Notes under the pieces: generated by a model
Told to the model about the DNA's origin: nothing
The model's database searches: none
Seen by the model: the letters and a program-made list of their open reading frames with translations, nothing else
In this document: positions 1 to 64,000 of the stretch, piece by piece
Numbering within the stretch: position 1 is the stretch's first letter
How the letters are laid out: every line of letters begins with the position of its first letter
Made by a program: the position numbers and the translations under genes
NCBI RefSeq assembly: GCF_000797445.1
Contig: NZ_JSWF01000035.1
Location: 124,001 to 188,000 of the forward strand
DNA from: Lacinutrix jangbogonensis
GTDB lineage: Bacteria; Bacteroidota; Bacteroidia; Flavobacteriales; Flavobacteriaceae
Direction of reading: 5' to 3'
Length of the DNA stretch: 64,000 bases

Positions 1-347
1 TGAAAATCACCTGCTGTTATTTGATCTTGACCTGAAATAGAAATAGAAACAGACTCGTTATCTACATCTTCTATTTGACGCTTAAAACGCAATTGCTTTA
101 AGTTTAAAATAATTTCAGTAACATCTTCCACTACTCCAGAGATCGCTGAAAATTCGTGATCAACGCCTTCTATTCTAATCGATGTAATTGCAAATCCTTC
201 TAAAGAAGATAATAACACTCTTCTAAGAGCATTTCCTACTGTTAACCCATAACCTGGTTCTAGTGGTCTAAATTCGAATTTTCCTTCGAAATCAGTAGAA
301 TCAATCATGATTACTTTGTCAGGCTTCTGAAAATTAAATACTGCCAT
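1..347 (-). CDS. rpoA: DNA-directed RNA polymerase alpha subunit, 5' part
   Basis: This is the N-terminal part of the RNA polymerase alpha subunit, which dimerises to seed core enzyme assembly. The gene runs off the left edge, so only about 115 residues are visible. The translation starts [12 protein letters not shown] at 347 and contains the alpha N-terminal-domain signature [15 protein letters not shown], followed by the [20 protein letters not shown] stretch. It is the last gene visible of the minus-strand ribosomal cluster and lies 92 bases beyond rpsD, the usual order in Bacteroidota. The C-terminal DNA-binding domain lies outside the window. Confidence 0.97.
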
Positions 348-439
348 ATTTTCTTCGTTTTAATTGTTATTTAGTTGCGCGGTTAATAAGTTTGAAGAAC
401 ACTAAAAACCCTTTGGCTAAAAACCAATATGATTATTTA

Positions 440-1045
440 TTATTTAGAGTATAATTCAACGATGAATTGCTCATTTATGTTTTCTGGAATTTGAATTCTA
501 GCAGGTACAGAAACAAAAGTTCCTTCCTTTGTTGCGCTATTCCAAGTAATCCATTCGAAAACGTTACTTGAATTTGATAATGATCTTTCGATAGCTTCAA
601 GAGATTTAGACTTTTCTCTTACCGCTACAACATCACCAGCTTTTACTTGGTAAGAAGGTACATTTACCAACTCTCCATTTACTGTGATATGTCTGTGCGA
701 TACTAATTGTCTTCCAGCACTTCTTGTTGGTGCTACACCCATTCTAAAAACTACGTTATCTAATCTAGATTCACATAATTGTAATAAAACTTCACCTGTA
801 ATTCCTGGAGATGCAGTTGCTTTTTTGAACATGTTTCTGAACTGCTTTTCTAACACACCATAAGTATATTTAGCTTTTTGCTTCTCCATTAATTGGACAG
901 CATATTCAGATTTTTTGCCACGACGACGTGCATTACCATGTTGCCCTGGTGGGTAATTTCTTTTTTCGAAGGCTTTATCATCTCCGTAGATAGCAGCGCC
1001 AAATTTACGTGCTATTTTAGTTTTAGGACCAGTATATCTTGCCAT
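440..1045 (-). CDS. rpsD: 30S ribosomal protein S4
   Basis: S4 is a primary 16S rRNA-binding protein that nucleates assembly of the 30S body. The 201-residue product starts [16 protein letters not shown] and carries the S4 RNA-binding domain from about residue 91 ([11 protein letters not shown]) to about 155. The N-terminal part lacks the four-cysteine zinc cluster of zinc-type S4, so this is the zinc-free form. It is separated from rpsK by 204 bases that hold a terminator-like hairpin and a candidate promoter, so rpsD and rpoA may be transcribed partly on their own. Confidence 0.98.
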
Positions 1046-1151
1046 TTTTAAATTGTTTTTTTAAGAGTGCTTTGTGAATTAAGGTCTTAATCTTATCCTT
1101 CGACTAGCGTTGATCTCTTGTTGATACTTGTTAATAATATTTTTCGGTCTG

Positions 1152-1159
1152 CAAATTTA
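1152..1159 (-). promoter_or_regulatory. Candidate -7 box ahead of rpsD
   Basis: The minus strand reads TAAATTTG here, an exact match to the Bacteroidota -7 consensus TAnnTTTG, followed by CAGACC. It lies just downstream of the hairpin at 1170-1202 and about 106 bases upstream of the rpsD start. I do not see a clear -33 TTTG at the right spacing, so this is a half-match. Confidence 0.45.
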
Positions 1160-1162
1160 CAC

Positions 1163-1202
1163 AAAAAAATTAACATCAGCTATGTTAAATAGCTGATATT
1201 AA
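1163..1202 (-). terminator. Terminator-like hairpin between rpsK and rpsD
   Basis: Read on the minus strand, a stem of ATCAGCTAT (1189-1197) with ATAGCTGAT (1175-1183) closes a five-base loop. It extends by four more A/T pairs after one mismatch, and a run of seven T (complement of 1163-1169) follows directly. This is the form of a Rho-independent terminator acting after rpsK. It could be partial, allowing read-through into rpsD and rpoA. Confidence 0.65.
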
Positions 1203-1249
1203 TTTATGCATATAAAAATGATGTGAACATACTGTTGCAATGCAACGTT

Positions 1250-1642
1250 TTACACTCTTCTACGTTTTGGTGGACGACATCCATTATGAGGTAATGGTGT
1301 AACATCAATAATTTCTGTTACCTCAATTCCTGCATTATGAATAGAACGAATAGCAGATTCTCTACCATTTCCTGGACCCTTTACGTAAACTTTTACTTTC
1401 TTTAACCCAGCTTCTTTAGCTACTCCAGATGCATCTTCTGCACATAATTGAGCCGCGTAAGGCGTGTTCTTTTTAGAACCTCTAAATCCCATTTTACCTG
1501 CAGATGACCATGAAATCACGTCACCTTTTTTGTTTGTTAATGAGATAATAATGTTGTTAAAAGACGCAGTTATGTGCGCTTCTCCAACAGATTCAACTAT
1601 AACTTTACGTTTTTTAGCTGATTTTGCATTTGTCTTTGCCAT
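1250..1642 (-). CDS. rpsK: 30S ribosomal protein S11
   Basis: S11 sits in the 30S platform and contacts the messenger RNA exit region. The 130-residue product shows the family signatures [15 protein letters not shown] and the basic C-terminal end [12 protein letters not shown]. The start at 1642 gives [13 protein letters not shown], a normal lysine-rich N-terminus. It follows rpsM by 109 bases and is followed by a terminator-like hairpin, so it may end one transcription unit. Confidence 0.98.
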
Positions 1643-1751
1643 ATTTCTATAGTTCTAAGTAGTTAGTTGATAGTCGCTAGAATCCTAAACCTAAATAATT
1701 TCAAACAGATTCTTTCCAACGTCTAAACACTAAAGACCAAATTTCTAATTA

Positions 1752-2126
1752 TTATTTAGTTGCTTTTTTCTTATTAGCAACAGTTTTTCTTCTACCTTTT
1801 CTGGTCCTAGAGTTATTTTTAGTACGTTGACCTCTTAAAGGTAAACCCGCTCTATGACGAATACCTCTGTAACATCCAATATCCATTAATCGCTTAATGT
1901 TTAATTGTGTTTCAGATCGTAGTTCACCTTCAATAGTAAATGTTCCAACGGCATCACGAATGGCTGCTATTTGATCATCGTCCCAATCTTGAACTTTAAT
2001 ACTTTCGTCTACTTTAGCTGATGCTAAAATTTCTTGTGATCTGCTTCTACCTACTCCGTAGATATAAGTTAATGAGATCACTCCTCTTTTGTTTTTTGGT
2101 ATATCTACACCTGCAATTCTAGCCAT
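1752..2126 (-). CDS. rpsM: 30S ribosomal protein S13
   Basis: S13 lies in the 30S head and forms bridges to the 50S subunit. The 124-residue product has the helix-two-turn-helix part ([11 protein letters not shown]) near residue 25, and the basic C-terminal tail beginning [19 protein letters not shown] that reaches toward P-site tRNA. It follows the small gene rpmJ after only two bases, so the two are probably translated together. Confidence 0.98.
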
Positions 2127-2128
2127 AA

Positions 2129-2245
2129 TTATCCTTGTCTTTGTTTGAATCTAGGATTCTTTTTGTTAATGACATAAAGTCTACCTTTTCTACGTACGAT
2201 TTTACAATCTACGCTCCTCTTTTTAACTGATGCTCTTACTTTCAT
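2129..2245 (-). CDS. rpmJ: 50S ribosomal protein L36, zinc-free form
   Basis: L36 is the smallest 50S protein, located near the base of the L7/L12 stalk. I translated it by hand: ATG at 2245, 38 codons, TAA at 2131-2129. The protein begins [20 protein letters not shown] and ends NPRFKQRQG, matching L36 throughout. Only one of the usual three Cys plus His zinc ligands remains, so this is the C-minus type. It sits between infA and rpsM in the standard order. Confidence 0.95.
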
Positions 2246-2250
2246 CGTAA

Positions 2251-2466
2251 TTAGTATCTATAAGTTATGCGAGCCTTAGTTAAATCGTAAGGACTCATTT
2301 CTAATTTCACTTTATCACCTGGTAACAACTTAATATAATGCATACGCATTTTACCCGATATATGTGCTGTCACAATGTGACCGTTTTCTAATTCTACACG
2401 AAACATCGCATTTGATAATGCTTCTATAATCGTTCCGTCTTGTTCTATTGCTGCTTGTTTTGCCAT
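2251..2466 (-). CDS. infA: Translation initiation factor IF-1
   Basis: IF-1 binds the A site of the 30S subunit during initiation. The 71-residue product is a single S1-like OB-fold, with the family signatures [32 protein letters not shown] and [14 protein letters not shown]. It lies eight bases after secY and five before rpmJ, in the Bacteroidota order secY-infA-rpmJ-rpsM. Confidence 0.98.
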
Positions 2467-2474
2467 AGTAAATC

Positions 2475-3830
2475 TTAAGCTACTGCTTTTCTATTTTTAC
2501 CAGTTTTCATCAAGCCATCGTAGTGTCTATTCAACAAATAAGAATTTACTTGTTGCATAGTATCGATTGCAACCCCAACCATAATTAATAATGACGTTCC
2601 TCCAAAAAACAATGCCCAACCTGATTGTACTCCCATTAACTTAAATACAAAAGCCGGAAATATAGCTATCAACGCTAAAAAGATAGAACCTGGTAATGTT
2701 ATTTGAGACATTATCTTATCTAAGTATTCAGATGTTTCAGATCCTGGACGAATGCCCGGAATAAACCCGCCACTACGTTTTAAATCGTCTGCCATTTTGT
2801 TTGTTGGTACAGTAATCGCAGTATAAAAATATGTAAATATTATGATTAATAAAGCGAATACAATATTATACCACATTCCAAACATATCTGAGAAATTAGC
2901 TTGCATCCATTGTCCAGCAGAAGTATCTTTTAATAAAGATGAACCGCCTATTAAACCGGGAACAAACATAATAGCTTGTGCAAAGATAATTGGCATTACT
3001 CCAGATGCATTAAGCTTTAATGGAATAAATTGTCTTGCACCTTCAAATACATTTTTCTCGTATCCTCCAGTTGCAGATCTTCTCGCATACTGTACAGCAA
3101 TTTTTCTAACTGCCATAACCAATAATATTGATGCTGCGATAATAGCAAACCAAATTACTATTTCGAAAAGAATCATCATTAGCCCATTACCTGTAGTGAA
3201 TCTTGCATTCACATTCTGTAAAAAAGATTTTGGTAATGTTGCAATAATTCCAACCATAATTAAAAGTGAGATACCATTACCAATTCCTTTATCAGTAATT
3301 TTCTCTCCCAACCACATAGCAAAAATACAACCCGTAACTAATATAATTATAGATGAAAAGTAAAAAAGACCACCTTGACCTAATAAAAAGGCCGAATTTG
3401 GAATACCAAACATTGGTTGTAAACTAGCTAAATATCCCGGTGCCTGCACTAAACAGATACCAATGGTTAACCATCTTGTAATTTGAGTGATTTTTTTCTG
3501 TCCACTAGCACCTTCTTTTTGAAGTTTCTGTAAATAAGGAATAGCAATTCCCATTAACTGAACAACAATAGAGGCAGAAATATAAGGCATAATCCCTAAA
3601 GCAAAAACTGATGCATTTGCAAAAGCTCCACCAGTAAAGGCATTTAATAAACCTATAATACCACCACCACCAGCTTGATCTTGTAAGCTAGTTAATTGTG
3701 TAGCATCAATACCTGGTAACGGAACTTGTGCTCCAAAACGATAAACTAATAATAAACCTAAAGTAAATACGATTCGGTTTCTTAGTTCTTCGATCTTCCA
3801 AACATTCTTTATCGTTTCTATAAATTTCAT
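2475..3830 (-). CDS. secY: Preprotein translocase subunit SecY
   Basis: SecY is the channel of the Sec translocon in the inner membrane, exporting unfolded proteins with SecE, SecG and SecA. The 451-residue product begins [20 protein letters not shown] and has about ten hydrophobic segments. The plug and second-helix region is recognisable ([20 protein letters not shown], then [13 protein letters not shown]). The cytoplasmic loop before the last helices carries [13 protein letters not shown], typical of SecY. It follows rplO by 15 bases in the spc gene order. Confidence 0.98.
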
Positions 3831-3845
3831 ATTCTCTAGTAGGTC

Positions 3846-4298
3846 TTATAAAGTTGCTGCTTCTCCTCCTGCAGCTTCAATAGCAGCTTTGGCGGTAGCA
3901 GTAAATTTATGTGCAGTTACAGTTAACTTAGTTTTCAACTCTCCTCGTCCTAAGATTTTTACAAGCTCGTTTTTACCAGCTAATCCTAGAGAAACGATAG
4001 TTCCAAAATCTAATGTATCTTTAATTTTCTTGTCATCAACTAATTGTTGTAAAGTATCTAAGTTAATACCTTGATGCTCTATACGGTTGATATTTGTAAA
4101 ACCAAATTTAGGCACACGTCTTTGAAGTGGCATTTGACCACCTTCAAAACCAACCTTTTTAGAATAACCCGAACGAGATTTTGCTCCTTTGTGACCACGT
4201 GTAGCAGTACCACCTTTTCCAGAACCTTGTCCTCTACCTATTCTTTTTCCTTGATTTTTTACTGAACCTTCTGCAGGTTTTAAATTACTTAAATTCAT
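3846..4298 (-). CDS. rplO: 50S ribosomal protein L15
   Basis: L15 binds 23S rRNA late in 50S assembly. The 150-residue product has the characteristic glycine- and basic-rich N-terminal extension (GRGQGSGKGGTATRGHKG) followed by the conserved GFEGGQMPLQRRVPKFGF. It lies between rpmD and secY with gaps of about 15 bases on each side, consistent with one transcript. Confidence 0.98.
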   Translation of the reverse strand: MNLSNLKPAEGSVKNQGKRIGRGQGSGKGGTATRGHKGAKSRSGYSKKVGFEGGQMPLQRRVPKFGFTNINRIEHQGINLDTLQQLVDDKKIKDTLDFGTIVSLGLAGKNELVKILGRGELKTKLTVTAHKFTATAKAAIEAAGGEAATL

Positions 4299-4312
4299 TT
4301 TTCAGTATATTG

Positions 4313-4495
4313 TTATTTAGTTTCTTCTACAGAAACTAAGTGATTAACTTTTCTAATCATTCCTAAAATATTAGGAGTGTCATCGTGCTCGACAGTTTGT
4401 CCTACCTTTTTTAAACCCAAAGCTAACAATGTTAACTTTTGTCTTTTAGTACGGTTGATCGCGCTCTTAACTTTTTTTACTTTTATTTTTGCCAT
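4313..4495 (-). CDS. rpmD: 50S ribosomal protein L30
   Basis: L30 is a small 50S protein. The 60-residue product matches the bacterial short form: KVKSAINRTKRQKLTLLALGL, then the linker KVGQTVEHDDTPNILGMIRKV. It lies 11 bases after rpsE and 14 before rplO. Confidence 0.97.
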   Translation of the reverse strand: MAKIKVKKVKSAINRTKRQKLTLLALGLKKVGQTVEHDDTPNILGMIRKVNHLVSVEETK

Positions 4496-4506
4496 TTCTG
4501 TAAATA

Positions 4507-5031
4507 TTAACCGTTAAAAACCTTCTCTAAAGATATACCTCTTTCACGAGCAATAGTATGCGCACTTCTCAATTGCAATAATGCATCGAAAGTTGCTTTC
4601 ACCACGTTGTGTGGGTTTGATGACCCTTGAGACTTAGATAATACATCATGAACTCCAACTGCTTCAAGAACTGTTCTTACAGCACCACCAGCAATCACTC
4701 CTGTACCAGGAGCAGCAGGAATAAGATTTACACTTCCGCCTCCGTATTTACCTTTTTGTTCGTGAGGTAACGTACCTTTTACAATAGGAATACGTACAAG
4801 GTTCTTTTTAGCATCTTCAATAGCTTTTGCAATTGCACTAGCTACATCTTTAGATTTCCCTAAACCGTGTCCTACAACACCCGCTTCATCCCCAACCACT
4901 ACGATTGCTGAAAAACCAAATGCCCTACCACCTTTTGTTACTTTAGTAACTCTTTGTACACCAATTAAACGATCTTTAAGATCTAAACCACTTGGTTTTA
5001 CTAACTCTGCACTTCTGTATTTTTTATACAT
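4507..5031 (-). CDS. rpsE: 30S ribosomal protein S5
   Basis: S5 helps set decoding accuracy and messenger RNA entry. The 174-residue product has the N-terminal double-stranded-RNA-binding fold ([20 protein letters not shown]) with the hallmark [19 protein letters not shown]. The C-terminal domain includes [19 protein letters not shown]. It follows rplR by six bases. Confidence 0.98.
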
Positions 5032-5037
5032 AATTTC

Positions 5038-5394
5038 TTAGAATTTAAGTCCTGCTTCTCTAGCTCCTTCAGCTAATGATTTTACTCTACCATGATATAA
5101 ATAACCACCTCTATCGAAAGCGATAGTATTTACTCCTGCTGTTATTGCTTTTTCGGCAACTGATTTACCTACCATTGTAGCTACTTCAGTTTTATTACCT
5201 TTTACAGAACTAATGTCTTTATCTCTTGAAGATGCTGCTGCTAAAGTTTTACCTGTAACATCATCAACAACTTGAGCATAAATCTCTTTATTACTTCTAA
5301 AAACAGCTAATCTAGGTCTTGCTTCTGTACCAGAAACAACCTTACGGATTCTGCTTTTAATTCTTAGTCTTCTTTCGTTTTTTGTTAACGCCAT
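5038..5394 (-). CDS. rplR: 50S ribosomal protein L18
   Basis: L18 binds 5S rRNA in the central protuberance. The 118-residue product shows [21 protein letters not shown] and the C-terminal [23 protein letters not shown], the typical family ending. It lies between rplF and rpsE, 10 and 6 bases away. Confidence 0.98.
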
Positions 5395-5404
5395 AACTCA
5401 ATTA

Positions 5405-5947
5405 TTATGCTGATTTACCAGCTTTTCTTCTTAGTACTTCACCTACAAACTTAACACCTTTTCCTTTATACGGCTCTGGTGGTCTAAATCCACGAATTTT
5501 CGCAGCTACTTGTCCAACAAGTTGTTTGTCGTGAGATGTTAACTTAATGATTGGATTTTTACCTTTATTTGAAATTGTTTCCACTTTCACTTCAGGTGCA
5601 ATACTTAAAACAATATTATGAGAGAAACCTAATGCTAACTCTAATTTTTGTCCTTGGTTACTTGCTCTATATCCTACTCCTACTAGCTCAAGCTCTTTAG
5701 TCCATCCTTTAGATACACCTGCAATCATATTGTTGACAAGTGATCTATATAAACCGTGCTTAGCTTTACTTTCTTTATTATCTGAAGGACGTGCTACTAA
5801 CACATTTCCATCTTCTACTTTAACAGTTACAGTATCATAAGATTGAGTTAGTTCCCCTAACTTACCTTTTGCTGTAATAACGTTATCCTTTACTTCTATA
5901 GTAACTCCTTCTGGAATTGCCACTGGATTATTTCCTATTCTTGACAT
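5405..5947 (-). CDS. rplF: 50S ribosomal protein L6
   Basis: L6 lies near the factor-binding site of the 50S subunit. The 180-residue product begins MSRIGNNPVAIPEGVTIEV and has the two repeated alpha/beta domains. The C-terminal signature RGFRPPEPYKGKGVKFVGE is followed by the basic tail RRKAGKSA. It sits 18 bases after rpsH. Confidence 0.98.
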   Translation of the reverse strand: MSRIGNNPVAIPEGVTIEVKDNVITAKGKLGELTQSYDTVTVKVEDGNVLVARPSDNKESKAKHGLYRSLVNNMIAGVSKGWTKELELVGVGYRASNQGQKLELALGFSHNIVLSIAPEVKVETISNKGKNPIIKLTSHDKQLVGQVAAKIRGFRPPEPYKGKGVKFVGEVLRRKAGKSA

Positions 5948-5965
5948 CTCTTTCTTGTTTATAGA

Positions 5966-6364
5966 TTAGTAAACGTAACATAAAACCTCACCACCTACAT
6001 TCTCACGTTGAGCTTGCTTACCTGTCATTACTCCATGAGAAGTAGAAACGATAGCAATACCTAATCCGTTAAGAATACGAGGTAATTCAGTTGAACCAGA
6101 ATACAAACGTAAACCAGGCTTACTTATTCTTTGTAATTTTCTAATTACGGGTTCCTTTGTTTCTTTATTGTACTTTAGGGCAATTTTAATTGTTCCTTGT
6201 ACCGAAGAATCGTCGAACTTATAACTTAAAATATATCCTTGATCGAATAAAATTTTAGTTATGTCCTTTTTTAAATTTGATGCAGGAATTTCCACTACTC
6301 TATGGTTAGCACGCACAGCGTTTCTAACTCTTGTAAGGAAATCTGCAATTGGATCTGTATACAT
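5966..6364 (-). CDS. rpsH: 30S ribosomal protein S8
   Basis: S8 binds the central domain of 16S rRNA; in Escherichia coli it also represses the spc operon, though I see no tested operator here. The 132-residue product starts MYTDPIADFLTRVRNAVRA and ends with STSHGVMTGKQAQRENVGGE, the typical C-terminal RNA-binding loop. A 60-base gap separates it from rpsN. Confidence 0.98.
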   Translation of the reverse strand: MYTDPIADFLTRVRNAVRANHRVVEIPASNLKKDITKILFDQGYILSYKFDDSSVQGTIKIALKYNKETKEPVIRKLQRISKPGLRLYSGSTELPRILNGLGIAIVSTSHGVMTGKQAQRENVGGEVLCYVY

Positions 6365-6424
6365 ATTTATTAATTTGCGGACTTGGTTTTTACACTATTG
6401 TAAACCTTAGACCAATTTATAATT

Positions 6425-6694
6425 TTACCAACTTGCTTTTCTAACTCCTGGTATTAAACCTTGGTTAGCCATTTCTCTAAATGTAACACGAGAAACACCA
6501 AAGGTACGCATGTAACCTTTTGGTCTTCCAGTTAATTTACATCTATTGTGCATACGAACTGGAGAAGCGTTTTTAGGTAACTTTTGTAAGCCTTCGTAAT
6601 CGCCAGCTGCTTTTAAAGCTTTACGCTTCTCAGCATACTTAGCTACCGTTTTAGCTCTCTTCACCTCGCGGGCTTTCATTGATTCTTTAGCCAT
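6425..6694 (-). CDS. rpsN: 30S ribosomal protein S14
   Basis: S14 lies in the 30S head. The 89-residue product is the longer, zinc-free form: the CxxC pairs are absent and only the Cys in [20 protein letters not shown] remains. The ending [14 protein letters not shown] is typical. It lies three bases after rplE, suggesting coupled translation. Confidence 0.98.
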
Positions 6695-6697
6695 AAC

Positions 6698-7249
6698 TTA
6701 GTTTTTTTGAAAAGGTAAACCTAATTCTGTTAATAATGATTTTGCTTCTTTATCAGTTTCAGCAGAAGTTACAAATGTAATATCCATACCTGAAATTTTA
6801 TTGATTTTATCAATATCTATTTCTGGAAATATAATTTGTTCAGTAACTCCTAAATTGTAATTACCTCTTCCATCAAAACCTTTTGCTTTAATACCACCGA
6901 AATCTCTAACGCGTGGTAAAGCTGAAGTTACTAAACGGTCTAAAAACTCGTACATTCTTTCTCCTCTTAACGTAACCATAGCGCCAATTGGCATACCTTT
7001 ACGTAATTTGAAACTTGCAACATCTTTTTTAGACAATGTAGCAATAGCTCTCTGTCCTGTTATAGTTGTTAACTCGTCTAATGCGTAGTCAACTAATTTT
7101 TTATCTGAAACTGCAGCACCAACTCCTCTAGACACAACGATCTTTTTGAGTCTAGGTACTTGCATTACATTACTATAACCAAATTCTTCTGTAAGAGCTG
7201 CAACAACTTTGCTTTTATACTCTTCTTTAAGTCTAGGTGAATATGCCAT
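6698..7249 (-). CDS. rplE: 50S ribosomal protein L5
   Basis: L5 binds 5S rRNA and contacts the P-site tRNA. The 183-residue product begins [19 protein letters not shown] and contains the family signatures [25 protein letters not shown] (split here over 25 residues of the middle domain) and [19 protein letters not shown]. It lies two bases after rplX. Confidence 0.98.
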
Positions 7250-7251
7250 AA

Positions 7252-7563
7252 CTATATTACTTCGTTTGATTTTTTAGAAAATCTTACTTTCTTTCCATCT
7301 TCCATTCTATATCCAATTCTTGTTGCTTCTCCTTTAGAAGTTAACAATGATAAGTTTGAAATTTGGATCGGAGCTTCTTTCTCTACGATTCCTCCTTGTG
7401 GACTTTGTGCACTTGGCTTAGTATGTTTCTTTACCATGTTCACGCCCTCAACGATCGCCTTGTTCTTATCGGCTAATACTTTTTGCACTTTACCCTCTGA
7501 TCCTTTGTGATCTCCAGCAATTACTTTTACAGTATCTCCAGATTTAATTTTAAGCTTTGTCAT
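7252..7563 (-). CDS. rplX: 50S ribosomal protein L24
   Basis: L24 is an assembly initiator of the 50S subunit. The 103-residue product has an N-terminal KOW motif ([20 protein letters not shown]) and the following [12 protein letters not shown]. It lies 13 bases after rplN. Confidence 0.98.
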
Positions 7564-7576
7564 CTTTATAAATGTC

Positions 7577-7945
7577 TTAAAGCACTTCTGGTGCTAATGA
7601 TACAATTTTCATGAATTGTTTATCACGAAGTTCTCTAGCAACAGGTCCAAATACACGTGTTCCTCTCATTTCACCCGTTGGGTTTAAAAGTACACAAGCA
7701 TTATCATCGAATCTAATATAAGATCCATCTGGACGTCTTACTTCTTTTTTAGTACGTACAACAACTGCTGTAGAAACTGCTTTTTTCTTAATGTTTCCAT
7801 TAGGCGTTGCATCTTTTACAGAAACAACAACTTTGTCACCTACAGAAGCGTACCTTCTTTTGGTACCTCCTAAAACGCGAATAACTAAAACTTCTTTCGC
7901 TCCAGTGTTATCTGCTACTTTTATTCTTGATTCTTGTTGTACCAT
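7577..7945 (-). CDS. rplN: 50S ribosomal protein L14
   Basis: L14 lies at the subunit interface beside L19. The 122-residue product begins [20 protein letters not shown], contains the [20 protein letters not shown] strand and ends [12 protein letters not shown], all typical. It lies two bases after rpsQ. Confidence 0.98.
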
Positions 7946-7947
7946 AA

Positions 7948-8205
7948 TTACTTCGCTCTTTCAATTATTTCAACTAATCTCCAACATTTAGATTTAGATA
8001 AAGGTCTTGTTTCCATGATCTTTACTGTATCTCCAATGTTACAGTCGTTTGTTTCGTCGTGTGCTACGTATTTTTTCGTTTTCAAAACGAATTTTCCGTA
8101 CATAGGATGTTTCACTTTTTTTACCTCGGCAACAACGATTGATTTCATCATTTTGTTACTAGTAACTACTCCTATACGTTCTTTTCTTAAGTTTCTTTTT
8201 TCCAT
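7948..8205 (-). CDS. rpsQ: 30S ribosomal protein S17
   Basis: S17 is an OB-fold primary binding protein of 16S rRNA. The 85-residue product contains [38 protein letters not shown] and [20 protein letters not shown], the standard signatures. It lies 12 bases after rpmC. Confidence 0.98.
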
Positions 8206-8217
8206 CTTTCAGCAGAA

Positions 8218-8409
8218 TTATTGTAATTCTCTTTTAGTTAATTCCGTTGCCAATCTTGCTACATCTCTTCTTACAGAACGTAATTGGATTGGGTTATCTA
8301 AAGGAGATATTGCATGTGCCATTTTTAGGTCTGAATAACTCTTTTTTGTCTCACCAAGTTTCTCTTGTAACTCAGCTACAGATAATTCTTTAATTTCTGA
8401 TTGTTTCAT
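8218..8409 (-). CDS. rpmC: 50S ribosomal protein L29
   Basis: L29 sits next to the peptide exit tunnel. The 63-residue helical product reads MKQSEIKELSVAELQEKLG and later NPIQLRSVRRDVARLATEL, the family signature. It lies 13 bases after rplP. Confidence 0.97.
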   Translation of the reverse strand: MKQSEIKELSVAELQEKLGETKKSYSDLKMAHAISPLDNPIQLRSVRRDVARLATELTKRELQ

Positions 8410-8422
8410 AATATCAAATAAA

Positions 8423-8842
8423 TTATGCTTCGTAATCTCTAGCGATTAAAAACTTTGTTTTTACAGGTAATTTTTGTGCTGCTAAACGTAATGCTTCTTT
8501 TGCAACGTCTAATGGCACTCCTCCTACTTCAAAAAGGATCCTACCTGGTTTAACTACTGCTGCCCAATATTCAACGGCACCTTTACCTTTACCCATACGT
8601 ACTTCAAGAGGTTTCTTTGTAATAGGCTTATCTGGAAATATTTTAATCCAAAGTTGCCCCTCTCTTTTCATGTGACGAGTAGCTGCAATACGTGCTGCTT
8701 CAATTTGACGCGAAGTTAAAAAGTTCGAGTCTAGTGATTTTATTCCAAAAGTTCCGTTAGAAAGTAAGTGACCTCTACCAGAGTTCCCTTTCATACGTCC
8801 TTTTTGCATTTTACGAAATTTTGTTTTTTTAGGCTGTAACAT
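8423..8842 (-). CDS. rplP: 50S ribosomal protein L16
   Basis: L16 lies near the A site and the 5S rRNA. The 139-residue product begins [19 protein letters not shown] and has the conserved [20 protein letters not shown] motif. It follows rpsC by 20 bases. Confidence 0.98.
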
Positions 8843-8862
8843 TTTTCTTGTTCTTTAAAAAA

Positions 8863-9585
8863 TTACTTTCTACGACGAGATTGATTCTTATTATCTCTTC
8901 CGCCTCGTCCACCTTTTCCTTGCTTCTTAGATAATCCAACAAGCGGAGAAAGTTCTCTTTTACCATATACTTCACCTTTCATGATCCACACTTTCACACC
9001 TAATCTACCATAAGTAGTGTGCGACTCAACAAGTGCATAATCAATATCGGCTCTAAAAGTAGATAAAGGTATACGTCCATCTTTATAGTGTTCAGAACGT
9101 GCCATTTCAGCACCATTTAAACGACCACTAATTTGGATTTTAATCCCTTCAGCGTTCATACGCATAGTAGCAGCAATAGCCATCTTGATTGCACGTCTAT
9201 ATGAAATTCTATTTTCAATTTGACGAGCGATACTAGTTCCTACTAAAAACGCATCTAATTCAGGTCTTTTAATCTCAAAGATATTGATCTGAACTTCTTT
9301 ACCTGTAATTTTCTTAAGCTCTTCTTTTAACTTGTCTACCTCTTGTCCACCCTTTCCGATAATAATACCAGGTCTAGCAGTAGTGATAGTAACGGTTACA
9401 AGTTTTAAAGTTCTCTCGATAATTACTCTACTTACACTAGCTTTAGATAAACGTGCGTGAACATACTCTCTGATTTTATAATCTTCAGCAAGTTTGTCTC
9501 CATAATCGTTACCTCCATACCAGTTAGATTCCCATCCTCTGATAATTCCTAAGCGATTTCCGATTGGATTTGTCTTTTGTCCCAT
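8863..9585 (-). CDS. rpsC: 30S ribosomal protein S3
   Basis: S3 lines the messenger RNA entry channel. I chose the start [13 protein letters not shown] at 9585 (240 residues), which is the universal S3 N-terminus. A longer reading from 9621 would add 12 residues that overlap the end of rplV and resemble nothing in the family. The KH domain signature [18 protein letters not shown] is present, followed by the C-terminal domain with [20 protein letters not shown]. The tail is basic and glycine-rich. Confidence 0.98.
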
Positions 9586-9592
9586 ATCTATC

Positions 9593-10000
9593 TTAGCTTT
9601 GTGTATTATTGTTAGCTCCAACTACGATTGTAACGTGGTTAGAACGTTTTCTTATTCTGTGTGCACGACCTTGAGGTGCTGGACGTAATCTTTTTAACAT
9701 TGCGCCTCCGTCAACTCTAATTTCTTTAACAAAAAGTTCTGCTTCTTCTATAGACGCATCTTCATTTTTAGCTTGCCAATTTGCAATTGCAGAAACTAAC
9801 AAAGTTTCTAAACGTTTTGATGCTTCTTTAGAACTAAACTTTAAAATGTTAAGTGCTTTTTCCACGCGTTCACCTCTTACTAAATCGGCTACTAAACGCA
9901 TTTTTCTCGGTGATGTAGGACAGTTATTAAGTTTAGCAAAAGCAATTTGCTTTTTACCTTCCTTAATAGCGTCTGCCATTTGTTTTTTACGACTTCCCAT
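9593..10000 (-). CDS. rplV: 50S ribosomal protein L22
   Basis: L22 reaches into the peptide exit tunnel by a long loop. The 135-residue product contains [20 protein letters not shown], the family start signature, and the tunnel-loop region [19 protein letters not shown]. The N-terminus ([17 protein letters not shown]) is somewhat extended, as is common in Flavobacteriia. It follows rpsS by six bases. Confidence 0.97.
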
Positions 10001-10006
10001 AGCTTA

Positions 10007-10285
10007 CTACTTTTTACCTTTATTTTTAGCACCAGCATGACCTCTAAAAGATCTTGTTGGTGAAAATTCTCCTAATTTATGACCTACCATATTCTCAGTA
10101 ACATATACTGGAACAAATTGGCGTCCATTGTGCACTGCTATCGTTTGTCCAACAAAATCTGGAGTAATCATACTTGCTCTTGACCAAGTTTTGATTACCG
10201 TTTTTTTGTTAGCGTCTACATTTGCAGCCACCTTTTTCTCTAATTTATAATGAACGTAAGGTCCCTTCTTTAATGATCTTGCCAT
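10007..10285 (-). CDS. rpsS: 30S ribosomal protein S19
   Basis: S19 lies in the 30S head with S13. The 92-residue product begins [19 protein letters not shown] and carries the signatures [19 protein letters not shown] and [17 protein letters not shown]. It follows rplB by three bases. Confidence 0.98.
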
Positions 10286-10288
10286 ATC

Positions 10289-11113
10289 TTATTTCTTTCT
10301 ACGTTCTACAATATATTTATTACTTGCTTTAGTCTTAGAACGTGTTCTAAATCCTTTAGCCGGTATACCGTTTCTAGATCGTGGATGGCCACCTGAAGAT
10401 TTACCTTCACCACCACCCATTGGGTGATCGACTGGATTCATTACTACTGGTCTAGTTCTTGGTCTTCTACCTAACCATCTTGATCTACCTGCTTTACCTG
10501 AAACTAATAATTGGTGGTCTGAATTAGACACTACTCCAATTGTAGCCATACAAGTAACCAAGATTAATCTTGTCTCACCTGAAGGCAATTTCACAGTTGC
10601 AAATCTACCATCCCTTGCCATTAACTGAGCAAAAGCACCAGCACTACGAGCCATAACAGCTCCCTGACCAGGACGTAACTCTATACAAGAAATGATTGTA
10701 CCTAACGGTATGTTTGATAAAGGTGTTGCATTTCCAATTTCTGGAGCCACGTTTTCACCTGAAACAACAGTTTGTCCAACTTGTAAACCATTTTGAGCAA
10801 TGATATAAGTTTTCTCACCATCTTGGTAATTTAATAAAGCGATAAACGCTGTACGGTTCGGATCGTATTGGATTGAATCAACTTCAGCAGGAACACCTAC
10901 TTTAGTTCTCTTGAAATCGATAATACGATACCTTTTCTTATGACCACCACCTTTGTAGCGCATTGTCATACGACCTTGACTGTTTCTACCACCTGAACGT
11001 TTTTTCGGAGCTAATAAACTTTTCTCCGGCTTATCAGTTGTAATGGCGTCAAATCCATTTACAACTCTAAATCGCTGTCCAGGTGTGACTGGTTTTAATT
11101 TTCTTACTGACAT
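10289..11113 (-). CDS. rplB: 50S ribosomal protein L2
   Basis: L2 supports the peptidyl-transferase centre and is among the most conserved ribosomal proteins. The 274-residue product has the N-terminal OB fold with [13 protein letters not shown]-type signature (here [18 protein letters not shown]) and the C-terminal loop [19 protein letters not shown] with its conserved His. It follows rplW by ten bases. Confidence 0.98.
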
Positions 11114-11123
11114 TTGTCTTTAA

Positions 11124-11414
11124 TTACATGTTAGTGTATAAATCAATTATCTCACCTTCCGCCAGTTGTACTATCGCTTTTTTCATCGCGTTAGTTTTAC
11201 CATGTTGAATACCAGTTTTTGTGAACTTAGTACTTCTATCTGGACGGACATTTATAGTACGAACTTTTTCAACAGAAACTCCATAAGCAGCTTCCACTGC
11301 TTTTTTAATTTCTACCTTGTTCGCCTTTGTTTTCACGAAGAAGCTGAAACAGTTGTTTAACTCACTGTTTGCTGTCGCTTTTTCTGTGATAATAGGTTTA
11401 ATTAAGATACTCAT
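11124..11414 (-). CDS. rplW: 50S ribosomal protein L23
   Basis: L23 lies at the exit tunnel and docks trigger factor and the signal recognition particle. The 96-residue product begins MSILIKPIITEKATANSE and contains KANKVEIKKAVEAAYGVSVE, the family signature. It follows rplD by eight bases. Confidence 0.98.
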   Translation of the reverse strand: MSILIKPIITEKATANSELNNCFSFFVKTKANKVEIKKAVEAAYGVSVEKVRTINVRPDRSTKFTKTGIQHGKTNAMKKAIVQLAEGEIIDLYTNM

Positions 11415-11422
11415 CTTGTTTC

Positions 11423-12052
11423 TTATTTACTTAAATTCGTTACAATTCCTTCTAAAGCTCCTTCTAAAAGTATTACTTGATTTGCATTTAAAATCTTGTA
11501 AGTACTTAATTCTGAGGATAATACCACTTCTGAGCCTTTTAAATTGCGTGACGACAAATATACATTATTATTTGACGCACCCAACACGAAGAGTGATTTT
11601 TTGTTTTGTAAGTCTAAAGCTTTCAAAATATTAGTGAAATTTTTAGTCTTTGGAGAGTCGAAACTGAAGTCTTCTAAAACAACAATTGCCTTCTCACTTG
11701 CCTTAATACTAAAAGCCGATTTACGTGCTAAACGCTTAAGGTTTTTATTAAGTTTGAAACTGTAGCTTCTTGGTCTTGGACCGAACATACGACCACCACC
11801 TCTGAAAACACCAGACTTAATAGAACCTGCTCTAGCTGTACCAGTTCCTTTCTGCTTTTTAATCTTACGCGTCGAACCAGTAATCTCAGCTCTTTCTTTA
11901 GCTTTGTGAGTACCTTGTCTTTGGTTTGCTAAATATTGTTTAACATCCAAATATACTGCATGATTATTAGGCTCAATAGCAAAAACATCGTTTGAAAGGT
12001 CTGCCTTTCTACCTGTTTCTTTTCCGTTTATATCTAAAACTGCTACTTTCAT
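11423..12052 (-). CDS. rplD: 50S ribosomal protein L4
   Basis: L4 lines the exit tunnel; in some bacteria it also represses its own operon, which I cannot show here. The 209-residue product has the conserved extended loop (TGSTRKIKKQKGTGTARAGS, then RGGGRMFGPRPRSYSF). Its ATG overlaps the rplC stop as TAATG, which points to translational coupling. Confidence 0.98.
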   Translation of the reverse strand: MKVAVLDINGKETGRKADLSNDVFAIEPNNHAVYLDVKQYLANQRQGTHKAKERAEITGSTRKIKKQKGTGTARAGSIKSGVFRGGGRMFGPRPRSYSFKLNKNLKRLARKSAFSIKASEKAIVVLEDFSFDSPKTKNFTNILKALDLQNKKSLFVLGASNNNVYLSSRNLKGSEVVLSSELSTYKILNANQVILLEGALEGIVTNLSK

Positions 12053-12669
12053 TATTTTCTAATAATTACATAAGCGTTTTTATGGCCAGGAACACATCCT
12101 TTAACCACAAGTAGATTCTTTTCAGCAACTACTTTTAAAACTCTTAAATTTTGAACTTTTATAGTGTCTCCACCCATTCTTCCGCCCATCTTCATTCCTT
12201 TGAAGACTCTTGCTGGATAAGATGCAGCTCCAATAGATCCTGGTGCTCTCAAACGGTTATGTTGACCGTGAGTCGCTTGACCGACACCTGCAAAACCATG
12301 ACGTTTTACAACACCTTGAAATCCTTTACCTTTTGATGTTCCTGCCACATCAACAAATTCACCCTCAGCGAAATGTTCTACGGTGATTGCATCACCTAAT
12401 TTGTACTCCTCATCAAAACCTTGAAATTCGGCGATTTTGCGTTTTACAGAAGTTCCTGCTTTTTTAGCATGACCTAAGTCAGCTTTAGTAGCACTTTTTT
12501 CTGTCGCGTCATCGAAACCTAATTGAACAGCTTTATAGCCGTCTACTTCTTCAGTTCTGACTTGGGTAACGATACATGGTCCAGCTTCGATTACTGTACA
12601 TGGCATATTTTTACCATTTTCATCGAAGATGCTGGTCATACCGATTTTTTTTCCAATTAACCCAGACAT
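12052..12669 (-). CDS. rplC: 50S ribosomal protein L3
   Basis: L3 is an early 50S assembly protein whose loop approaches the peptidyl-transferase centre. The 205-residue product begins [19 protein letters not shown] and contains the signature [20 protein letters not shown]. It is preceded by a 154-base gap with two strong inverted repeats, so this may be where a second transcription or control unit begins. Confidence 0.98.
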
Positions 12670-12698
12670 AATTATTATTTATTTATTATTACTCAATT

Positions 12699-12718
12699 TG
12701 TTGAAGCATGCTTCAACA
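12699..12718 (-). promoter_or_regulatory. 20-base perfect palindrome ahead of rplC
   Basis: TGTTGAAGCATGCTTCAACA is a perfect palindrome ending about 30 bases before the rplC start. In RNA it could form a hairpin leader element; in DNA it could be a dimer-binding operator. Nothing in the sequence decides between the two. Confidence 0.45.
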
Positions 12719-12730
12719 TTACTTATCTAT

Positions 12731-12769
12731 AAAAACATTCAAGGCTGAAAATACGTTTCAGCCTTGAAT
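12731..12769 (-). terminator. Terminator or attenuator between rpsJ and rplC
   Basis: A perfect 14-pair stem (12737-12750 with 12756-12769, core TTCAAGGCTGAAA) closes a five-base loop. On the minus strand it is followed, after one G, by five T (complement of 12731-12735). It has the form of an intrinsic terminator in the middle of the cluster. Because essential genes follow, it is more likely a regulated attenuator, or is followed by a promoter I could not recognise. Confidence 0.65.
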
Positions 12770-12823
12770 TGTATTTTTTCCGTTTTTCCTTCGCGCGCAG
12801 CTTAGGACATGTAAAGTTTAAAC

Positions 12824-13129
12824 TTAAACTTTGATCTCTACTTCAACACCGCTTGGCAACTCTAACTTCATTAGAGCGTCAATTGTTTTAGAAGATGAAG
12901 AGTAAATATCCAATAATCTCTTATAAGAGCTTAATTGAAATTGTTCTCTAGACTTCTTGTTAACGTGAGGTGAACGTAACACAGTGAAAATTTTCTTGTG
13001 TGTTGGTAACGGAATTGGTCCAGTTACAACAGCACCAGTACTTTTTACTGTTTTTACAATCTTATCAGCAGACTTGTCTACTAAGTTATGATCGTAAGAC
13101 TTTAATTTTATTCTAATTTTTTGACTCAT
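12824..13129 (-). CDS. rpsJ: 30S ribosomal protein S10
   Basis: S10 lies in the 30S head and also serves as NusE in antitermination. The 101-residue product begins [20 protein letters not shown] and contains [20 protein letters not shown], the family signature. It follows fusA by 12 bases and no tuf gene intervenes. The following gap before rplC carries hairpins. Confidence 0.98.
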
Positions 13130-13141
13130 TTTCTTAACTTT

Positions 13142-15268
13142 TTAAGATTGTTCTCCTTTAGCTGCTTTAATAACATCTATAGAAATATTTGAAGGTGTCT
13201 CAGCATAGTGTGAAAACTCCATTGTTGACGTAGCACGACCTGAAGATAATGTTCTTAATGTTGTAACATAACCAAACATTTCAGATAATGGCACAGTAGC
13301 TTTTACAGTTTTTGCACCTGCTCTATCGCCCATATCACTAACTTGACCTCTTCTTCTATTTAAATCACCTACTATATCACCCATGTTTTCCTCAGGAGTA
13401 ATAACTTCTAGCTTCATTATAGGCTCCATGATCACAGCTTTTGCCGCTTTTGCACAGTTTTTAAACCCTAATTTAGCTGCCAATTCGAAAGATAATTGAT
13501 CAGAATCCACATCGTGATATGAACCATCTCTTAAAGTAACTTTCATAGCATCGATTTCGTAACCTGCTAAAGGTCCGTTTACCATTGCCATTTTAAATCC
13601 TTTCTCAATTGATGGTATAAATTCCTTAGGAACATTACCACCTTTAATTACAGATTTAAATTGAAGTCCTGTTTCTCCTTCATCAGCTGGCTCTACAGTA
13701 AATACGATATCTGCGAATTTACCACGACCACCAGATTGTTTCTTATAAACTTCTCTATGATCTGCAGCTGCAGTAATAGCTTCTTTATATTCAACTTGAG
13801 GTTGCCCTTGATTTACTTCAACATTAAACTCACGTCTTAAACGATCTACAATAACATCTAAGTGAAGTTCTCCCATACCTGATATAATAGTTTGACCTGA
13901 AGCCTCGTCTGAACGTACTGTAAATGTAGGATCTTCCTCGGCTAACTTACCTAGACCAATACCTAACTTATCGACATCTGCCTTAGTTTTAGGCTCAACC
14001 GCGATACCAATTACTGGATCTGGAAAGTCCATAGACTCTAAAACAATAGGATGCTTTTCCGCTGAAAGAGTATCACCTGTTTTGATAGATTTAAATCCAA
14101 CAGCAGCTCCAATATCTCCAGCTTCTATATAATCAATTGCATTTTGCTTGTTAGCATGCATTTGGTAGATACGAGAAATACGTTCTTTTTTACCAGAACG
14201 GTTATTTAACACATAAGAACCTGCATCTAAACGACCAGAATATGCTCTAAAGAATGCTAGACGTCCTACGAAAGGATCGGTAGCAATTTTAAATGCTAAT
14301 GCAGCGAAAGGTTCATCAACACTTGGCTTACGAATCTCTTCTTCATCTGTATCTGGATTGATTCCAACAATACCCTCCTTATCCATTGGAGAAGGTAAGT
14401 AACGACATACAGCATCTAATAAGAACTGAACACCTTTGTTTTTAAACGCAGAACCACAAATCATAGGAATAATGGCCATATCCATAACAGCAGCTCTAAG
14501 TGCAGCATGCACTTCGTCTTCTGTAATAGAATCTTCATCTTCCATAAATTTCTCTAAAAGATTCTCATCGTAACTTGCTACTTCTTCAATTAAAAGTGCG
14601 CGATACTTACGAGCTTCTTCCTTCATATCCTCAGGAATTTCGATAATATCGAAAGTTGCTCCTTGAGTATCATCATGCCATACAATAGCACGATTTTTTA
14701 CTAAATCTATAACACCTTTAAAATCTTCTTCGTCACCAATGTTTAAAACGATTGGCACCGCGTTAGATTTTAACATGTCTTTTACTTGTTGACAAACACC
14801 TAAAAAGTCTGATCCTTGACGGTCCATCTTATTAACGAAACCAATTCTTGGCACTTTATAGTTATCCGCAAGTCTCCAGTTTGTTTCAGATTGTGGCTCA
14901 ACACCATCAACTGCACTGAATAAGAAAACTAAACCATCTAATACACGTAATGATCTATTTACCTCTACAGTAAAATCTACGTGACCAGGAGTATCAATTA
15001 TATTAAAGTGATATCCTTTTGTATCAGGTACTTTTTCTCCGTTTTCAAGTGGAAACTCCCACTCACAAGTTGTAGCCGCAGACGTAATAGTAATACCACG
15101 TTCTTGCTCTTGCTCCATCCAGTCCATTGTTGCAGCACCATCATGTACTTCACCAATTTTATGTGAAACTCCTGTATAATATAGAACACGCTCTGTTGTT
15201 GTTGTTTTACCAGCATCAATATGCGCAGCAATACCTATATTTCTTGTATATCTTAAATCTCTTGCCAT
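13142..15268 (-). CDS. fusA: Elongation factor G
   Basis: EF-G is the GTPase that drives translocation and, with RRF, ribosome recycling. The 708-residue product has G1 [13 protein letters not shown] near residue 17, the switch region [18 protein letters not shown]3 [12 protein letters not shown] and G4 NKMDRQGSD. Domains II to V follow, including [15 protein letters not shown] and [19 protein letters not shown]. Length and order fit the family. It lies six bases after rpsG. Confidence 0.99.
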
Positions 15269-15274
15269 CTTAAA

Positions 15275-15751
15275 TTAGAATCTAAAGTGTGAGAATGCTT
15301 TGTTTGCTTCTGCCATTTTGTGAGTATCAGTTCTTTTCTTAACTGCTGCTCCCTCTTCTTTAGCTGCTGCTAAAATCTCAGAGGCTAAACGTTGCGCCAT
15401 AGATTTTTCATTTCTCTTTCTAGAAAAACTAATTAACCATTTCATAGCTGTAGAAACCTTACGGTCTGCACGTATTGGGTTAGGAATTTGGAATGTTGCC
15501 CCACCAACTCTACGACTACGCACTTCTACGTGAGGCATAACGTTAGATAATGCTTCTTTCCATACTTCTAATCCTGATTTTTCTTCGTCTGTTTTTTTCG
15601 ACTCTACGATATCAATTGCATCATAAAATACTTTGAAAGCTACTGACTTCTTACCATCCCACATCATCATGTTTACAAAACGAGTCACTAACTGATCGTT
15701 AAAACGAGGATCTGGCAAAAGCGGTCTTTTTTTCGCTGCTCTTTTTCTCAT
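15275..15751 (-). CDS. rpsG: 30S ribosomal protein S7
   Basis: S7 organises the 30S head at the E site. The 158-residue product begins [19 protein letters not shown] and contains [20 protein letters not shown], the family signature. It lies 23 bases after rpsL in the normal str order. Confidence 0.98.
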
Positions 15752-15774
15752 GTCTTCTTCTTAAAGTTTTAAAA

Positions 15775-16149
15775 TTACTTCTTAGGGCGTTTAGCACCAT
15801 ACTTAGATCTACGTTGCGTACGACCATCGACACCTGCGGTATCCAATGCTCCACGTACAATGTGGTATCTAACTCCTGGTAAATCCTTAACCCTTCCACC
15901 TCTAACCAATACTATCGAGTGCTCTTGTAGATTGTGTCCTTCACCGCCAATGTATGCATTAACCTCGTTACCGTTTGTTAAACGAACCCTTGCTACCTTA
16001 CGCATCGCTGAGTTTGGTTTTTTTGGAGTCGTTGTATAAACACGAGTACACACACCACGTCTTTGTGGACAAGAATCTAAAGCAGCCGATTTACTCTTCT
16101 TGGTTATTTTGGCTCTTCCTTTTCTTACTAATTGTGAAATTGTTGGCAT
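15775..16149 (-). CDS. rpsL: 30S ribosomal protein S12
   Basis: S12 controls decoding accuracy at the A site. The 124-residue product begins [19 protein letters not shown] and contains [17 protein letters not shown] and [13 protein letters not shown]. The lysines in these two motifs are the residues whose change gives streptomycin resistance in other bacteria, and both are wild type here. It is the first gene of the cluster, with a consensus promoter upstream. Confidence 0.98.
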
Positions 16150-16175
16150 ATATATTTATATATAAATTTAATTGA

Positions 16176-16189
16176 CCTCTTTTAAGAGG
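16176..16189 (-). promoter_or_regulatory. Palindrome in the rpsL leader
   Basis: CCTCTTTTAAGAGG is a perfect 14-base palindrome lying between the -7 box and the rpsL start, so it is in the transcribed leader. A role is not known; it may be a small leader hairpin. Confidence 0.3.
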
Positions 16190-16193
16190 GCTG

Positions 16194-16224
16194 CAAATGT
16201 AGAAATTAATTTTCGATTTCCAAA
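16194..16224 (-). promoter_or_regulatory. Consensus Bacteroidota promoter for the rpsL cluster
   Basis: The minus strand reads TTTG (16224-16221), exactly 19 bases, then TACATTTG (16201-16194). This is a full match to the -33/-7 consensus TTTG-N19-TAnnTTTG used by the Bacteroidota primary sigma factor. Transcription should begin a few bases downstream, about 35 to 40 bases ahead of the rpsL start. Confidence 0.8.
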
Positions 16225-16328
16225 CCGTAAAACATTAATTTTCAATACTTTTTTAAATTTATGTTTTTGTCTATATAATATCTTTAGTTTTTCCGTTAGC
16301 TTTACACCATACATAACAGCCAAAATTC

Positions 16329-18029
16329 GTGCACAGACATATTACTTTTCTTTTCTTTATAATTGGATTTTGCTCTACGGAATTACATGCACAAAATTTA
16401 AATTTAAATTTAAAAATTATTGGAGAAACAAATGATGAAACCGAAATAATTGAAGGATTTATTTACAATAACACACACATTGATTATAATTCAATTATCA
16501 ATGAAGCGGATTCACTGCAACAAAAAATAATTAAATCCGGATATATTGAAAGCGAACGCAATCTGTTAGAAAAAATAAACGATAGTTCATTTCAGATACA
16601 ATTTCAACTCCATACTAAATACGACTCAATTCAAATACACTACAACACTTATGATATTAATAAAAAAATAATTGATAATATTTCACAAAAAAGCTTTGAT
16701 GGTTTTTTTAACACTCCTTTTAGTACTATCGAACAAGTTCTTCAAAATATAAACACCAAAATAGCACAAAATGGTTTTCCGTTTACAAAAACTAAACTTT
16801 CAGGTATAAAAATTAAAAAAAACAAAACTTTAGTAGCTCAACTTATAATTATAAAAAATCAAAACAAACGTAGTCTAGATAATATTGTAATTAAAGGTTA
16901 TGAAAAATTTCCGAAAACATATTTAAGAAAATTCTTAAAGATCACACCCGAGCAAACTTTTAATATTGAAACAATAAAAAGGAAGCTAAACGCAATAAAA
17001 AATATACGTTTTGCAAAACAAACAAAAGCACCAGAAGTTTTATTTACAAAAGATTCGACTACCTTATATATATATCTTGAAAAATCGAAGAGTAATACTT
17101 TTGATGGTTTTCTAGGTTTTAGCACCAATGAAGAAACAAACAAAATAGATTTTAATGGTTATATAAATTTAGAACTTAATAACAATCTTAATTATGGCGA
17201 ATCTTTTAACTTAATCTATAAAAGTGATGAAAGCGAGCAAAAGAACTTTGAAATAAATTTGAATATGCCCTATCTATTTTCATCACCAATTGGAACAGAA
17301 ATATCACTAAAAATAATAAAAAGAGACAGCTCATTTACCTCAATAAATCAAAAAGCAAATGTTTTTTATCAATTAAACCAAAAAAACAGAATATTTTTAG
17401 GACTAGAAAGTACAGAATCTAATAATCTATTAGATGATAATTCTAATTTAGAAATAGCAGACTATAAAAGCAACCTCTATAATGTAAAATATATTTTTGA
17501 AAACAGGCAAGGCAATAATTCGCTTTTTCAAATAAAAAGCAATGTCCAAATAAAATTTGGTTTAGGAAAACGAAAAACAAGTAATGCTAGCGAAAATCAA
17601 AAGAAAATAGAAATTGATGGATTCCATAGTTTTCAGTTAAACAAAAAAAACAGCATATACACAAGATTAAACGCAGCACTAATAGATTCAGATAACTATT
17701 ATGAGAATGAACTCTTTCGGTTTGGTGGTATAAACTCTATAAGAGGTTTTAAAGAAAACAGCATACTCGCCAATAACTATATACTTCTAAATACAGAATA
17801 CAGGTATCTTTTAAGTACAGGTATTTACGCACATACAATTATAGACTTTACGCAATTCGAGAATGAAATCTCTAACACTAAAGAAAATCTATATGGCTTT
17901 GGTTTTGGTTTTGGGATAACAACAAAGGCAGGGTTATTAAGATTTAACTTTGCGAATGGGAAAACCGCAACACAAAATTTCAAATTCTCAAATAGTAAAA
18001 TTCACCTCAGTTTAATATCACTATTTTAG
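16329..18029 (+). CDS. Omp85/BamA-type outer-membrane protein
   Basis: This looks like a short member of the Omp85 (BamA/TamA) superfamily, outer-membrane barrels preceded by POTRA-like domains. The 566-residue product starts at a GTG, since an in-frame stop lies 15 bases upstream. It has a signal peptide ending in LHAQ near residue 22. The N-terminal half is rich in Lys, Asn and Ile and holds POTRA-like strands (SLDNIVIKGYEKFPKTYLRKF). The C-terminal half is a beta-barrel with the hallmark GGINSIRGF loop and a final Phe (HLSLISLF). It is divergent from rpsL and upstream of the SusC operon; its substrate is not evident. Confidence 0.75.
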   Translation: MHRHITFLFFIIGFCSTELHAQNLNLNLKIIGETNDETEIIEGFIYNNTHIDYNSIINEADSLQQKIIKSGYIESERNLLEKINDSSFQIQFQLHTKYDSIQIHYNTYDINKKIIDNISQKSFDGFFNTPFSTIEQVLQNINTKIAQNGFPFTKTKLSGIKIKKNKTLVAQLIIIKNQNKRSLDNIVIKGYEKFPKTYLRKFLKITPEQTFNIETIKRKLNAIKNIRFAKQTKAPEVLFTKDSTTLYIYLEKSKSNTFDGFLGFSTNEETNKIDFNGYINLELNNNLNYGESFNLIYKSDESEQKNFEINLNMPYLFSSPIGTEISLKIIKRDSSFTSINQKANVFYQLNQKNRIFLGLESTESNNLLDDNSNLEIADYKSNLYNVKYIFENRQGNNSLFQIKSNVQIKFGLGKRKTSNASENQKKIEIDGFHSFQLNKKNSIYTRLNAALIDSDNYYENELFRFGGINSIRGFKENSILANNYILLNTEYRYLLSTGIYAHTIIDFTQFENEISNTKENLYGFGFGFGITTKAGLLRFNFANGKTATQNFKFSNSKIHLSLISLF

Positions 18030-18088
18030 TTTTAAAAGGTCCGAAAAAGTATTTTTTTGAAAAAAAATGAAATTTTAACCAATAAATA

Positions 18089-18119
18089 TTGTTTTATTAA
18101 CTTTTTATTATGATTTTTG
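18089..18119 (+). promoter_or_regulatory. Weak promoter candidate for the SusC operon
   Basis: TTG at 18089-18091 is followed after 20 bases by GATTTTTG (18112-18119), which differs from TAnnTTTG only at its first base. It lies about 30 bases ahead of the SusC start. Confidence 0.35.
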
Positions 18120-18147
18120 ACACAGACTAATTCAAATAAAAAATAAA

Positions 18148-21100
18148 ATGAAAACAAAGTTTAGTGGAATTCTAACGCTATTACTAGCGTTTGTTGTGCA
18201 ACTCACGTTCGCACAGGGAAAAACAATTTCAGGTACCATCTCCGATGGAGACAATTTACCGTTACCTGGAGTTAATGTTCTTGTTAAAGGTACAAGTAAT
18301 GGTACTACAACAGATTTTGACGGTAATTATTCAATCTCAGCAAAAACAGGAGATATCCTTGTATACTCTTATGTTGGTAACACAGTTGAAGAAACAGTAG
18401 GTGCTGAAAACAACATAAATTTTGTTATGAGTGAAAACACTCTTGACGAAGTTGTAATTACAGCACTTGGTATTAAAAGAAAAAAGGATGAAGTTACAAC
18501 AGTTTACCAAGAGGTAAAAACTGAAGAACTTACTAAAGCTAACAACCCTAGTGTTGTAAATAGTTTATCTGGTAAAGTTTCTGGTTTAACAATTACGCAA
18601 AACTCTAATGGTGTTTCTGGTGGTACAAGAATTGTATTACGTGGTAACCGTTCTATTTCTGGTAACAACCAGGCGTTAATAGTTATTGATGGAGCAATTT
18701 CAACAACAGGTATCTTAAATGCTTTAGATCCGAATCAAATTGATTCAGTAAACGTTATTAAAGGTGCTGCTGGTTCTGCATTATACGGTTCTCAAGGATC
18801 AAATGGTGTAATTGTTGTTTCAACAAAAACAACAACCAAAGGAGAAAAGATGACTGTTCAAGTTAACTCTTCTATAGACTTTGAGTCTGTCGCTTATGTT
18901 CCAGAAAAACAGACTAGATATGGTCAAGGTTGGGATTTAGGTAATGGTTTTGAAAACGTTATTTATGAAAACGGTGGTTGGGGACCAGAATTTGACGGAC
19001 AAGTTGTTCCTGTTGGATTACCTCAAGCTGATGGAACTTTTATTACTGCACCTTACGAATCAAGAGGAGCTGATCATATTAAAGAATTCTTTCAAACAGG
19101 TTTAACAAGACAAAATTCTATTTCTGTTTCTTCAGGTGGTGCTGATGGTTTCATCACATTAGGTGCAAGAAATGTTAACACTGAATTTGTTGTACAAAAC
19201 GATAAAAGAAAAAGAAACACTTTAACATTAAGAGCTGGTAAAACTGCAGGAAACTGGAGTGCTGGTGGTAATGTAGTATATACAAACTCTACTGTAGAGC
19301 GTCATAACGGCGATTTGTATACACAGTTATTACAATCTGCAACAAACATTCCTATCCAAAGTTTTGAGAATTCTGGAAATGAAGGTCACTGGAATGCATA
19401 TTTCACAAACCCTTATTGGAATTTACAAAACCAAAGAACTCAAGGTGAGAACAACAACATCAGTTTACAAGGTGATTTAGGATATAGAGTTAACGATAAT
19501 ATTTCTTTTAAATTATTAAGTAATGCTCGTATTTTTGAAGGTAATAGTTTATCATATCAAAATGGTTATACTGAACCTCAAGAAATTCGTGACAATACTG
19601 GTGCTGACAGATCTTTACTATCTAGTTTTAGTTTCCAGAACTTTAGACAAAGTACTTACTATACCGATTTCTTTGTAAACTTAGATTACGATTTAACCGA
19701 AGATGTTTCTTTTGGAGCTAATATTGGTGTAAACAACCAATACTTCAAAAACAGTTCTACTACAGTTGGTGGTGAAGGTTTAACAATACCTGGTATTTAC
19801 ACTGCAGCAAATTTAAACAATGGAGTAGATGATGCACGTAGTGGAGACACTAGAGCAAGTTCTGCTACCATTTCAACTTTCGCAAATTTAGATTTCGGAT
19901 ATAAAGATTTCTTATTCGTAACTCTAACTGGTAGAAATGACTGGTCTTCTAGATTAGCAAAATCTAAGCAATCTTTCTTTTATCCAGCAGTGAGTATGTC
20001 TTTCTTACCAACAAAAGCATTTGATGGTATGAAGAGTGATGTATTAAACTACATGAAGATAACTGCAGCTTATGTAAAAGTAGGTAACGCCGGTGGTGTT
20101 GGAACTTATGCAATTCAACAATTTGTAAATACTGCAGGTGGTTTTCCATTCGGTGGTCAAAACTCATTTGTTGTTGATAGAACAATAACAGATCCTTTAA
20201 TTAATCCTGAATTTTTAACAACTTTTGAAGTTGGTGCAAATGTTGGAATGTTTAAAGATAGATTAACTATCGATGCTAGTTACTCTTCATTTACTGGTAC
20301 AGATCAAATTACTAGTGTTGCCGCTTCTGCTGCTTCTGGAATTTCTAGAGCTACAGTAAACGTTGCAGAAACTGAGGGTACAGCTTTTGAAGTTGATTTA
20401 GGTGTTAAGGTTATTAAAACTGATGATATCAACTGGAACGTAAATATTGGTTATTCTACAACAAATAACGAAGTAACTAAAGTAACAGATCAAGCTGATC
20501 AAGTATCGCTAGGTGGTTTTGCAGGATTTGCTGAAGTATTTGCTATTAAAGGAGAAGCTTTCCCAGTTATTCAAACTAACTATTACGAAAGAGATCCTCA
20601 AGGTCGTGTTTTAATCGATCCTACAAGTGGTAACCCAATTGAAGCTTCTGGTTTAAAAATTGCAGGTAGAACTACACCTAAGCATACTGTAAACTTAAAT
20701 ACAGCTTTTAACTATAAAAACTGGTCATTACAAGCGACTATGGATTATAGAACTGGACATGTATTTTACTCAGATACTAAATCAAACTTAACTTGGTCAG
20801 GTCACGCTGTTGAAACAGCTCAAGGTGGTCGTGGTTCATTTATATTCCCTAACTCTGCAATAGAGACATCTCCAGGTGTATATGTAGCAAACACAAGTGT
20901 GCCTTCTGCTGGACCTAATGCAGGTGCTTACATTAACTTCTTCGGATTATATAGAGGAGTTGGTGAAAACCACGTATTAGATGCAACTGCATTTAAAGTT
21001 AGAGAATTGTCTTTAAGTTACGACTTAAACAAAGAGTATTTAGAGAACACATTTATTTCAGGTTTAAGAATTAGTGCTACAGCTAGAAATCCTTTTGTAG

Positions 21101-21237
21101 TTTTACCTTCTGAAAACAGAGGATATAACGATCCGGAATCTGGTTTTTCTACTGGTAACGCTCAAGGTATTACTACGCAAGCTGGTAACTATCCTCCAAC
21201 AAGAACATTTGGTTTAGGATTAAACTTAACTTTTTAA
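18148..21237 (+). CDS. SusC/RagA-type TonB-dependent outer-membrane receptor
   Basis: This is the outer-membrane transporter of a SusCD pair, which takes up large nutrients with energy from TonB. The 1029-residue product has a signal peptide (residues 1-23, ending TFAQ) and a carboxypeptidase-regulatory-like domain (about 25-105; LPLPGVNVLVKGT, TTTDFDGNYSI). The short EVVITALGIKRK linker and a TonB plug (about 115-230; GGTRIVLRGNRSISGNN, GSALYGSQGSNGVIVV) come next. A long beta-barrel ends GLGLNLTF. SusD follows nine bases downstream. No carbohydrate-degrading enzyme lies in the operon, so the substrate is open. The N-terminal module is closely matched inside the alpha-2-macroglobulin at 47635. 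Confidence 0.95.
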   Translation: MKTKFSGILTLLLAFVVQLTFAQGKTISGTISDGDNLPLPGVNVLVKGTSNGTTTDFDGNYSISAKTGDILVYSYVGNTVEETVGAENNINFVMSENTLDEVVITALGIKRKKDEVTTVYQEVKTEELTKANNPSVVNSLSGKVSGLTITQNSNGVSGGTRIVLRGNRSISGNNQALIVIDGAISTTGILNALDPNQIDSVNVIKGAAGSALYGSQGSNGVIVVSTKTTTKGEKMTVQVNSSIDFESVAYVPEKQTRYGQGWDLGNGFENVIYENGGWGPEFDGQVVPVGLPQADGTFITAPYESRGADHIKEFFQTGLTRQNSISVSSGGADGFITLGARNVNTEFVVQNDKRKRNTLTLRAGKTAGNWSAGGNVVYTNSTVERHNGDLYTQLLQSATNIPIQSFENSGNEGHWNAYFTNPYWNLQNQRTQGENNNISLQGDLGYRVNDNISFKLLSNARIFEGNSLSYQNGYTEPQEIRDNTGADRSLLSSFSFQNFRQSTYYTDFFVNLDYDLTEDVSFGANIGVNNQYFKNSSTTVGGEGLTIPGIYTAANLNNGVDDARSGDTRASSATISTFANLDFGYKDFLFVTLTGRNDWSSRLAKSKQSFFYPAVSMSFLPTKAFDGMKSDVLNYMKITAAYVKVGNAGGVGTYAIQQFVNTAGGFPFGGQNSFVVDRTITDPLINPEFLTTFEVGANVGMFKDRLTIDASYSSFTGTDQITSVAASAASGISRATVNVAETEGTAFEVDLGVKVIKTDDINWNVNIGYSTTNNEVTKVTDQADQVSLGGFAGFAEVFAIKGEAFPVIQTNYYERDPQGRVLIDPTSGNPIEASGLKIAGRTTPKHTVNLNTAFNYKNWSLQATMDYRTGHVFYSDTKSNLTWSGHAVETAQGGRGSFIFPNSAIETSPGVYVANTSVPSAGPNAGAYINFFGLYRGVGENHVLDATAFKVRELSLSYDLNKEYLENTFISGLRISATARNPFVVLPSENRGYNDPESGFSTGNAQGITTQAGNYPPTRTFGLGLNLTF

Positions 21238-21246
21238 AAAAAAATT

Positions 21247-22776
21247 ATGAAAAAATATATTAAAATAGGAATTGCATTGCTTTTTATAGGAGCAGCATTC
21301 AATTCTTGTGAAGGTGCCTTAGACATTAATGAATCTGAAGTCAATTTCACAACAGACTTAGTAAATCCCGATTTACTATTAGCAGGTGCTATACAAGCAC
21401 CAAGAGGTCAATTTGAAGTTACTACTAGTGAATTAGGTAGTATCTTAATGAACCAATGGGCTGGTGACATCAACAATGTTACAGGTGGGTTTCAAGATGA
21501 ATTTAGATTAAATATTACACAAAACTTCTATACATCAATTTGGCAAAACTTATACAGAGGTATGGGTACTTACCAAGCAATCATTGATTCTGAAGGAGAC
21601 GCATATAATAACCATAAAGCGATAGCAAGAATATTAAAATCTTACTATTTTCAATACATTATTGACCTTTATGGAGATGCACCTTACTCACAAGCTTTAC
21701 AAGGAGGTGATACATTAACTCCTGCTTATGACGATGCACAAACTGTATATAGAGCTCTAGTTGAAGATATCAACTTAGCATTAGCAACTTTTGCGAATTC
21801 AGGTGATTATTTACCAGTAGGGACTGAAGATACTGTATTTCAAGGTGATTTAAATGGATGGGCTCAAGTAGCAAATACATTAAAATTAAGAATCTTATTA
21901 CGTCAATCAGAAATGGGTGGTGAAACTGCTACTTATTTAGCTACAGAATTTGCAACATTAGATAATAACTTTGTGACTACAGATGCTGTTTTAAATCCAG
22001 GTTATGTACTAGAAACTAATAGAATGAGTCCATTCTGGGCAAACTATGGTTTTGATATTGAAGACAATGCAACTTTTGATCATGACTTTATTGTACCATC
22101 AGAGTACTTCGAAAAGTTTTTAAAAGGAGACAACCAGACTGATGCTAACAATACTCCAGGTGCTTTACCAGGAACAGGGAAAAACGATACAAGACTTGAT
22201 CGTTTCTTTGATGCCTCAACAGGTGTACCAGGAAATGGTGTTACAGGTGTTGTGCAAGGTGCTACAAATACAACTGCTCCAACAGATTTATCTGAACCAG
22301 GACCAGGGTTATTAAGAAGTTTCGATCAAGACAGTTATATCTTTACTGCTTCAGAAAGTTTCTTTTTACAAGCTGAAGCTATTGAAAGAGGTTATATGTC
22401 AGGAAACGCTCAAGCTATGTTTGAGGCTGGAATTACTGCTTCATTTAACTTATTAGGAAACCCAGGAGATGCAGCAGCATACATTTTAGATTCTCAAACT
22501 GCAAATAGAATTGGTTGGACTGGATCTGCGAACAAAATTGAGGCTATCATGACGCAAAAATGGATAGCGCTTTCTGGATTCAATGCTATAGAGTCGTTTA
22601 TCGACTACAATAGAACTGGATTTCCAAACGTTCCATTATCTGTTATTGCTGAAAAACCATCAAGACCAGTTAGATTACTTTACCCAGCTTCAGAATTTTC
22701 AACTAACTCAGGAAATGTGCCTTCGCAACAGACTTCTGATGCTTTTAGTGACAAAATTTTCTGGGATGTTAATTAA
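21247..22776 (+). CDS. SusD/RagB-type surface lipoprotein (SusD-like_2 type)
   Basis: SusD proteins form the lid over the SusC barrel and bind the substrate at the cell surface. The 509-residue product has a lipoprotein signal ending FNSC with Cys at residue 20. TPR-type helices follow (NLYRGMGTYQAIIDSE; KAIARILKSYYFQYIIDLYG with DAPYSQAL). The C-terminal part has FFLQAEAIERGYM and KIEAIMTQKWIALSGF, typical of the SusD-like_2 branch. It is nine bases after the SusC gene and transcribed with it. Confidence 0.93.
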   Translation: MKKYIKIGIALLFIGAAFNSCEGALDINESEVNFTTDLVNPDLLLAGAIQAPRGQFEVTTSELGSILMNQWAGDINNVTGGFQDEFRLNITQNFYTSIWQNLYRGMGTYQAIIDSEGDAYNNHKAIARILKSYYFQYIIDLYGDAPYSQALQGGDTLTPAYDDAQTVYRALVEDINLALATFANSGDYLPVGTEDTVFQGDLNGWAQVANTLKLRILLRQSEMGGETATYLATEFATLDNNFVTTDAVLNPGYVLETNRMSPFWANYGFDIEDNATFDHDFIVPSEYFEKFLKGDNQTDANNTPGALPGTGKNDTRLDRFFDASTGVPGNGVTGVVQGATNTTAPTDLSEPGPGLLRSFDQDSYIFTASESFFLQAEAIERGYMSGNAQAMFEAGITASFNLLGNPGDAAAYILDSQTANRIGWTGSANKIEAIMTQKWIALSGFNAIESFIDYNRTGFPNVPLSVIAEKPSRPVRLLYPASEFSTNSGNVPSQQTSDAFSDKIFWDVN

Positions 22777-22799
22777 TAAAATTGTTAAAAATTAGAAAA

Positions 22800-23645
22800 A
22801 TGAAAAAATTAAAATTAGTATTATTCGCAGTAGTTTTAGCTACATTAAATTTCTCTTGTTTAGTAGATGATTCTACTGGAGACGATGCACTTAACGCCCT
22901 TGGAGAGTCTAGCTACATCGTTGGATTTTCAAACGGAACAGCTTTATTAAGTTATTTCGAAGACATAGGAGCTATTGAAAAAGAATTTCCAATTGACTTC
23001 TTAGGAGGACAAGACGGAAACTTGGCAAGTGCCTTAACTATAAACTATAGTATAGACCCTTTATCTTCTGCTACAGAAGGTCAAGAATTTAATTTTGTTG
23101 ACACTTCTGGAACTGTAACTATAGCCGCAGGTGGAAGTTTTGCTCAATTCCCATTATTAGTTAATACTGGTGGATTAGATCCAGATGTACCTACAGAATT
23201 GATTTTAAACTTAGATTCAGTTACTGGTGCAGATGCTGTAATTTCTGCTCTAGGAGACCAATTAAAAATCACTTTTGTTGGATGTCAAACCGGTCTAGAT
23301 AGCTTTACTTACGCTGTAATTTCAGTAAGAAGCGACGGTGTTACTGTAGATCAAGGTGTTGCAGATCTTAGAAATACAGGTCCTAACACATTAAAAACAA
23401 GAACTACAGGTCCTTGGGGATTAAACTCAATAGCTGATGACACAGGTTTAACATTCACAGATGTTTGTGGAGACTTAAACATTGATGCTCAAAATTTAAT
23501 GGAAACGTATTCTAATCAAGTTACAGGAACAAACTTAGCTGGAGCTGATGGACAAGTTGATGCTAATGGTGACTTTTCATTATCATATGAAATCACATTT
23601 GGTACTGGACCACTTACCCACATAGACGATTACACAAAACTTTAA
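22800..23645 (+). CDS. Surface lipoprotein of the SusCD operon
   Basis: This is an unnamed lipoprotein, 281 residues from the ATG at 22800. An upstream in-frame start at 22782 would put charged residues ahead of the signal peptide, so I prefer the later one. The signal ends NFSC with acidic residues after Cys (LVDDSTGDD), matching the flavobacterial surface-export signal. The middle resembles a Calx-beta-like or DUF4843-like strand pattern (ATEGQEFNF, TVTIAAGGSFAQFPL). Position directly after SusD suggests an accessory substrate-binding lipoprotein. The function is inferred from context only. Confidence 0.75.
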   Translation: MKKLKLVLFAVVLATLNFSCLVDDSTGDDALNALGESSYIVGFSNGTALLSYFEDIGAIEKEFPIDFLGGQDGNLASALTINYSIDPLSSATEGQEFNFVDTSGTVTIAAGGSFAQFPLLVNTGGLDPDVPTELILNLDSVTGADAVISALGDQLKITFVGCQTGLDSFTYAVISVRSDGVTVDQGVADLRNTGPNTLKTRTTGPWGLNSIADDTGLTFTDVCGDLNIDAQNLMETYSNQVTGTNLAGADGQVDANGDFSLSYEITFGTGPLTHIDDYTKL

Positions 23646-23657
23646 TAAACACAAATT

Positions 23658-24467
23658 ATGAAAAATACATATATTAAATTATTAGCTTTACTATTTATTG
23701 CTTCTGCTTCTGTGTCGTGTGTAAACGATGATGAAACATTTGGAATAAATGATAATAAAGCTACGGCTACAACTTCGGTTACGTCGTTATCACTTGCTGA
23801 AGGTGAAAGTGGAGTTATTCCTTTTACACTAAGTAATGCGATTAACAAACCTTCTCAATTTAAAATTGAATTAGTTGGAGGAAATGGTGGACAGGATGAC
23901 ATTACTGCTGGTGATGGTTATACAGATGCTGACACAGGTATTTACCAGGATGGTTTCGAAATAACTGTTCCTGCTTATGTAAGTAGCTTTGAAATCCCAG
24001 TTAACGCTGTATTAGATTTAGATCAAACTGAAGGTAATGAAACTCTTACTTTAAAAATTAGTGCTGCCGGTGTAAGAACTATTCTTACTCCTAAAGCTTA
24101 TATCGTAGAAGTAAGTATTCAAGATTATGAATATTGCATGTGGGAGCTTCAAGTAATGGATGGCTATGCTGATTCTTGGCAAGGTGCTACTATTACATTT
24201 ACTGATGATAACCAAGTAAGCGTTTATCCTGATGGAGATTGGGATGATGACGCCGAAACGTATCAAATACCTGTAGGTCGTAACGGTAACTTTTCTATCA
24301 CTTACTTATCTGGTTCAACTGGAGATCAACCTAATGCACCGGGTGCACCTGGATATGAGGAAGAAAACTCATATACTTTAACGGCTCCAAACGGTACTGT
24401 TTTTAGTGATGGTCCTGTTCCTACTGTTGGCGTAATAGCTAGTGGTACAGGAAGTCTTTGTAATTAA
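23658..24467 (+). CDS. Second surface lipoprotein of the SusCD operon
   Basis: The 269-residue product has a lipoprotein signal ending SVSC, then VNDDE. A Calx-beta-like N-terminal domain (SLAEGESGVIPFTLSNA) comes next, and a C-terminal beta domain starts CMWELQVMDGYADSWQGATI. That Cys-Met-Trp-Glu-Leu pattern with DGYADSW resembles domains common in secreted flavobacterial proteins. It is the last gene of the operon, 12 bases after the previous lipoprotein and just before a strong terminator. The substrate is not known. Confidence 0.72.
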   Translation: MKNTYIKLLALLFIASASVSCVNDDETFGINDNKATATTSVTSLSLAEGESGVIPFTLSNAINKPSQFKIELVGGNGGQDDITAGDGYTDADTGIYQDGFEITVPAYVSSFEIPVNAVLDLDQTEGNETLTLKISAAGVRTILTPKAYIVEVSIQDYEYCMWELQVMDGYADSWQGATITFTDDNQVSVYPDGDWDDDAETYQIPVGRNGNFSITYLSGSTGDQPNAPGAPGYEEENSYTLTAPNGTVFSDGPVPTVGVIASGTGSLCN

Positions 24468-24491
24468 AATAAATTATACGTAATACTTATT

Positions 24492-24526
24492 AAAAACCAC
24501 CCTGACTTTCAAGGTGGTTTTTTTAT
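24492..24526 (+). terminator. Intrinsic terminator of the SusCD operon
   Basis: AAAAACCACC (24492-24501) pairs perfectly with GGTGGTTTTT (24513-24522) around an 11-base loop and runs into a T tract. It lies 25 bases after the last lipoprotein stop. Confidence 0.88.
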
Positions 24527-24537
24527 TTGCCCTGATT

Positions 24538-26163
24538 ATGAGATTAATAATTCTAATACCCTTTTTTTTAACAACAGTCGTTGTTTTTAGTCAAAACACT
24601 GTTGGAACTTTGCTAAACACAGAAGATTCATACAACGGTTATACATTACTTTCGCCAATAAGATCTACAGAAACTTACCTCATAAATAATTGTGGTGAAG
24701 TAATTAACCAATGGAGCAGTACATTTTTGCCTGGAGCATCGGTTTATTTATTGGAAGATGGCAGCCTTTTAAGAACAGGAAAAGTTAACAATTCCGAAAT
24801 AAATCTTGGAGGCCTAGGAGGTAAAATTGAACTATTCGATTGGAATGGTAATATAATTTGGGAATACCTACACTCATCAACTACATTTTCACAACATCAT
24901 GACATATATCCTTTACCTAATGGTAATATTTTAATGTTAAGCGCGGAAATAATGACACAACAAGAAGCTATCCAAGCAGGTAGAGATCCATTATTACTAA
25001 GTGACGGTAAACTCTATAATGAACAAATTCTAGAGCTTGAACCCGTGGGAATAAATCAAGCTAATATTGTATGGGAATGGAATATTAAAGATCATTTAAT
25101 TCAAGATCTTGATATAAATAAAGATAACTTCGGAATAATTGAAAACAATCCACAACTTCTAAATATAAATTTTCTTAACGGTGGAAATCCAGTGGCAAAC
25201 TGGCTGCATATTAATTCTATCCAATTTAGTGAGACTTTAGACCAAATTATTTTAAGCAGCAGAAAATTAAGTGAAATATACATTATAGACCACTCTACAA
25301 CAACTTTAGAAGCATCTTCATCTAATGGTGGCACATATAATAAAGGTGGTGATTTCCTCTATAGGTGGGGTAATCTAGAAGCTTATGGTAAGGGAACTAA
25401 CGCTAATCAAACACTGGATTCACAGCATTATCCGCATTGGATTCCTGATTCACTAACAGATGAAGGAAAAATCATGATCTTTAATAACGGCAATTCTACT
25501 GGCATTTCTTCATTAGAAATTATTAATCCTCCAACCTCTTTACCAGGAGAATATATATACAACACTACTAATGGTTATGGACCATTAACTTCAGAGTGGA
25601 ACTATACTTCACCTATTCCAACAGATTTTTTTTCTTCGATACTTTCAAGTGGCCAACGTTTACCAAATGGTAATACATTAATTTGTGATGGTGATTCCGG
25701 GTATTTTATTGAAATAGATAACAATAAAGATATTGTTTGGGAATACGTAAACCCAGATACCGCAGATGGTATTCTTTCTCAAGGTGAAACGCCTACAACT
25801 AATTTCGTGTTTAGAGCATTAAAGTTTCCTTTAGATTATCCAGCATTTATAGGTAGAGATTTAACACCTGGGGATCCAATAGAAATAAACCCTGATTTAA
25901 GCGATTGTAACTTACTTAATGTTTTAGACTATACTTTAGAAAAATCTAGTATTAAACTATATCCTAATCCTGTGGTAGATTACTTAACCATTGAATACCC
26001 AAAAAAAATAAACAGTATTGAAGTGTATACAATATTTGGTAAGCTATTAAAGAAAGTAAGAAATACCAAAAAAATTAAGTTTAGTAAAATGGCTTCTGGT
26101 TTTTATTTAGTTAAAATAAATACCGATGATGGTTCAATTACTAAAAAAATAGTGAAAGCATAA
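24538..26163 (+). CDS. Arylsulfotransferase-like secreted protein with T9SS sorting domain
   Basis: The product resembles the arylsulfate sulfotransferase (ASST) family of secreted beta-propellers. I take the start at 24538 (541 residues, signal peptide ending VFSQ) because the earlier in-frame start lies in the terminator. Propeller signatures repeat: HHDIYPLPNGNILML, NIVWEWNIKDHL, LILSSRKLSEIYIIDHSTTT (here IILSS), DSQHYPHWIPD and LPNGNTLICDGDSGYFIEID. Histidines in these motifs match the type of catalytic and structural positions seen in ASST. The last 75 residues (IKLYPNPVVDYLTIEYPK to FYLVKINTDDGSITKKI) are a type A T9SS sorting domain, so the protein should be secreted or surface-bound. 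A disrupted paralogue follows at 26564. Confidence 0.85.
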   Translation: MRLIILIPFFLTTVVVFSQNTVGTLLNTEDSYNGYTLLSPIRSTETYLINNCGEVINQWSSTFLPGASVYLLEDGSLLRTGKVNNSEINLGGLGGKIELFDWNGNIIWEYLHSSTTFSQHHDIYPLPNGNILMLSAEIMTQQEAIQAGRDPLLLSDGKLYNEQILELEPVGINQANIVWEWNIKDHLIQDLDINKDNFGIIENNPQLLNINFLNGGNPVANWLHINSIQFSETLDQIILSSRKLSEIYIIDHSTTTLEASSSNGGTYNKGGDFLYRWGNLEAYGKGTNANQTLDSQHYPHWIPDSLTDEGKIMIFNNGNSTGISSLEIINPPTSLPGEYIYNTTNGYGPLTSEWNYTSPIPTDFFSSILSSGQRLPNGNTLICDGDSGYFIEIDNNKDIVWEYVNPDTADGILSQGETPTTNFVFRALKFPLDYPAFIGRDLTPGDPIEINPDLSDCNLLNVLDYTLEKSSIKLYPNPVVDYLTIEYPKKINSIEVYTIFGKLLKKVRNTKKIKFSKMASGFYLVKINTDDGSITKKIVKA

Positions 26164-26490
26164 TTATTATGCAATATATGACACAGAAGAAATACAACAA
26201 ATAATTATTGTTTAAAAGCTTTTATTGAATCCTTGACTACTAATTATTTGTAGAATTAGATGCACTTTAGAGCCAAAAACAAATTTTACACGAACCTTTG
26301 AAAAGTTAAATCTGTTATCAAAAACAAACATCAAAGGATTGTGGCTAACATTTCTACATTTAGATTTAAGGATTTGGATGCATTGACTGAAAACACAAAA
26401 GACTTAGCAAATCTACTTAGTTATTTGATAGAGATTAGTATGGTGGAATTGAGTGTACAATTACAAGTGGTACTTATACTCCATGTAACA
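26164..26490 (+). pseudogene. Decayed fragment of a second rlmB copy
   Basis: This gene-free stretch is not random. Right after the intact arylsulfotransferase stop it reads TAATTATTATGCAATATATG, almost the same as the sequence after the pseudogene stop at 28189 (TAATTATTACGCAATATATA). It then tracks rlmB: 26288-26400 encodes, with frameshifts, FEKLNLLSKTNIKG and IVANISTFRFKDLDALTENT. The intact protein has IEKLNRLTKNNHQG and VVAQISPIEFHDLDALVEKT. Internal deletions and stops make it non-functional. It marks the first copy of a tandem duplication. Confidence 0.8.
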
Positions 26491-26563
26491 TAAGTTTCCA
26501 ACAAATATTATTATATAAATCACATCTATTTGAGGTAGTTCTTTTATTTATGTGAAAAAGGAA

Positions 26564-28191
26564 ATGAAAAAAATATTAATTTTACTGTTATTATTTACGA
26601 CTATTACAATACTCCATTCTCAAAATACGGTAGGGACAATAACAAATACAAATGATGCTTACAATGGGTTAACTTTACTCTATCCCGATAACTCTAACGA
26701 AACTTACCTTATTAATAATTGTGGACAAGTTATACATCAGTGGACAAGTAATTATACACCTGGAGCTTCAGCATACCTATTAGAAAATGGTAACCTACTT
26801 AGAACTGGAAAATAGCTAATCCGGATATTACTATTGGAGGTATAGGCGGAAAATTGGAGTTGTTTGATTGGGATAACAATTTATTATGGGAATATAACTA
26901 TTCATCACCAAACCATACTCAACATCATGACGTATACCCACTGCCTAATGGTAATATACTTATGCTTGCTTTATCAATAATGACTAGTTCAGAAGCAGTT
27001 CAAGCAGGAAGAGACCCTTCATTAATAAGTGAAGGTGAAATTTTCAATGAACAAATACTTGAATTATAACCAGTTGGCAATGTAGGAGTTAATATTGTGT
27101 GGGAATGGAACATAAAGGATCATCTTATTCAAGGTTTTGACAGTACGAAAGATAATTTTGGTGTTGTTCAAGACAATCCGAAAATTTTAATTTTCAACTT
27201 TGTTAACGGTGATACCCCAGTAGCAAACTGGTTACATTTTAATTCTTTACAATATAATGAGAGTTTAGATCAAATCCTTTTAAGTAGTCGAAAACTAAGC
27301 GAAATATTTATTATTGACCATTCTACAACAACTCAAGAAGCGGCATTACATACTGGTGGTATATATGGTAAAGGAGGGGATTTACTTTATAGATGGGGAA
27401 ATATAGCAGATTATAATAAAGGAGATTATACAGATAAGACATTAGATGGTCAGCATTATCCGCATTGGATTCCAGATACTTTCACAGATGGAGGAAAAAT
27501 TATGCTATTTAACAACGGTAATACTGTTGGATATTCTTCTCTAGAAATAATTAACCAACTTGTAAGTTCTCCAGGTGTATATTCTTACAATAATACATCA
27601 GGCTAAGGGCCAAGCGCATCAGAATGGAATTATACTTCACCAACACCTACAGATTTATTTTCGTCAATCCTTTCAAGTGGCCAACGTTTACCTAATGGTA
27701 ACACATTAATTTGTGATGGTGATTCTGGCTATTTTCTTGAGATTGACACTAATAACACTATAGTTTGGGTATACGCCAATCCAGATTCTGCAACTGGTAT
27801 TTTATCTCAAGGAGATATTGGCTCCTTAAATTTTACCTTTAGAGCTAAAAATTTTCCATTAGATTACCCTGCGTTTGTAGGAAAAAGTATGATACCTGGT
27901 GATCCTGTAGAAACAAATCCAGATTTAAGCAATTGTAATTTACTTAGTATTAATGAAAATCCTTTGGATGAAGCTAGTATTAAACTATCCCCAAATCCAG
28001 TGGTCGATAATTTAACCATTGAATATTCAAAAGAAATAAAAAGTATAGAGGTGTATACACTATTTGGACAGTTGTTAAAGAGAGTAACAAATACCAAAAA
28101 TATTAAGTTTGGAAAATTAGTCTCTGGTTTTTATTTAGTTAAAATAAGCACTGATGAAGGTTCATTTACTAAAAAAATATTGAAAGATTAA
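26564..28191 (+). pseudogene. Disrupted arylsulfotransferase-like T9SS cargo gene (second copy)
   Basis: This is a paralogue of the gene at 24538, matching along its whole length: signal peptide ending LHSQ, propeller motifs, and the T9SS domain from about 27970 (IKLSPNPVVDNLTIEYSK). It carries three lesions. An A run at 26809-26812 is one base short, causing a frameshift and TAG. A TAA at 27067-27069 stands where the paralogue has Glu. A TAA at 27604-27606 stands where the paralogue has Tyr. After the first lesion the frame stays constant to the natural stop. The best start is the ATG at 26564; a GTG at 26552 is possible. Confidence 0.9.
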
Positions 28192-28212
28192 TTATTACGC
28201 AATATATAACGC

Positions 28213-28241
28213 AGAGCCTGATTTATATCAGGCTCTTTTTT
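28213..28241 (+). terminator. Intrinsic terminator between the pseudogene and rlmB
   Basis: AGAGCCTGAT (28213-28222) pairs perfectly with ATCAGGCTCT (28227-28236) around a four-base loop, followed by a T run to 28241. It lies just ahead of the rlmB start, so rlmB needs its own promoter or read-through. The matching spot in copy 1 has lost it. Confidence 0.85.
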
Positions 28242-28255
28242 ATACCTTTACCACA

Positions 28256-28990
28256 ATGGAAAATAGCACACAAATATTTGGTTTAAGAGCAGTAATTGAA
28301 GCAATTAATGCAAAAGAAACAGTAGACAAGGTTTTTTTACAAAAAGGCCTTAAAGGCGAGTTATTTAATGAATTGGAAGCGCTCTTGAGACAGAAAGGAA
28401 TCAATTCATCTTACGTTCCTATAGAAAAGTTAAACAGATTAACAAAAAACAACCATCAAGGTGTTGTGGCACAGATTTCTCCAATTGAATTTCATGATTT
28501 AGATGCATTGGTTGAAAAAACAATAGAAAGTGGTGCCACTCCTCTATTTATATTGTTAGATCAAATTAGTGATGTTAGAAATTTTGGTGCCATTATTAGA
28601 ACTGCCGAATGTACAGGTGTCCATGGTATTATAGTACAAAAAAAGGGTGGTGCTCCCATTAATGGAGATACCATAAAAACGAGTGCTGGTGCAGTATTTA
28701 AAGTGCCAATTTGTAAAGTTGATCATATTAAAGATGCCATGTTCCATATGCAAGCTAGTGGCATAAAGGTAATTGCAGCTACAGAAAAAACTGAAGACAC
28801 TATTTTCGATATTTCATTTAAAGAGCCTTGTGCTATTATAATGGGAAGCGAAGGACGTGGAATTAATCCTTCTGTGTTAAAACTTGTAGATGCTAAAGCT
28901 AAACTACCATTATTAGGTGAAATTGAGTCTCTAAATGTTTCTGTTGCTTGTGGTGCGTTTTTGTATGAAGCTGTAAGACAACGAAGATAA
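28256..28990 (+). CDS. rlmB: 23S rRNA 2'-O-ribose methyltransferase RlmB (SpoU family)
   Basis: RlmB methylates the ribose of a conserved guanosine in the P loop of 23S rRNA, using S-adenosylmethionine. The 244-residue product has the N-terminal substrate-binding domain (IFGLRAVIEAINAKETVDKV). The SPOUT domain follows, with motif 1 VRNFGAIIRTAECTGVHGI, motif 2 CAIIMGSEGRGINPSVLK and motif 3 LPLLGEIESLNVSVACGAFL. All three are complete. It begins 15 bases after a terminator. A decayed partial copy lies at 26164-26490. Confidence 0.95.
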   Translation: MENSTQIFGLRAVIEAINAKETVDKVFLQKGLKGELFNELEALLRQKGINSSYVPIEKLNRLTKNNHQGVVAQISPIEFHDLDALVEKTIESGATPLFILLDQISDVRNFGAIIRTAECTGVHGIIVQKKGGAPINGDTIKTSAGAVFKVPICKVDHIKDAMFHMQASGIKVIAATEKTEDTIFDISFKEPCAIIMGSEGRGINPSVLKLVDAKAKLPLLGEIESLNVSVACGAFLYEAVRQRR

Positions 28991-28993
28991 TAA

Positions 28994-29803
28994 TCAGTCT
29001 TCAGTAGATAGTTTTTCTTTGTTTTCTTTAAAAATATAATGAATAGTAGATTTTCCTTGTATGTCTATTTTCGTATTAGAACTATTTAATTGTTCTAATA
29101 ACATTTCAGATTCAAGTACAATTTTATCATCAGTTTCACTAGTGTCAATAAAGTTTCCATTTTCATCAAAATGCTTTAAAAATTCATCTTCTTCTTCATT
29201 ATAATTCGGTTCTTCCCAAACATATTTTTTTGGTTTTGAAATATCTTTCCTGAAAATGAAAGCAAAAATTAATCCCGTTATCAAACCTGCGGTGTGCCCT
29301 TCCCAAGAAATTTGCTCATCTATAGGAAAAGCATACATAAACATACTTCCATAAAGAAATACGACTATTAACGATAAAGCTATTAATCGATAATGTCTAG
29401 CAAAAATACCTTTAAAGAAATTGAAACTAAATAACACATAGATTAATCCACTTGCTCCAATATGATAAGACGGTCTTCCTATTAACCAAGTTATAAATCC
29501 AGAGATTAAAATACCGTAGATAACCACTTTGAAAGCAATAGGTCTATAGAAATAAAATAATGCCGAAGACAGCACAAATAAAGGAATGGTATTAGAATAC
29601 AAATGCTTAATTCCAGAATGAATAAACGGACTAAATAAGATACCTCGTAAGCCTTTTAATGTTTGAGGATATACGCCATATTTATTGAAACGCAAACCAA
29701 AACGGATTTCGATTGCAAAAACCAGCCAAATTAATAGTACAAATAGTAGCGGATACAAAAGGGTATCTAAAGTATAGGTGAAAGCCTGTTCTTGTTTTTT
29801 CAT
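28994..29803 (-). CDS. Rhomboid-family intramembrane serine protease
   Basis: Rhomboids cut transmembrane segments inside the membrane by a Ser-His dyad. The 269-residue product has about six hydrophobic segments. Ser118 lies in HIGASGLIYVLF, His170 in WEGHTAGLITGL, and the accessory HxxxN motif in HLYSN (67-71), so the active site is complete. The last 85 residues are an acidic cytoplasmic tail of unknown role. It is convergent with rlmB, only four bases apart, and divergent from rarA. Confidence 0.9.
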   Translation of the reverse strand: MKKQEQAFTYTLDTLLYPLLFVLLIWLVFAIEIRFGLRFNKYGVYPQTLKGLRGILFSPFIHSGIKHLYSNTIPLFVLSSALFYFYRPIAFKVVIYGILISGFITWLIGRPSYHIGASGLIYVLFSFNFFKGIFARHYRLIALSLIVVFLYGSMFMYAFPIDEQISWEGHTAGLITGLIFAFIFRKDISKPKKYVWEEPNYNEEEDEFLKHFDENGNFIDTSETDDKIVLESEMLLEQLNSSNTKIDIQGKSTIHYIFKENKEKLSTED

Positions 29804-29918
29804 ATTTATATAAATATAGCAATTTGTAATCCATTTTTAAAAATGGTGATACAATGTCAGTTAAATAAGAATTACAAAAGACTTCAAAATAACATAAAAA
29901 AATGTTTAATTTTACTTT

Positions 29919-31196
29919 ATGAATATTCCTTTAGCCGAAAGATTAAGACCCAAAATACTAGCAGATTACGTTAGCCAAGCACATTTAGTTGGTGAAAATG
30001 GCACGCTAACCAAACAAATTAATCTAGGCATGATAGCTTCGATGATTTTTTGGGGACCTCCAGGAATAGGTAAAACAACTCTCGCAAATATTATTGCCGA
30101 AACTTCTGGTAGACCTTTTTACACCTTAAGTGCCATTAGTTCTGGTGTTAAAGATGTTCGCGAAGTGATTGAAAAAGCAAAACAAAGTGGCGGCTTGTTT
30201 ACTTCCAAAAATCCAATTTTGTTTATAGATGAAATTCACCGATTTAGCAAATCTCAACAAGATTCGCTTTTACAAGCGGTAGAAAAAGGTTGGGTAACTT
30301 TAATTGGTGCTACAACAGAAAATCCAAGTTTTGAAGTTATTCCGGCATTATTGTCACGTTGTCAGGTTTATGTATTAAAACCGTTTGAAAAAAAGGATTT
30401 AGAAGTGCTTTTAAAACGTGCAATAGAAAATGATGAGCTCATATCTAAAAAGAAGATAAAACTTAAAGAAACAGATGCATTATTGAGGCTGTCTGGTGGT
30501 GATGCTAGAAAGTTACTTAATATTTTCGAGCTCATAGTAAATTCTGATCCATCCGATAAAATAACGATCACTAATGCATCGGTTTTAGAGAACGTGCAAA
30601 ACAATACTGTTCGTTATGATAAAACTGGCGAGCAACATTACGATATTGTTTCGGCTTTTATAAAATCTATTCGTGGAAGCGACCCTAATGCAGCAGTTTA
30701 TTATTTAGCAAGAATGGTTGAAGGTGGTGAGGATGTGAAATTTATTGCAAGACGACTACTCATTTTAGCCAGCGAAGATATTGGTAATGCCAACCCAACA
30801 GCCTTGGTGATGGCCAATACAACGTTTCAAGCAGTCTCAACAATTGGTTACCCAGAATCCAGAATAATATTAAGCCAATGCGCAACCTATTTAGCTTGTT
30901 CACCAAAAAGCAATGCTGCTTATATGGCTATTGGTAATGCGCAACAACTAGTAAAACAAACTGGAGATCTATCTGTACCTTTAGCGATTAGAAATGCACC
31001 TACAAAACTAATGCAAGAGATTGGTTATGGTGAAAACTATAAGTATTCACACAACTACGATAATAATTTTATCTCACAGGAATTTTTACCAAAAGAAATT
31101 ATTGACACCAAACTTTACGACCCTGGAAATAATGCCAGAGAACATGCGCAACGGGAATTTTTAAAAGCACGTTGGAAAGAAAAGTATGACTATTAA
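29919..31196 (+). CDS. rarA: Replication-associated recombination protein A, AAA+ ATPase
   Basis: RarA (MgsA) is a clamp-loader-like ATPase that acts at stalled replication forks. The 425-residue product has Walker [10 protein letters not shown] near residues 46-54, Walker [16 protein letters not shown] and sensor 1 [13 protein letters not shown]. The arginine-finger region is [13 protein letters not shown], and the C-terminal tetramerisation domain includes [23 protein letters not shown]. Its last four bases overlap the convergent gene at 31193. Confidence 0.96.
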
Positions 31197-32038
31197 AATT
31201 TAATATCCAAGGCCATTAATTTTAAATCATTTCCTTTTGCTTCGGCAATAACCCATTTTCCGTTTAGCTTGTAAATTATAGCATCTCTATCTTTTACTAT
31301 ATACAAATCTGTTTTACCTGAAAATAAAATGGTGTAAATTTTATCTCCATTACTATTTAATAGATTATAAGTAAGCCCACTTTTAGGAATAGCTTCTGCT
31401 ATTAATCTACTATTATTAAATTCCAGAATTTCCTGGGTATCCTCCTCCTGTTTTTCTTTCGTTTTTATTAAAAGTACTTTAGGAGCATTTTCCACAACTA
31501 CTACTTTTTCGTTTTTTAAGACTTTAATTTCATCTTTTAATTTCTCGATTTCCTTCTGCTCCTCTTGTATTACTTCAACCGCGTCGTTAGCAGTTATTGC
31601 ATTTTCAGGATTATAACTATAGTTAGTCTTTTCAATACTTTTAAAAGCACTTCTTAAAGCTTGATTGTATGCAACTTTATAATTTTTCTCTCTAGATTCT
31701 CCTTGAGCACTAGTAAAAATTAGTTCATTTTTACAATTTCTTAATTGTACAGACAGCTTTGTCTTAAACATATTAGAATCTTTTAAAACATCTGCTTTTA
31801 AACCTAAACAATTATTTTTACCGTAATCACTAGGGAACGTTTCATCTTCCAATATAGCTTCAAAATTATACTTTTCGAAAAGAAATTTCGTGAGTGAATT
31901 AATTTTATATTGATCTGCTTCCTTTAAAAAATCAAACTTTTTAGGGATGATTATATACTTATAATCGTTTAAACTTTGTTGAGCAGAAACGGAAGTTAAA
32001 GCGACTAAAGTAAATAAAATTAATACTGTGTTTTTCAT
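31193..32038 (-). CDS. Secreted coiled-coil protein of unknown function
   Basis: I do not recognise this family. From the ATG at 32038 the product is 281 residues with a clear signal peptide (MKNTVLILFTLVALTSVSAQ). An earlier in-frame start at 32068 would put ten extra residues before it. An N-terminal domain (about 22-130) is followed by a coiled-coil stretch (VIQEEQKEIEKLKDEIKVLK) and a C-terminal beta-rich part (YNLLNSNGDKIYTILFSG). Localisation is probably periplasmic. It is convergent with rarA and shares four bases with it. Confidence 0.7.
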   Translation of the reverse strand: MKNTVLILFTLVALTSVSAQQSLNDYKYIIIPKKFDFLKEADQYKINSLTKFLFEKYNFEAILEDETFPSDYGKNNCLGLKADVLKDSNMFKTKLSVQLRNCKNELIFTSAQGESREKNYKVAYNQALRSAFKSIEKTNYSYNPENAITANDAVEVIQEEQKEIEKLKDEIKVLKNEKVVVVENAPKVLLIKTKEKQEEDTQEILEFNNSRLIAEAIPKSGLTYNLLNSNGDKIYTILFSGKTDLYIVKDRDAIIYKLNGKWVIAEAKGNDLKLMALDIKF

Positions 32039-32132
32039 GTGTTTATAAGGGTTTTTAAAAAAAAACAATCAAATGCTGTTCACTATTCTCTTGAGTGATC
32101 AAGGCTTTGAACATCCTCGTTTCATAATAATA

Positions 32133-32819
32133 TTATAAATAGTTCTTTAAATCCAGTAAATGCTTGACTTCTTTTATTTCATTTTCTAAAACCACATTAT
32201 GGTAATTATAGCAAATTGCATCTAAGCCAATGTTTAAAGCACCAAGTATATCCGCTTCGTAATTATCACCAATCATAATACCATTTTCTTTTGTAATATT
32301 AGCCAATTTTAAAGCATGATTAAATACTTTAGGGTTTGGTTTTTTCACACCTACCGCCTCAGAGCTAGTAACAGTATCGAAATAATGTGCAATATTAGAT
32401 TTATCTAATTTTACTTGTTGCACTTCCTCAAAACCGTTGGTTATAATATGTAATTTATATTTGGATTTTAAATAGTCTAAAATTTCAATGGTACCGTCAA
32501 AAACATGATTATGTGTCGTTAAATAATCAATGTAGTCTATTGACAATTGATGGATGACATCGTCAAGAACAACAATATTTAAAACATCAAAAGTATCTTT
32601 AAGTCTACCATAGCGTAAATTCTCTTTAGACACTTTCTCATCTCTATATAATTTCCAATATTTTAAATTTATTGGCTGATATACCTTAGTGAAGCGTTCT
32701 AAATCTATGTCAACATTATTCTTTTCAAAAATAATTTCAAAGGTTAAAGCTGAATTTTTATCGAAATCCCAAAGCGTGTGGTCCAAGTCGAAAAAGATAT
32801 CTGTTATTTTACTTTTCAT
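32133..32819 (-). CDS. YjjG-type HAD-family nucleotidase
   Basis: The product is a haloacid-dehalogenase-superfamily phosphatase, closest to YjjG-type noncanonical pyrimidine nucleotidases. In the 228 residues, motif I is FDLDHTLWDFD (nucleophile Asp11, acid Asp13), motif II is the Thr in LHIITNGFEEVQ, motif III is the Lys in GVKKPNPKVF, and motif IV is MIGDNYEADILGA. A helical cap lies between motifs I and II. Its start overlaps the stop of the upstream gene by four bases (ATGA type), so the two are translationally coupled. Confidence 0.88.
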   Translation of the reverse strand: MKSKITDIFFDLDHTLWDFDKNSALTFEIIFEKNNVDIDLERFTKVYQPINLKYWKLYRDEKVSKENLRYGRLKDTFDVLNIVVLDDVIHQLSIDYIDYLTTHNHVFDGTIEILDYLKSKYKLHIITNGFEEVQQVKLDKSNIAHYFDTVTSSEAVGVKKPNPKVFNHALKLANITKENGIMIGDNYEADILGALNIGLDAICYNYHNVVLENEIKEVKHLLDLKNYL

Positions 32820-34123
32820 GTGTTCGTTTCATTGGTAGACTCTAATATTATATTGAAAAACTCCTTGTAATCTTTCCATGTTTCTGATGTACCAAAGGTA
32901 TAATTATGAAACACAGAAACAAACTCGCCATTGACATTTTTAACGGATTTAATTATTTGATTTAGGTGCATTTTTTTGTCTAAAGACGATTGGTATTTTA
33001 ACAAAGCGTAATCGAGTACATGATACGTGTTAATGCGCAAGGGTGTTTGGATTTCGTAATCCAAATCGAAAAAGAAAAACGGCGTACAAGTACCGGCTCT
33101 AAAACCAATATGGTTAATATAACCCATTGTAAAGTCTTCTGGGATTTCTAATTCCACAAGGTTTCTGTAAGATTCTGGTAAATTTAGTTTAGAATAAGAT
33201 TGTCTCGAAGCACATAAATCTTGATTTATTATAGATTCCATTCTCAACTTTTCGGTTTTAAGAATAGATAAATTGTCTAGGGCAAAATAAGAGGCTTTTA
33301 GCCCAATTTTAGAGTAATCTCCTACTTCTTTTATAAGTGAAATGAATTTGCTTTTTTGCGCATTTATATTCTTATCATAAGTTGAAAAATCGCCAATTAA
33401 AAAAAAGAATATAAACTTATCTTTAACCTGTTTTTGTTTATTAATAATATAATTGAAAGTATCGTAAGGGTCATTTTGAAAACCAAATATTACAGAATAG
33501 CGTTTATATATATCTTTAAGTCTAAAGCGAAATAGATCATTAAATGTACCACCAATAGTTCGCATTATACTTTTCAATTTATAACTATATGCATTTGGGA
33601 CATCTATTACAGGAGTAATTTTAAATTGTCGTTCTGGAAATAAAAATTTCGAAAATTGATCCTCTAAAGCTTCCCTGAATTTAAACGCCCAAATATCGAC
33701 AACAGGCTGTCTTAAAAACCCATTATTAAATGCTAGGCTTTCTTCAGCTGTAAAACGTCCAAACTCATCTTTTACATGAGGCAAATACTCTTCGTAACGA
33801 CTTAATAAATAAAAAGAGGCTGCAAAAATATCGAATGGTAATGCACTTTGCTCTCCATTTGGAAAAAAGCATTTTGTATCTTCCCAAACACTTACTTTGG
33901 TTTCTACATCGCTTAAGCCTTGTTCGAAAAGCAGATCGTGAGAACGAATAAAAAACTCTTTACCTAAAGGCTGTCTAGTGTATGACATTTTTAAGCTACT
34001 GTGAGCTATAAAATCTTCAACTTTAGTGGTAAAACTAACTGGTATACCTAAAATTCGAGTACAAATTTGCTTAAACGTGTAACGTAATCTTGGTGTAATT
34101 TTATGTGTATAAACTAATAACAT
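32816..34123 (-). CDS. Polysaccharide-deacetylase-like protein (DUF7033 type)
   Basis: This 435-residue cytoplasmic-looking protein resembles a flavobacterial family annotated as polysaccharide deacetylase with an N-terminal DUF7033. Visible landmarks are the N-terminal LLVYTHKITPRLRYTFKQI, the middle ASFYLLSRYEEYLPHVKDEF, and the deacetylase-like segments PVIDVPNAYSYK, FFFLIGDFSTYDKNI and HNYTFG. I see no signal peptide. The usual metal-binding HxxxH motif is not obvious, so activity is uncertain. It is coupled to the downstream YjjG-like gene. Confidence 0.55.
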   Translation of the reverse strand: MLLVYTHKITPRLRYTFKQICTRILGIPVSFTTKVEDFIAHSSLKMSYTRQPLGKEFFIRSHDLLFEQGLSDVETKVSVWEDTKCFFPNGEQSALPFDIFAASFYLLSRYEEYLPHVKDEFGRFTAEESLAFNNGFLRQPVVDIWAFKFREALEDQFSKFLFPERQFKITPVIDVPNAYSYKLKSIMRTIGGTFNDLFRFRLKDIYKRYSVIFGFQNDPYDTFNYIINKQKQVKDKFIFFFLIGDFSTYDKNINAQKSKFISLIKEVGDYSKIGLKASYFALDNLSILKTEKLRMESIINQDLCASRQSYSKLNLPESYRNLVELEIPEDFTMGYINHIGFRAGTCTPFFFFDLDYEIQTPLRINTYHVLDYALLKYQSSLDKKMHLNQIIKSVKNVNGEFVSVFHNYTFGTSETWKDYKEFFNIILESTNETNT

Positions 34124-34242
34124 AGGCTATTGTAAATTCCAAAAGTTAAAAATACCAAATTCCAACCGCAATCGTCGAAAAACTATAATTGTTTCAGCAT
34201 TATTTTTTGGGATATAGTTTTTAATTTTTGGGATTTGATAAT

Positions 34243-34941
34243 CTAAAGAATATTTTCATCAGCAAAGCTAAAATAAGCACTTTCAGTAATAATTAAATGG
34301 TCTAGTACTTTGATATCTAAACTTTGTCCTGCTGTTTTTAATTTTAATGTAAGATCCTTATCTGCTTGACTTGGTTTTAAGGTTCCCGAAGGATGATTGT
34401 GTGCTAAAATAATACCTATAGCGCCAACTTCTAAAGCTGTTTTAAGTGCTAAGCGGACATCTACTAAAGTGCCTGTTATTCCACCTTTGCTTAATTGGTT
34501 TTTCTGAATGATTTTATTCGAATTGTTTAAATACACAATCCAAAATTCCTCATGAGGCAAGTCTCCAATTACAGGTTGCATAAGTTCAAAAACCGATTTA
34601 CTAGATGTAATTTTTTTTCGTTCTAAAGCCTCTCCTCCTCTTCTTCGTCTTCCTAACTCTAGAGCTGCAACAATAGAAATCGCTTTCGCTTCACCAATAC
34701 CCTTAAACGCAGTAAGCTTTTTAATAGATAACTTACCTAATTCGCTTAAGTTATTATCCACACTTGCTAAAATGCGTTTGCATAAAGCTACTGCACTTTC
34801 TTCACGATTACCAGAACCAATTAATATAGCCACAAGTTCTGTATCACTCAACGCAGCTTTACCTTTGTCTCGTAACTTCTCTCGCGGTTGATCGTCTTGA
34901 GACCAGTTTTTTATTGAAAATGAAGAGTCCTTTTTAGCCAT
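34243..34941 (-). CDS. radC: RadC-family JAB/MPN-domain protein
   Basis: RadC proteins share a JAMM-type metalloprotease-like domain; their cellular role is unsettled despite the DNA-repair name. The 232-residue product has an N-terminal helix-hairpin-helix (LTAFKGIGEAKAISIVAALEL) and the RadC domain with FWIVYLNNSNKIIQ. The metal motif is AHNHPSGTLKPSQADKDLT. Length and motifs are complete. It stands alone between the deacetylase-like gene and the hybrid kinase. Confidence 0.95.
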   Translation of the reverse strand: MAKKDSSFSIKNWSQDDQPREKLRDKGKAALSDTELVAILIGSGNREESAVALCKRILASVDNNLSELGKLSIKKLTAFKGIGEAKAISIVAALELGRRRRGGEALERKKITSSKSVFELMQPVIGDLPHEEFWIVYLNNSNKIIQKNQLSKGGITGTLVDVRLALKTALEVGAIGIILAHNHPSGTLKPSQADKDLTLKLKTAGQSLDIKVLDHLIITESAYFSFADENIL

Positions 34942-34982
34942 TATATAAAGCTACATAATTATTAGCGTATTGTTAAAAAAAA

Positions 34983-36701
34983 TCAGCAAAAAGATTTGAG
35001 TAATGCATGTAATTTTTCTGGATTAAAAGGTTTGCCCATAAACCCGTTCATTTTATGTTCTAGCGTTTTTTCCTTTATATCTGTTTGTGCAAATGCCGTT
35101 AAAGCAATAATTGGCGTTTTTGATTTTTCTACATCTGAAAAATTTCTAATTATTTTTGTTGTTTCATAGCCATCTAAAATTGGCATTTGAAGGTCCATTA
35201 AAATTACATCTACACTAAAATCTGGATTGCTAAAATATTTTAGAACTTCCTCGCCATTCCTTGCAATTGTATATTTTATTTTCCACTTCATAAAAAACCT
35301 TTTTAGAATGAGTACATTCATTTTATTATCTTCAGCAATTAAGACACTCATATTTAATGGCTCATAATTTGGTTGCTTTTGCAGCATTAAAGGTTCAAAA
35401 GCACTTAATCTATTACTAATTTTAAATTTAATAATAAAGGAGAATGAAGAACCTTCACCTAGCGTGCTTTCTACAATTAATTCACTGTTTTGAATCTCTA
35501 ATAACTTCCTGCTAATTGAAAGTCCTAAGCCAGTGCCTCCATATTTAATTGAAGTGTCTGAATTCGCTTGCATAAAACTTTCAAAGATTATGCCTTGCTT
35601 ACTTTTTGAAATGCCTATACCAGTATCGACAACTTTAAATTCTAATGCTATTTTATTTTCTTCGAGTCCTAAATTAGTAACGACTAAACGAATATTACCA
35701 TGCTTTGTAAACTTTAAAGAATTACTTAAAAGGTTTTTTATTATTTGAGTTAATTTAAGTTTATCACCTTTAATAATATCTGGCAATTCATTCATTTTTT
35801 CAACCCTAAATTGGATTCCTTTTTTTTCTGCTACCAAAGAATAGTGCTCTCCAATGGTATCTAAAAAATAATTTAGCCTGAAGTTTTTCTCTACTATGTT
35901 AATTTTACCTGAATTAATTTTATCAAAATCCAGCAAATCATTAATTAAGCCTAACAAATGTTCTCCAGAATATTTAAGACCTTTCAAGTTTTCAGACTGA
36001 TCTGGCATGTGGTCTTCCATTAATAAAATATTCGCCAAACCAGTAACGGCATTTAAAGGTGTTCTAATTTCGTGCGACATTGTAGACAGAAATTGATCTT
36101 TAGCTTTACTTGCCTTTTGTAATTTTATTTCAATCTCTTTTAAATTTGTAACCTCAGTTAATGTGCCAATAAATCCAGTGGCATAACCATCAACATCTCT
36201 AATTAGCTTATATTTAACTTCAAACCAAAGAATTTTATCTTTAACACTATACTTAAAAATGGATTTTGATTTATCTTGTTTTAGTGAAAATAATTTTTCT
36301 AAATCTTTGCCCTCTAAATTATCATTTATAAGAAAGTCGCGATAATTTCTACCTAAAGATTCTTTAATTGAAAATCCTGAGTATTTTTCCCAAGCATTAT
36401 TTAAAAAAGTAAAGTGACCTTCAAGGTCGGTTTCAAAGATAATTCCACCAACATTATCAACTAGATTTTCTAACTTTGTATTAGATTGATCTATTTCTTT
36501 TCTAAGTTTTTTATTTGCAGTAAACAGTTCCTTAGAACTTTGTTCAAGAATATTTTCTTTGTGAATAATGTCTTTATCAAAACTTTTATAAGCTTGATCT
36601 ACACTATATAAAAATTCTTCAAGAGCAGGATTATCTGCTAGGTTTAAATTAGACTTCTTCAGTTGTCTTTTTAATAATCTATGAAACTCTTTTTTTAACA
36701 T
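34983..36701 (-). CDS. Hybrid sensor histidine kinase (PAS-HisKA-HATPase-REC)
   Basis: This 572-residue protein is a soluble hybrid kinase. After an N-terminal coiled-coil part it has a PAS domain (about 75-190; VGGIIFETDLEGHFTFLNNA). HisKA follows with phospho-acceptor His210 in STMSHEIRTPLNAV, then a HATPase with N box NLLSNSLKFTKHG, G1 VVDTGIGIS and G2 YGGTGLGLSISRKL. The C-terminal receiver has phospho-acceptor Asp503 in VILMDLQMPILDG. No transmembrane helix is visible, so the signal is cytoplasmic. It overlaps the upstream FIST gene by seven bases, which strongly suggests FIST supplies the input. No output regulator is adjacent. Confidence 0.93.
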   Translation of the reverse strand: MLKKEFHRLLKRQLKKSNLNLADNPALEEFLYSVDQAYKSFDKDIIHKENILEQSSKELFTANKKLRKEIDQSNTKLENLVDNVGGIIFETDLEGHFTFLNNAWEKYSGFSIKESLGRNYRDFLINDNLEGKDLEKLFSLKQDKSKSIFKYSVKDKILWFEVKYKLIRDVDGYATGFIGTLTEVTNLKEIEIKLQKASKAKDQFLSTMSHEIRTPLNAVTGLANILLMEDHMPDQSENLKGLKYSGEHLLGLINDLLDFDKINSGKINIVEKNFRLNYFLDTIGEHYSLVAEKKGIQFRVEKMNELPDIIKGDKLKLTQIIKNLLSNSLKFTKHGNIRLVVTNLGLEENKIALEFKVVDTGIGISKSKQGIIFESFMQANSDTSIKYGGTGLGLSISRKLLEIQNSELIVESTLGEGSSFSFIIKFKISNRLSAFEPLMLQKQPNYEPLNMSVLIAEDNKMNVLILKRFFMKWKIKYTIARNGEEVLKYFSNPDFSVDVILMDLQMPILDGYETTKIIRNFSDVEKSKTPIIALTAFAQTDIKEKTLEHKMNGFMGKPFNPEKLHALLKSFC

Positions 36702-37822
36702 TCTGTAAGTGTTGTAATAGTCATGGTTTGATTATGTAGTTCACAAGGAGAAAACGCACCAAATGGAGCAATCTCTCCATAGGAGTAAAATCCTGTAATA
36801 CTTGGTTTTTCCCCAAGCACCTCTCTTACAACCTCAATCTCTTCTTCCACTAATTGCTTTAAAACCAATCTTCTTCCTACACAACTAATAAGTATTGCCA
36901 AGTCTGAAGATTCATTTGCATTTTTATTTGCTAAAATCGCAGAATCTTCTGCTCCACTTATTAATCTATCTATATTTGCTTTCATTAATCTCACATAAGA
37001 ACCTTCGGCTATATTACCTGCAAAAGTTAAGCTTTGTTCGTCTTCACTAATGCCTAAAATAGTTCTTATAACCGGTGGAGTGTTTTCATTATTCCTCATA
37101 CTTAAAGGAAATAATAGTCCTGAACTCGGTAGATTATTTGCTTCATCTCCTAAAAAGGATTTATAAAGTTCTAACGCAGGATACCCATCCAATTCATACA
37201 ATACATTTTTTTTAGATTTTGTAACCAAACGCTCAATTCCAAAACTATCCCAGCCACTTTTTGAACTAAAACCAACTTTTAGATAATTACCATAAAGACC
37301 TAGTCCAACAATTGTATTGTCTTGCATCTTGTTATTATTGATAACAAAAGTTTTAATGAAATTTGAACCATCTGCTGCTAAACCACCAGTAATACTAATA
37401 TTAGGTAGTTTAGATTTTAGGCCAGATACCAAATCTGCTCCATTAACATTAAGGCCTTCGCTAAAAATCATTACATGCTTTAAGTTTTCTTCAATAAGTT
37501 TACTAGCAATTTCTTTTCCAGCAATTTCACTATAATTCTTATCTCTAATTTCGAATGACACTTTTTTAATTCTTGTTTTTTCTAATTTAATGGCGGTCAA
37601 TGAAATTGTCTTATCGCTAACTGTAATATTAGAAATTTCCCCAGCAGTTGAGCAACCCACAAGTATAGCATCTGTAAAATTTTTGTTTAAAACCTCTAAA
37701 ACTTGATTTGTACAATTAAAATCTGGAGAAACGAATAAGAGAAATAAGTTCGGTTCAAAACAAATTGACTTTAACCTTTGTGACCAATTTCTCTCGTCTA
37801 AGGATAGTTGCTTTACTTTCAT
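36695..37822 (-). CDS. FIST-domain sensory protein
   Basis: FIST domains are predicted small-ligand sensors linked to signal transduction. I take the start MKVKQLSLDERNW at 37822 (375 residues); the open frame extends upstream but those 51 residues are low-complexity and unlike the family. FIST_N holds ILVGCSTAGEISNITVSD and SITGGLAADG. FIST_C holds NIAEGSYVRLMKANIDRLI and LISCVGRRLVLKQLVEEE, then ITGFYSYGEIAPFG. It overlaps the hybrid kinase start by seven bases, forming a two-gene signalling unit. Confidence 0.88.
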   Translation of the reverse strand: MKVKQLSLDERNWSQRLKSICFEPNLFLLFVSPDFNCTNQVLEVLNKNFTDAILVGCSTAGEISNITVSDKTISLTAIKLEKTRIKKVSFEIRDKNYSEIAGKEIASKLIEENLKHVMIFSEGLNVNGADLVSGLKSKLPNISITGGLAADGSNFIKTFVINNNKMQDNTIVGLGLYGNYLKVGFSSKSGWDSFGIERLVTKSKKNVLYELDGYPALELYKSFLGDEANNLPSSGLLFPLSMRNNENTPPVIRTILGISEDEQSLTFAGNIAEGSYVRLMKANIDRLISGAEDSAILANKNANESSDLAILISCVGRRLVLKQLVEEEIEVVREVLGEKPSITGFYSYGEIAPFGAFSPCELHNQTMTITTLTEC

Positions 37823-38014
37823 AGATGTAACTATTTGGACATTAAAACATGAAAATAGGCATTTAATCGATGATTTACAATATTTTACAACTTTTAGCCT
37901 AAATAAAGAGTCTGCAATTAAAGTAATAACTTTACAAATATTTTGAATTTTGACCACATTGCAAATTTTAAACAAAAAACATCTAAATTACATTATAAAA
38001 ACAATTTTCAGCTA

Positions 38015-38614
38015 ATGAAATACCCACCGAAACATCATCAAGACAACGATAGAAATCACATTATTGAAGTAATTAAAGCTTATCCATTGGCCACTATAAT
38101 CTCTGTAAAAGATAATGCGCCTTTAATTACACATCTGCCGTTAATTTTTCGTGAAGATGATGAAAAGCTGATAGGACACATCGATATCTACAATCCTCAA
38201 ACCGTATTACTAAAAGACAATAACGACTTAACCATCCTCTTTTACGGACCGCAATGCTATATTTCACCAAGTATTTATAGCACTACGCAATTACCAACCT
38301 GGAACTATATTCGCGTGCATTTAAAAGGTAAAGTAAAAGCTATAGAAAGTACTGAAGCTTTAAAAGAATCACTTATTAAAATGACTGAATTCCTAGAAGC
38401 TCCTGATCACAACTATGTTTTAGATGCTAATAATCCAAGATTAGATGCTAACCTTAACTATATAAAACTATTTGAGATTGATATTGAATCTTGGGAAGGT
38501 AAATTTAAATTGTCTCAAGACAAACATCCTAAAGATATTAGAAATGCAAGAGCTGAGTTAGCGCGTACAAATCAGGAGAATATTAAGGCCTTTTTAGATA
38601 ACGTTTTTAATTAG
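38015..38614 (+). CDS. PaiB-type FMN-binding protein
   Basis: PaiB-family proteins bind flavin and are annotated as negative transcriptional regulators. I take MKYPPKHHQDNDRNHII at 38015 (199 residues), which matches the family start MYxPxHF. Signatures are YPLATIISVKDNAPLITHLP, FYGPQCYISPSIYS and QLPTWNYIRVHLKGK, then LSQDKHPKDIRNARAELARTN. The gene is divergent from the FIST gene. A decayed copy of its 3' half lies at 40769-40983. Confidence 0.88.
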   Translation: MKYPPKHHQDNDRNHIIEVIKAYPLATIISVKDNAPLITHLPLIFREDDEKLIGHIDIYNPQTVLLKDNNDLTILFYGPQCYISPSIYSTTQLPTWNYIRVHLKGKVKAIESTEALKESLIKMTEFLEAPDHNYVLDANNPRLDANLNYIKLFEIDIESWEGKFKLSQDKHPKDIRNARAELARTNQENIKAFLDNVFN

Positions 38615-38651
38615 GCTCAAACAGAATTAACGAATTAAATTTATTTTTAAA

Positions 38652-39395
38652 ATGAAAAACATAATAATAAAATTACTTCCTTTTCTATTTATAGCGTTTA
38701 ATAGCAGTGCTCAAACCGAGGCCAAAACACAAGAAATTACTTTTAAAACAAGAGACAGTATTACAATTAGTGCTACTTTTGAAATACCAAAAACAGAAAG
38801 CAAATCTATTCCTGCTATTATATTAATTCATCAAGGAGGAAGCTCCCGTGAAGAATGGAAATCGCTTAAATTATGGAATAATTTATTAGCTAAAGGTTAT
38901 GCTGTTCTAGCCTACGATATTCGCATTCACGGAAAATCTAGTAAAGACAAAGGAGATCTCTATGATTTATTTAATAATCCAAATCGGGCACCTTTAGATC
39001 TTTTAGCTGCAATTACATTTCTTGAAAACCAAAAAGAAATCGATTCTCATCGTATTGGAATTATTGGAGCTTCGGTTGGTGCAAATTTAGCCTGTGTTGC
39101 AGCAGCCTCGAAAGACTATAATATTAAGTCTGTAGTTTCTATTTCAGCAAAAACAGAAGCGGTTCAAAATTTAAGTAGTTCGACAAAAGAATTAAAATTA
39201 AAAAACGCCTTTCATATTGCTTCAAAAAAAGAACAAAATGGTAAACGTGCTTTATGGGCTCATGAGCTATTTTCTAAAACTACAGGTTCTAAAAAAGTAG
39301 AAATTGCATCAGGAGACAAACATGGCTCTTATATTTTAAGCGAACATGAGTATTTGCAACAGCAAATATTAGATTGGTTTAAGGAGACTATTTAA
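38652..39395 (+). CDS. Secreted alpha/beta hydrolase (dienelactone-hydrolase-like)
   Basis: The 247-residue product has a signal peptide (MKNIIIKLLPFLFIAFNSSAQ) and a compact alpha/beta-hydrolase fold. The oxyanion region is IPAIILIHQGGSSREEW, the nucleophile elbow GIIGASVGANLAC carries the Ser, and the likely catalytic His is in ASGDKHGSYIL. The substrate is unknown; esterase activity is the safest guess. It follows the PaiB gene by 37 bases and is probably cotranscribed. Confidence 0.82.
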   Translation: MKNIIIKLLPFLFIAFNSSAQTEAKTQEITFKTRDSITISATFEIPKTESKSIPAIILIHQGGSSREEWKSLKLWNNLLAKGYAVLAYDIRIHGKSSKDKGDLYDLFNNPNRAPLDLLAAITFLENQKEIDSHRIGIIGASVGANLACVAAASKDYNIKSVVSISAKTEAVQNLSSSTKELKLKNAFHIASKKEQNGKRALWAHELFSKTTGSKKVEIASGDKHGSYILSEHEYLQQQILDWFKETI

Positions 39396-39456
39396 ACTAA
39401 CTTTAATCGGATACCAAAGAAAAGTAAATCTAAACCAAACTGTTAAATTAATAAAT

Positions 39457-40074
39457 ATGAAAAAAATAATTTTTACGACTTCTTTATTGCTATTCATGGC
39501 TTTAAACATTAATGCGCAATCGACTGAAAGATTTATTAGAATAATTGGAAACTCTAAAAAAGAATTAAAAGCCCATAAATCAAGAGTATACTTTTCTATT
39601 AGTGAACTTAAGGAAAATAAAAATCGAAAAACTGAAAGTAAATCTTATAATGATGTTTATAATGATTTCATCACTACTGTAAAAAAAATAGGGATTAATG
39701 ACACTGACATTAATCAGTCTTTTAAAAAAAGAGGTAATTATAATAGAGTAGATTCGAAAAACTTCTTTATTGATACAGATCTTAATTCAATTGATGCATT
39801 AACTTCAATAAAAATTGATGGATTTAGAGTATCTGAAATTAAATATTTATTTGATTTATCAAATGATAATATAGAAACTGACTTAAGTTTAAAAGCCATT
39901 GAAGACGCTAATAGAAAAGCGAAAACGATCTGTAATAAAATAAACATGAAGCTTGGGAAAATTTTAAACATTGAGGTGAAATCTAATGATTTTGATAAAA
40001 CTATATACGAATCAAAAGAAGCTTCAATAACCAAAGCATATAAAATATCTATTTCTTATAAATTAATTGACTAA
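39457..40074 (+). CDS. Secreted SIMPL-like (DUF541-like) protein
   Basis: The 205-residue product has a signal peptide (MKKIIFTTSLLLFMALNINAQ). Its C-terminal helix (EDANRKAKTICNKINMKLGKILNIEV) resembles the SIMPL/DUF541 pattern in which a repeated A-x-x-KA-x-x-I helix precedes LGKVL-I. N-terminally it has RIIGNSKKELKAHKSRVYF. SIMPL proteins are periplasmic or outer-membrane proteins of poorly known role. Its stop overlaps the start of the next gene as TAATG, and the next gene is a paralogue. Confidence 0.65.
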   Translation: MKKIIFTTSLLLFMALNINAQSTERFIRIIGNSKKELKAHKSRVYFSISELKENKNRKTESKSYNDVYNDFITTVKKIGINDTDINQSFKKRGNYNRVDSKNFFIDTDLNSIDALTSIKIDGFRVSEIKYLFDLSNDNIETDLSLKAIEDANRKAKTICNKINMKLGKILNIEVKSNDFDKTIYESKEASITKAYKISISYKLID

Positions 40075-40723
40075 TGAAATTTTATATTCTTCTTGTATTT
40101 GTATTCATTTCATTAAGCTTATCTAATGCTCAAACCATAACTATTAAAGTACTTGGCAAAGCAGCTTATTCGTCAAGTGCTGAAGCCAATGGTGTAATTG
40201 TATCGTTTTCGGAAAGTGATTTGAAAAGCAAAAAACTGAGACTATCAGATTCTATTAAAGTTTTAGGAATAAAAAAAGGACTAGTTCCTATAAACATGCC
40301 AAATACAAAAAAAAGAAATATAGCATTGAAGTAAAAAATCAAGATCTATTTGATCAGCTATTAGTGCTTGTTAGCAATCTTAAAATTAATATTGAAAAGA
40401 TTTACTATAAAATTCCTGAACATAAATTTGAAGATGAGGATGTAAATGCCATTTCGGCTTTTAACCATGCGACAACACGAGCGAAAATGATAGCAAATCA
40501 TCTAAATTACAAAATAAATAAAGTATTAAATATTGATGATGACACAACTGAATCATCTTACATTTATGATAGATATGATAAAGATACAGACAGTGGTAGA
40601 CGATTTATAAAATTTTTAAAACTATTAGATGGTAGAAATAATCTATTTGAGACAGAATCTAATACTCCTCTTAGAAGTGCTGAATATAATTTATGGGTAA
40701 CATTTGAATTGAAACGAAAATAA
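40074..40723 (+). pseudogene. SIMPL-like paralogue interrupted at an A8 run
   Basis: This is a second SIMPL-like gene: signal peptide MKFYILLVFVFISLSLSNAQ, and a C-terminal helix ATTRAKMIANHLNYKINKVLNI parallel to the upstream gene. The frame breaks at eight A (40307-40314). The first frame ends 22 bases later at TAA. Shifted by one base it continues KYSIEVKNQDLFDQLLVLVS into the second part, which runs uninterrupted to 40723. One extra A would restore a single protein of about 216 residues. This may be a true frameshift, a homopolymer error, or a slippage site. Confidence 0.75.
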
Positions 40724-40768
40724 ATCATAAAATTTATCAGGAATTTAACTACCCTAGCAACGCCTTAA

Positions 40769-40983
40769 CTACCTCAAATTTGGGACTATAAATATGTGTT
40801 GGATGCTAATAATTCAAGATTAGATGCCAACCTCAACTATATAAAAACGTTTGAGATTAAAATTGACTCATGTGAAGCCAAATTTTTGCTTTCTCAAGAC
40901 AAAAACCAAAGGGAATTAAAACTGTAAGCGTTGATTTAGTCCGTGCTCACCAAGAGCCTATTCAGGTGTTTTTTAGTCAGTTT
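40769..40983 (+). pseudogene. Decayed 3' fragment of a paiB copy
   Basis: In one frame this encodes LPQIWDYKYVLDANNSRLDA, then NLNYIKTFEIKIDS and KFLLSQDKNQ, and after a shift VSVDLVRAHQEPIQVFFSQF. The intact PaiB at 38015 has LPTWNY, HNYVLDANNPRLDANLNYIK, KFKLSQDKHP and ARAELARTNQENIKAFLDNV. The fragment lacks the 5' part, has an internal deletion of roughly 100 bases between the Trp-Asn-Tyr motif and the YVLDAN segment, and carries a stop. It is a relic of an old duplication around this locus. Confidence 0.85.
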
Positions 40984-41106
40984 ATGAACTTAAGTATATA
41001 AAAAAAATATTAACTTCGTTTAACGTGTTTTATAAAGCACTTGTGCTGAACTTATTTCAGTATTAAACGATTTCAGATCAACAAGACATCGCTAGTAATT
41101 TACAAA

Positions 41107-42185
41107 ATGAATAGAATAATCCAAATAGTTATAACGCTTCTACTTTTTGTTTCCTGCAATAAAGATGATGCTAATTCACTTATTCCAGATAATGAACATT
41201 TAAAATTTATTTCTGCTGTTGATATTTCAGGTTATCCTGAAATATCCAATTCAAATCCAGTTTTCTATGATTTTAATGGAAATCAAAATACTTTTCTAAG
41301 CATACTTAAAGAAAATGGAATAAATACTGTTAGATTGAAGCTTTGGGTAAACCCAATTAATGAACACTCTGGATTTAATGAAGTAAAACAATTTTCTCAA
41401 ACTAAAAAGCTAATGGCTTTAAAACTTGGTTAACGCTTCATTATTCTGATACTTGGGCAGACCCTGGGCATCAATAAACGCACACGCAATGGCAAGGGAT
41501 AAGTTTTAATCAATTAAAAGACTGCGTGTACAATTATACTAAAAATGTGATGACCAAGTTACAGCCTGATTATATTCAGATTAGTAATGAAATAAATTCT
41601 GGATTTCTTCATCCGTATGGTCATATTTCAAATAATAATCAGCAATTTAAAGAATTACTAACTATGGGAATTACAGCAGTAAGAGCAAGTTCAAATGACA
41701 CCAAAATAGTTTTACATTTTGCTGGTATCGATCGCTCTGATTGGTTCTTTAATCAAGTAAATGTTTTAGATTATGATATTATTGGCTTATCGTATTATCC
41801 AAAATGGCACGGAAAATCTTTAAATAACTTAAAAACAAAAATGCAATATTTAAGTAAAACCTATACTAAGGAAATCTTGATTGCTGAAACAGCTTACCCA
41901 TTTACACTTGAATGGAATGCTTGGACAAATAATATTGTCGGTTTAGATGAGCATCTCATTTTACCCGAATATCCAGCATCAATTGAAGGTCAGAGACAAT
42001 TCATCAATCAAATTAAAACACTAACCAAAGAAGTCGATAATGGAATAGGGTTTTGTTATTGGGGAGCCGAATTAATTGCTTGGAAAGGAAACCAAGCCAC
42101 AGATGCTTCTCCTTGGGAAAATCAAGCAATATTTGATTTTGAAAATAAAACTTTGCCAGTATTGAAAGCATTTATAATTGAATAA
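41107..42185 (+). pseudogene. Disrupted GH53 endo-beta-1,4-galactanase lipoprotein
   Basis: The gene encodes a glycoside hydrolase family 53 enzyme, which cuts beta-1,4-galactan side chains of pectin. It has a lipoprotein signal (LLLFVSC, then NKDD), GINTVRLKLWVNP, and in a shifted frame GFKTWLTLHYSDTWADPGHQ. The second part has the acid/base Glu in QISNEINSGFLHP and the nucleophile Glu in ILIAETAYPF. A frameshift lies at the A5 run 41404-41408, where one more A would restore the frame, and a TAA stop lies at 41475-41477. With two lesions it is most likely a real pseudogene. Confidence 0.85.
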
Positions 42186-42509
42186 AAACTAATGGCAACA
42201 CAGTATATCATTCAGGACTAGGGAGTGTTTACTAATTTTTAAGGAAATTCTGTCGAATGTCCTTAACACAGTACCTTTTTGTTATATTAGTACTTAGCAG
42301 CAAACGTTAAACGACATTTCATAAAAATAATACGTTTAATTCCTTTCGTTTATCGCTCCTTTACTTTCTGCTTTTTTAGACCATAAAACACTCTCTGTTA
42401 TTATTTCTAGCGCTGTCAACACAAGTTTAATTTCAATCCACCACTTATAAATATTAAACTGAATACTTTTGATTCGTTTGTTTTAGTAAAAATGAATGAA
42501 AAGGTTTCA
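42186..42509. other. Gene-free stretch of 324 bases
   Basis: I see no supported gene, hairpin or promoter here. It lies between the end of the GH53 pseudogene and the end of the convergent lipoprotein gene, in a neighbourhood rich in decayed genes, so it may be too degraded to recognise. Confidence 0.5.
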
Positions 42510-43157
42510 CTACTGCACATTATAAGACTCTAAACGTCTTATTCCAGCAGGATTACTTTGTGACACAAATGATGATGAATCTGAAACTAAACCAATACCT
42601 TCTGAATAATAAAAATGGTCTAATGCAGGAAAAGTCTGTGTATTATCTGGAGATTTAGCATAACGTTCCATATCTAAACAGTTAAACGTACCTGCACCAA
42701 CAGTTACTTCTTGAATATTAGTTTTAAGTTTATCATAAATATTTCCCCAACTATTCTCGGCTACCAAACGTTCTTCATAGTTATTATTAGTATAGACTAC
42801 ATCACCCGTTTCGTTAACTAAATCGCCAAACAATTCTCTAAGAAACATAAATTGCTCTCCATTAGCATTAAAATAAGGAATCGCCGTCGTATTGCCAGTA
42901 GTCGTAGTTTTAAACTTATAATAAGTCTCACCGCTTATTGTTTCGGTGCCAGTAATAATTACGGCGTCTATAATTGTCGTCTCGTCATATCCCATTGTAT
43001 TAGGGTTATACTGAAAATTTTTATAAACCCAAGAATTACCAACGGTTAGTGCATAAAAATTAGATTCTGGCGGTTGTGTTGTTTGTGCTTCATTATCATC
43101 AGAAGAACAAGAAAAAGTAAATACAATAATGCATAATAACAAAATAATACGTTTCAT
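42510..43157 (-). CDS. Lipoprotein of unknown function
   Basis: The 215-residue product has a lipoprotein signal ending FTFSC followed by SSDDNE, the acidic pattern that directs flavobacterial lipoproteins to the surface. The mature part is beta-rich: LTVGNSWVYKNFQYNP, then ISGETYYKFKTTTTGN, and near the end ALDHFYYSEGIGLVSDSS. Families of this look are common in Flavobacteriaceae but have no known function. The gene lies 257 bases after the CBM9-like gene and may have its own promoter. Confidence 0.72.
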   Translation of the reverse strand: MKRIILLLCIIVFTFSCSSDDNEAQTTQPPESNFYALTVGNSWVYKNFQYNPNTMGYDETTIIDAVIITGTETISGETYYKFKTTTTGNTTAIPYFNANGEQFMFLRELFGDLVNETGDVVYTNNNYEERLVAENSWGNIYDKLKTNIQEVTVGAGTFNCLDMERYAKSPDNTQTFPALDHFYYSEGIGLVSDSSSFVSQSNPAGIRRLESYNVQ

Positions 43158-43414
43158 AAATGTGGTTTTTTGAATGAATTAGTAAAATGTAATTATGCTT
43201 CGAATAGTAGTATAGATTTTAGATTAAGTCACAATTAAACCGGAAGTGTTTTTGGTTTATTGTCCAAACCTCAACTAATCAAAAAAATAGTCAAACGATG
43301 TAATAAAACACTTCTTTGAACTTTTTTCAGTATAAAAATGATTTTATCACCAAAGAAAAACGAACAACAAACAACAAACAATAGAAATACAATATAGTAT
43401 TATTATATAAATAA

Positions 43415-44239
43415 TTACTCAACAAATAATATGCTGCCAAATACATCTGAATTTATATAACCATCATCATTATTATTTCCGTGTGTCTTTTTTGAACCTA
43501 TAAAGTGCTCTCGGATATTATTGCCATCGTTATCGCCATAGGCAATTGAAAAACCAATACTTTTTTGCGCAGAGATTTTGACAGGAGTATTAGTAGTGCT
43601 ATTTTCGTTAAATTGATTGTCAAAAAGTTTAATGGACATTTCCCAAATATGAGTGTTCCCTTCCTGTGAGCGAGCAACTTCAATATGATCATCGAAAAAA
43701 ACAGTTTTTTCTAACGTGTTTTTATCAATGGCATGACCTTCCGTAGACACATGATAAGCAAAAGCTTGATGGTTAAACTTGTGATTTCCTCCAGATTTGT
43801 CTTCATCAATAAAGACTTCCACATAATCGCCTTTCCAATAGTTATCGATACCATTTACAAGCGTAGGACTTAATGTCTGGTCTATTACTTCTACCAAAAT
43901 ATATAAATACTGATTATCCCAAGCTAATTTAAATCGTCCATGATAATCTGTAGGATCTACTTTATCACCCATCCACAAATAATTCATAGCGTACCAATCG
44001 GCACTAGACCAAATAGCATCTTTACTGCAACCATCTATTTCTATAGGTGATTTTGATTTATGAGCTTTAAAAAAGCCGTCTTCTTTAGCTTCCGATACTG
44101 CAAATTCTGAATCTATTTGACAAGGAACTGAAGCATTAGTAGGTTTCTGATTTACCGTTTGAACTTTCTTGCAACTTCCACAGGATAAAATAAGGCTAAG
44201 TGACAGAAATTTTAAGAATACTATTGCTTTTGGGTTCAT
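43415..44239 (-). CDS. CBM9-like sugar-binding lipoprotein
   Basis: The 274-residue product has a lipoprotein signal (LSLILSCGSC) and one large domain of the carbohydrate-binding family 9-like type. The opening is SPIEIDGCSKDAIWSSADWY, then FKLAWDNQYLYILVEVIDQT, YVEVFIDEDKSGGNHKFNHQ and WEMSIKLFDNQF. Such domains occur in surface sugar-binding proteins and enzymes. The ending YINSDVFGSILFVE completes the fold. It lies 29 bases after the DUF922-like gene on the same strand. Confidence 0.78.
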   Translation of the reverse strand: MNPKAIVFLKFLSLSLILSCGSCKKVQTVNQKPTNASVPCQIDSEFAVSEAKEDGFFKAHKSKSPIEIDGCSKDAIWSSADWYAMNYLWMGDKVDPTDYHGRFKLAWDNQYLYILVEVIDQTLSPTLVNGIDNYWKGDYVEVFIDEDKSGGNHKFNHQAFAYHVSTEGHAIDKNTLEKTVFFDDHIEVARSQEGNTHIWEMSIKLFDNQFNENSTTNTPVKISAQKSIGFSIAYGDNDGNNIREHFIGSKKTHGNNNDDGYINSDVFGSILFVE

Positions 44240-44268
44240 GCTATAGAATGTTATTAGAATTTAATAAT

Positions 44269-44820
44269 TTATTTATACGCTTCTAATACTATCAATGCTT
44301 CTTTAATCTTATTGCTCCAAGTTTTATTTAAATCGAGAGCTCTTCCGTGATCAGTTTCAAAATCAAATTGTTTTTGATATTTTCTACAAGCTCTCCATAG
44401 CACCCCATATTCTTTAGAATAAACTGAAAATCTAGCTTCTTTTTCTTTTTGCAGCTCCCTAAACCGTTTTCTAACTTTCCGTGCAAAAAGCTCTGCTATA
44501 TCAAAATGTAACTGCTCATGGTTTAAAACAATTGTATCCGAAACTAAAACTGTAGTCCATGACTGTTTCTTATAAAAGCGAGCATCGACAGTCAGTTTTT
44601 CATAGTCCTGGATGTTATCCTGTTCATCTACCAAAACATCTGCTGGAACAATTTCAATTTTATAACTTGTATTTGCCTTTCCATAAACATCTGGAGAAAC
44701 TTCACCTTGAAAATCTAACCATGAAAGTTTTAATGTTGGCTTCCATGAAATCGTTGATTCTTCTTGTGAAATAACAACATTCTGAAAAGCAATAAAAAAA
44801 ATAAGGATTGAATATTTCAT
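44269..44820 (-). CDS. Secreted DUF922-like putative zinc protease
   Basis: From the ATG at 44820 the product is 183 residues with a signal peptide (MKYSILIFFIAFQNVVISQ). An earlier in-frame start would overlap mpl and spoil the signal. The HEQLHFDIAELFARK segment carries an HExxH-like pattern typical of DUF922 proteins, which are predicted secreted zinc-dependent proteases. The N-terminal WLDFQGEVSP segment also fits. It lies 46 bases after mpl, probably in the same transcript. Confidence 0.68.
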   Translation of the reverse strand: MKYSILIFFIAFQNVVISQEESTISWKPTLKLSWLDFQGEVSPDVYGKANTSYKIEIVPADVLVDEQDNIQDYEKLTVDARFYKKQSWTTVLVSDTIVLNHEQLHFDIAELFARKVRKRFRELQKEKEARFSVYSKEYGVLWRACRKYQKQFDFETDHGRALDLNKTWSNKIKEALIVLEAYK

Positions 44821-44866
44821 GTAGTTTTGCGTTAATAATTGAAAATACTTAAGCTTATTTAAAACG

Positions 44867-46222
44867 CTATTCAATCAAAGCCTTCAAAGCCTCAAAATCT
44901 AAACCTCCATAATTACCAGAACTCATTAATAGCAAAGCTTTATCATCAAAATTCTGAGAAAACAAAAAGTTTTTAAAATCGTCTGGATTGGTATAGATAA
45001 TTAAATCGTCACGTTGGAAAGCATTTGCAATTTGCTCATGTGTTACTTCCTCCAATTTTTTAATTTCTACAGCATGAGGAGAATAAAAAACCACGGCAAC
45101 ATCTGCTGCATCTAATGCACCTTTATATTCTTTTAAAAACTCAGCATTTAAACTACTATACGTATGGAGTTCTAAACACGCCACTAACGTTCGGTTTGTG
45201 TATTGCTCTTTTACGGCATTTGTAGTCGCTTCTACTTTACTTGGTGAATGCGCAAAATCCTTATAAGCGACACTGTTTTTACTTTCTGCTATTTTTTCTA
45301 GCCTTTTGCTTGCGCCTTTAAACGTTGCGATAGCTTCGTAGAAATCATCTTCATCGATTCCCATATGTTGGCAAATCCATTTTGCACCTGCAAGATTGTT
45401 TAAATTATGCTTCCCAAAGATTTCTATTGGTAATGGTCCTTCTGGAGTTTCCAATAAAGTTTCTCCATTTTCAACTGTGTATTCTGGTGTTTTGTATGCG
45501 AGTTTTCTAATTTGATTTTCGCTGGCTTCCACTACTCTTTTAACCTCAGCATCTTCTTCGTTATAATTAATGCTTCCGCCTTGAACTATAGAATCTAAAA
45601 AAATGCTAAACTGCTCTACGTAATTTTCATAAGTCGGAAACACATTAATATGATCCCAAGCAATACCGCTTAATAATGCAATATTAGGTTTGTAAAGATG
45701 AAATTTTGGGCGTCTGTCTATTGGTGAACTTAAATACTCGTCGCCTTCTAGAACAATAAAATCGTTGTCATCAGTCAACTTCACCATAACATCAAAACCT
45801 TCTAATTGTGCACCAACCATATAATCAACATCACGATCATGATAATGCATAACGTGCAAAATCATAGAAGTTATTGTGGTTTTACCATGGCTTCCACCAA
45901 TGACAACTCTTGTTTTGTGTTTAGACTGCTCGTATAAAAACTCTGGATAACTGTAGATTTTCAAGCCTAATTCTTGAGCTTTTAATAACTCAGGATTATC
46001 ATTTTTAGCGTGCATACCTAAAACAATAGCGTCTAAATGAGATGTTATTTTCTCTGTAAACCATCCAAAAGCATCAGGCAATAAACCTTTGGCTGCTAAT
46101 CGTGATTTTGAAGGCTCGAAAATAGTATCGTCGCTTCCTGTTACTTGGTATCCTTTGTTATGTAATGCTAATGCGAGATTGTGCATAGCACTGCCTCCAA
46201 TGGCTATAAAATGTACGTTCAT
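44867..46222 (-). CDS. mpl: UDP-N-acetylmuramate tripeptide ligase (peptidoglycan recycling)
   Basis: Mpl joins recycled L-Ala-gamma-D-Glu-meso-DAP tripeptide to UDP-N-acetylmuramate. The 451-residue product is a Mur ligase that starts with the Rossmann-type IAIGGSAMHNLALALHNKGY. The ATP loop is GGSHGKTTITSMIL, the central ligand residues are in FIVLEGDEYLSSPIDRRPKF, and the C-terminal domain has KDFAHSPSKVEATTNAVKEQY. MurC would be the alternative, but the EGDEYLSSPIDRRPKF segment favours Mpl. Confidence 0.9.
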   Translation of the reverse strand: MNVHFIAIGGSAMHNLALALHNKGYQVTGSDDTIFEPSKSRLAAKGLLPDAFGWFTEKITSHLDAIVLGMHAKNDNPELLKAQELGLKIYSYPEFLYEQSKHKTRVVIGGSHGKTTITSMILHVMHYHDRDVDYMVGAQLEGFDVMVKLTDDNDFIVLEGDEYLSSPIDRRPKFHLYKPNIALLSGIAWDHINVFPTYENYVEQFSIFLDSIVQGGSINYNEEDAEVKRVVEASENQIRKLAYKTPEYTVENGETLLETPEGPLPIEIFGKHNLNNLAGAKWICQHMGIDEDDFYEAIATFKGASKRLEKIAESKNSVAYKDFAHSPSKVEATTNAVKEQYTNRTLVACLELHTYSSLNAEFLKEYKGALDAADVAVVFYSPHAVEIKKLEEVTHEQIANAFQRDDLIIYTNPDDFKNFLFSQNFDDKALLLMSSGNYGGLDFEALKALIE

Positions 46223-46289
46223 GTTCTTGTTTTGAAGTATTCAAAGATAGTAATAGATTGCTAAATTTTAAAGTGAATTTTAGATAAGT

Positions 46290-46329
46290 TGTCATTGCGA
46301 AAGCAGTACGACTGTAGCAATCTCTTGAA
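46290..46329. repeat. Dispersed GTCATTGCGA-type palindromic element
   Basis: TGTCATTGCGAAAGCAGTAC, followed by GACTGTAGCAATCTCTTGAA, resembles the short dispersed repeat GTCATTGCGAnn...GCAATCTC found between genes in many bacteria. Two nested arm pairs can form a hairpin: ATTGC with GCAAT (46294-46298, 46317-46321) and CAGT with ACTG. It lies between mpl and the TPR gene. Confidence 0.6.
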
Positions 46330-46418
46330 TTGGATTTCAATGTTTCAACTTAACAGATTACCACGCTTTTTTCTAGTGAAAAAGTTTGTAATAACAAATC
46401 GTTTCATATTTAGAGAGC

Positions 46419-47375
46419 CTACAAACGTTCAATAGCAACCTTCTCTTCCTTAAAAACTTTAATTTCAGGTAAATCTGCCATAGCTTTATCAATCCAAATT
46501 ACGGCTTCCTTTTTGTTTTTCTTATGTTTATAAATCTGTGCTAATCGATAATAGGCCCAAGCTTTTGGGACACCATCTTTTGCACTATAGTTATCTATAT
46601 ACACTTTTAGGCAAAATTCACCTTTTTCTAACTGCACGTTGTAATCTGCACACACTTTTCCAATTTGGTAATGCATAGCATTGCGCTTATGTTTAACATG
46701 TGCTGCTTCTAGATTGGTTATGGCTTCTTCAGATTTTCCTTCTTTTTCGTAGAGCTTGGTCAACTTATCGAAACACGTTATAGAACCACCTTCTGTTATA
46801 GCCTTTTTATAGAATTCCTCTGCAAGTTCTGGCTCATCATCATATTCATAAATATAACCTTTAGCTAAATAGCCATCAACTTTAGATAGGTTTTCAAGTT
46901 CGTTAGCATACTTAAAACTTTTACTTTTACTTCCACCAATAATACCAGGCAATTGCATGTATAGTTCTACTAAAGCCCAACGTGTATCTATATGGTTTGG
47001 ATCGAGTTCTGCTGCTTTTAAAAAAGCACTTTTTACATCTCCAATAATCCCTAAAGCACTAAATTTACTAACAATTAAGGCTTTCATTCCTAAAGCGCCA
47101 CCATATTTGTAATGGAAATTGGCTTCGTTTGGTTTTACTTCTACTAACTGCTTATACTGTTTTATAGCTTTGTCCCACTTCTTTTGTTGACCATAAGCAT
47201 CACCCAATAGTTCGGTCGCTTTTAAATCGTTTGGATTTTTATTTATATATAAACTCAAGACTTTTTCAGCATCAGAAAAATTTTTGTTATTAATTAATCT
47301 TTCAGCATCAGAAATACTTGTTTGCCCTAATAAAAACAGCGGGAGAATAAAGAAAACAAGTAATATTTTTTTCAT
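46419..47375 (-). CDS. Secreted tetratricopeptide-repeat protein
   Basis: The 318-residue product has a signal peptide (MKKILLVFFILPLFLLGQ) and several TPR units. Examples are KATELLGDAYGQQKKWDKAI, HYKYGGALGMKAL, and AWAYYRLAQIYKHKKNKKEA. TPR arrays mediate protein contacts. The signal indicates a periplasmic or membrane-associated location. It is divergent from the alpha-2-macroglobulin gene, 259 bases away. Confidence 0.8.
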   Translation of the reverse strand: MKKILLVFFILPLFLLGQTSISDAERLINNKNFSDAEKVLSLYINKNPNDLKATELLGDAYGQQKKWDKAIKQYKQLVEVKPNEANFHYKYGGALGMKALIVSKFSALGIIGDVKSAFLKAAELDPNHIDTRWALVELYMQLPGIIGGSKSKSFKYANELENLSKVDGYLAKGYIYEYDDEPELAEEFYKKAITEGGSITCFDKLTKLYEKEGKSEEAITNLEAAHVKHKRNAMHYQIGKVCADYNVQLEKGEFCLKVYIDNYSAKDGVPKAWAYYRLAQIYKHKKNKKEAVIWIDKAMADLPEIKVFKEEKVAIERL

Positions 47376-47634
47376 AATTTATAAGTTAATGCTAAAATAA
47401 TCTATTTGGTATTGTTTTTGATTTTCAAAAGGAAAATAAAAGGGTTACTTTTAAAAACGCTTAGTTTACTCATTCAAACGGCTACATCACGTATTTAGTA
47501 TTTTGTAAACTAGACTTCGCATCTATATTGCTTAAAATATTAAAAAAGGAACCGAGCCCTCTCAATTTTAAATTATTAAAAACGTTTTTACAGGCAAACA
47601 TATTTTACTTGTAAGAAACAATAAATATTAAAAA

Positions 47635-50600
47635 ATGAACAAATTACTTAGCTTATTAATGATTATACTTTTTGCCAATACTTCCCTTTCTCAAAACAAT
47701 AACTATTCCAAGTTATGGAGTGACGTTGAAAATTTTGAAATTGAAGGTTTGCCTAAATCTGCTCTAGAAGCATTAGAAAAAATTGAAGTTAAGGCAAAAG
47801 CAGAAAACAACTCGCCACAACTTATAAAAATAATGTTGTTTAAAAGCAAGTTTATGCTCACGCTTGAAGACCACGCGCAACTTAATATTATTGATGCTTT
47901 TAAAGCTGAAATAAAAATAAGTAAAGCACCAACTAAAAACGTATTAGAGAATGTTTTGGCTACTTTATACTGGCAATATTTCCAGCAAAACAGATGGAAA
48001 TTTTATAATCGTTCAAAAACAAACGATAAAGTAAATACTGAAGATTTTAGAACTTGGGATTTGGAGACGCTCTTTGAAGAAGTTCACTTACACTATAAAA
48101 ACTCGCTTGACAATGGTTTGCTACTTCAGCAAACAAAATTAGTAGATTTTGATGTCCTTTTAACATTACAGAATGAATCTAAAAGATACAGACCAACACT
48201 GTTCGATTTTCTTGCTCACAATGCGCTTATTTTTCACAACCATAAGGAAAGCAGAATTACAAAACCAGCTTATAAATTTATAATCGATGATGCCAATTAT
48301 CTAGCAGCTTCTAATAAATTTTCTAATTTAATAATTGTATCTAAAGACACGTCTTCATTAGAGTTAAACGCTTTAAAACTATACAAAGAACTTATAAAAT
48401 TTCATTTAAAAGACCAAGAACCTTATGCTTTAGCTACAGTAAATATAGAACGTTTACTTAATGTAAAACAGTTAGCTACTTTTAATAATAAAGAAACTAT
48501 TTTTATTGAAGCGCTTAAGTCTGAAATGGAAAAACACAAGGCACACGAAGTCTCAGCTTTATACCGTTTTCAATTGGCATCTGTTTATAATAGACAAGGC
48601 ACAGCCTATAACGCTGAAACCAATACAGATGCACGATGGAAAATTAAAGACGCTATTGCCATTTGTGATTTGGCTATTTCTCAATTCCCAAAAAGCAAAG
48701 GTGCAGAACAATGTCGTGTCTTGAAACAGCACATGGAGAATGCTAGTTTGCAAATTATAACAGAAACTACGCTTCCTATTCAAACGGAAGCTCGACTTTT
48801 AGTCACTTTTAAAGAGCTCGATGCCATTAATCTTACCGCTTATAAACTAACAGAAAATCAGTATAAAAAATTTATAAAAATATACAGACGTCACGCGAAA
48901 GATGCATTTATTTCTAAACTAGATCCTTTTAAAAATTGGGACGCTTCACTTAAAAACGAAAAAGATTTTCAGACTCATACTTCTGAAATCTTGATGCCTA
49001 AATTTGATAATGGCCGTTATATAATCACAGCTAACACTTCAGCATTAAAAGAAAACTTTAAGGCGCACACGCTAGTACAGATTACTAATATTGCGCTATT
49101 GGAATATGACGATTCAGCAAAAAAATACTTGCAATTTATAGATAGAAATAATGGCGAACCTATTGCAAATGCAAAAGTCGAATTAGAATACACTTATGGA
49201 AATGAAAAAGTTGAAACAGCATACACTACATCGGACTCTAATGGTAAATTAACTATTAATAAATCGCGTAAAAGACGTAACAATGCAAATGTAAAAATTT
49301 CGACTTCTAGCGATATTGCCTATTACCCAAAACTATATATAAATAGTTATTACAGAGACCGTAATAAAAATGACGACAAACCGCAATACACTATGTTTGT
49401 TTTTACAGACAGAAGTATTTACAGACCTGGACAAGTTGTTTATTTTAAGGGTATTTCTATGAAAACGGAAGATAATAAATCTGAAGTTTTACCAGACCAA
49501 AAAATAAAAGCCATATTAGTTAATGTTAATGGTGAAACGGTAAAAGAACTCGAATTAAAAACAAACGACTATGGTTCTGTAGCAGGAGAATTTATTTTAC
49601 CAGATGGAGGATTGACTGGTAGGTTTACCGTTCGCTTACGAGGCAAACATTCTCATAATGGTAATGCAACTATTTCTGTTGAAGAATATAAACGACCTAA
49701 GTTCGAAACCAATTTCAAACCCATTACCGAAACCATAAAAATTAACGACAGCGTAAAAGTTACAGGTGAAGCTTTAGCTTTTGCAGGGTCAACCATTAGC
49801 GATGCTAAAGTGGTTTACAGAGTAAAACGAAATGTACAATATCCACGTTGGTATTATTGGAGACGTCCTGCAACGCAAGATCAAGGTCAAGAAATTATGC
49901 ACGGTGAAACCACTACAGATGCCTCTGGAAATTACGATATTACCTTTAAAGCTATTCCAGACGAAAGTGTAGACAAAAAAAGTTTACCCATTTTTAAATA
50001 TGAAATTACAGCAGATGTTACAGATATTAATGGCGAAACACGAAGTGCAACAACCATTGTAAACGTTGGTTACCATGCTTTAACTGCAACTATTGGTATG
50101 GAGAACAGTTTGGATAAAACAAATAAAGACCACCAAATAACAATAGATACAAAAAACTTAAATGGTGAGTTTGTTCCTGCAAAAGGCACACTTAAAATCT
50201 ACAAATTAAAAGCGCCAAATAATGTATTACGACCTAGAACTTGGCGAGCACCAGATTACCATAATTTTACAAAAACAGAATTTAAACACCGTTTCCCACA
50301 CGAAGCTTTTACAAACGAACACAAACCAGAAAACTGGAAAAAAGGCGAACTGGTTTTCGATAAAACATTTGATACCGAAAAGTCTAAAACTTTAGATCTC
50401 GGTACTATTAAAAGGTGGCAATCTGGCGAATATATTGTAATGCTTGAAACCAAAGATAAATTTGGTCAAGATGTAAAAGATGAAGCTAAAACCAGATTGT
50501 TTAGTGATAAAGATGAGTATTTAGCAGACAACCAGTTATTCCGTATTACAACAGATAAAGAACAATACACAACTAACGACACCGTAGAATTAACGTTAGC

Positions 50601-53600
50601 AACTGCTGCAGAAAATATTTGGGTAACTGTAGCTATTGAAAAAGAACACAAAATCATTAATACGTACATTATTAAACTAAATCGTAATAATAAAACCATA
50701 CGTATTCCTTTAAGCCCAAAAGACCTTGGTGGTTTTGTTGTGCATTATAGCTTTGCAGCTTTTAATAGCTTTCATACCAATACGGTTAAAATAAATGTGC
50801 CTTATCCTAAAACGGACTTAGAAATTGAAACACTAACTTTTAGAGATAAATTGCAACCAGGAACAGACGAAACTTGGACATTTAAAATAAAAGGTCCAAA
50901 AGGTGATAAAGTTGCTGCCGAATTGTTAGCTAGCATGTACGATGCGTCTCTAGATGAATTTAAACCACATAATTGGACTTTTAAACCTATTAATCGCGCG
51001 ATGTATTATTCTAGTCTTAGACGTAATGCACATAAAAGTTTTGGGAATACTAGTTTTAATGTGAATAGAAATACGTCTTTTAAAAGCTATGCACCAAAGC
51101 AACAATACGACCAATTAAATTGGTTTGGTTTTGATTTGAATAACCACTGGGTTTACCAACAGTATATAAGAAAGCTTAAACAAAAAAGAGCTATCTCTAT
51201 CTATGATAAAGACTTAAAAGCAGGCACTGTTACAGGAATCGTTTACGACAAAGATAACTTACCTCTTCCTGGAGTTAATATTATTATTGAAGGCACAACT
51301 ATAGGTACCACAACAGATTTTGATGGTGCATTTACTATTAAAGTTAAAAAAGGAGATAAATTAGTATTAACCTATGTAGGTAATAAGAAAGTTATTACGA
51401 TAGGAAAAGAGAATACTTTTAAAATTTACATGGAAGAAAACACTTCAGATGAAGTCGTTATAACAGCTTTAGGAATTAAGAGGAAATCTAACAAAAAAAC
51501 GACAGTTTATCAAGAAGTAAGAACTGAAGAATTAATGATGGCTGACAATCCAAGTGTTGTAAATGGTCTATCTGGAAAAGTCTCTGGACTAAATATTAAT
51601 GAACCTGAAGGAGGAACAAGAATTGTACTTAGAGGTAATCGTTCAATATCAGGAAATAATGAGTCTTTAATTGTTATTGATGGTAAAGTTTCAACAACTG
51701 GGATTCTTAACTCAATAAATCCAAATGATATTATTTCAGTTAACGTTCTAAAAGGAGCTGAAGGTTCAGCATTATATGGATCAAAAGGTGCAAATGGTGT
51801 AATCGTTGTTACAACAAATGGAGTAAATATTCCAGATGCTTTAGAAGATTACTCAAAAGTTAAAATTCGTAAAAACCTTCAAGAAACTGCTTTTTTCTTT
51901 CCACAATTACAAACAAATGAGAAACGTGAAGTTAGTTTCAGTTTTACAACTCCAGAAGCATTAACCAAATGGAAATTGCAATTATTAGCACATACTAAAA
52001 CATTAGAAAATGCAACCACATCTTTAACGACAGTAACCCAAAAAGAATTGATGGTGTTACCAAACGTACCACGTTTTTTACGTCAAGGTGATACTATTAA
52101 AATATCAACTAAAATTTCTAATCTTACAGACAAAGAATTAAAAGGTGTTGCAGTGCTCCAGTTGTTTGATGCTTTGACTGGAGAATCTATTGACGGCAAA
52201 CTATCGAATGCTTATAACGATTTAGGATTTACAGTCGATGCAAAAGGCAATACAAGTGTCACTTGGAATCTAAATGTAACAGATGATGTACAAGCGATTC
52301 AGTATAAAATAATAGCGAAATCTGGGAACTATAGCGACGGTGAACAAAACGTATTACCTGTGTTAACCAACAGAATGTTGGTGACAGAAAGTTTACCACT
52401 ATGGATTAGAAGCAATCAAACAAAAACATTCACTTTAGATAAGTTGAAGACAAATACATCAACCACGCTTAAAAACCATAAGCTTACCTTAGAAATGACG
52501 AGTAATCCAGCTTGGTATGCAGTGCAAGCATTACCCTATTTAATGGAGTACCCTTACGAGTGCAACGAGCAAACCTTCTCACGTTTTTATGCCAATGCTT
52601 TAGCTAGCCATATTGCAAACTCAAATCCTAGAATTCAAGACGTTTTTAACCAATGGAAAAACACTGATGCTTTATTAAGCAACTTAGAAAAAAATCAAGA
52701 ATTAAAATCTATTTTAATTCAAGAAACACCTTGGTTACGTGATGCGCAAAGTGAAACCGAACAGAAAAAACGTATTGCTTTGTTATTCGATTTAAATAAA
52801 ATGAATAACGAATTATCGCGTGCGAAAAGAAAACTAAAACAAAACCAAATGTCAAGTGGAGCATGGTCATGGTTTCGAGATTATCGTCCAAACCGTTACA
52901 TCACACAACATATTATTACTGGTTTCGGGCATCTTGATAAATTGAATGTCATTCAGAGCAAAAACGAAGAATCTATGATAAATAAAGCTTTAAGATATCT
53001 TGATGCTGAATTTATAAAAGAATACAAAGACATTAGAAAATACGATAAAGATGCCGACTTAAATAGCGACAGATTAAGTTACACGCAATTACACTATTTG
53101 TATATGAGAAGTTTCTTCCCAGAAAATAAGCCGAGTAAAGAGGTTAGCGAGATTATGGACTATTACCATTCTCAAATTAAAACCTATTGGTTAAAAAGGC
53201 CATTATATGCAAAAGGCATGATGGCTTTGGTTGCTCATAGAAATAAAGATGGAGTGACATCGGCTAAAATTTTAAATTCATTAAAAGAAACAAGTATTAC
53301 AAGCGAAGAATTAGGGATGTATTGGAAAGAAAATACAAATTCTTGGTATTGGTATCAAGCACCAATAGAAACACAAGCGTTAATGATTGAAGCGTTTTCT
53401 GAAGCTGGAACTACTATACAAAGCGAAGCTGAAAACAAAAGTACAATAGACGAACTTAAAATTTGGTTGCTTAAAAACAAGCAAACCAACCGTTGGAAAA
53501 CGACTAAAGCAACTACCGAAGCTGTTTATGCTTTATTGCTTCAAGGGAGCGATTGGTTGAGTGTTACAGATATGGTAGAAGTAATAGTTGGAGACCAACC

Positions 53601-54213
53601 TATTTCACCTTCAACATTGGAAGCTGTAAAAGTAGAGGCAGGAACAGGCTATTATAAAACCAGTTGGCCTGGTACTGAAATCACTCCTAAAATGGCGGAT
53701 GTAAAAATCACCAAAAAAGGAAATGGTATTGCTTGGGGAAATTTATACTGGCAATATTTCGAGGATTTAGATAAAATTACTTCTGCTGAAACACCTTTAA
53801 AGTTGAAGAAAAAACTCTTCAAAAAAACAAACACAGATAAAGGTGAAGTGATTACAGATATTACCAAAGACACGAAGCTTGAAGTTGGAGATTTAGTTCG
53901 TGTTCGCATAGAGTTACGAAGTGATCGTGCCATGGAATTTGTGCACATGAAAGATATGCGAGCAGCCGGCTTAGAACCCGTAAATGTTTTATCTAGTTAT
54001 AAATACCAGGATGGTTTAGGATATTATGAAGCCACAAAAGATGCCTCTACTAACTTCTTCTTCGATTATTTACCAAAAGGTATTTATGTTTTTGAATATG
54101 ATTTACGCGTGAGCAATGCTGGAAACATGAGTAATGGTATTACTACTATACAAAGTATGTATGCACCAGAGTTTAGTAGCCATAGTGAAGGTATTAGGAT
54201 TACAGTAGAATAA
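47635..54213 (+). CDS. Alpha-2-macroglobulin with embedded SusC-type regulatory and TonB-plug module
   Basis: This 2192-residue secreted protein (signal peptide ending SLSQ, no lipobox) belongs to the alpha-2-macroglobulin family of protease traps. A helical N-terminal part precedes MG2 (about 585-690; FTDRSIYRPGQVVYFKG). The bait-region domain follows (about 960-1110; AAELLASMYDASLDEF), then residues 1197-1395. Those form a carboxypeptidase-regulatory-like domain (LPLPGVNIIIEGT, TTTDFDGAF), the linker EVVITALGIKRK and a TonB plug (GGTRIVLRGNRSISGNN, GSALYGSKGANGVIVV). The A2M domain resumes at 1412 (RKNLQETAFFFPQ), with a complete thioester motif C1643-N-E-Q in YPYECNEQTFSRF and a C-terminal receptor-binding-like domain. 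No beta-barrel is present. The usual partner pbpC is not adjacent. Confidence 0.92.
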   Translation: MNKLLSLLMIILFANTSLSQNNNYSKLWSDVENFEIEGLPKSALEALEKIEVKAKAENNSPQLIKIMLFKSKFMLTLEDHAQLNIIDAFKAEIKISKAPTKNVLENVLATLYWQYFQQNRWKFYNRSKTNDKVNTEDFRTWDLETLFEEVHLHYKNSLDNGLLLQQTKLVDFDVLLTLQNESKRYRPTLFDFLAHNALIFHNHKESRITKPAYKFIIDDANYLAASNKFSNLIIVSKDTSSLELNALKLYKELIKFHLKDQEPYALATVNIERLLNVKQLATFNNKETIFIEALKSEMEKHKAHEVSALYRFQLASVYNRQGTAYNAETNTDARWKIKDAIAICDLAISQFPKSKGAEQCRVLKQHMENASLQIITETTLPIQTEARLLVTFKELDAINLTAYKLTENQYKKFIKIYRRHAKDAFISKLDPFKNWDASLKNEKDFQTHTSEILMPKFDNGRYIITANTSALKENFKAHTLVQITNIALLEYDDSAKKYLQFIDRNNGEPIANAKVELEYTYGNEKVETAYTTSDSNGKLTINKSRKRRNNANVKISTSSDIAYYPKLYINSYYRDRNKNDDKPQYTMFVFTDRSIYRPGQVVYFKGISMKTEDNKSEVLPDQKIKAILVNVNGETVKELELKTNDYGSVAGEFILPDGGLTGRFTVRLRGKHSHNGNATISVEEYKRPKFETNFKPITETIKINDSVKVTGEALAFAGSTISDAKVVYRVKRNVQYPRWYYWRRPATQDQGQEIMHGETTTDASGNYDITFKAIPDESVDKKSLPIFKYEITADVTDINGETRSATTIVNVGYHALTATIGMENSLDKTNKDHQITIDTKNLNGEFVPAKGTLKIYKLKAPNNVLRPRTWRAPDYHNFTKTEFKHRFPHEAFTNEHKPENWKKGELVFDKTFDTEKSKTLDLGTIKRWQSGEYIVMLETKDKFGQDVKDEAKTRLFSDKDEYLADNQLFRITTDKEQYTTNDTVELTLATAAENIWVTVAIEKEHKIINTYIIKLNRNNKTIRIPLSPKDLGGFVVHYSFAAFNSFHTNTVKINVPYPKTDLEIETLTFRDKLQPGTDETWTFKIKGPKGDKVAAELLASMYDASLDEFKPHNWTFKPINRAMYYSSLRRNAHKSFGNTSFNVNRNTSFKSYAPKQQYDQLNWFGFDLNNHWVYQQYIRKLKQKRAISIYDKDLKAGTVTGIVYDKDNLPLPGVNIIIEGTTIGTTTDFDGAFTIKVKKGDKLVLTYVGNKKVITIGKENTFKIYMEENTSDEVVITALGIKRKSNKKTTVYQEVRTEELMMADNPSVVNGLSGKVSGLNINEPEGGTRIVLRGNRSISGNNESLIVIDGKVSTTGILNSINPNDIISVNVLKGAEGSALYGSKGANGVIVVTTNGVNIPDALEDYSKVKIRKNLQETAFFFPQLQTNEKREVSFSFTTPEALTKWKLQLLAHTKTLENATTSLTTVTQKELMVLPNVPRFLRQGDTIKISTKISNLTDKELKGVAVLQLFDALTGESIDGKLSNAYNDLGFTVDAKGNTSVTWNLNVTDDVQAIQYKIIAKSGNYSDGEQNVLPVLTNRMLVTESLPLWIRSNQTKTFTLDKLKTNTSTTLKNHKLTLEMTSNPAWYAVQALPYLMEYPYECNEQTFSRFYANALASHIANSNPRIQDVFNQWKNTDALLSNLEKNQELKSILIQETPWLRDAQSETEQKKRIALLFDLNKMNNELSRAKRKLKQNQMSSGAWSWFRDYRPNRYITQHIITGFGHLDKLNVIQSKNEESMINKALRYLDAEFIKEYKDIRKYDKDADLNSDRLSYTQLHYLYMRSFFPENKPSKEVSEIMDYYHSQIKTYWLKRPLYAKGMMALVAHRNKDGVTSAKILNSLKETSITSEELGMYWKENTNSWYWYQAPIETQALMIEAFSEAGTTIQSEAENKSTIDELKIWLLKNKQTNRWKTTKATTEAVYALLLQGSDWLSVTDMVEVIVGDQPISPSTLEAVKVEAGTGYYKTSWPGTEITPKMADVKITKKGNGIAWGNLYWQYFEDLDKITSAETPLKLKKKLFKKTNTDKGEVITDITKDTKLEVGDLVRVRIELRSDRAMEFVHMKDMRAAGLEPVNVLSSYKYQDGLGYYEATKDASTNFFFDYLPKGIYVFEYDLRVSNAGNMSNGITTIQSMYAPEFSSHSEGIRITVE
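51223..51820 (+). other. SusC-type N-terminal module inside the alpha-2-macroglobulin
   Basis: This in-frame segment (residues about 1197-1395) aligns along its whole length with residues about 27-230 of the SusC at 18148. Shared runs include LPLPGVN, TTTDFDG, EVVITALGIKRK, GGTRIVLRGNRSISGNN, IVIDG and GSALYGS. It lies between the bait-region domain and the A2M domain, at the position of the protease-cleaved bait. Confidence 0.88.
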
Positions 54214-54306
54214 ACCGAGTTCTTAATAAAAACAGTCTCAATGATTAAACTAAGAACACGCTTTTAATATAAATAATCAATGAATTAAAAAAAATTAGAA
54301 AAGGAT

Positions 54307-54831
54307 TTATTTACTTTTTGGAGGATAACCTTCCATCATTTTTTCTACAATAGCCTGAAACCTAACTTCGCGCTTCTCAGGTTTTTCGTTGTGTTTAAAT
54401 GCAGATTCACTAATGGCTTGCCAAAATAATCCTGTTTTAGAATCGTCTACAAACTCCACAGTAATTCGCCTGTTAACATTTGGCTGACCAATAGGAATAC
54501 CAACCGAAACACCACCACCAAATCCATTATTTCCACCACCAACTCCCACTCCAAGTCTGCTTCTTGAATTCTCATCAAATGCTTCGCTTTTAATGTCTAT
54601 TAAAAAACTAGCGTGTTCAGTTTTTTGTAAGCCCATTATATTTAGCTTGGTTTCTAATGCTGAGATCAGCCGTTCTTCATCTAATTCGTTTAAACCTGAA
54701 TCAATATTACTGAAGAAATTATAGGTTTTATAGTCCGAAAAATTAGTAGTTTTCTCGTAATCGTATTTTACATAAATTGGTGCACAAGACGAAACGCAAA
54801 GTATTAGAATAAATAGTTTTATAATTTTCAT
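54307..54831 (-). CDS. DUF4136-like lipoprotein
   Basis: From the ATG at 54831 the product is 174 residues with a lipoprotein signal ending CVSSC. An upstream in-frame start adds a hydrophobic stretch that spoils it. The mature part has VKYDYEKTTNFSDYKTYNFF and a glycine-rich middle (GVGVGGGNNGFGGGVSVGIP), then VEFVDDSKTGLFWQAISES, matching DUF4136. The function of the family is unknown; members are envelope lipoproteins. Confidence 0.8.
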   Translation of the reverse strand: MKIIKLFILILCVSSCAPIYVKYDYEKTTNFSDYKTYNFFSNIDSGLNELDEERLISALETKLNIMGLQKTEHASFLIDIKSEAFDENSRSRLGVGVGGGNNGFGGGVSVGIPIGQPNVNRRITVEFVDDSKTGLFWQAISESAFKHNEKPEKREVRFQAIVEKMMEGYPPKSK

Positions 54832-54924
54832 AATAGGATTTATAAAAATAACGAAAATAAAACCATTTAGTATCTCTAAGAAACCGTTCGTCATAATTTT
54901 AACTTTTAAATATGATTAACACTT

Positions 54925-54932
54925 TATATTTG
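54925..54932 (+). promoter_or_regulatory. Candidate -7 box ahead of the esterase operon
   Basis: TATATTTG matches TAnnTTTG exactly and lies 25 bases ahead of the start at 54958. No clear TTTG is seen 19 to 21 bases upstream, so the match is partial. Confidence 0.45.
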
Positions 54933-54957
54933 AGGAGTAATCAAAAAACAAATAGTT

Positions 54958-56073
54958 ATGACCCGAGTAATCACTTTTATCATTATCACATTACTTTCAT
55001 TTTTAAGTTCTTTATCTGCACAAAATACAAACAGACCACAAGAACCTATAGCACCTTTTAATTATATTTCAGAAAATGTGTTTTTTAAAAATACAGAAGC
55101 CGATAATATTAAGTTAGCAGGCACACTTACTTTACCAAAAAATAAAAAGAATCCTGCTGTAGCTATTTTAATATCTGGCTCTGGAGCTCAAGATAGAAAT
55201 AGCGAAATAAAACAATTTAATCATAAACCATTTTTAGTACTTTCAGATTATTTAACAAATAATGGTATTGCCGTTCTTCGTTTTGATGAGAGAGGAGTCG
55301 CCGAAAGCGAAGGTGATTTTAAAACAGCGACCTCTTTCGACTTTGCTTCAGATATTGATGCAGCCATAGCCTATTTAAAAACTCGAAAAGACATAAACAC
55401 TTCTAAAATTGGTTTAATTGGACATAGTGAAGGTGGTCTCGTTGCTCCTATTGTCGCTTCTAAAAATACAGAGATTGCTTTTATAGTCATGTTAGCTGGT
55501 CCTGGAGTTAACGGTCGAGAAGTTTTAGAGTCTCAAAGTTGGGAAATGGGGAAAAACGCTGGTGCAACAGAAGAGACCCTTCAATTTAATAAAGCATTAA
55601 CTTCCGCAGCCTATAATGTTTTAAAAACTGAAACTGAAAGCAGTAAAATAAAGTCTGGAGTTCGCTTAGCTATTAATACCTTGAAAAAGAAGTTAGAAAA
55701 TAAAAATAGCCCTTATGCTATATATATCACTGATGCTATGATAACTCAATTATCGGCTCAAATAGCTTCACCATGGTTAAGTACTTTTATTATAACTGAG
55801 CCTAAAGATTATTTAAAAAAAACAACCTGTCCCGTTTTAGCATTAAATGGAAGTAAAGATCTCCAAGTGTTGCCTAAATTGAATTTAGAAAATATTGAAA
55901 AAGCGCTAAAAGCTGCAAAGAATAAAGATGTAACTATAACCGAATTAGAAAGCTTAAACCATTTGTTTCAGACAGCAAAAACAGGACGTATGCAAGAATA
56001 TAGTCAAATTGAAGAAACCTTTTCACCTTATGCTTTAAAGATAATTTCAGATTGGATTAACGAACGCTTTTAA
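54958..56073 (+). CDS. Secreted alpha/beta hydrolase
   Basis: The 371-residue product has a signal peptide (ending LSSLSAQ). The alpha/beta-hydrolase core has VAILISGSGAQDRNSE, then AVLRFDERGVAESEGDF. The nucleophile elbow is GLIGHSEGGLVAPIVAS, the acid is probably in ALNGSKDLQVLP, and the His in LESLNHLFQ. It resembles bacterial serine esterases or S9-like hydrolases without a propeller. It heads a run of four plus-strand genes spaced at 10 bases or overlapping. Confidence 0.85.
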   Translation: MTRVITFIIITLLSFLSSLSAQNTNRPQEPIAPFNYISENVFFKNTEADNIKLAGTLTLPKNKKNPAVAILISGSGAQDRNSEIKQFNHKPFLVLSDYLTNNGIAVLRFDERGVAESEGDFKTATSFDFASDIDAAIAYLKTRKDINTSKIGLIGHSEGGLVAPIVASKNTEIAFIVMLAGPGVNGREVLESQSWEMGKNAGATEETLQFNKALTSAAYNVLKTETESSKIKSGVRLAINTLKKKLENKNSPYAIYITDAMITQLSAQIASPWLSTFIITEPKDYLKKTTCPVLALNGSKDLQVLPKLNLENIEKALKAAKNKDVTITELESLNHLFQTAKTGRMQEYSQIEETFSPYALKIISDWINERF

Positions 56074-56083
56074 TATTAAAAAT

Positions 56084-56542
56084 ATGACACTCTATAAACA
56101 CACACAATACGGGAAACTAATAACAGTTATTATTAGTATAGTTGCAATTACTACGCTAACTATTTTTATTTTACAAACTGGTAACAATCCAATGCCATGG
56201 ATTATGTTAGTATCGATTTTACTACTGTTTTTACTCATTCTTTTATCGTTTTATAAATTAACGATAACAATAGATAAAGAAAAAATTGAAGCTAAATTTG
56301 GAATAGGCCTTATTAAACGTTCTTTAAAAATTAAAGACATTCATTACGATTCTATAGAAAAAATAAAAGTTCCAGCGCTTTATGGTATTGGCATTAGACT
56401 AACACCACAAGGATGGTTATACAATGTAAACACGGGTAATGCCATAAAAGTAAAATCTAACACAAAAACTTTTTTTGTTGGTACTGAAGATTTTGAAAAA
56501 ATCAACACCGTACTAATGGGTTTGAAAAACAAAAATGAGTAA
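56084..56542 (+). CDS. Small membrane protein, PH-like domain
   Basis: The 152-residue product has two adjacent transmembrane segments (about 15-35 and 40-60; TVIISIVAITTLTIFIL, then WIMLVSILLLFLLILLSFY). A beta-rich cytoplasmic part follows (LTITIDKEKIEAKFGIGLIK), resembling bacterial PH-like domains. The function is unknown. Its stop overlaps the start of the histidine kinase by eight bases, so it belongs to the signalling operon. Confidence 0.65.
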   Translation: MTLYKHTQYGKLITVIISIVAITTLTIFILQTGNNPMPWIMLVSILLLFLLILLSFYKLTITIDKEKIEAKFGIGLIKRSLKIKDIHYDSIEKIKVPALYGIGIRLTPQGWLYNVNTGNAIKVKSNTKTFFVGTEDFEKINTVLMGLKNKNE

Positions 56543-57599
56543 CTTTAGTCTTTATATGAGACTATCAAATACTATTTGGTTTTGGATTTTACAGCTTTTT
56601 GGTTGGGGAACATTAGCGCTACTTAATACGTTATTTAAAATAGTAAATGCATCCAATCTAGATAAAACATATACCCTATTGGAAGGTGTATTATTTTTAG
56701 TTGTAGCCGTTTTTTGGACCACATTATTTCATTATTATCTCAAAAGAAAAGTAGCGTTTAACAGCATAAGCATTAAAGAAACTATTAAAATCTCAGTAAG
56801 TATAATACTCACTGTAATACTGTTTTCTCTAAGCTTAGTCTTTTTTGCTTATGTATTATATGATGCTTTTCATGAAACCAAATTAATAATAAATCTTAGT
56901 CTAATTATTTCAAATTTTATTCTCACTTTTATATATGTCTTCTTTTGGTTTGCTTGTTATCGCATTATAAAAATAACGCTTAGTTTTAGAAAAAATAAAG
57001 AAGAGCGGTTAATACTAGAATCTACATTAAAAGAGTCTCAGCTGAATACTTTAAAAGGTCAAATTAATCCACATTTTATGTTTAATAGTTTAAACAATAT
57101 CCGTGGACTTATGCTGGAAGACGTTGAGAAATCTAGAGAAATGATTACCCGTTTGTCTGAGATGTTACGCTACTCGCTCACAAAAAATAAAGTTGATACT
57201 ATTGCTCTAAAAGATGAATTAGAAATGGTTGAAAACTATATTGAATTATCGAAAATTCAATTTGAAGATCGTTTAATATTTGACTCTAAAATTGATAAAA
57301 GCTTATTAAATGTAGAGATTCCTCCAATGATTATTCAGATGCTTATTGAAAATGCAATAAAGCATGGTATTTCTAATTTACGAGATGGTGGAACTATCGA
57401 TTTAACAATATTAGAAGCTAATAAAATACTAGAAATAAAGGTTAGCAATTCTGGAACCTTAACAGATACTAAATCGACTACTAAAGTTGGACTTGAAAAT
57501 ATAAAAAAAAGGCTTTCTCTACTCTATAAAGATAAGGCTAGTTTTGTTGTAGAGGCCAAAGGTGAAAATGTTATAGCCACAATTAAACTACCAATATAA
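56535..57599 (+). CDS. LytS/YehU-type sensor histidine kinase
   Basis: The 354-residue product has four transmembrane segments in the first 150 residues. The His_kinase domain carries the phospho-acceptor His180 in GQINPHFMFNSLNNIRG. The ATP-binding part has the N box MIIQMLIENAIKHGI and a GLENIKKRL G box. It pairs with the LytTR regulator whose ATG overlaps its last base (TAATG). Such pairs control cell-surface or metabolic genes; the signal here is unknown. Confidence 0.9.
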   Translation: MSNFSLYMRLSNTIWFWILQLFGWGTLALLNTLFKIVNASNLDKTYTLLEGVLFLVVAVFWTTLFHYYLKRKVAFNSISIKETIKISVSIILTVILFSLSLVFFAYVLYDAFHETKLIINLSLIISNFILTFIYVFFWFACYRIIKITLSFRKNKEERLILESTLKESQLNTLKGQINPHFMFNSLNNIRGLMLEDVEKSREMITRLSEMLRYSLTKNKVDTIALKDELEMVENYIELSKIQFEDRLIFDSKIDKSLLNVEIPPMIIQMLIENAIKHGISNLRDGGTIDLTILEANKILEIKVSNSGTLTDTKSTTKVGLENIKKRLSLLYKDKASFVVEAKGENVIATIKLPI

Positions 57600-58324
57600 T
57601 GCAAAAAATAAGTGCTGTAATAGTAGAAGATTCTCGTTTAGCAAGGCAAGAGCTAAAAGAATTATTGAAAGACCATCCAGAAATTGAAATTATTGGTGAA
57701 GCCGAGAATGTAGACGATGCCGTTACACTAATTGCCAAAACGAGTCCTGCATTGCTGTTTTTAGACATTAACATGCCGGAAAAAGATGGTTTCGAGCTTT
57801 TAGAAGCTTTAGACGAAATCCCTACTGTAATATTCACTACAGCTTATGATGAGTACGCGATTAAATCTTTTGAATATAACGCTTTTGATTATTTATTGAA
57901 ACCAATAAATAAAGACCGATTTGCTAAATCTATTAAAAAATTACTACCTATTCTAGAAGAAAAGGACAACACGATTGAAACGAAAGCTTTAACAGAGAAT
58001 TCTCAAATTTTTATTAAAGAAGGCGAACATTGTTGGATGGTTTTATTAAAAGATATTTCTCTTTTTGAAATTGTAGGTAATTATACAAGAGTACATTTTG
58101 AAGATAAGAAACCTCTTATTTATAAATCCTTAAATCAAATTGAAGCTAAACTACCAGAGTCTCATTTCTTTAGAGTAAACCGACAACAAATTGTAAATTT
58201 AAAAAGCATTAAAAATGTAACGTCTTGGTTTAATGGTAAGCTAAAAATAGCTTTAAACGATGGTAATGAAGTAGAAGTCTCTAGAAGACAATCTCAAAAA
58301 TTTAAACAGGATTTAGAGTTTTAA
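57599..58324 (+). CDS. LytTR-family response regulator
   Basis: The 241-residue product has a receiver domain with phospho-acceptor Asp56 in LLFLDINMPEKDGFELLEAL, Thr in TVIFTTAYDEYAIKSF and Lys in YLLKPINKDRF. The LytTR DNA-binding domain follows (about 135-238; ISLFEIVGNYTRVHFEDKKP, FFRVNRQQIVNLKSIKN). It is the partner of the upstream histidine kinase. Confidence 0.94.
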   Translation: MQKISAVIVEDSRLARQELKELLKDHPEIEIIGEAENVDDAVTLIAKTSPALLFLDINMPEKDGFELLEALDEIPTVIFTTAYDEYAIKSFEYNAFDYLLKPINKDRFAKSIKKLLPILEEKDNTIETKALTENSQIFIKEGEHCWMVLLKDISLFEIVGNYTRVHFEDKKPLIYKSLNQIEAKLPESHFFRVNRQQIVNLKSIKNVTSWFNGKLKIALNDGNEVEVSRRQSQKFKQDLEF

Positions 58325-58343
58325 TTGATCTCGATTAAACTTA

Positions 58344-59051
58344 CTATTTATCTTTAGAATCTACAGACTTCGTTAATGCCGAAGAAATTATCCCGGTTGG
58401 TATAGCGACAATACCTAAACCTATCATTAATATAAAAAAAGTAAATACGCGACCTCCAACTGTTATTGGATAAACATCACCATAACCAACTGTTGTTAAC
58501 GTAATAATTGCCCACCATAAACTATCAAAAATAGAAGAAAAATGTTCTGGTTGTGCTTCATGTTCAAAATAATAAATACCAACTGCAGCAAAATAAATAA
58601 GTAAGAGTGTAATAAACAGAAATAAGAAAATCTCTTCTTTAGCCGATTTTATAGCTTTAGAAAAATGCTTAATTGCTTTATTATATCTCACCAATTTTAA
58701 GACTCTAAAAAGTCTTAAAAAGCGTAATGATCTTAAGAATCTTAAATCTAATCCAAAAGACAAGTAAAAAGGTAAAATGGCAAGAAAGTCTATAATTCCA
58801 AAAAAACTAAATACAAATTTAGCTTTGCTATCCGCTACATAAATTCTTAGTATATATTCTATAGTAAAAACAATAACACAAAAGAATTCAATAATTCTTA
58901 ATATGCTTTTTGTAAACGGTTCTAAATCTGGAATAGTTTCTACTGAAAATGCAACTACAGAAATTAAGATGAGTGCTTGTATAAAAAAAGAGAAATAACG
59001 ACTAAGTGCATTGTCATTAATTTCAACAATAGATTTAATATAAGCTCTCAT
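58344..59051 (-). CDS. Voltage-gated-type potassium channel
   Basis: The 235-residue product has six transmembrane segments. An arginine-rich S4 is visible (DLRFLRSLRFLRLFRVLKLV), and the pore loop has the selectivity filter TTVGYGDVYP. This fits small bacterial Kv-like ion transporters. No cytoplasmic nucleotide-binding domain is present. It lies 15 bases after obgE on the same strand. Confidence 0.9.
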   Translation of the reverse strand: MRAYIKSIVEINDNALSRYFSFFIQALILISVVAFSVETIPDLEPFTKSILRIIEFFCVIVFTIEYILRIYVADSKAKFVFSFFGIIDFLAILPFYLSFGLDLRFLRSLRFLRLFRVLKLVRYNKAIKHFSKAIKSAKEEIFLFLFITLLLIYFAAVGIYYFEHEAQPEHFSSIFDSLWWAIITLTTVGYGDVYPITVGGRVFTFFILMIGLGIVAIPTGIISSALTKSVDSKDK

Positions 59052-59066
59052 AAACTATAGCTTTAT

Positions 59067-60065
59067 TTATTCATTCAATGCATTCCAAAGCAAATCTTTT
59101 AATTCTACTAAACCTTGCTGTGCAACACTTGATATAAACAGATACGGAATTGGTAACTCGTTATCCAATTCTACTTTTAATTCAGCTTGAAGTTCATCGT
59201 CCAACATATCGCATTTTGAAATAGCAATAAATCTGTCTTTATCCAACATTTCCGGATTGTAACGACGTAATTCGTCTAACAAAATATCATACTGCTTTTT
59301 AATATCTGGCGCATCTGCAGGGATTAAAAACAGTAAAATCGAGTTACGTTCTATATGACGGAGAAAGTAATAGCCAAGACCTTTTCCTTCGGCTGCTCCT
59401 TCAATAATACCAGGAATATCTGCCATTACAAAACTTTGAAACTCACGATGTTTTACAATACCCAAATTTGGTTTTAATGTTGTAAACTCGTAATCTGCAA
59501 TTTTAGGTTTTGCAGAAGTAATTACAGATAATAGTGTCGATTTTCCTGCATTTGGAAAACCAACCAATCCAACATCTGCTAAGAGTTTAAGCTCTAAAGT
59601 AACATCCTTTTCTTCCATAGGAATTCCAGGCTGTGCATAACGTGGTGTTTGGTTTGTAGACGTTTTAAAATGCCAGTTTCCACGACCTCCTTTTCCTCCT
59701 AGGGCTATAATTCTTTCTTCACCTTCGTCGGTAATTTCAAAAAGAGTCTCGTCGGTTTCTGTATCTTTAACTACTGTACCTAAAGGCACCTCAACATACA
59801 TATCTTCGCCATCTGCACCAGTACTTCTACCACTACTTCCGCTTCCGCCATGTCCAGCGCGAACGTGTCTTTTAAATTTTAAGTGTATTAATGTCCAAAG
59901 GTTAGAGCTTCCTCTTAAAATCACGTGTCCTCCACGACCACCATCTCCTCCATCTGGCCCACCTTTTGCAAGATACTTCTCGCGATGTAAATGTGTAGAA
60001 CCTTGACCTCCTTTTCCAGAGGTAACGTGCATTTTTACGTAGTCAACAAAATTTCCTTCAGTCAT
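59067..60065 (-). CDS. obgE: GTPase Obg/CgtA
   Basis: Obg is an essential GTPase that binds the 50S subunit and links growth to nucleotide levels. The 332-residue product has the glycine-rich Obg fold first ([19 protein letters not shown], then [18 protein letters not shown]). The G domain follows, with G1 [12 protein letters not shown]3 [20 protein letters not shown] and G4 ISKCDML. It lacks the C-terminal OCT domain, as is usual for this length. Upstream a -7 box and a dispersed repeat lie in the gap before the hpt-adk gene. Confidence 0.96.
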
Positions 60066-60120
60066 AATAAGTTTAAAGTTATGAGTAAAAAGTTAAAAGT
60101 TACGCACTCTTATACTTACT

Positions 60121-60128
60121 CAAATGTA
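60121..60128 (-). promoter_or_regulatory. Candidate -7 box ahead of obgE
   Basis: The minus strand reads TACATTTG, an exact TAnnTTTG match, 56 bases ahead of the obgE start. No clear TTTG lies 19 to 21 bases upstream, where a dispersed repeat is located. Confidence 0.4.
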
Positions 60129-60138
60129 TTCCTTTATT

Positions 60139-60165
60139 TGTCATTCCTGCGAAAGCAAGAATCCA
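60139..60165. repeat. Dispersed CATTCCTGCGAAAGC-type repeat
   Basis: TGTCATTCCTGCGAAAGCAA, followed by GAATCCA, matches a short intergenic repeat widespread in bacteria (CATTCCTGCGAAAGCAGGAATC). TTCCTGC and GCAAGAA can pair around GAAA with one mismatch. Confidence 0.6.
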
Positions 60166-60197
60166 CTTTTTAAATAAAATTATTCCTTAAAAAGGAA

Positions 60198-61316
60198 TTA
60201 TAATTCATCAATACTAGTACACAAACGTTCTGTAATAGCCTCAACACTACCAAAACCATCTACTCCAAAATATTTATCTTGCGCAGAATAATAGTCTTTT
60301 AAAATGGCCGTTTTTGTGTAATATTCTTTAATTCTATTTCTAATAATACTCTCGTCTGCATCGTCTGCTCTTCCGCTAGATTTTCCGCGTTCAAGAAGTC
60401 TTCCAACTAAAACTTCGTCTTCAACTTCTAAAGCAATCATTGCATTAACTTGCGAATCTTTACTTTCCATTAGGGTATCCAGAGCTTCGGCTTGTGCATT
60501 GGTTCTTGGAAAACCATCAAAAATAAATCCGTTAGCATCTGCATTTTTCTCTACTTCTGCATTTAACATATCTATAGTCACTTGATCTGGAACCAATGCT
60601 CCTTTATCCATAAACGATTTAGCCAAAATACCCATAGCTGTTTCGTTTTTAATATTGAATCTAAAAACGTCTCCAGTAGATATGTGAACCAAATTATATT
60701 TCTCTTTTAAGAAATTAGCTTGTGTTCCCTTACCTGCACCTGGAGGTCCAAAGAGTACTAAATTAGTCATGTGTTGTGTTGTTTTTAATTGATATACTTC
60801 TGGTAAATCTCTTCCTAATCCATCATAATCTAAGCCGTAGCCAACAATAAATTTATTAGGAATTTCTATACCAACGTAATGTAGTTTAAAGTCTTTTTTA
60901 TATGCTTCTGGTTTATAAAACAAAGTTGCGATTAGCAATTGTTTTATACCTTCATTTTTAAAAATGCGATGTATTTCATGGAGTGTTCTTCCTGTATCTA
61001 TAATATCCTCGATAATAACAACTGTTCTACCTGTTAAATCCTGAGTTAAGCCAATTAAACGTTGAATATCGTCTGAAGATTTTACGCCTTCGTAAGACGC
61101 CAACTTGATAAAAGTAACCTCACAAGGTTTAGGATATTTTTTTACAAAATCGCTAACTACCATAAACGAACCATTAAGAACGCCAACAAATACAGGTATT
61201 TCATCTCCTAAATCGTTAGCAAGATCTTCTGCCATTTTAGCTACAGCAGCATCTATCTCTTTAGCAGAGATAAAAGGCTTAAAATATTTGTCGTGCAGCT
61301 TAATCATTACATTCAT
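60198..61316 (-). CDS. Fused hypoxanthine phosphoribosyltransferase and adenylate kinase
   Basis: The 372-residue protein carries two purine enzymes. Residues 1 to about 180 are hypoxanthine phosphoribosyltransferase, with the PRPP motif VVIIEDIIDTGRTLHEI and the purine-loop GYGLDYDGLGRDLPEVY. Residues 183-372 are adenylate kinase, which equilibrates AMP, ADP and ATP: P-loop LVLFGPPGAGKGTQANFL, HISTGDVFRF, GFIFDGFPRTNAQAE and GRADDADESIIRNRI. A Met at residue 183 marks the junction, with no stop between. The start may be at 61316 or at the second ATG, 61307. Confidence 0.93.
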   Translation of the reverse strand: MNVMIKLHDKYFKPFISAKEIDAAVAKMAEDLANDLGDEIPVFVGVLNGSFMVVSDFVKKYPKPCEVTFIKLASYEGVKSSDDIQRLIGLTQDLTGRTVVIIEDIIDTGRTLHEIHRIFKNEGIKQLLIATLFYKPEAYKKDFKLHYVGIEIPNKFIVGYGLDYDGLGRDLPEVYQLKTTQHMTNLVLFGPPGAGKGTQANFLKEKYNLVHISTGDVFRFNIKNETAMGILAKSFMDKGALVPDQVTIDMLNAEVEKNADANGFIFDGFPRTNAQAEALDTLMESKDSQVNAMIALEVEDEVLVGRLLERGKSSGRADDADESIIRNRIKEYYTKTAILKDYYSAQDKYFGVDGFGSVEAITERLCTSIDEL

Positions 61317-61329
61317 TTTATGAAAGTCG

Positions 61330-61337
61330 CAAAGATA
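61330..61337 (-). promoter_or_regulatory. Candidate -7 box ahead of the hpt-adk gene
   Basis: The minus strand reads TATCTTTG followed by CGAC, an exact match to TAnnTTTG, 14 bases ahead of the start at 61316. The short leader that results would favour the second ATG at 61307. Confidence 0.5.
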
Positions 61338-61402
61338 CGTATTTGTTAATCGAAATACGATTTTTGCGTTATCATTTTAGGTTCATTTTGCATTAAAAAA
61401 CG

Positions 61403-61410
61403 TATTTTTG
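61403..61410 (+). promoter_or_regulatory. Candidate -7 box ahead of purK
   Basis: TATTTTTG matches TAnnTTTG exactly, 45 bases ahead of the purK start. The upstream -33 box is unclear. It lies back to back with the hpt-adk promoter candidate. Confidence 0.45.
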
Positions 61411-61455
61411 TAACACTGTTTTAACTTAAAGAATTCCGTTTTTACGCTAAATATT

Positions 61456-62613
61456 ATGAACTATTTCTCTTCAGATTTTAAATTAGGTATTCTTGGCGGT
61501 GGGCAACTAGGCAAAATGATGCTCTACAACACCAGAAAATTCGATATCCAAACCTATGTTTTAGACCCAAGTGATGATGCGCCGTGTAAAATGGCTTGCA
61601 ACGCTTTCACTCAAGGTGACTTAATGGATTTTGATGCCGTTTACAATTTTGGGAAACAAGTTGATGTATTGACTTTTGAAATTGAAAACGTAAATGTTGA
61701 TGCGCTTGAAAAATTAGAAAATGAAGGCATCAAAGTATACCCTAGTTCTAAGAATTTAAGAATCATTCAAAATAAAGCAAAGCAGAAATTATTCTATTTA
61801 GATAATAATCTACCAACCTCCAATTTTTCTCGATTTGCATATGCTTCAGAAATTGAAGACACTATCTTAAATGGTGGTTTAAAATTCCCATTCGTATGGA
61901 AAAGCGCACAGTTTGGTTACGATGGAACAGGCGTGAAAATGGTGCGATCTATGGACGATTTAAAAGGTTTACCTGCTGGAGAATGTATTGCTGAAGAACT
62001 TATCGATTTTAAAAATGAACTAGCAGTTATTGTAGCTAGAAATAGTGATGGAGAAGTAAAAACATATCCTGTTGTGGAAATGGAATTTCATCCAGAAGCT
62101 AACCAAGTAGAATATGTAATTTGTCCTGCTAGAATTTCAGACGCTATTGCAAAAAAAGCGCAGGATGTCGCTTTAAATGTTTCTAAAGCATTTAACCACG
62201 TGGGTTTGTTAGCAGTAGAGCTATTCCAAACACAAGACGACAACATTTTAATAAACGAAGTGGCACCAAGGCCTCATAATTCTGGTCACCAAACCATTGA
62301 GGCAAGTTATACGTCTCAATTCGAACAACATATTCGTGCCATATTAAATTTACCTTTAGGAAAAACCGAAAGTAAAGTTGGCGGTATTATGGTAAACTTA
62401 GTAGGTGCAGAAGGTTATACTGGTGATGTTATTTACGAAAACATTGCAGAGATTATGAAAATGGAAGGCGTAACACCTCATATTTACGGAAAAAAACAAA
62501 CGAGACCTTTTCGTAAAATGGGACATGTTACTATTGTAAACAAAGATTTAAGTTTAGCACGTAAAGTTGCTGAGGAGGTTAAGAAAACGATTAGAGTGAT
62601 TTCAAAACAATAG
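61456..62613 (+). CDS. purK: N5-carboxyaminoimidazole ribonucleotide synthase
   Basis: PurK uses ATP and bicarbonate to carboxylate aminoimidazole ribonucleotide in purine synthesis. The 385-residue product is an ATP-grasp enzyme with the N-terminal GILGGGQLGKMMLYN, the central PFVWKSAQFGYDGTGVKMV and the ATP-binding EVAPRPHNSGHQTIEAS. Its partner purE is not seen here. The divergent neighbour is another purine gene, hpt-adk. Confidence 0.96.
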   Translation: MNYFSSDFKLGILGGGQLGKMMLYNTRKFDIQTYVLDPSDDAPCKMACNAFTQGDLMDFDAVYNFGKQVDVLTFEIENVNVDALEKLENEGIKVYPSSKNLRIIQNKAKQKLFYLDNNLPTSNFSRFAYASEIEDTILNGGLKFPFVWKSAQFGYDGTGVKMVRSMDDLKGLPAGECIAEELIDFKNELAVIVARNSDGEVKTYPVVEMEFHPEANQVEYVICPARISDAIAKKAQDVALNVSKAFNHVGLLAVELFQTQDDNILINEVAPRPHNSGHQTIEASYTSQFEQHIRAILNLPLGKTESKVGGIMVNLVGAEGYTGDVIYENIAEIMKMEGVTPHIYGKKQTRPFRKMGHVTIVNKDLSLARKVAEEVKKTIRVISKQ

Positions 62614-63034
62614 AATATTTACACAAAATCAATGTGTAAAAAATGTACTTTAGCCAAACCAGTGAATAAAAATTAAACTAGTGCAAAAAATGCATAAGTT
62701 GGATTTTAAGAAAATGGAATTACCTATAAATACTGGGCTATTCAACAATTAATATTTTTTTAATTATTTACAATCTTTCTATTTTTATTTTTTTATTTTT
62801 TTATTGATAAAAAAACGAAACAAAAAAATCAAGACTGAGTATTATTTTTCTAAAAATTTCTATTGCTGCGGCACAAAAATAAAGTTTATAGATTTTTAAG
62901 ATTAGTCCTCAAATGTTTCGCAATAATTTATGTTACTAAAAATTTTAGTATCGACGATTTTTGTTTAACCCTTCGCTTCAATTCATTTTTTACGTAAAAT
63001 AATCTTAGGTCAGTACTATAATTCATAATCCTTT
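62614..63034. other. Gene-free, very A/T-rich stretch of 421 bases
   Basis: No gene or promoter is supported. Near its start an inverted repeat TTTACACA (62618-62625) and TGTGTAAA (62633-62640) closes a seven-base loop just after purK, but no T run follows, so I do not call it a terminator. Long T tracts lie at about 62757-62812. The region separates two convergent genes. Confidence 0.5.
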
Positions 63035-64000
63035 TTAAAACTTAAAACCTCTAGATAACGGAATGGCATCTCCATTTACCATAAAAACTTCTGTATTTGC
63101 AAATTGTTTTATACAATTTTGATTCACAATATAAGAGCGATGGCATTTTATAAAATTTGGTGGCAATTGTGTTTCAATTTCCGAAATCTTACCTCTTACA
63201 AATTCCTTTTTAGTATTGGTATATAAGTTTAAATAATGGCCATCTGCATTTACATAAATAAGCTCTTTTAAGTACACTTTAGATTTGTTTTTAAGCAAAA
63301 TATAATCGTTAGTCACCAAAGATTTTACGGTTTCTAATTCTGTTTTTGTTTTTTCGTTCTCTATGTTTAACGATTGATTTTCTATTGTTAAAAGCCTTTT
63401 TCTTCTATCTACTTTTTTCCATCGCACAAAAGAATATAAAGCGAGTAGAAATACGCAAAACAGAAGAATACTATACACTATTTTATTTTTTTTAGAAGCT
63501 TCTTGAGCAGCCGCTAGTTCTTTTATTTTTCTATCTTTTTCTTTAACTTGGTATGCCACATCTATTTCGTAGAAATTGCTGTTTTTACGGAAGTCGTTTA
63601 CTAAACTATCATATTTTTGTACATATAGTTTTTGAATGTTGCTATTTTTAGCATCTTTTAAACTATCGTAAACGCGTTTTTTAAGCTTGTGTACAATCCT
63701 ATTTATTTTAACTAAGTATTTTTTATTTGGTATGGTCTTAATATCATTTAAATTATTAATTGCAGCTTCATAATTTTGTTGATTTAGTTGGTTTACTGCC
63801 ATATTGATTTTAGCATACGATTGATGCAAATAATCATCGTTTTGCTTTGCAAGTAAAAAACATTCGTTTAATAAACTGGAAGCTGTCTCATACTCTTTAA
63901 GTGTAATATTAAAATTCCCAAGAGTAGATAACGTTGCAGCTTTAAACTCCTTATTATTTTTATAGTAATTTGTACTTTGAATGGCTAGCATTTTATGATA
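63035..64000 (-). CDS. TPR and LytTR domain transcriptional regulator, 3' part
   Basis: The reading frame is open to the right edge, so the N-terminus lies outside. The visible part has TPR-like repeats (AATLSTLGNFNITLKEYETA, then QSYAKINMAVNQLNQQNYEA). One transmembrane segment (KIVYSILLFCVFLLALYSFV), a coiled coil and a C-terminal LytTR DNA-binding domain follow (VYLKELIYVNADGHYLNLYT, then FIKCHRSYIVNQNCIKQF). This architecture is a one-component regulator common in Flavobacteriia: outside or periplasmic TPRs joined through a membrane segment to a DNA-binding domain. Confidence 0.85.
   Translation of the reverse strand, partial: YHKMLAIQSTNYYKNNKEFKAATLSTLGNFNITLKEYETASSLLNECFLLAKQNDDYLHQSYAKINMAVNQLNQQNYEAAINNLNDIKTIPNKKYLVKINRIVHKLKKRVYDSLKDAKNSNIQKLYVQKYDSLVNDFRKNSNFYEIDVAYQVKEKDRKIKELAAAQEASKKNKIVYSILLFCVFLLALYSFVRWKKVDRRKRLLTIENQSLNIENEKTKTELETVKSLVTNDYILLKNKSKVYLKELIYVNADGHYLNLYTNTKKEFVRGKISEIETQLPPNFIKCHRSYIVNQNCIKQFANTEVFMVNGDAIPLSRGFKF

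Follow-up and report, generated by a model that had tools for sequence, protein, structure and literature searches.

A SusC-type NTE–Ton box–plug module in the putative bait segment of a Bacteroidota alpha-2-macroglobulin

The alpha-2-macroglobulin gene and its embedded module

The window, by which we mean the whole 64,000-nucleotide stretch of Lacinutrix jangbogonensis DNA analysed here, carries a gene for an alpha-2-macroglobulin (A2M) with a SusC-type segment between its A2M domains (Table 1). The MG2, A2M_BRD, A2M and MG10 domains were present in A2M order, each above its Pfam cut-off, and the protein is probably an exported, periplasmic A2M. An earlier note on this DNA had described a complete SusC-type module at 51223–51820, corresponding to residues 1197–1395, between the bait-region domain and the resumed A2M domain. 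Pfam and NCBIfam TIGR04056 (SusC/RagA) agreed on this layout, and the Pfam scan proposed in the note recovered both the A2M domains and CarbopepD_reg_2 plus Plug. TIGR04056 spanned residues 1198–1395 with an E-value of 9.8e-58; this match covered profile positions 2–204 of 981, and its 196 bits lay below the whole-protein cut-off of 368. The PDB structure closest to the segment was the SusC homolog 5t3r_D (E 3.5e-26). Compared with the SusC/RagA family, the window A2M has the NTE, Ton box and plug and lacks the outer-membrane beta-barrel: no barrel family was matched after the plug by Pfam up to an E-value of 1 or by NCBIfam, and A2M domains follow instead. The absence of a barrel and the intact thioester motif (CNEQ), both asserted previously, were confirmed. 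Without a barrel, TonB-dependent import by this protein would not be expected.

Table 1. Features of the window that bear on the A2M and its SusC-type module
Feature	Position	Strand	Basis or remark
N-terminal module of SusC-like gene 18148-21237	18223..18825	+	69% aa identity to bait module
A2M gene	47635..54213	+	uninterrupted frame, 2192 aa
Signal peptide, type I	47635..47694	+	by eye; lipobox not found
MG2 domain, residues 587-679	49393..49671	+	Pfam, E 2.2e-17
A2M_BRD bait-region domain, residues 970-1087	50542..50895	+	Pfam, E 3.4e-6
Variable bait segment, WFGF (1163) to KIRKNL (1410), both conserved	51121..51861	+	family comparison; aligned to the bait position of the ECAM-type paralog
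NTE / CarbopepD_reg_2 of SusC type, residues 1199-1276	51229..51462	+	Pfam, E 4.7e-14
Ton-box-like motif SDEVVITALG, residues 1271-1280	51445..51474	+	sequence
TonB Plug without barrel, residues 1293-1389	51511..51801	+	Pfam, E 2.5e-9
SusC/RagA signature segment, residues 1365-1394	51727..51816	+	NCBIfam TIGR04057, 44.5 bits (cut-off 46.2)
A2M domain, residues 1418-1504	51886..52146	+	Pfam, E 6.8e-17
CNEQ thioester motif, residues 1643-1646	52561..52572	+	sequence
bMG10 domain, residues 2055-2179	53797..54171	+	Pfam, E 1.8e-32

The same genome encodes an ECAM-type A2M (L273:2321–7906) with a lipobox-like start, as judged by eye, and a CVEQ motif. A 782-aa ORF that we labelled PBP1C-like by eye (L273:9321–11669) lies downstream of it. 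The window protein is a second A2M type, distinct from this lipoprotein-like one. Barrel-less NTE–Ton box–plug modules were also found on the minus strand of L255, in a 956-aa VIT/VWA protein (L255:5756–8626) and a 547-aa TPR protein (L255:9687–11330). A further barrel-less module ORF (L255:4043–5128, minus strand) leads into a YfbK-like VWA protein, whose gene seems to be split over two frames; the Plug of this ORF scored 48 bits in one scan and gave no match at E ≤0.01 in another.

Searches of the PDB with profiles A3 and A1 yielded zero matches, and the bait was therefore mapped through the ECAM-type paralog, which aligns with E. coli YfhM (ECAM) at an E-value of about 1e-74. In the hhalign profile alignment of family against paralog, into which the paralog entered as a single sequence and the window family as a profile, residues 1198–1395 fell over the paralog's bait, mostly as a gap. 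In ECAM, according to an excerpt of PMC4498604, the residues without density, Arg923–Leu942, sit within the bait; by our own identification, from matching length and ends, RYGADIYDIYGQVIEGQGRL in the ECAM alignment is a candidate for these residues. The earlier placement of the module at the bait position was borne out at the level of homology, by way of the paralog, and on this basis the module appears to occupy that position. Hypervariability among close relatives, taken as a criterion for a bait, was observed: in eight within-genus pairs the bait was 50–83% identical, versus 88–99% for the next 300 residues. Of 60 module matches (E ≤1e-3) among the A2Ms of our set, 59 fell within the bait; the remaining one was in L118, a distant A2M without a delimited bait, where by eye the module occupies the corresponding place.

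The earlier note had named an assembly join of two genes as a finding that would overturn its reading. This proved not to be so, because genome G311 encodes an A2M whose in-frame bait is 79% identical to that of the window (on a contig of only 3,683 bases), and because A2Ms of other genera also carry in-frame SusC modules. Together with the uninterrupted frame, these findings rule out two genes joined by assembly or annotation, and we consider such an artefact practically out of the question.

Bait states and SusC remnants among related A2Ms

With the C-terminal part of the A2M as query, matches were obtained in 38 of the 60 family genomes and 85 of the 247 phylum genomes searched, counts that take in weak ECAM-type matches. 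Within the genus, all 13 genomes, counting that of the window, gave a match, which was weak in one of them, and the query part was 85–94% identical in 10 of the 12 others. After removal of 10 duplicates, the 173 A2Ms collected gave 163 distinct proteins, from which 162 baits were extracted; the exception was L118, which has no left anchor and yet carries a full module by eye. At L215 the bait was read from the longest ORF, which is a second A2M copy, in place of the matched one. One of the 162 was dropped from the A2M-core tree as too short, leaving 161 A2Ms including that of the window. Adjacent A2M copies with differing baits were seen in one genome each at L067/L069/L070, at L256/L266 and at L215, where the bait read is that of the second copy.

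The 161 baits comprised 17 with the full module, 26 with the NTE only, 12 with the plug only, 54 with SusC fragments and 52 with no SusC trace; a plug-length match was thus lacking in 132. On the A2M-core tree the five states required 61 changes, whereas shuffled states required 85.9 on average and reached so low a value in 0 of 200 shuffles, and plug presence required 20 changes; all these counts are approximate, being taken from a FastTree tree with long branches. Since 61 changes fall well below the shuffled value, much of the bait state seems to be inherited, and overall the states appear partly inherited and partly labile. What had been presented as one odd protein is instead one instance of a feature that recurs in A2Ms of this type.

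Pfam was run on 135 baits, the other 27 of the 162 being excluded. CarbopepD_reg_2 was matched in 43, CarboxypepD_reg in 42 and Plug in 27, besides weaker matches to small beta-sandwich families and one to A2M_BRD; no barrel or SusD family was matched in these baits at E ≤0.001. By eye, the baits of L080, L093 and L096 resemble the plug starts of non-SusC classes of TonB-dependent receptors. Of the 163 A2Ms, 147 had a CxEQ motif within their last 900 residues; the 16 without it were L053, L065, L072, L091, L092, L104–L106, L108–L112, L114, L116 and L117. By a crude regular expression, 155 of the 163 have a type I signal peptide, two a lipobox-like start and six an unrecognisable start.

Motif matrices built from SusC-type sequences were applied to the 162 baits with 200 shuffles per bait, a threshold of p<0.01 and 1.6 chance hits expected per motif. 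The Ton box was detected in 78 baits, an ALSGKVAGV-like motif (K) in 51, the NTE core in 42, the signature in 30, IRG in 28 and IDG in 21. In the 110 short baits, defined as those without a module match of at least 60 positions, where about one hit per motif is expected, the Ton-box-like motif was the commonest SusC remnant (42), followed by K (27), IRG (10), the NTE core (3), the signature (2) and IDG (0). LxEVV was also among the few majority columns in an alignment of 135 baits. In sister short baits, Ton-motif positions were kept in 35 of 48 instances versus 155 of 384, a comparison to which we give no weight, since the presence of the motif in both sisters was the basis of their selection and introduces a bias. 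As a control, the ECAM-type baits of the genus gave none of four SusC motifs at p<0.01, the bait of L273 included; this control is small, since it consists of three near-identical baits and four of the seven loci gave no bait match.

Where a short bait contained both motifs, K preceded the Ton box in 17 of 18 cases, the reverse of the order in SusC, and over all 37 baits with both the order changed eight times on the tree. The K-before-Ton baits include L045, L051, L052, L056, L100, L115, L193 and L206, and L044 reads K–Ton–K by eye. Permuted remnants also occur outside the A2M family of the window (L100, L107 and L115). Our guess is that the permuted order might have arisen by tandem capture followed by deletion.

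The dN/dS ratio of the bait was 0.2–0.55, versus 0.02–0.25 for the flanks (13 of 15 pairs where it was estimable). Between the window and its congener L128 it was 0.14 for the NTE, 0.18 for the Ton box with the linker and 0.27 for the plug. These values suggest that the bait evolves faster than its flanks and yet is no neutral relic, and the window's copy appears to be under purifying selection.

Origin of the captured segments

The closest in-genome relative of the window module is the SusC-like gene 18148–21237, which lies 33 kb away; the next, at 61% identity, belongs to a VIT/VWA protein and has no barrel. As judged from sequence comparison, this SusC-like gene likely belongs to the donor lineage. 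The two halves of the module differ in their affinities. The window NTE is 93% and 70% identical to those of the congener baits L128 and L261, and 59% to that of the SusC-like gene; the window plug is 73% identical within the SusC lineage of 18148–21237 and 70% to the nearest bait. In two congeners (L258 and L260) the A2M cores are 89–90% identical to that of the window, and their plugs come from a different SusC lineage (L163/L165), to which they are up to 72% identical.

Tree tests were consistent with this pattern. Within the genus (eight baits and 25 receptor-like rows), a single clade of bait plugs was rejected (p-AU 8.5e-5), whereas the bait NTEs were compatible with one origin (p-AU 0.388). 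The window plug and the window SusC plug forked together with a support of 93/96, which is under our starred level, and L258, L260 and L262 forked with L163 and L165 at 98/94. L262 (from G313) is a mosaic, its NTE grouping with the bait clade and its plug with the L163/L165 lineage. In a wider set from further genera (18 baits and 58 receptor-like rows; an alignment of only 102 columns, with the added rows drawn by similarity to one bait), one clade of bait plugs was again rejected (p-AU 3.8e-4), and the value was still 3.8e-4 after removal of L258, L260 and L262. The bait/receptor label changed nine times on this wider tree, four of the changes being forced by well-supported branches. It is thus well supported by these trees that bait plugs were captured from more than one SusC lineage.

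Two simpler histories were considered. A single ancestral insertion followed by simple decay is rejected for the plug by the p-AU values above, not for the NTE within the genus. A very recent copy of the window SusC gene is unlikely, given a plug dS of about 0.97 and a module held in common with G311.

As to the source genome, the plug of L068 shares 66% identity with a receptor encoded in the L068 genome, against 53% with the next bait; for the 15 plugs with own-genome rows in the set, an own-genome receptor was the best match in four, the window's being a tie. A preference for donors from the same genome is suggested, and no more than suggested, by these matches, since a large part of the receptors compared had been selected for their resemblance to L066. 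Two receptors outside the SusC class and a single A2M bait were kept out of the seeds of the module profile; seeds and receptor-like tree rows alike include barrel-less proteins (L158 is a VIT/VWA protein) and short or cut ORFs, so that a donor other than a functional receptor is conceivable. Barrel-less copies such as L158 share the plug lineage of the window and could themselves have donated its plug.

Possible roles of the captured bait and comparison with known systems

We propose that the bait of the window A2M was built by capturing SusC N-terminal modules and works as a decoy, a reading that we find plausible and hold tentatively. The NTE–Ton box–plug module of SusC receptors would have been captured into the bait segment; a periplasmic protease attacking the plug, or the flexible linker at the Ton box, would then also cut the A2M, and the cut bait would trigger it, so that the CNEQ thioester could catch the protease. 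Copying its own receptors would keep the decoy like what such proteases attack, as an "integrated decoy". Excerpts of the published work bear on this: ECAM is activated by cleavage of its disordered bait (PMC4498604), the Ton box of the SusC protein Bt1763 is flexible in solution, and the plug of the same protein was lost in one crystal preparation through inadvertent proteolysis (PMC7782687). A flexible Ton box and a proteolysis-prone plug would be features wanted in a bait, and a bait made from a cell's own receptors would presumably be cut by any protease that cuts those receptors. The idea of the plug as bait, one of several put forward in the earlier note, fits the comparative data, and the captured segment may function as the bait. 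Several observations weigh against the decoy. A folded plug is an odd bait, the likely flexible part being only the Ton-box linker; VIT/VWA and TPR proteins, which have no bait, carry this module too, which may point to a general use of it; L091 and L092 carry the full module and lack the thioester cysteine; 52 of the 161 A2Ms show no SusC trace; the states are clustered on the tree, with a single NTE origin in the genus not rejected; and own-genome receptors were the best plug match in only four of 15 cases. It seems possible, though doubtful, that Bacteroidota A2Ms in general repeatedly overwrite their bait with the N-termini of their own SusC proteins, giving an integrated decoy that is renewed by recombination and has the Ton box as its smallest lasting element; the trap would then go on presenting the periplasm-facing, protease-prone side of the receptors encountered by attackers.

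The frequent retention of the Ton box is better explained by the main rival of the decoy, in which this motif would bind the C-terminal domain of TonB and tether the A2M to TonB–ExbBD or near the receptors, with plug and NTE as passengers; a protease cutting the bait would free the trap and arm it in one step. Docking is still conceivable because a Ton-box-like motif is what short baits most often retain (42 of 110, versus 2 with the signature; 78 of all 162), and LxEVV is a majority column of the 135-bait alignment. Most of these A2Ms seemingly have type I signal peptides without a lipid anchor, and other exported proteins encoded in this genome carry the module as well. However, 84 of the 162 baits have no Ton-box-like motif at p<0.01, the plug stands alone in 12 A2Ms, and several plugs, by eye, have no canonical Ton box before them. 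A pure docking site would need neither NTE nor plug, let alone plugs of other SusC lineages, and the use of several plug lineages would not be accounted for. The position varies strongly and trades SusC pieces, and in many relatives it is a short linker with no recognisable module, as would suit a bait more readily than a docking domain. We regard docking as rather unlikely.

Equally improbable in our judgement is that the bait tolerates nearly any sequence and that chance recombination inserts SusC pieces which then decay, SusC genes being conserved coding repeats of which these genomes have many (in the eight genomes searched, a single module gave 18 to 60 matches per genome at E ≤0.001). 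The hypervariability, the many state changes and the permuted remnants would be expected from such neutral capture. It would explain the turnover, but neither the bait dN/dS below 1 nor the selectivity: only the N-terminal part of SusC was found in the 135 baits and never the longer barrel, although barrel pieces may be selected against, and the remnants retained are internal motifs (Ton, K) rather than module ends. That the A2M plug inserts into SusC-like barrels, obstructs them or serves to dock the A2M on them is very unlikely, since 132 of 161 A2Ms have no plug-length match, even though the window plug (1293–1389) is nearly complete and constrained.

The A2M and the SusC module are known families, and their combination is evident at once from a Pfam scan. 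We found no paper on an A2M with a SusC plug in the open-licence literature, and repeated uptake of receptor N-termini into an A2M bait is new as far as our literature search shows. If the bait is a copy of receptors that the cell itself makes, its sequence hints at what attackers cut, and the swapped baits among close species offer a ready comparison set. The decoy reading, if true, would provide a bacterial integrated decoy and a receptor plug put to use without its barrel. Docking of such a trap to TonB would be no less new.

The nearest A2M systems are E. coli YfhM (ECAM; PDB 4rtd, 5a42 and 4ziq) and the lipoprotein A2M SaA2M (4u48). Like ECAM, the window A2M has a series of MG domains, a bait before the next MG domain, a CxEQ thioester and a C-terminal MG10-type domain. 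In ECAM, as described in the excerpted text of PMC4498604, the bait is largely disordered and the protein is anchored in the inner membrane with Pbp1C as partner; in the window A2M, the bait contains a SusC module and no lipobox was seen. The PBP1C-like gene (by eye) lies near the other A2M of the genome and not this one. With the SusC/RagA receptors (Bt1763, 5t3r; RagA, 6sli) the window module shares NTE, Ton box, plug and signature in unchanged order; for Bt1763, an excerpt of PMC7782687 gives the order NTE, Ton box, plug, with DEVVVTG as the Ton box. Unlike those receptors, the window module has no beta-barrel and is embedded in an A2M. A folded domain at the position equivalent to the A2M bait, as in the window protein, is also known from complement C3, C4 and C5, where the anaphylatoxin domain has an unrelated fold and is freed as a signal by a dedicated convertase. 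The integrated decoys of plant NLRs, in which the guard carries a copy of the attackers' target, offer an analogy only, as they differ from an A2M bait in the proteins, the compartment and the chemistry involved.
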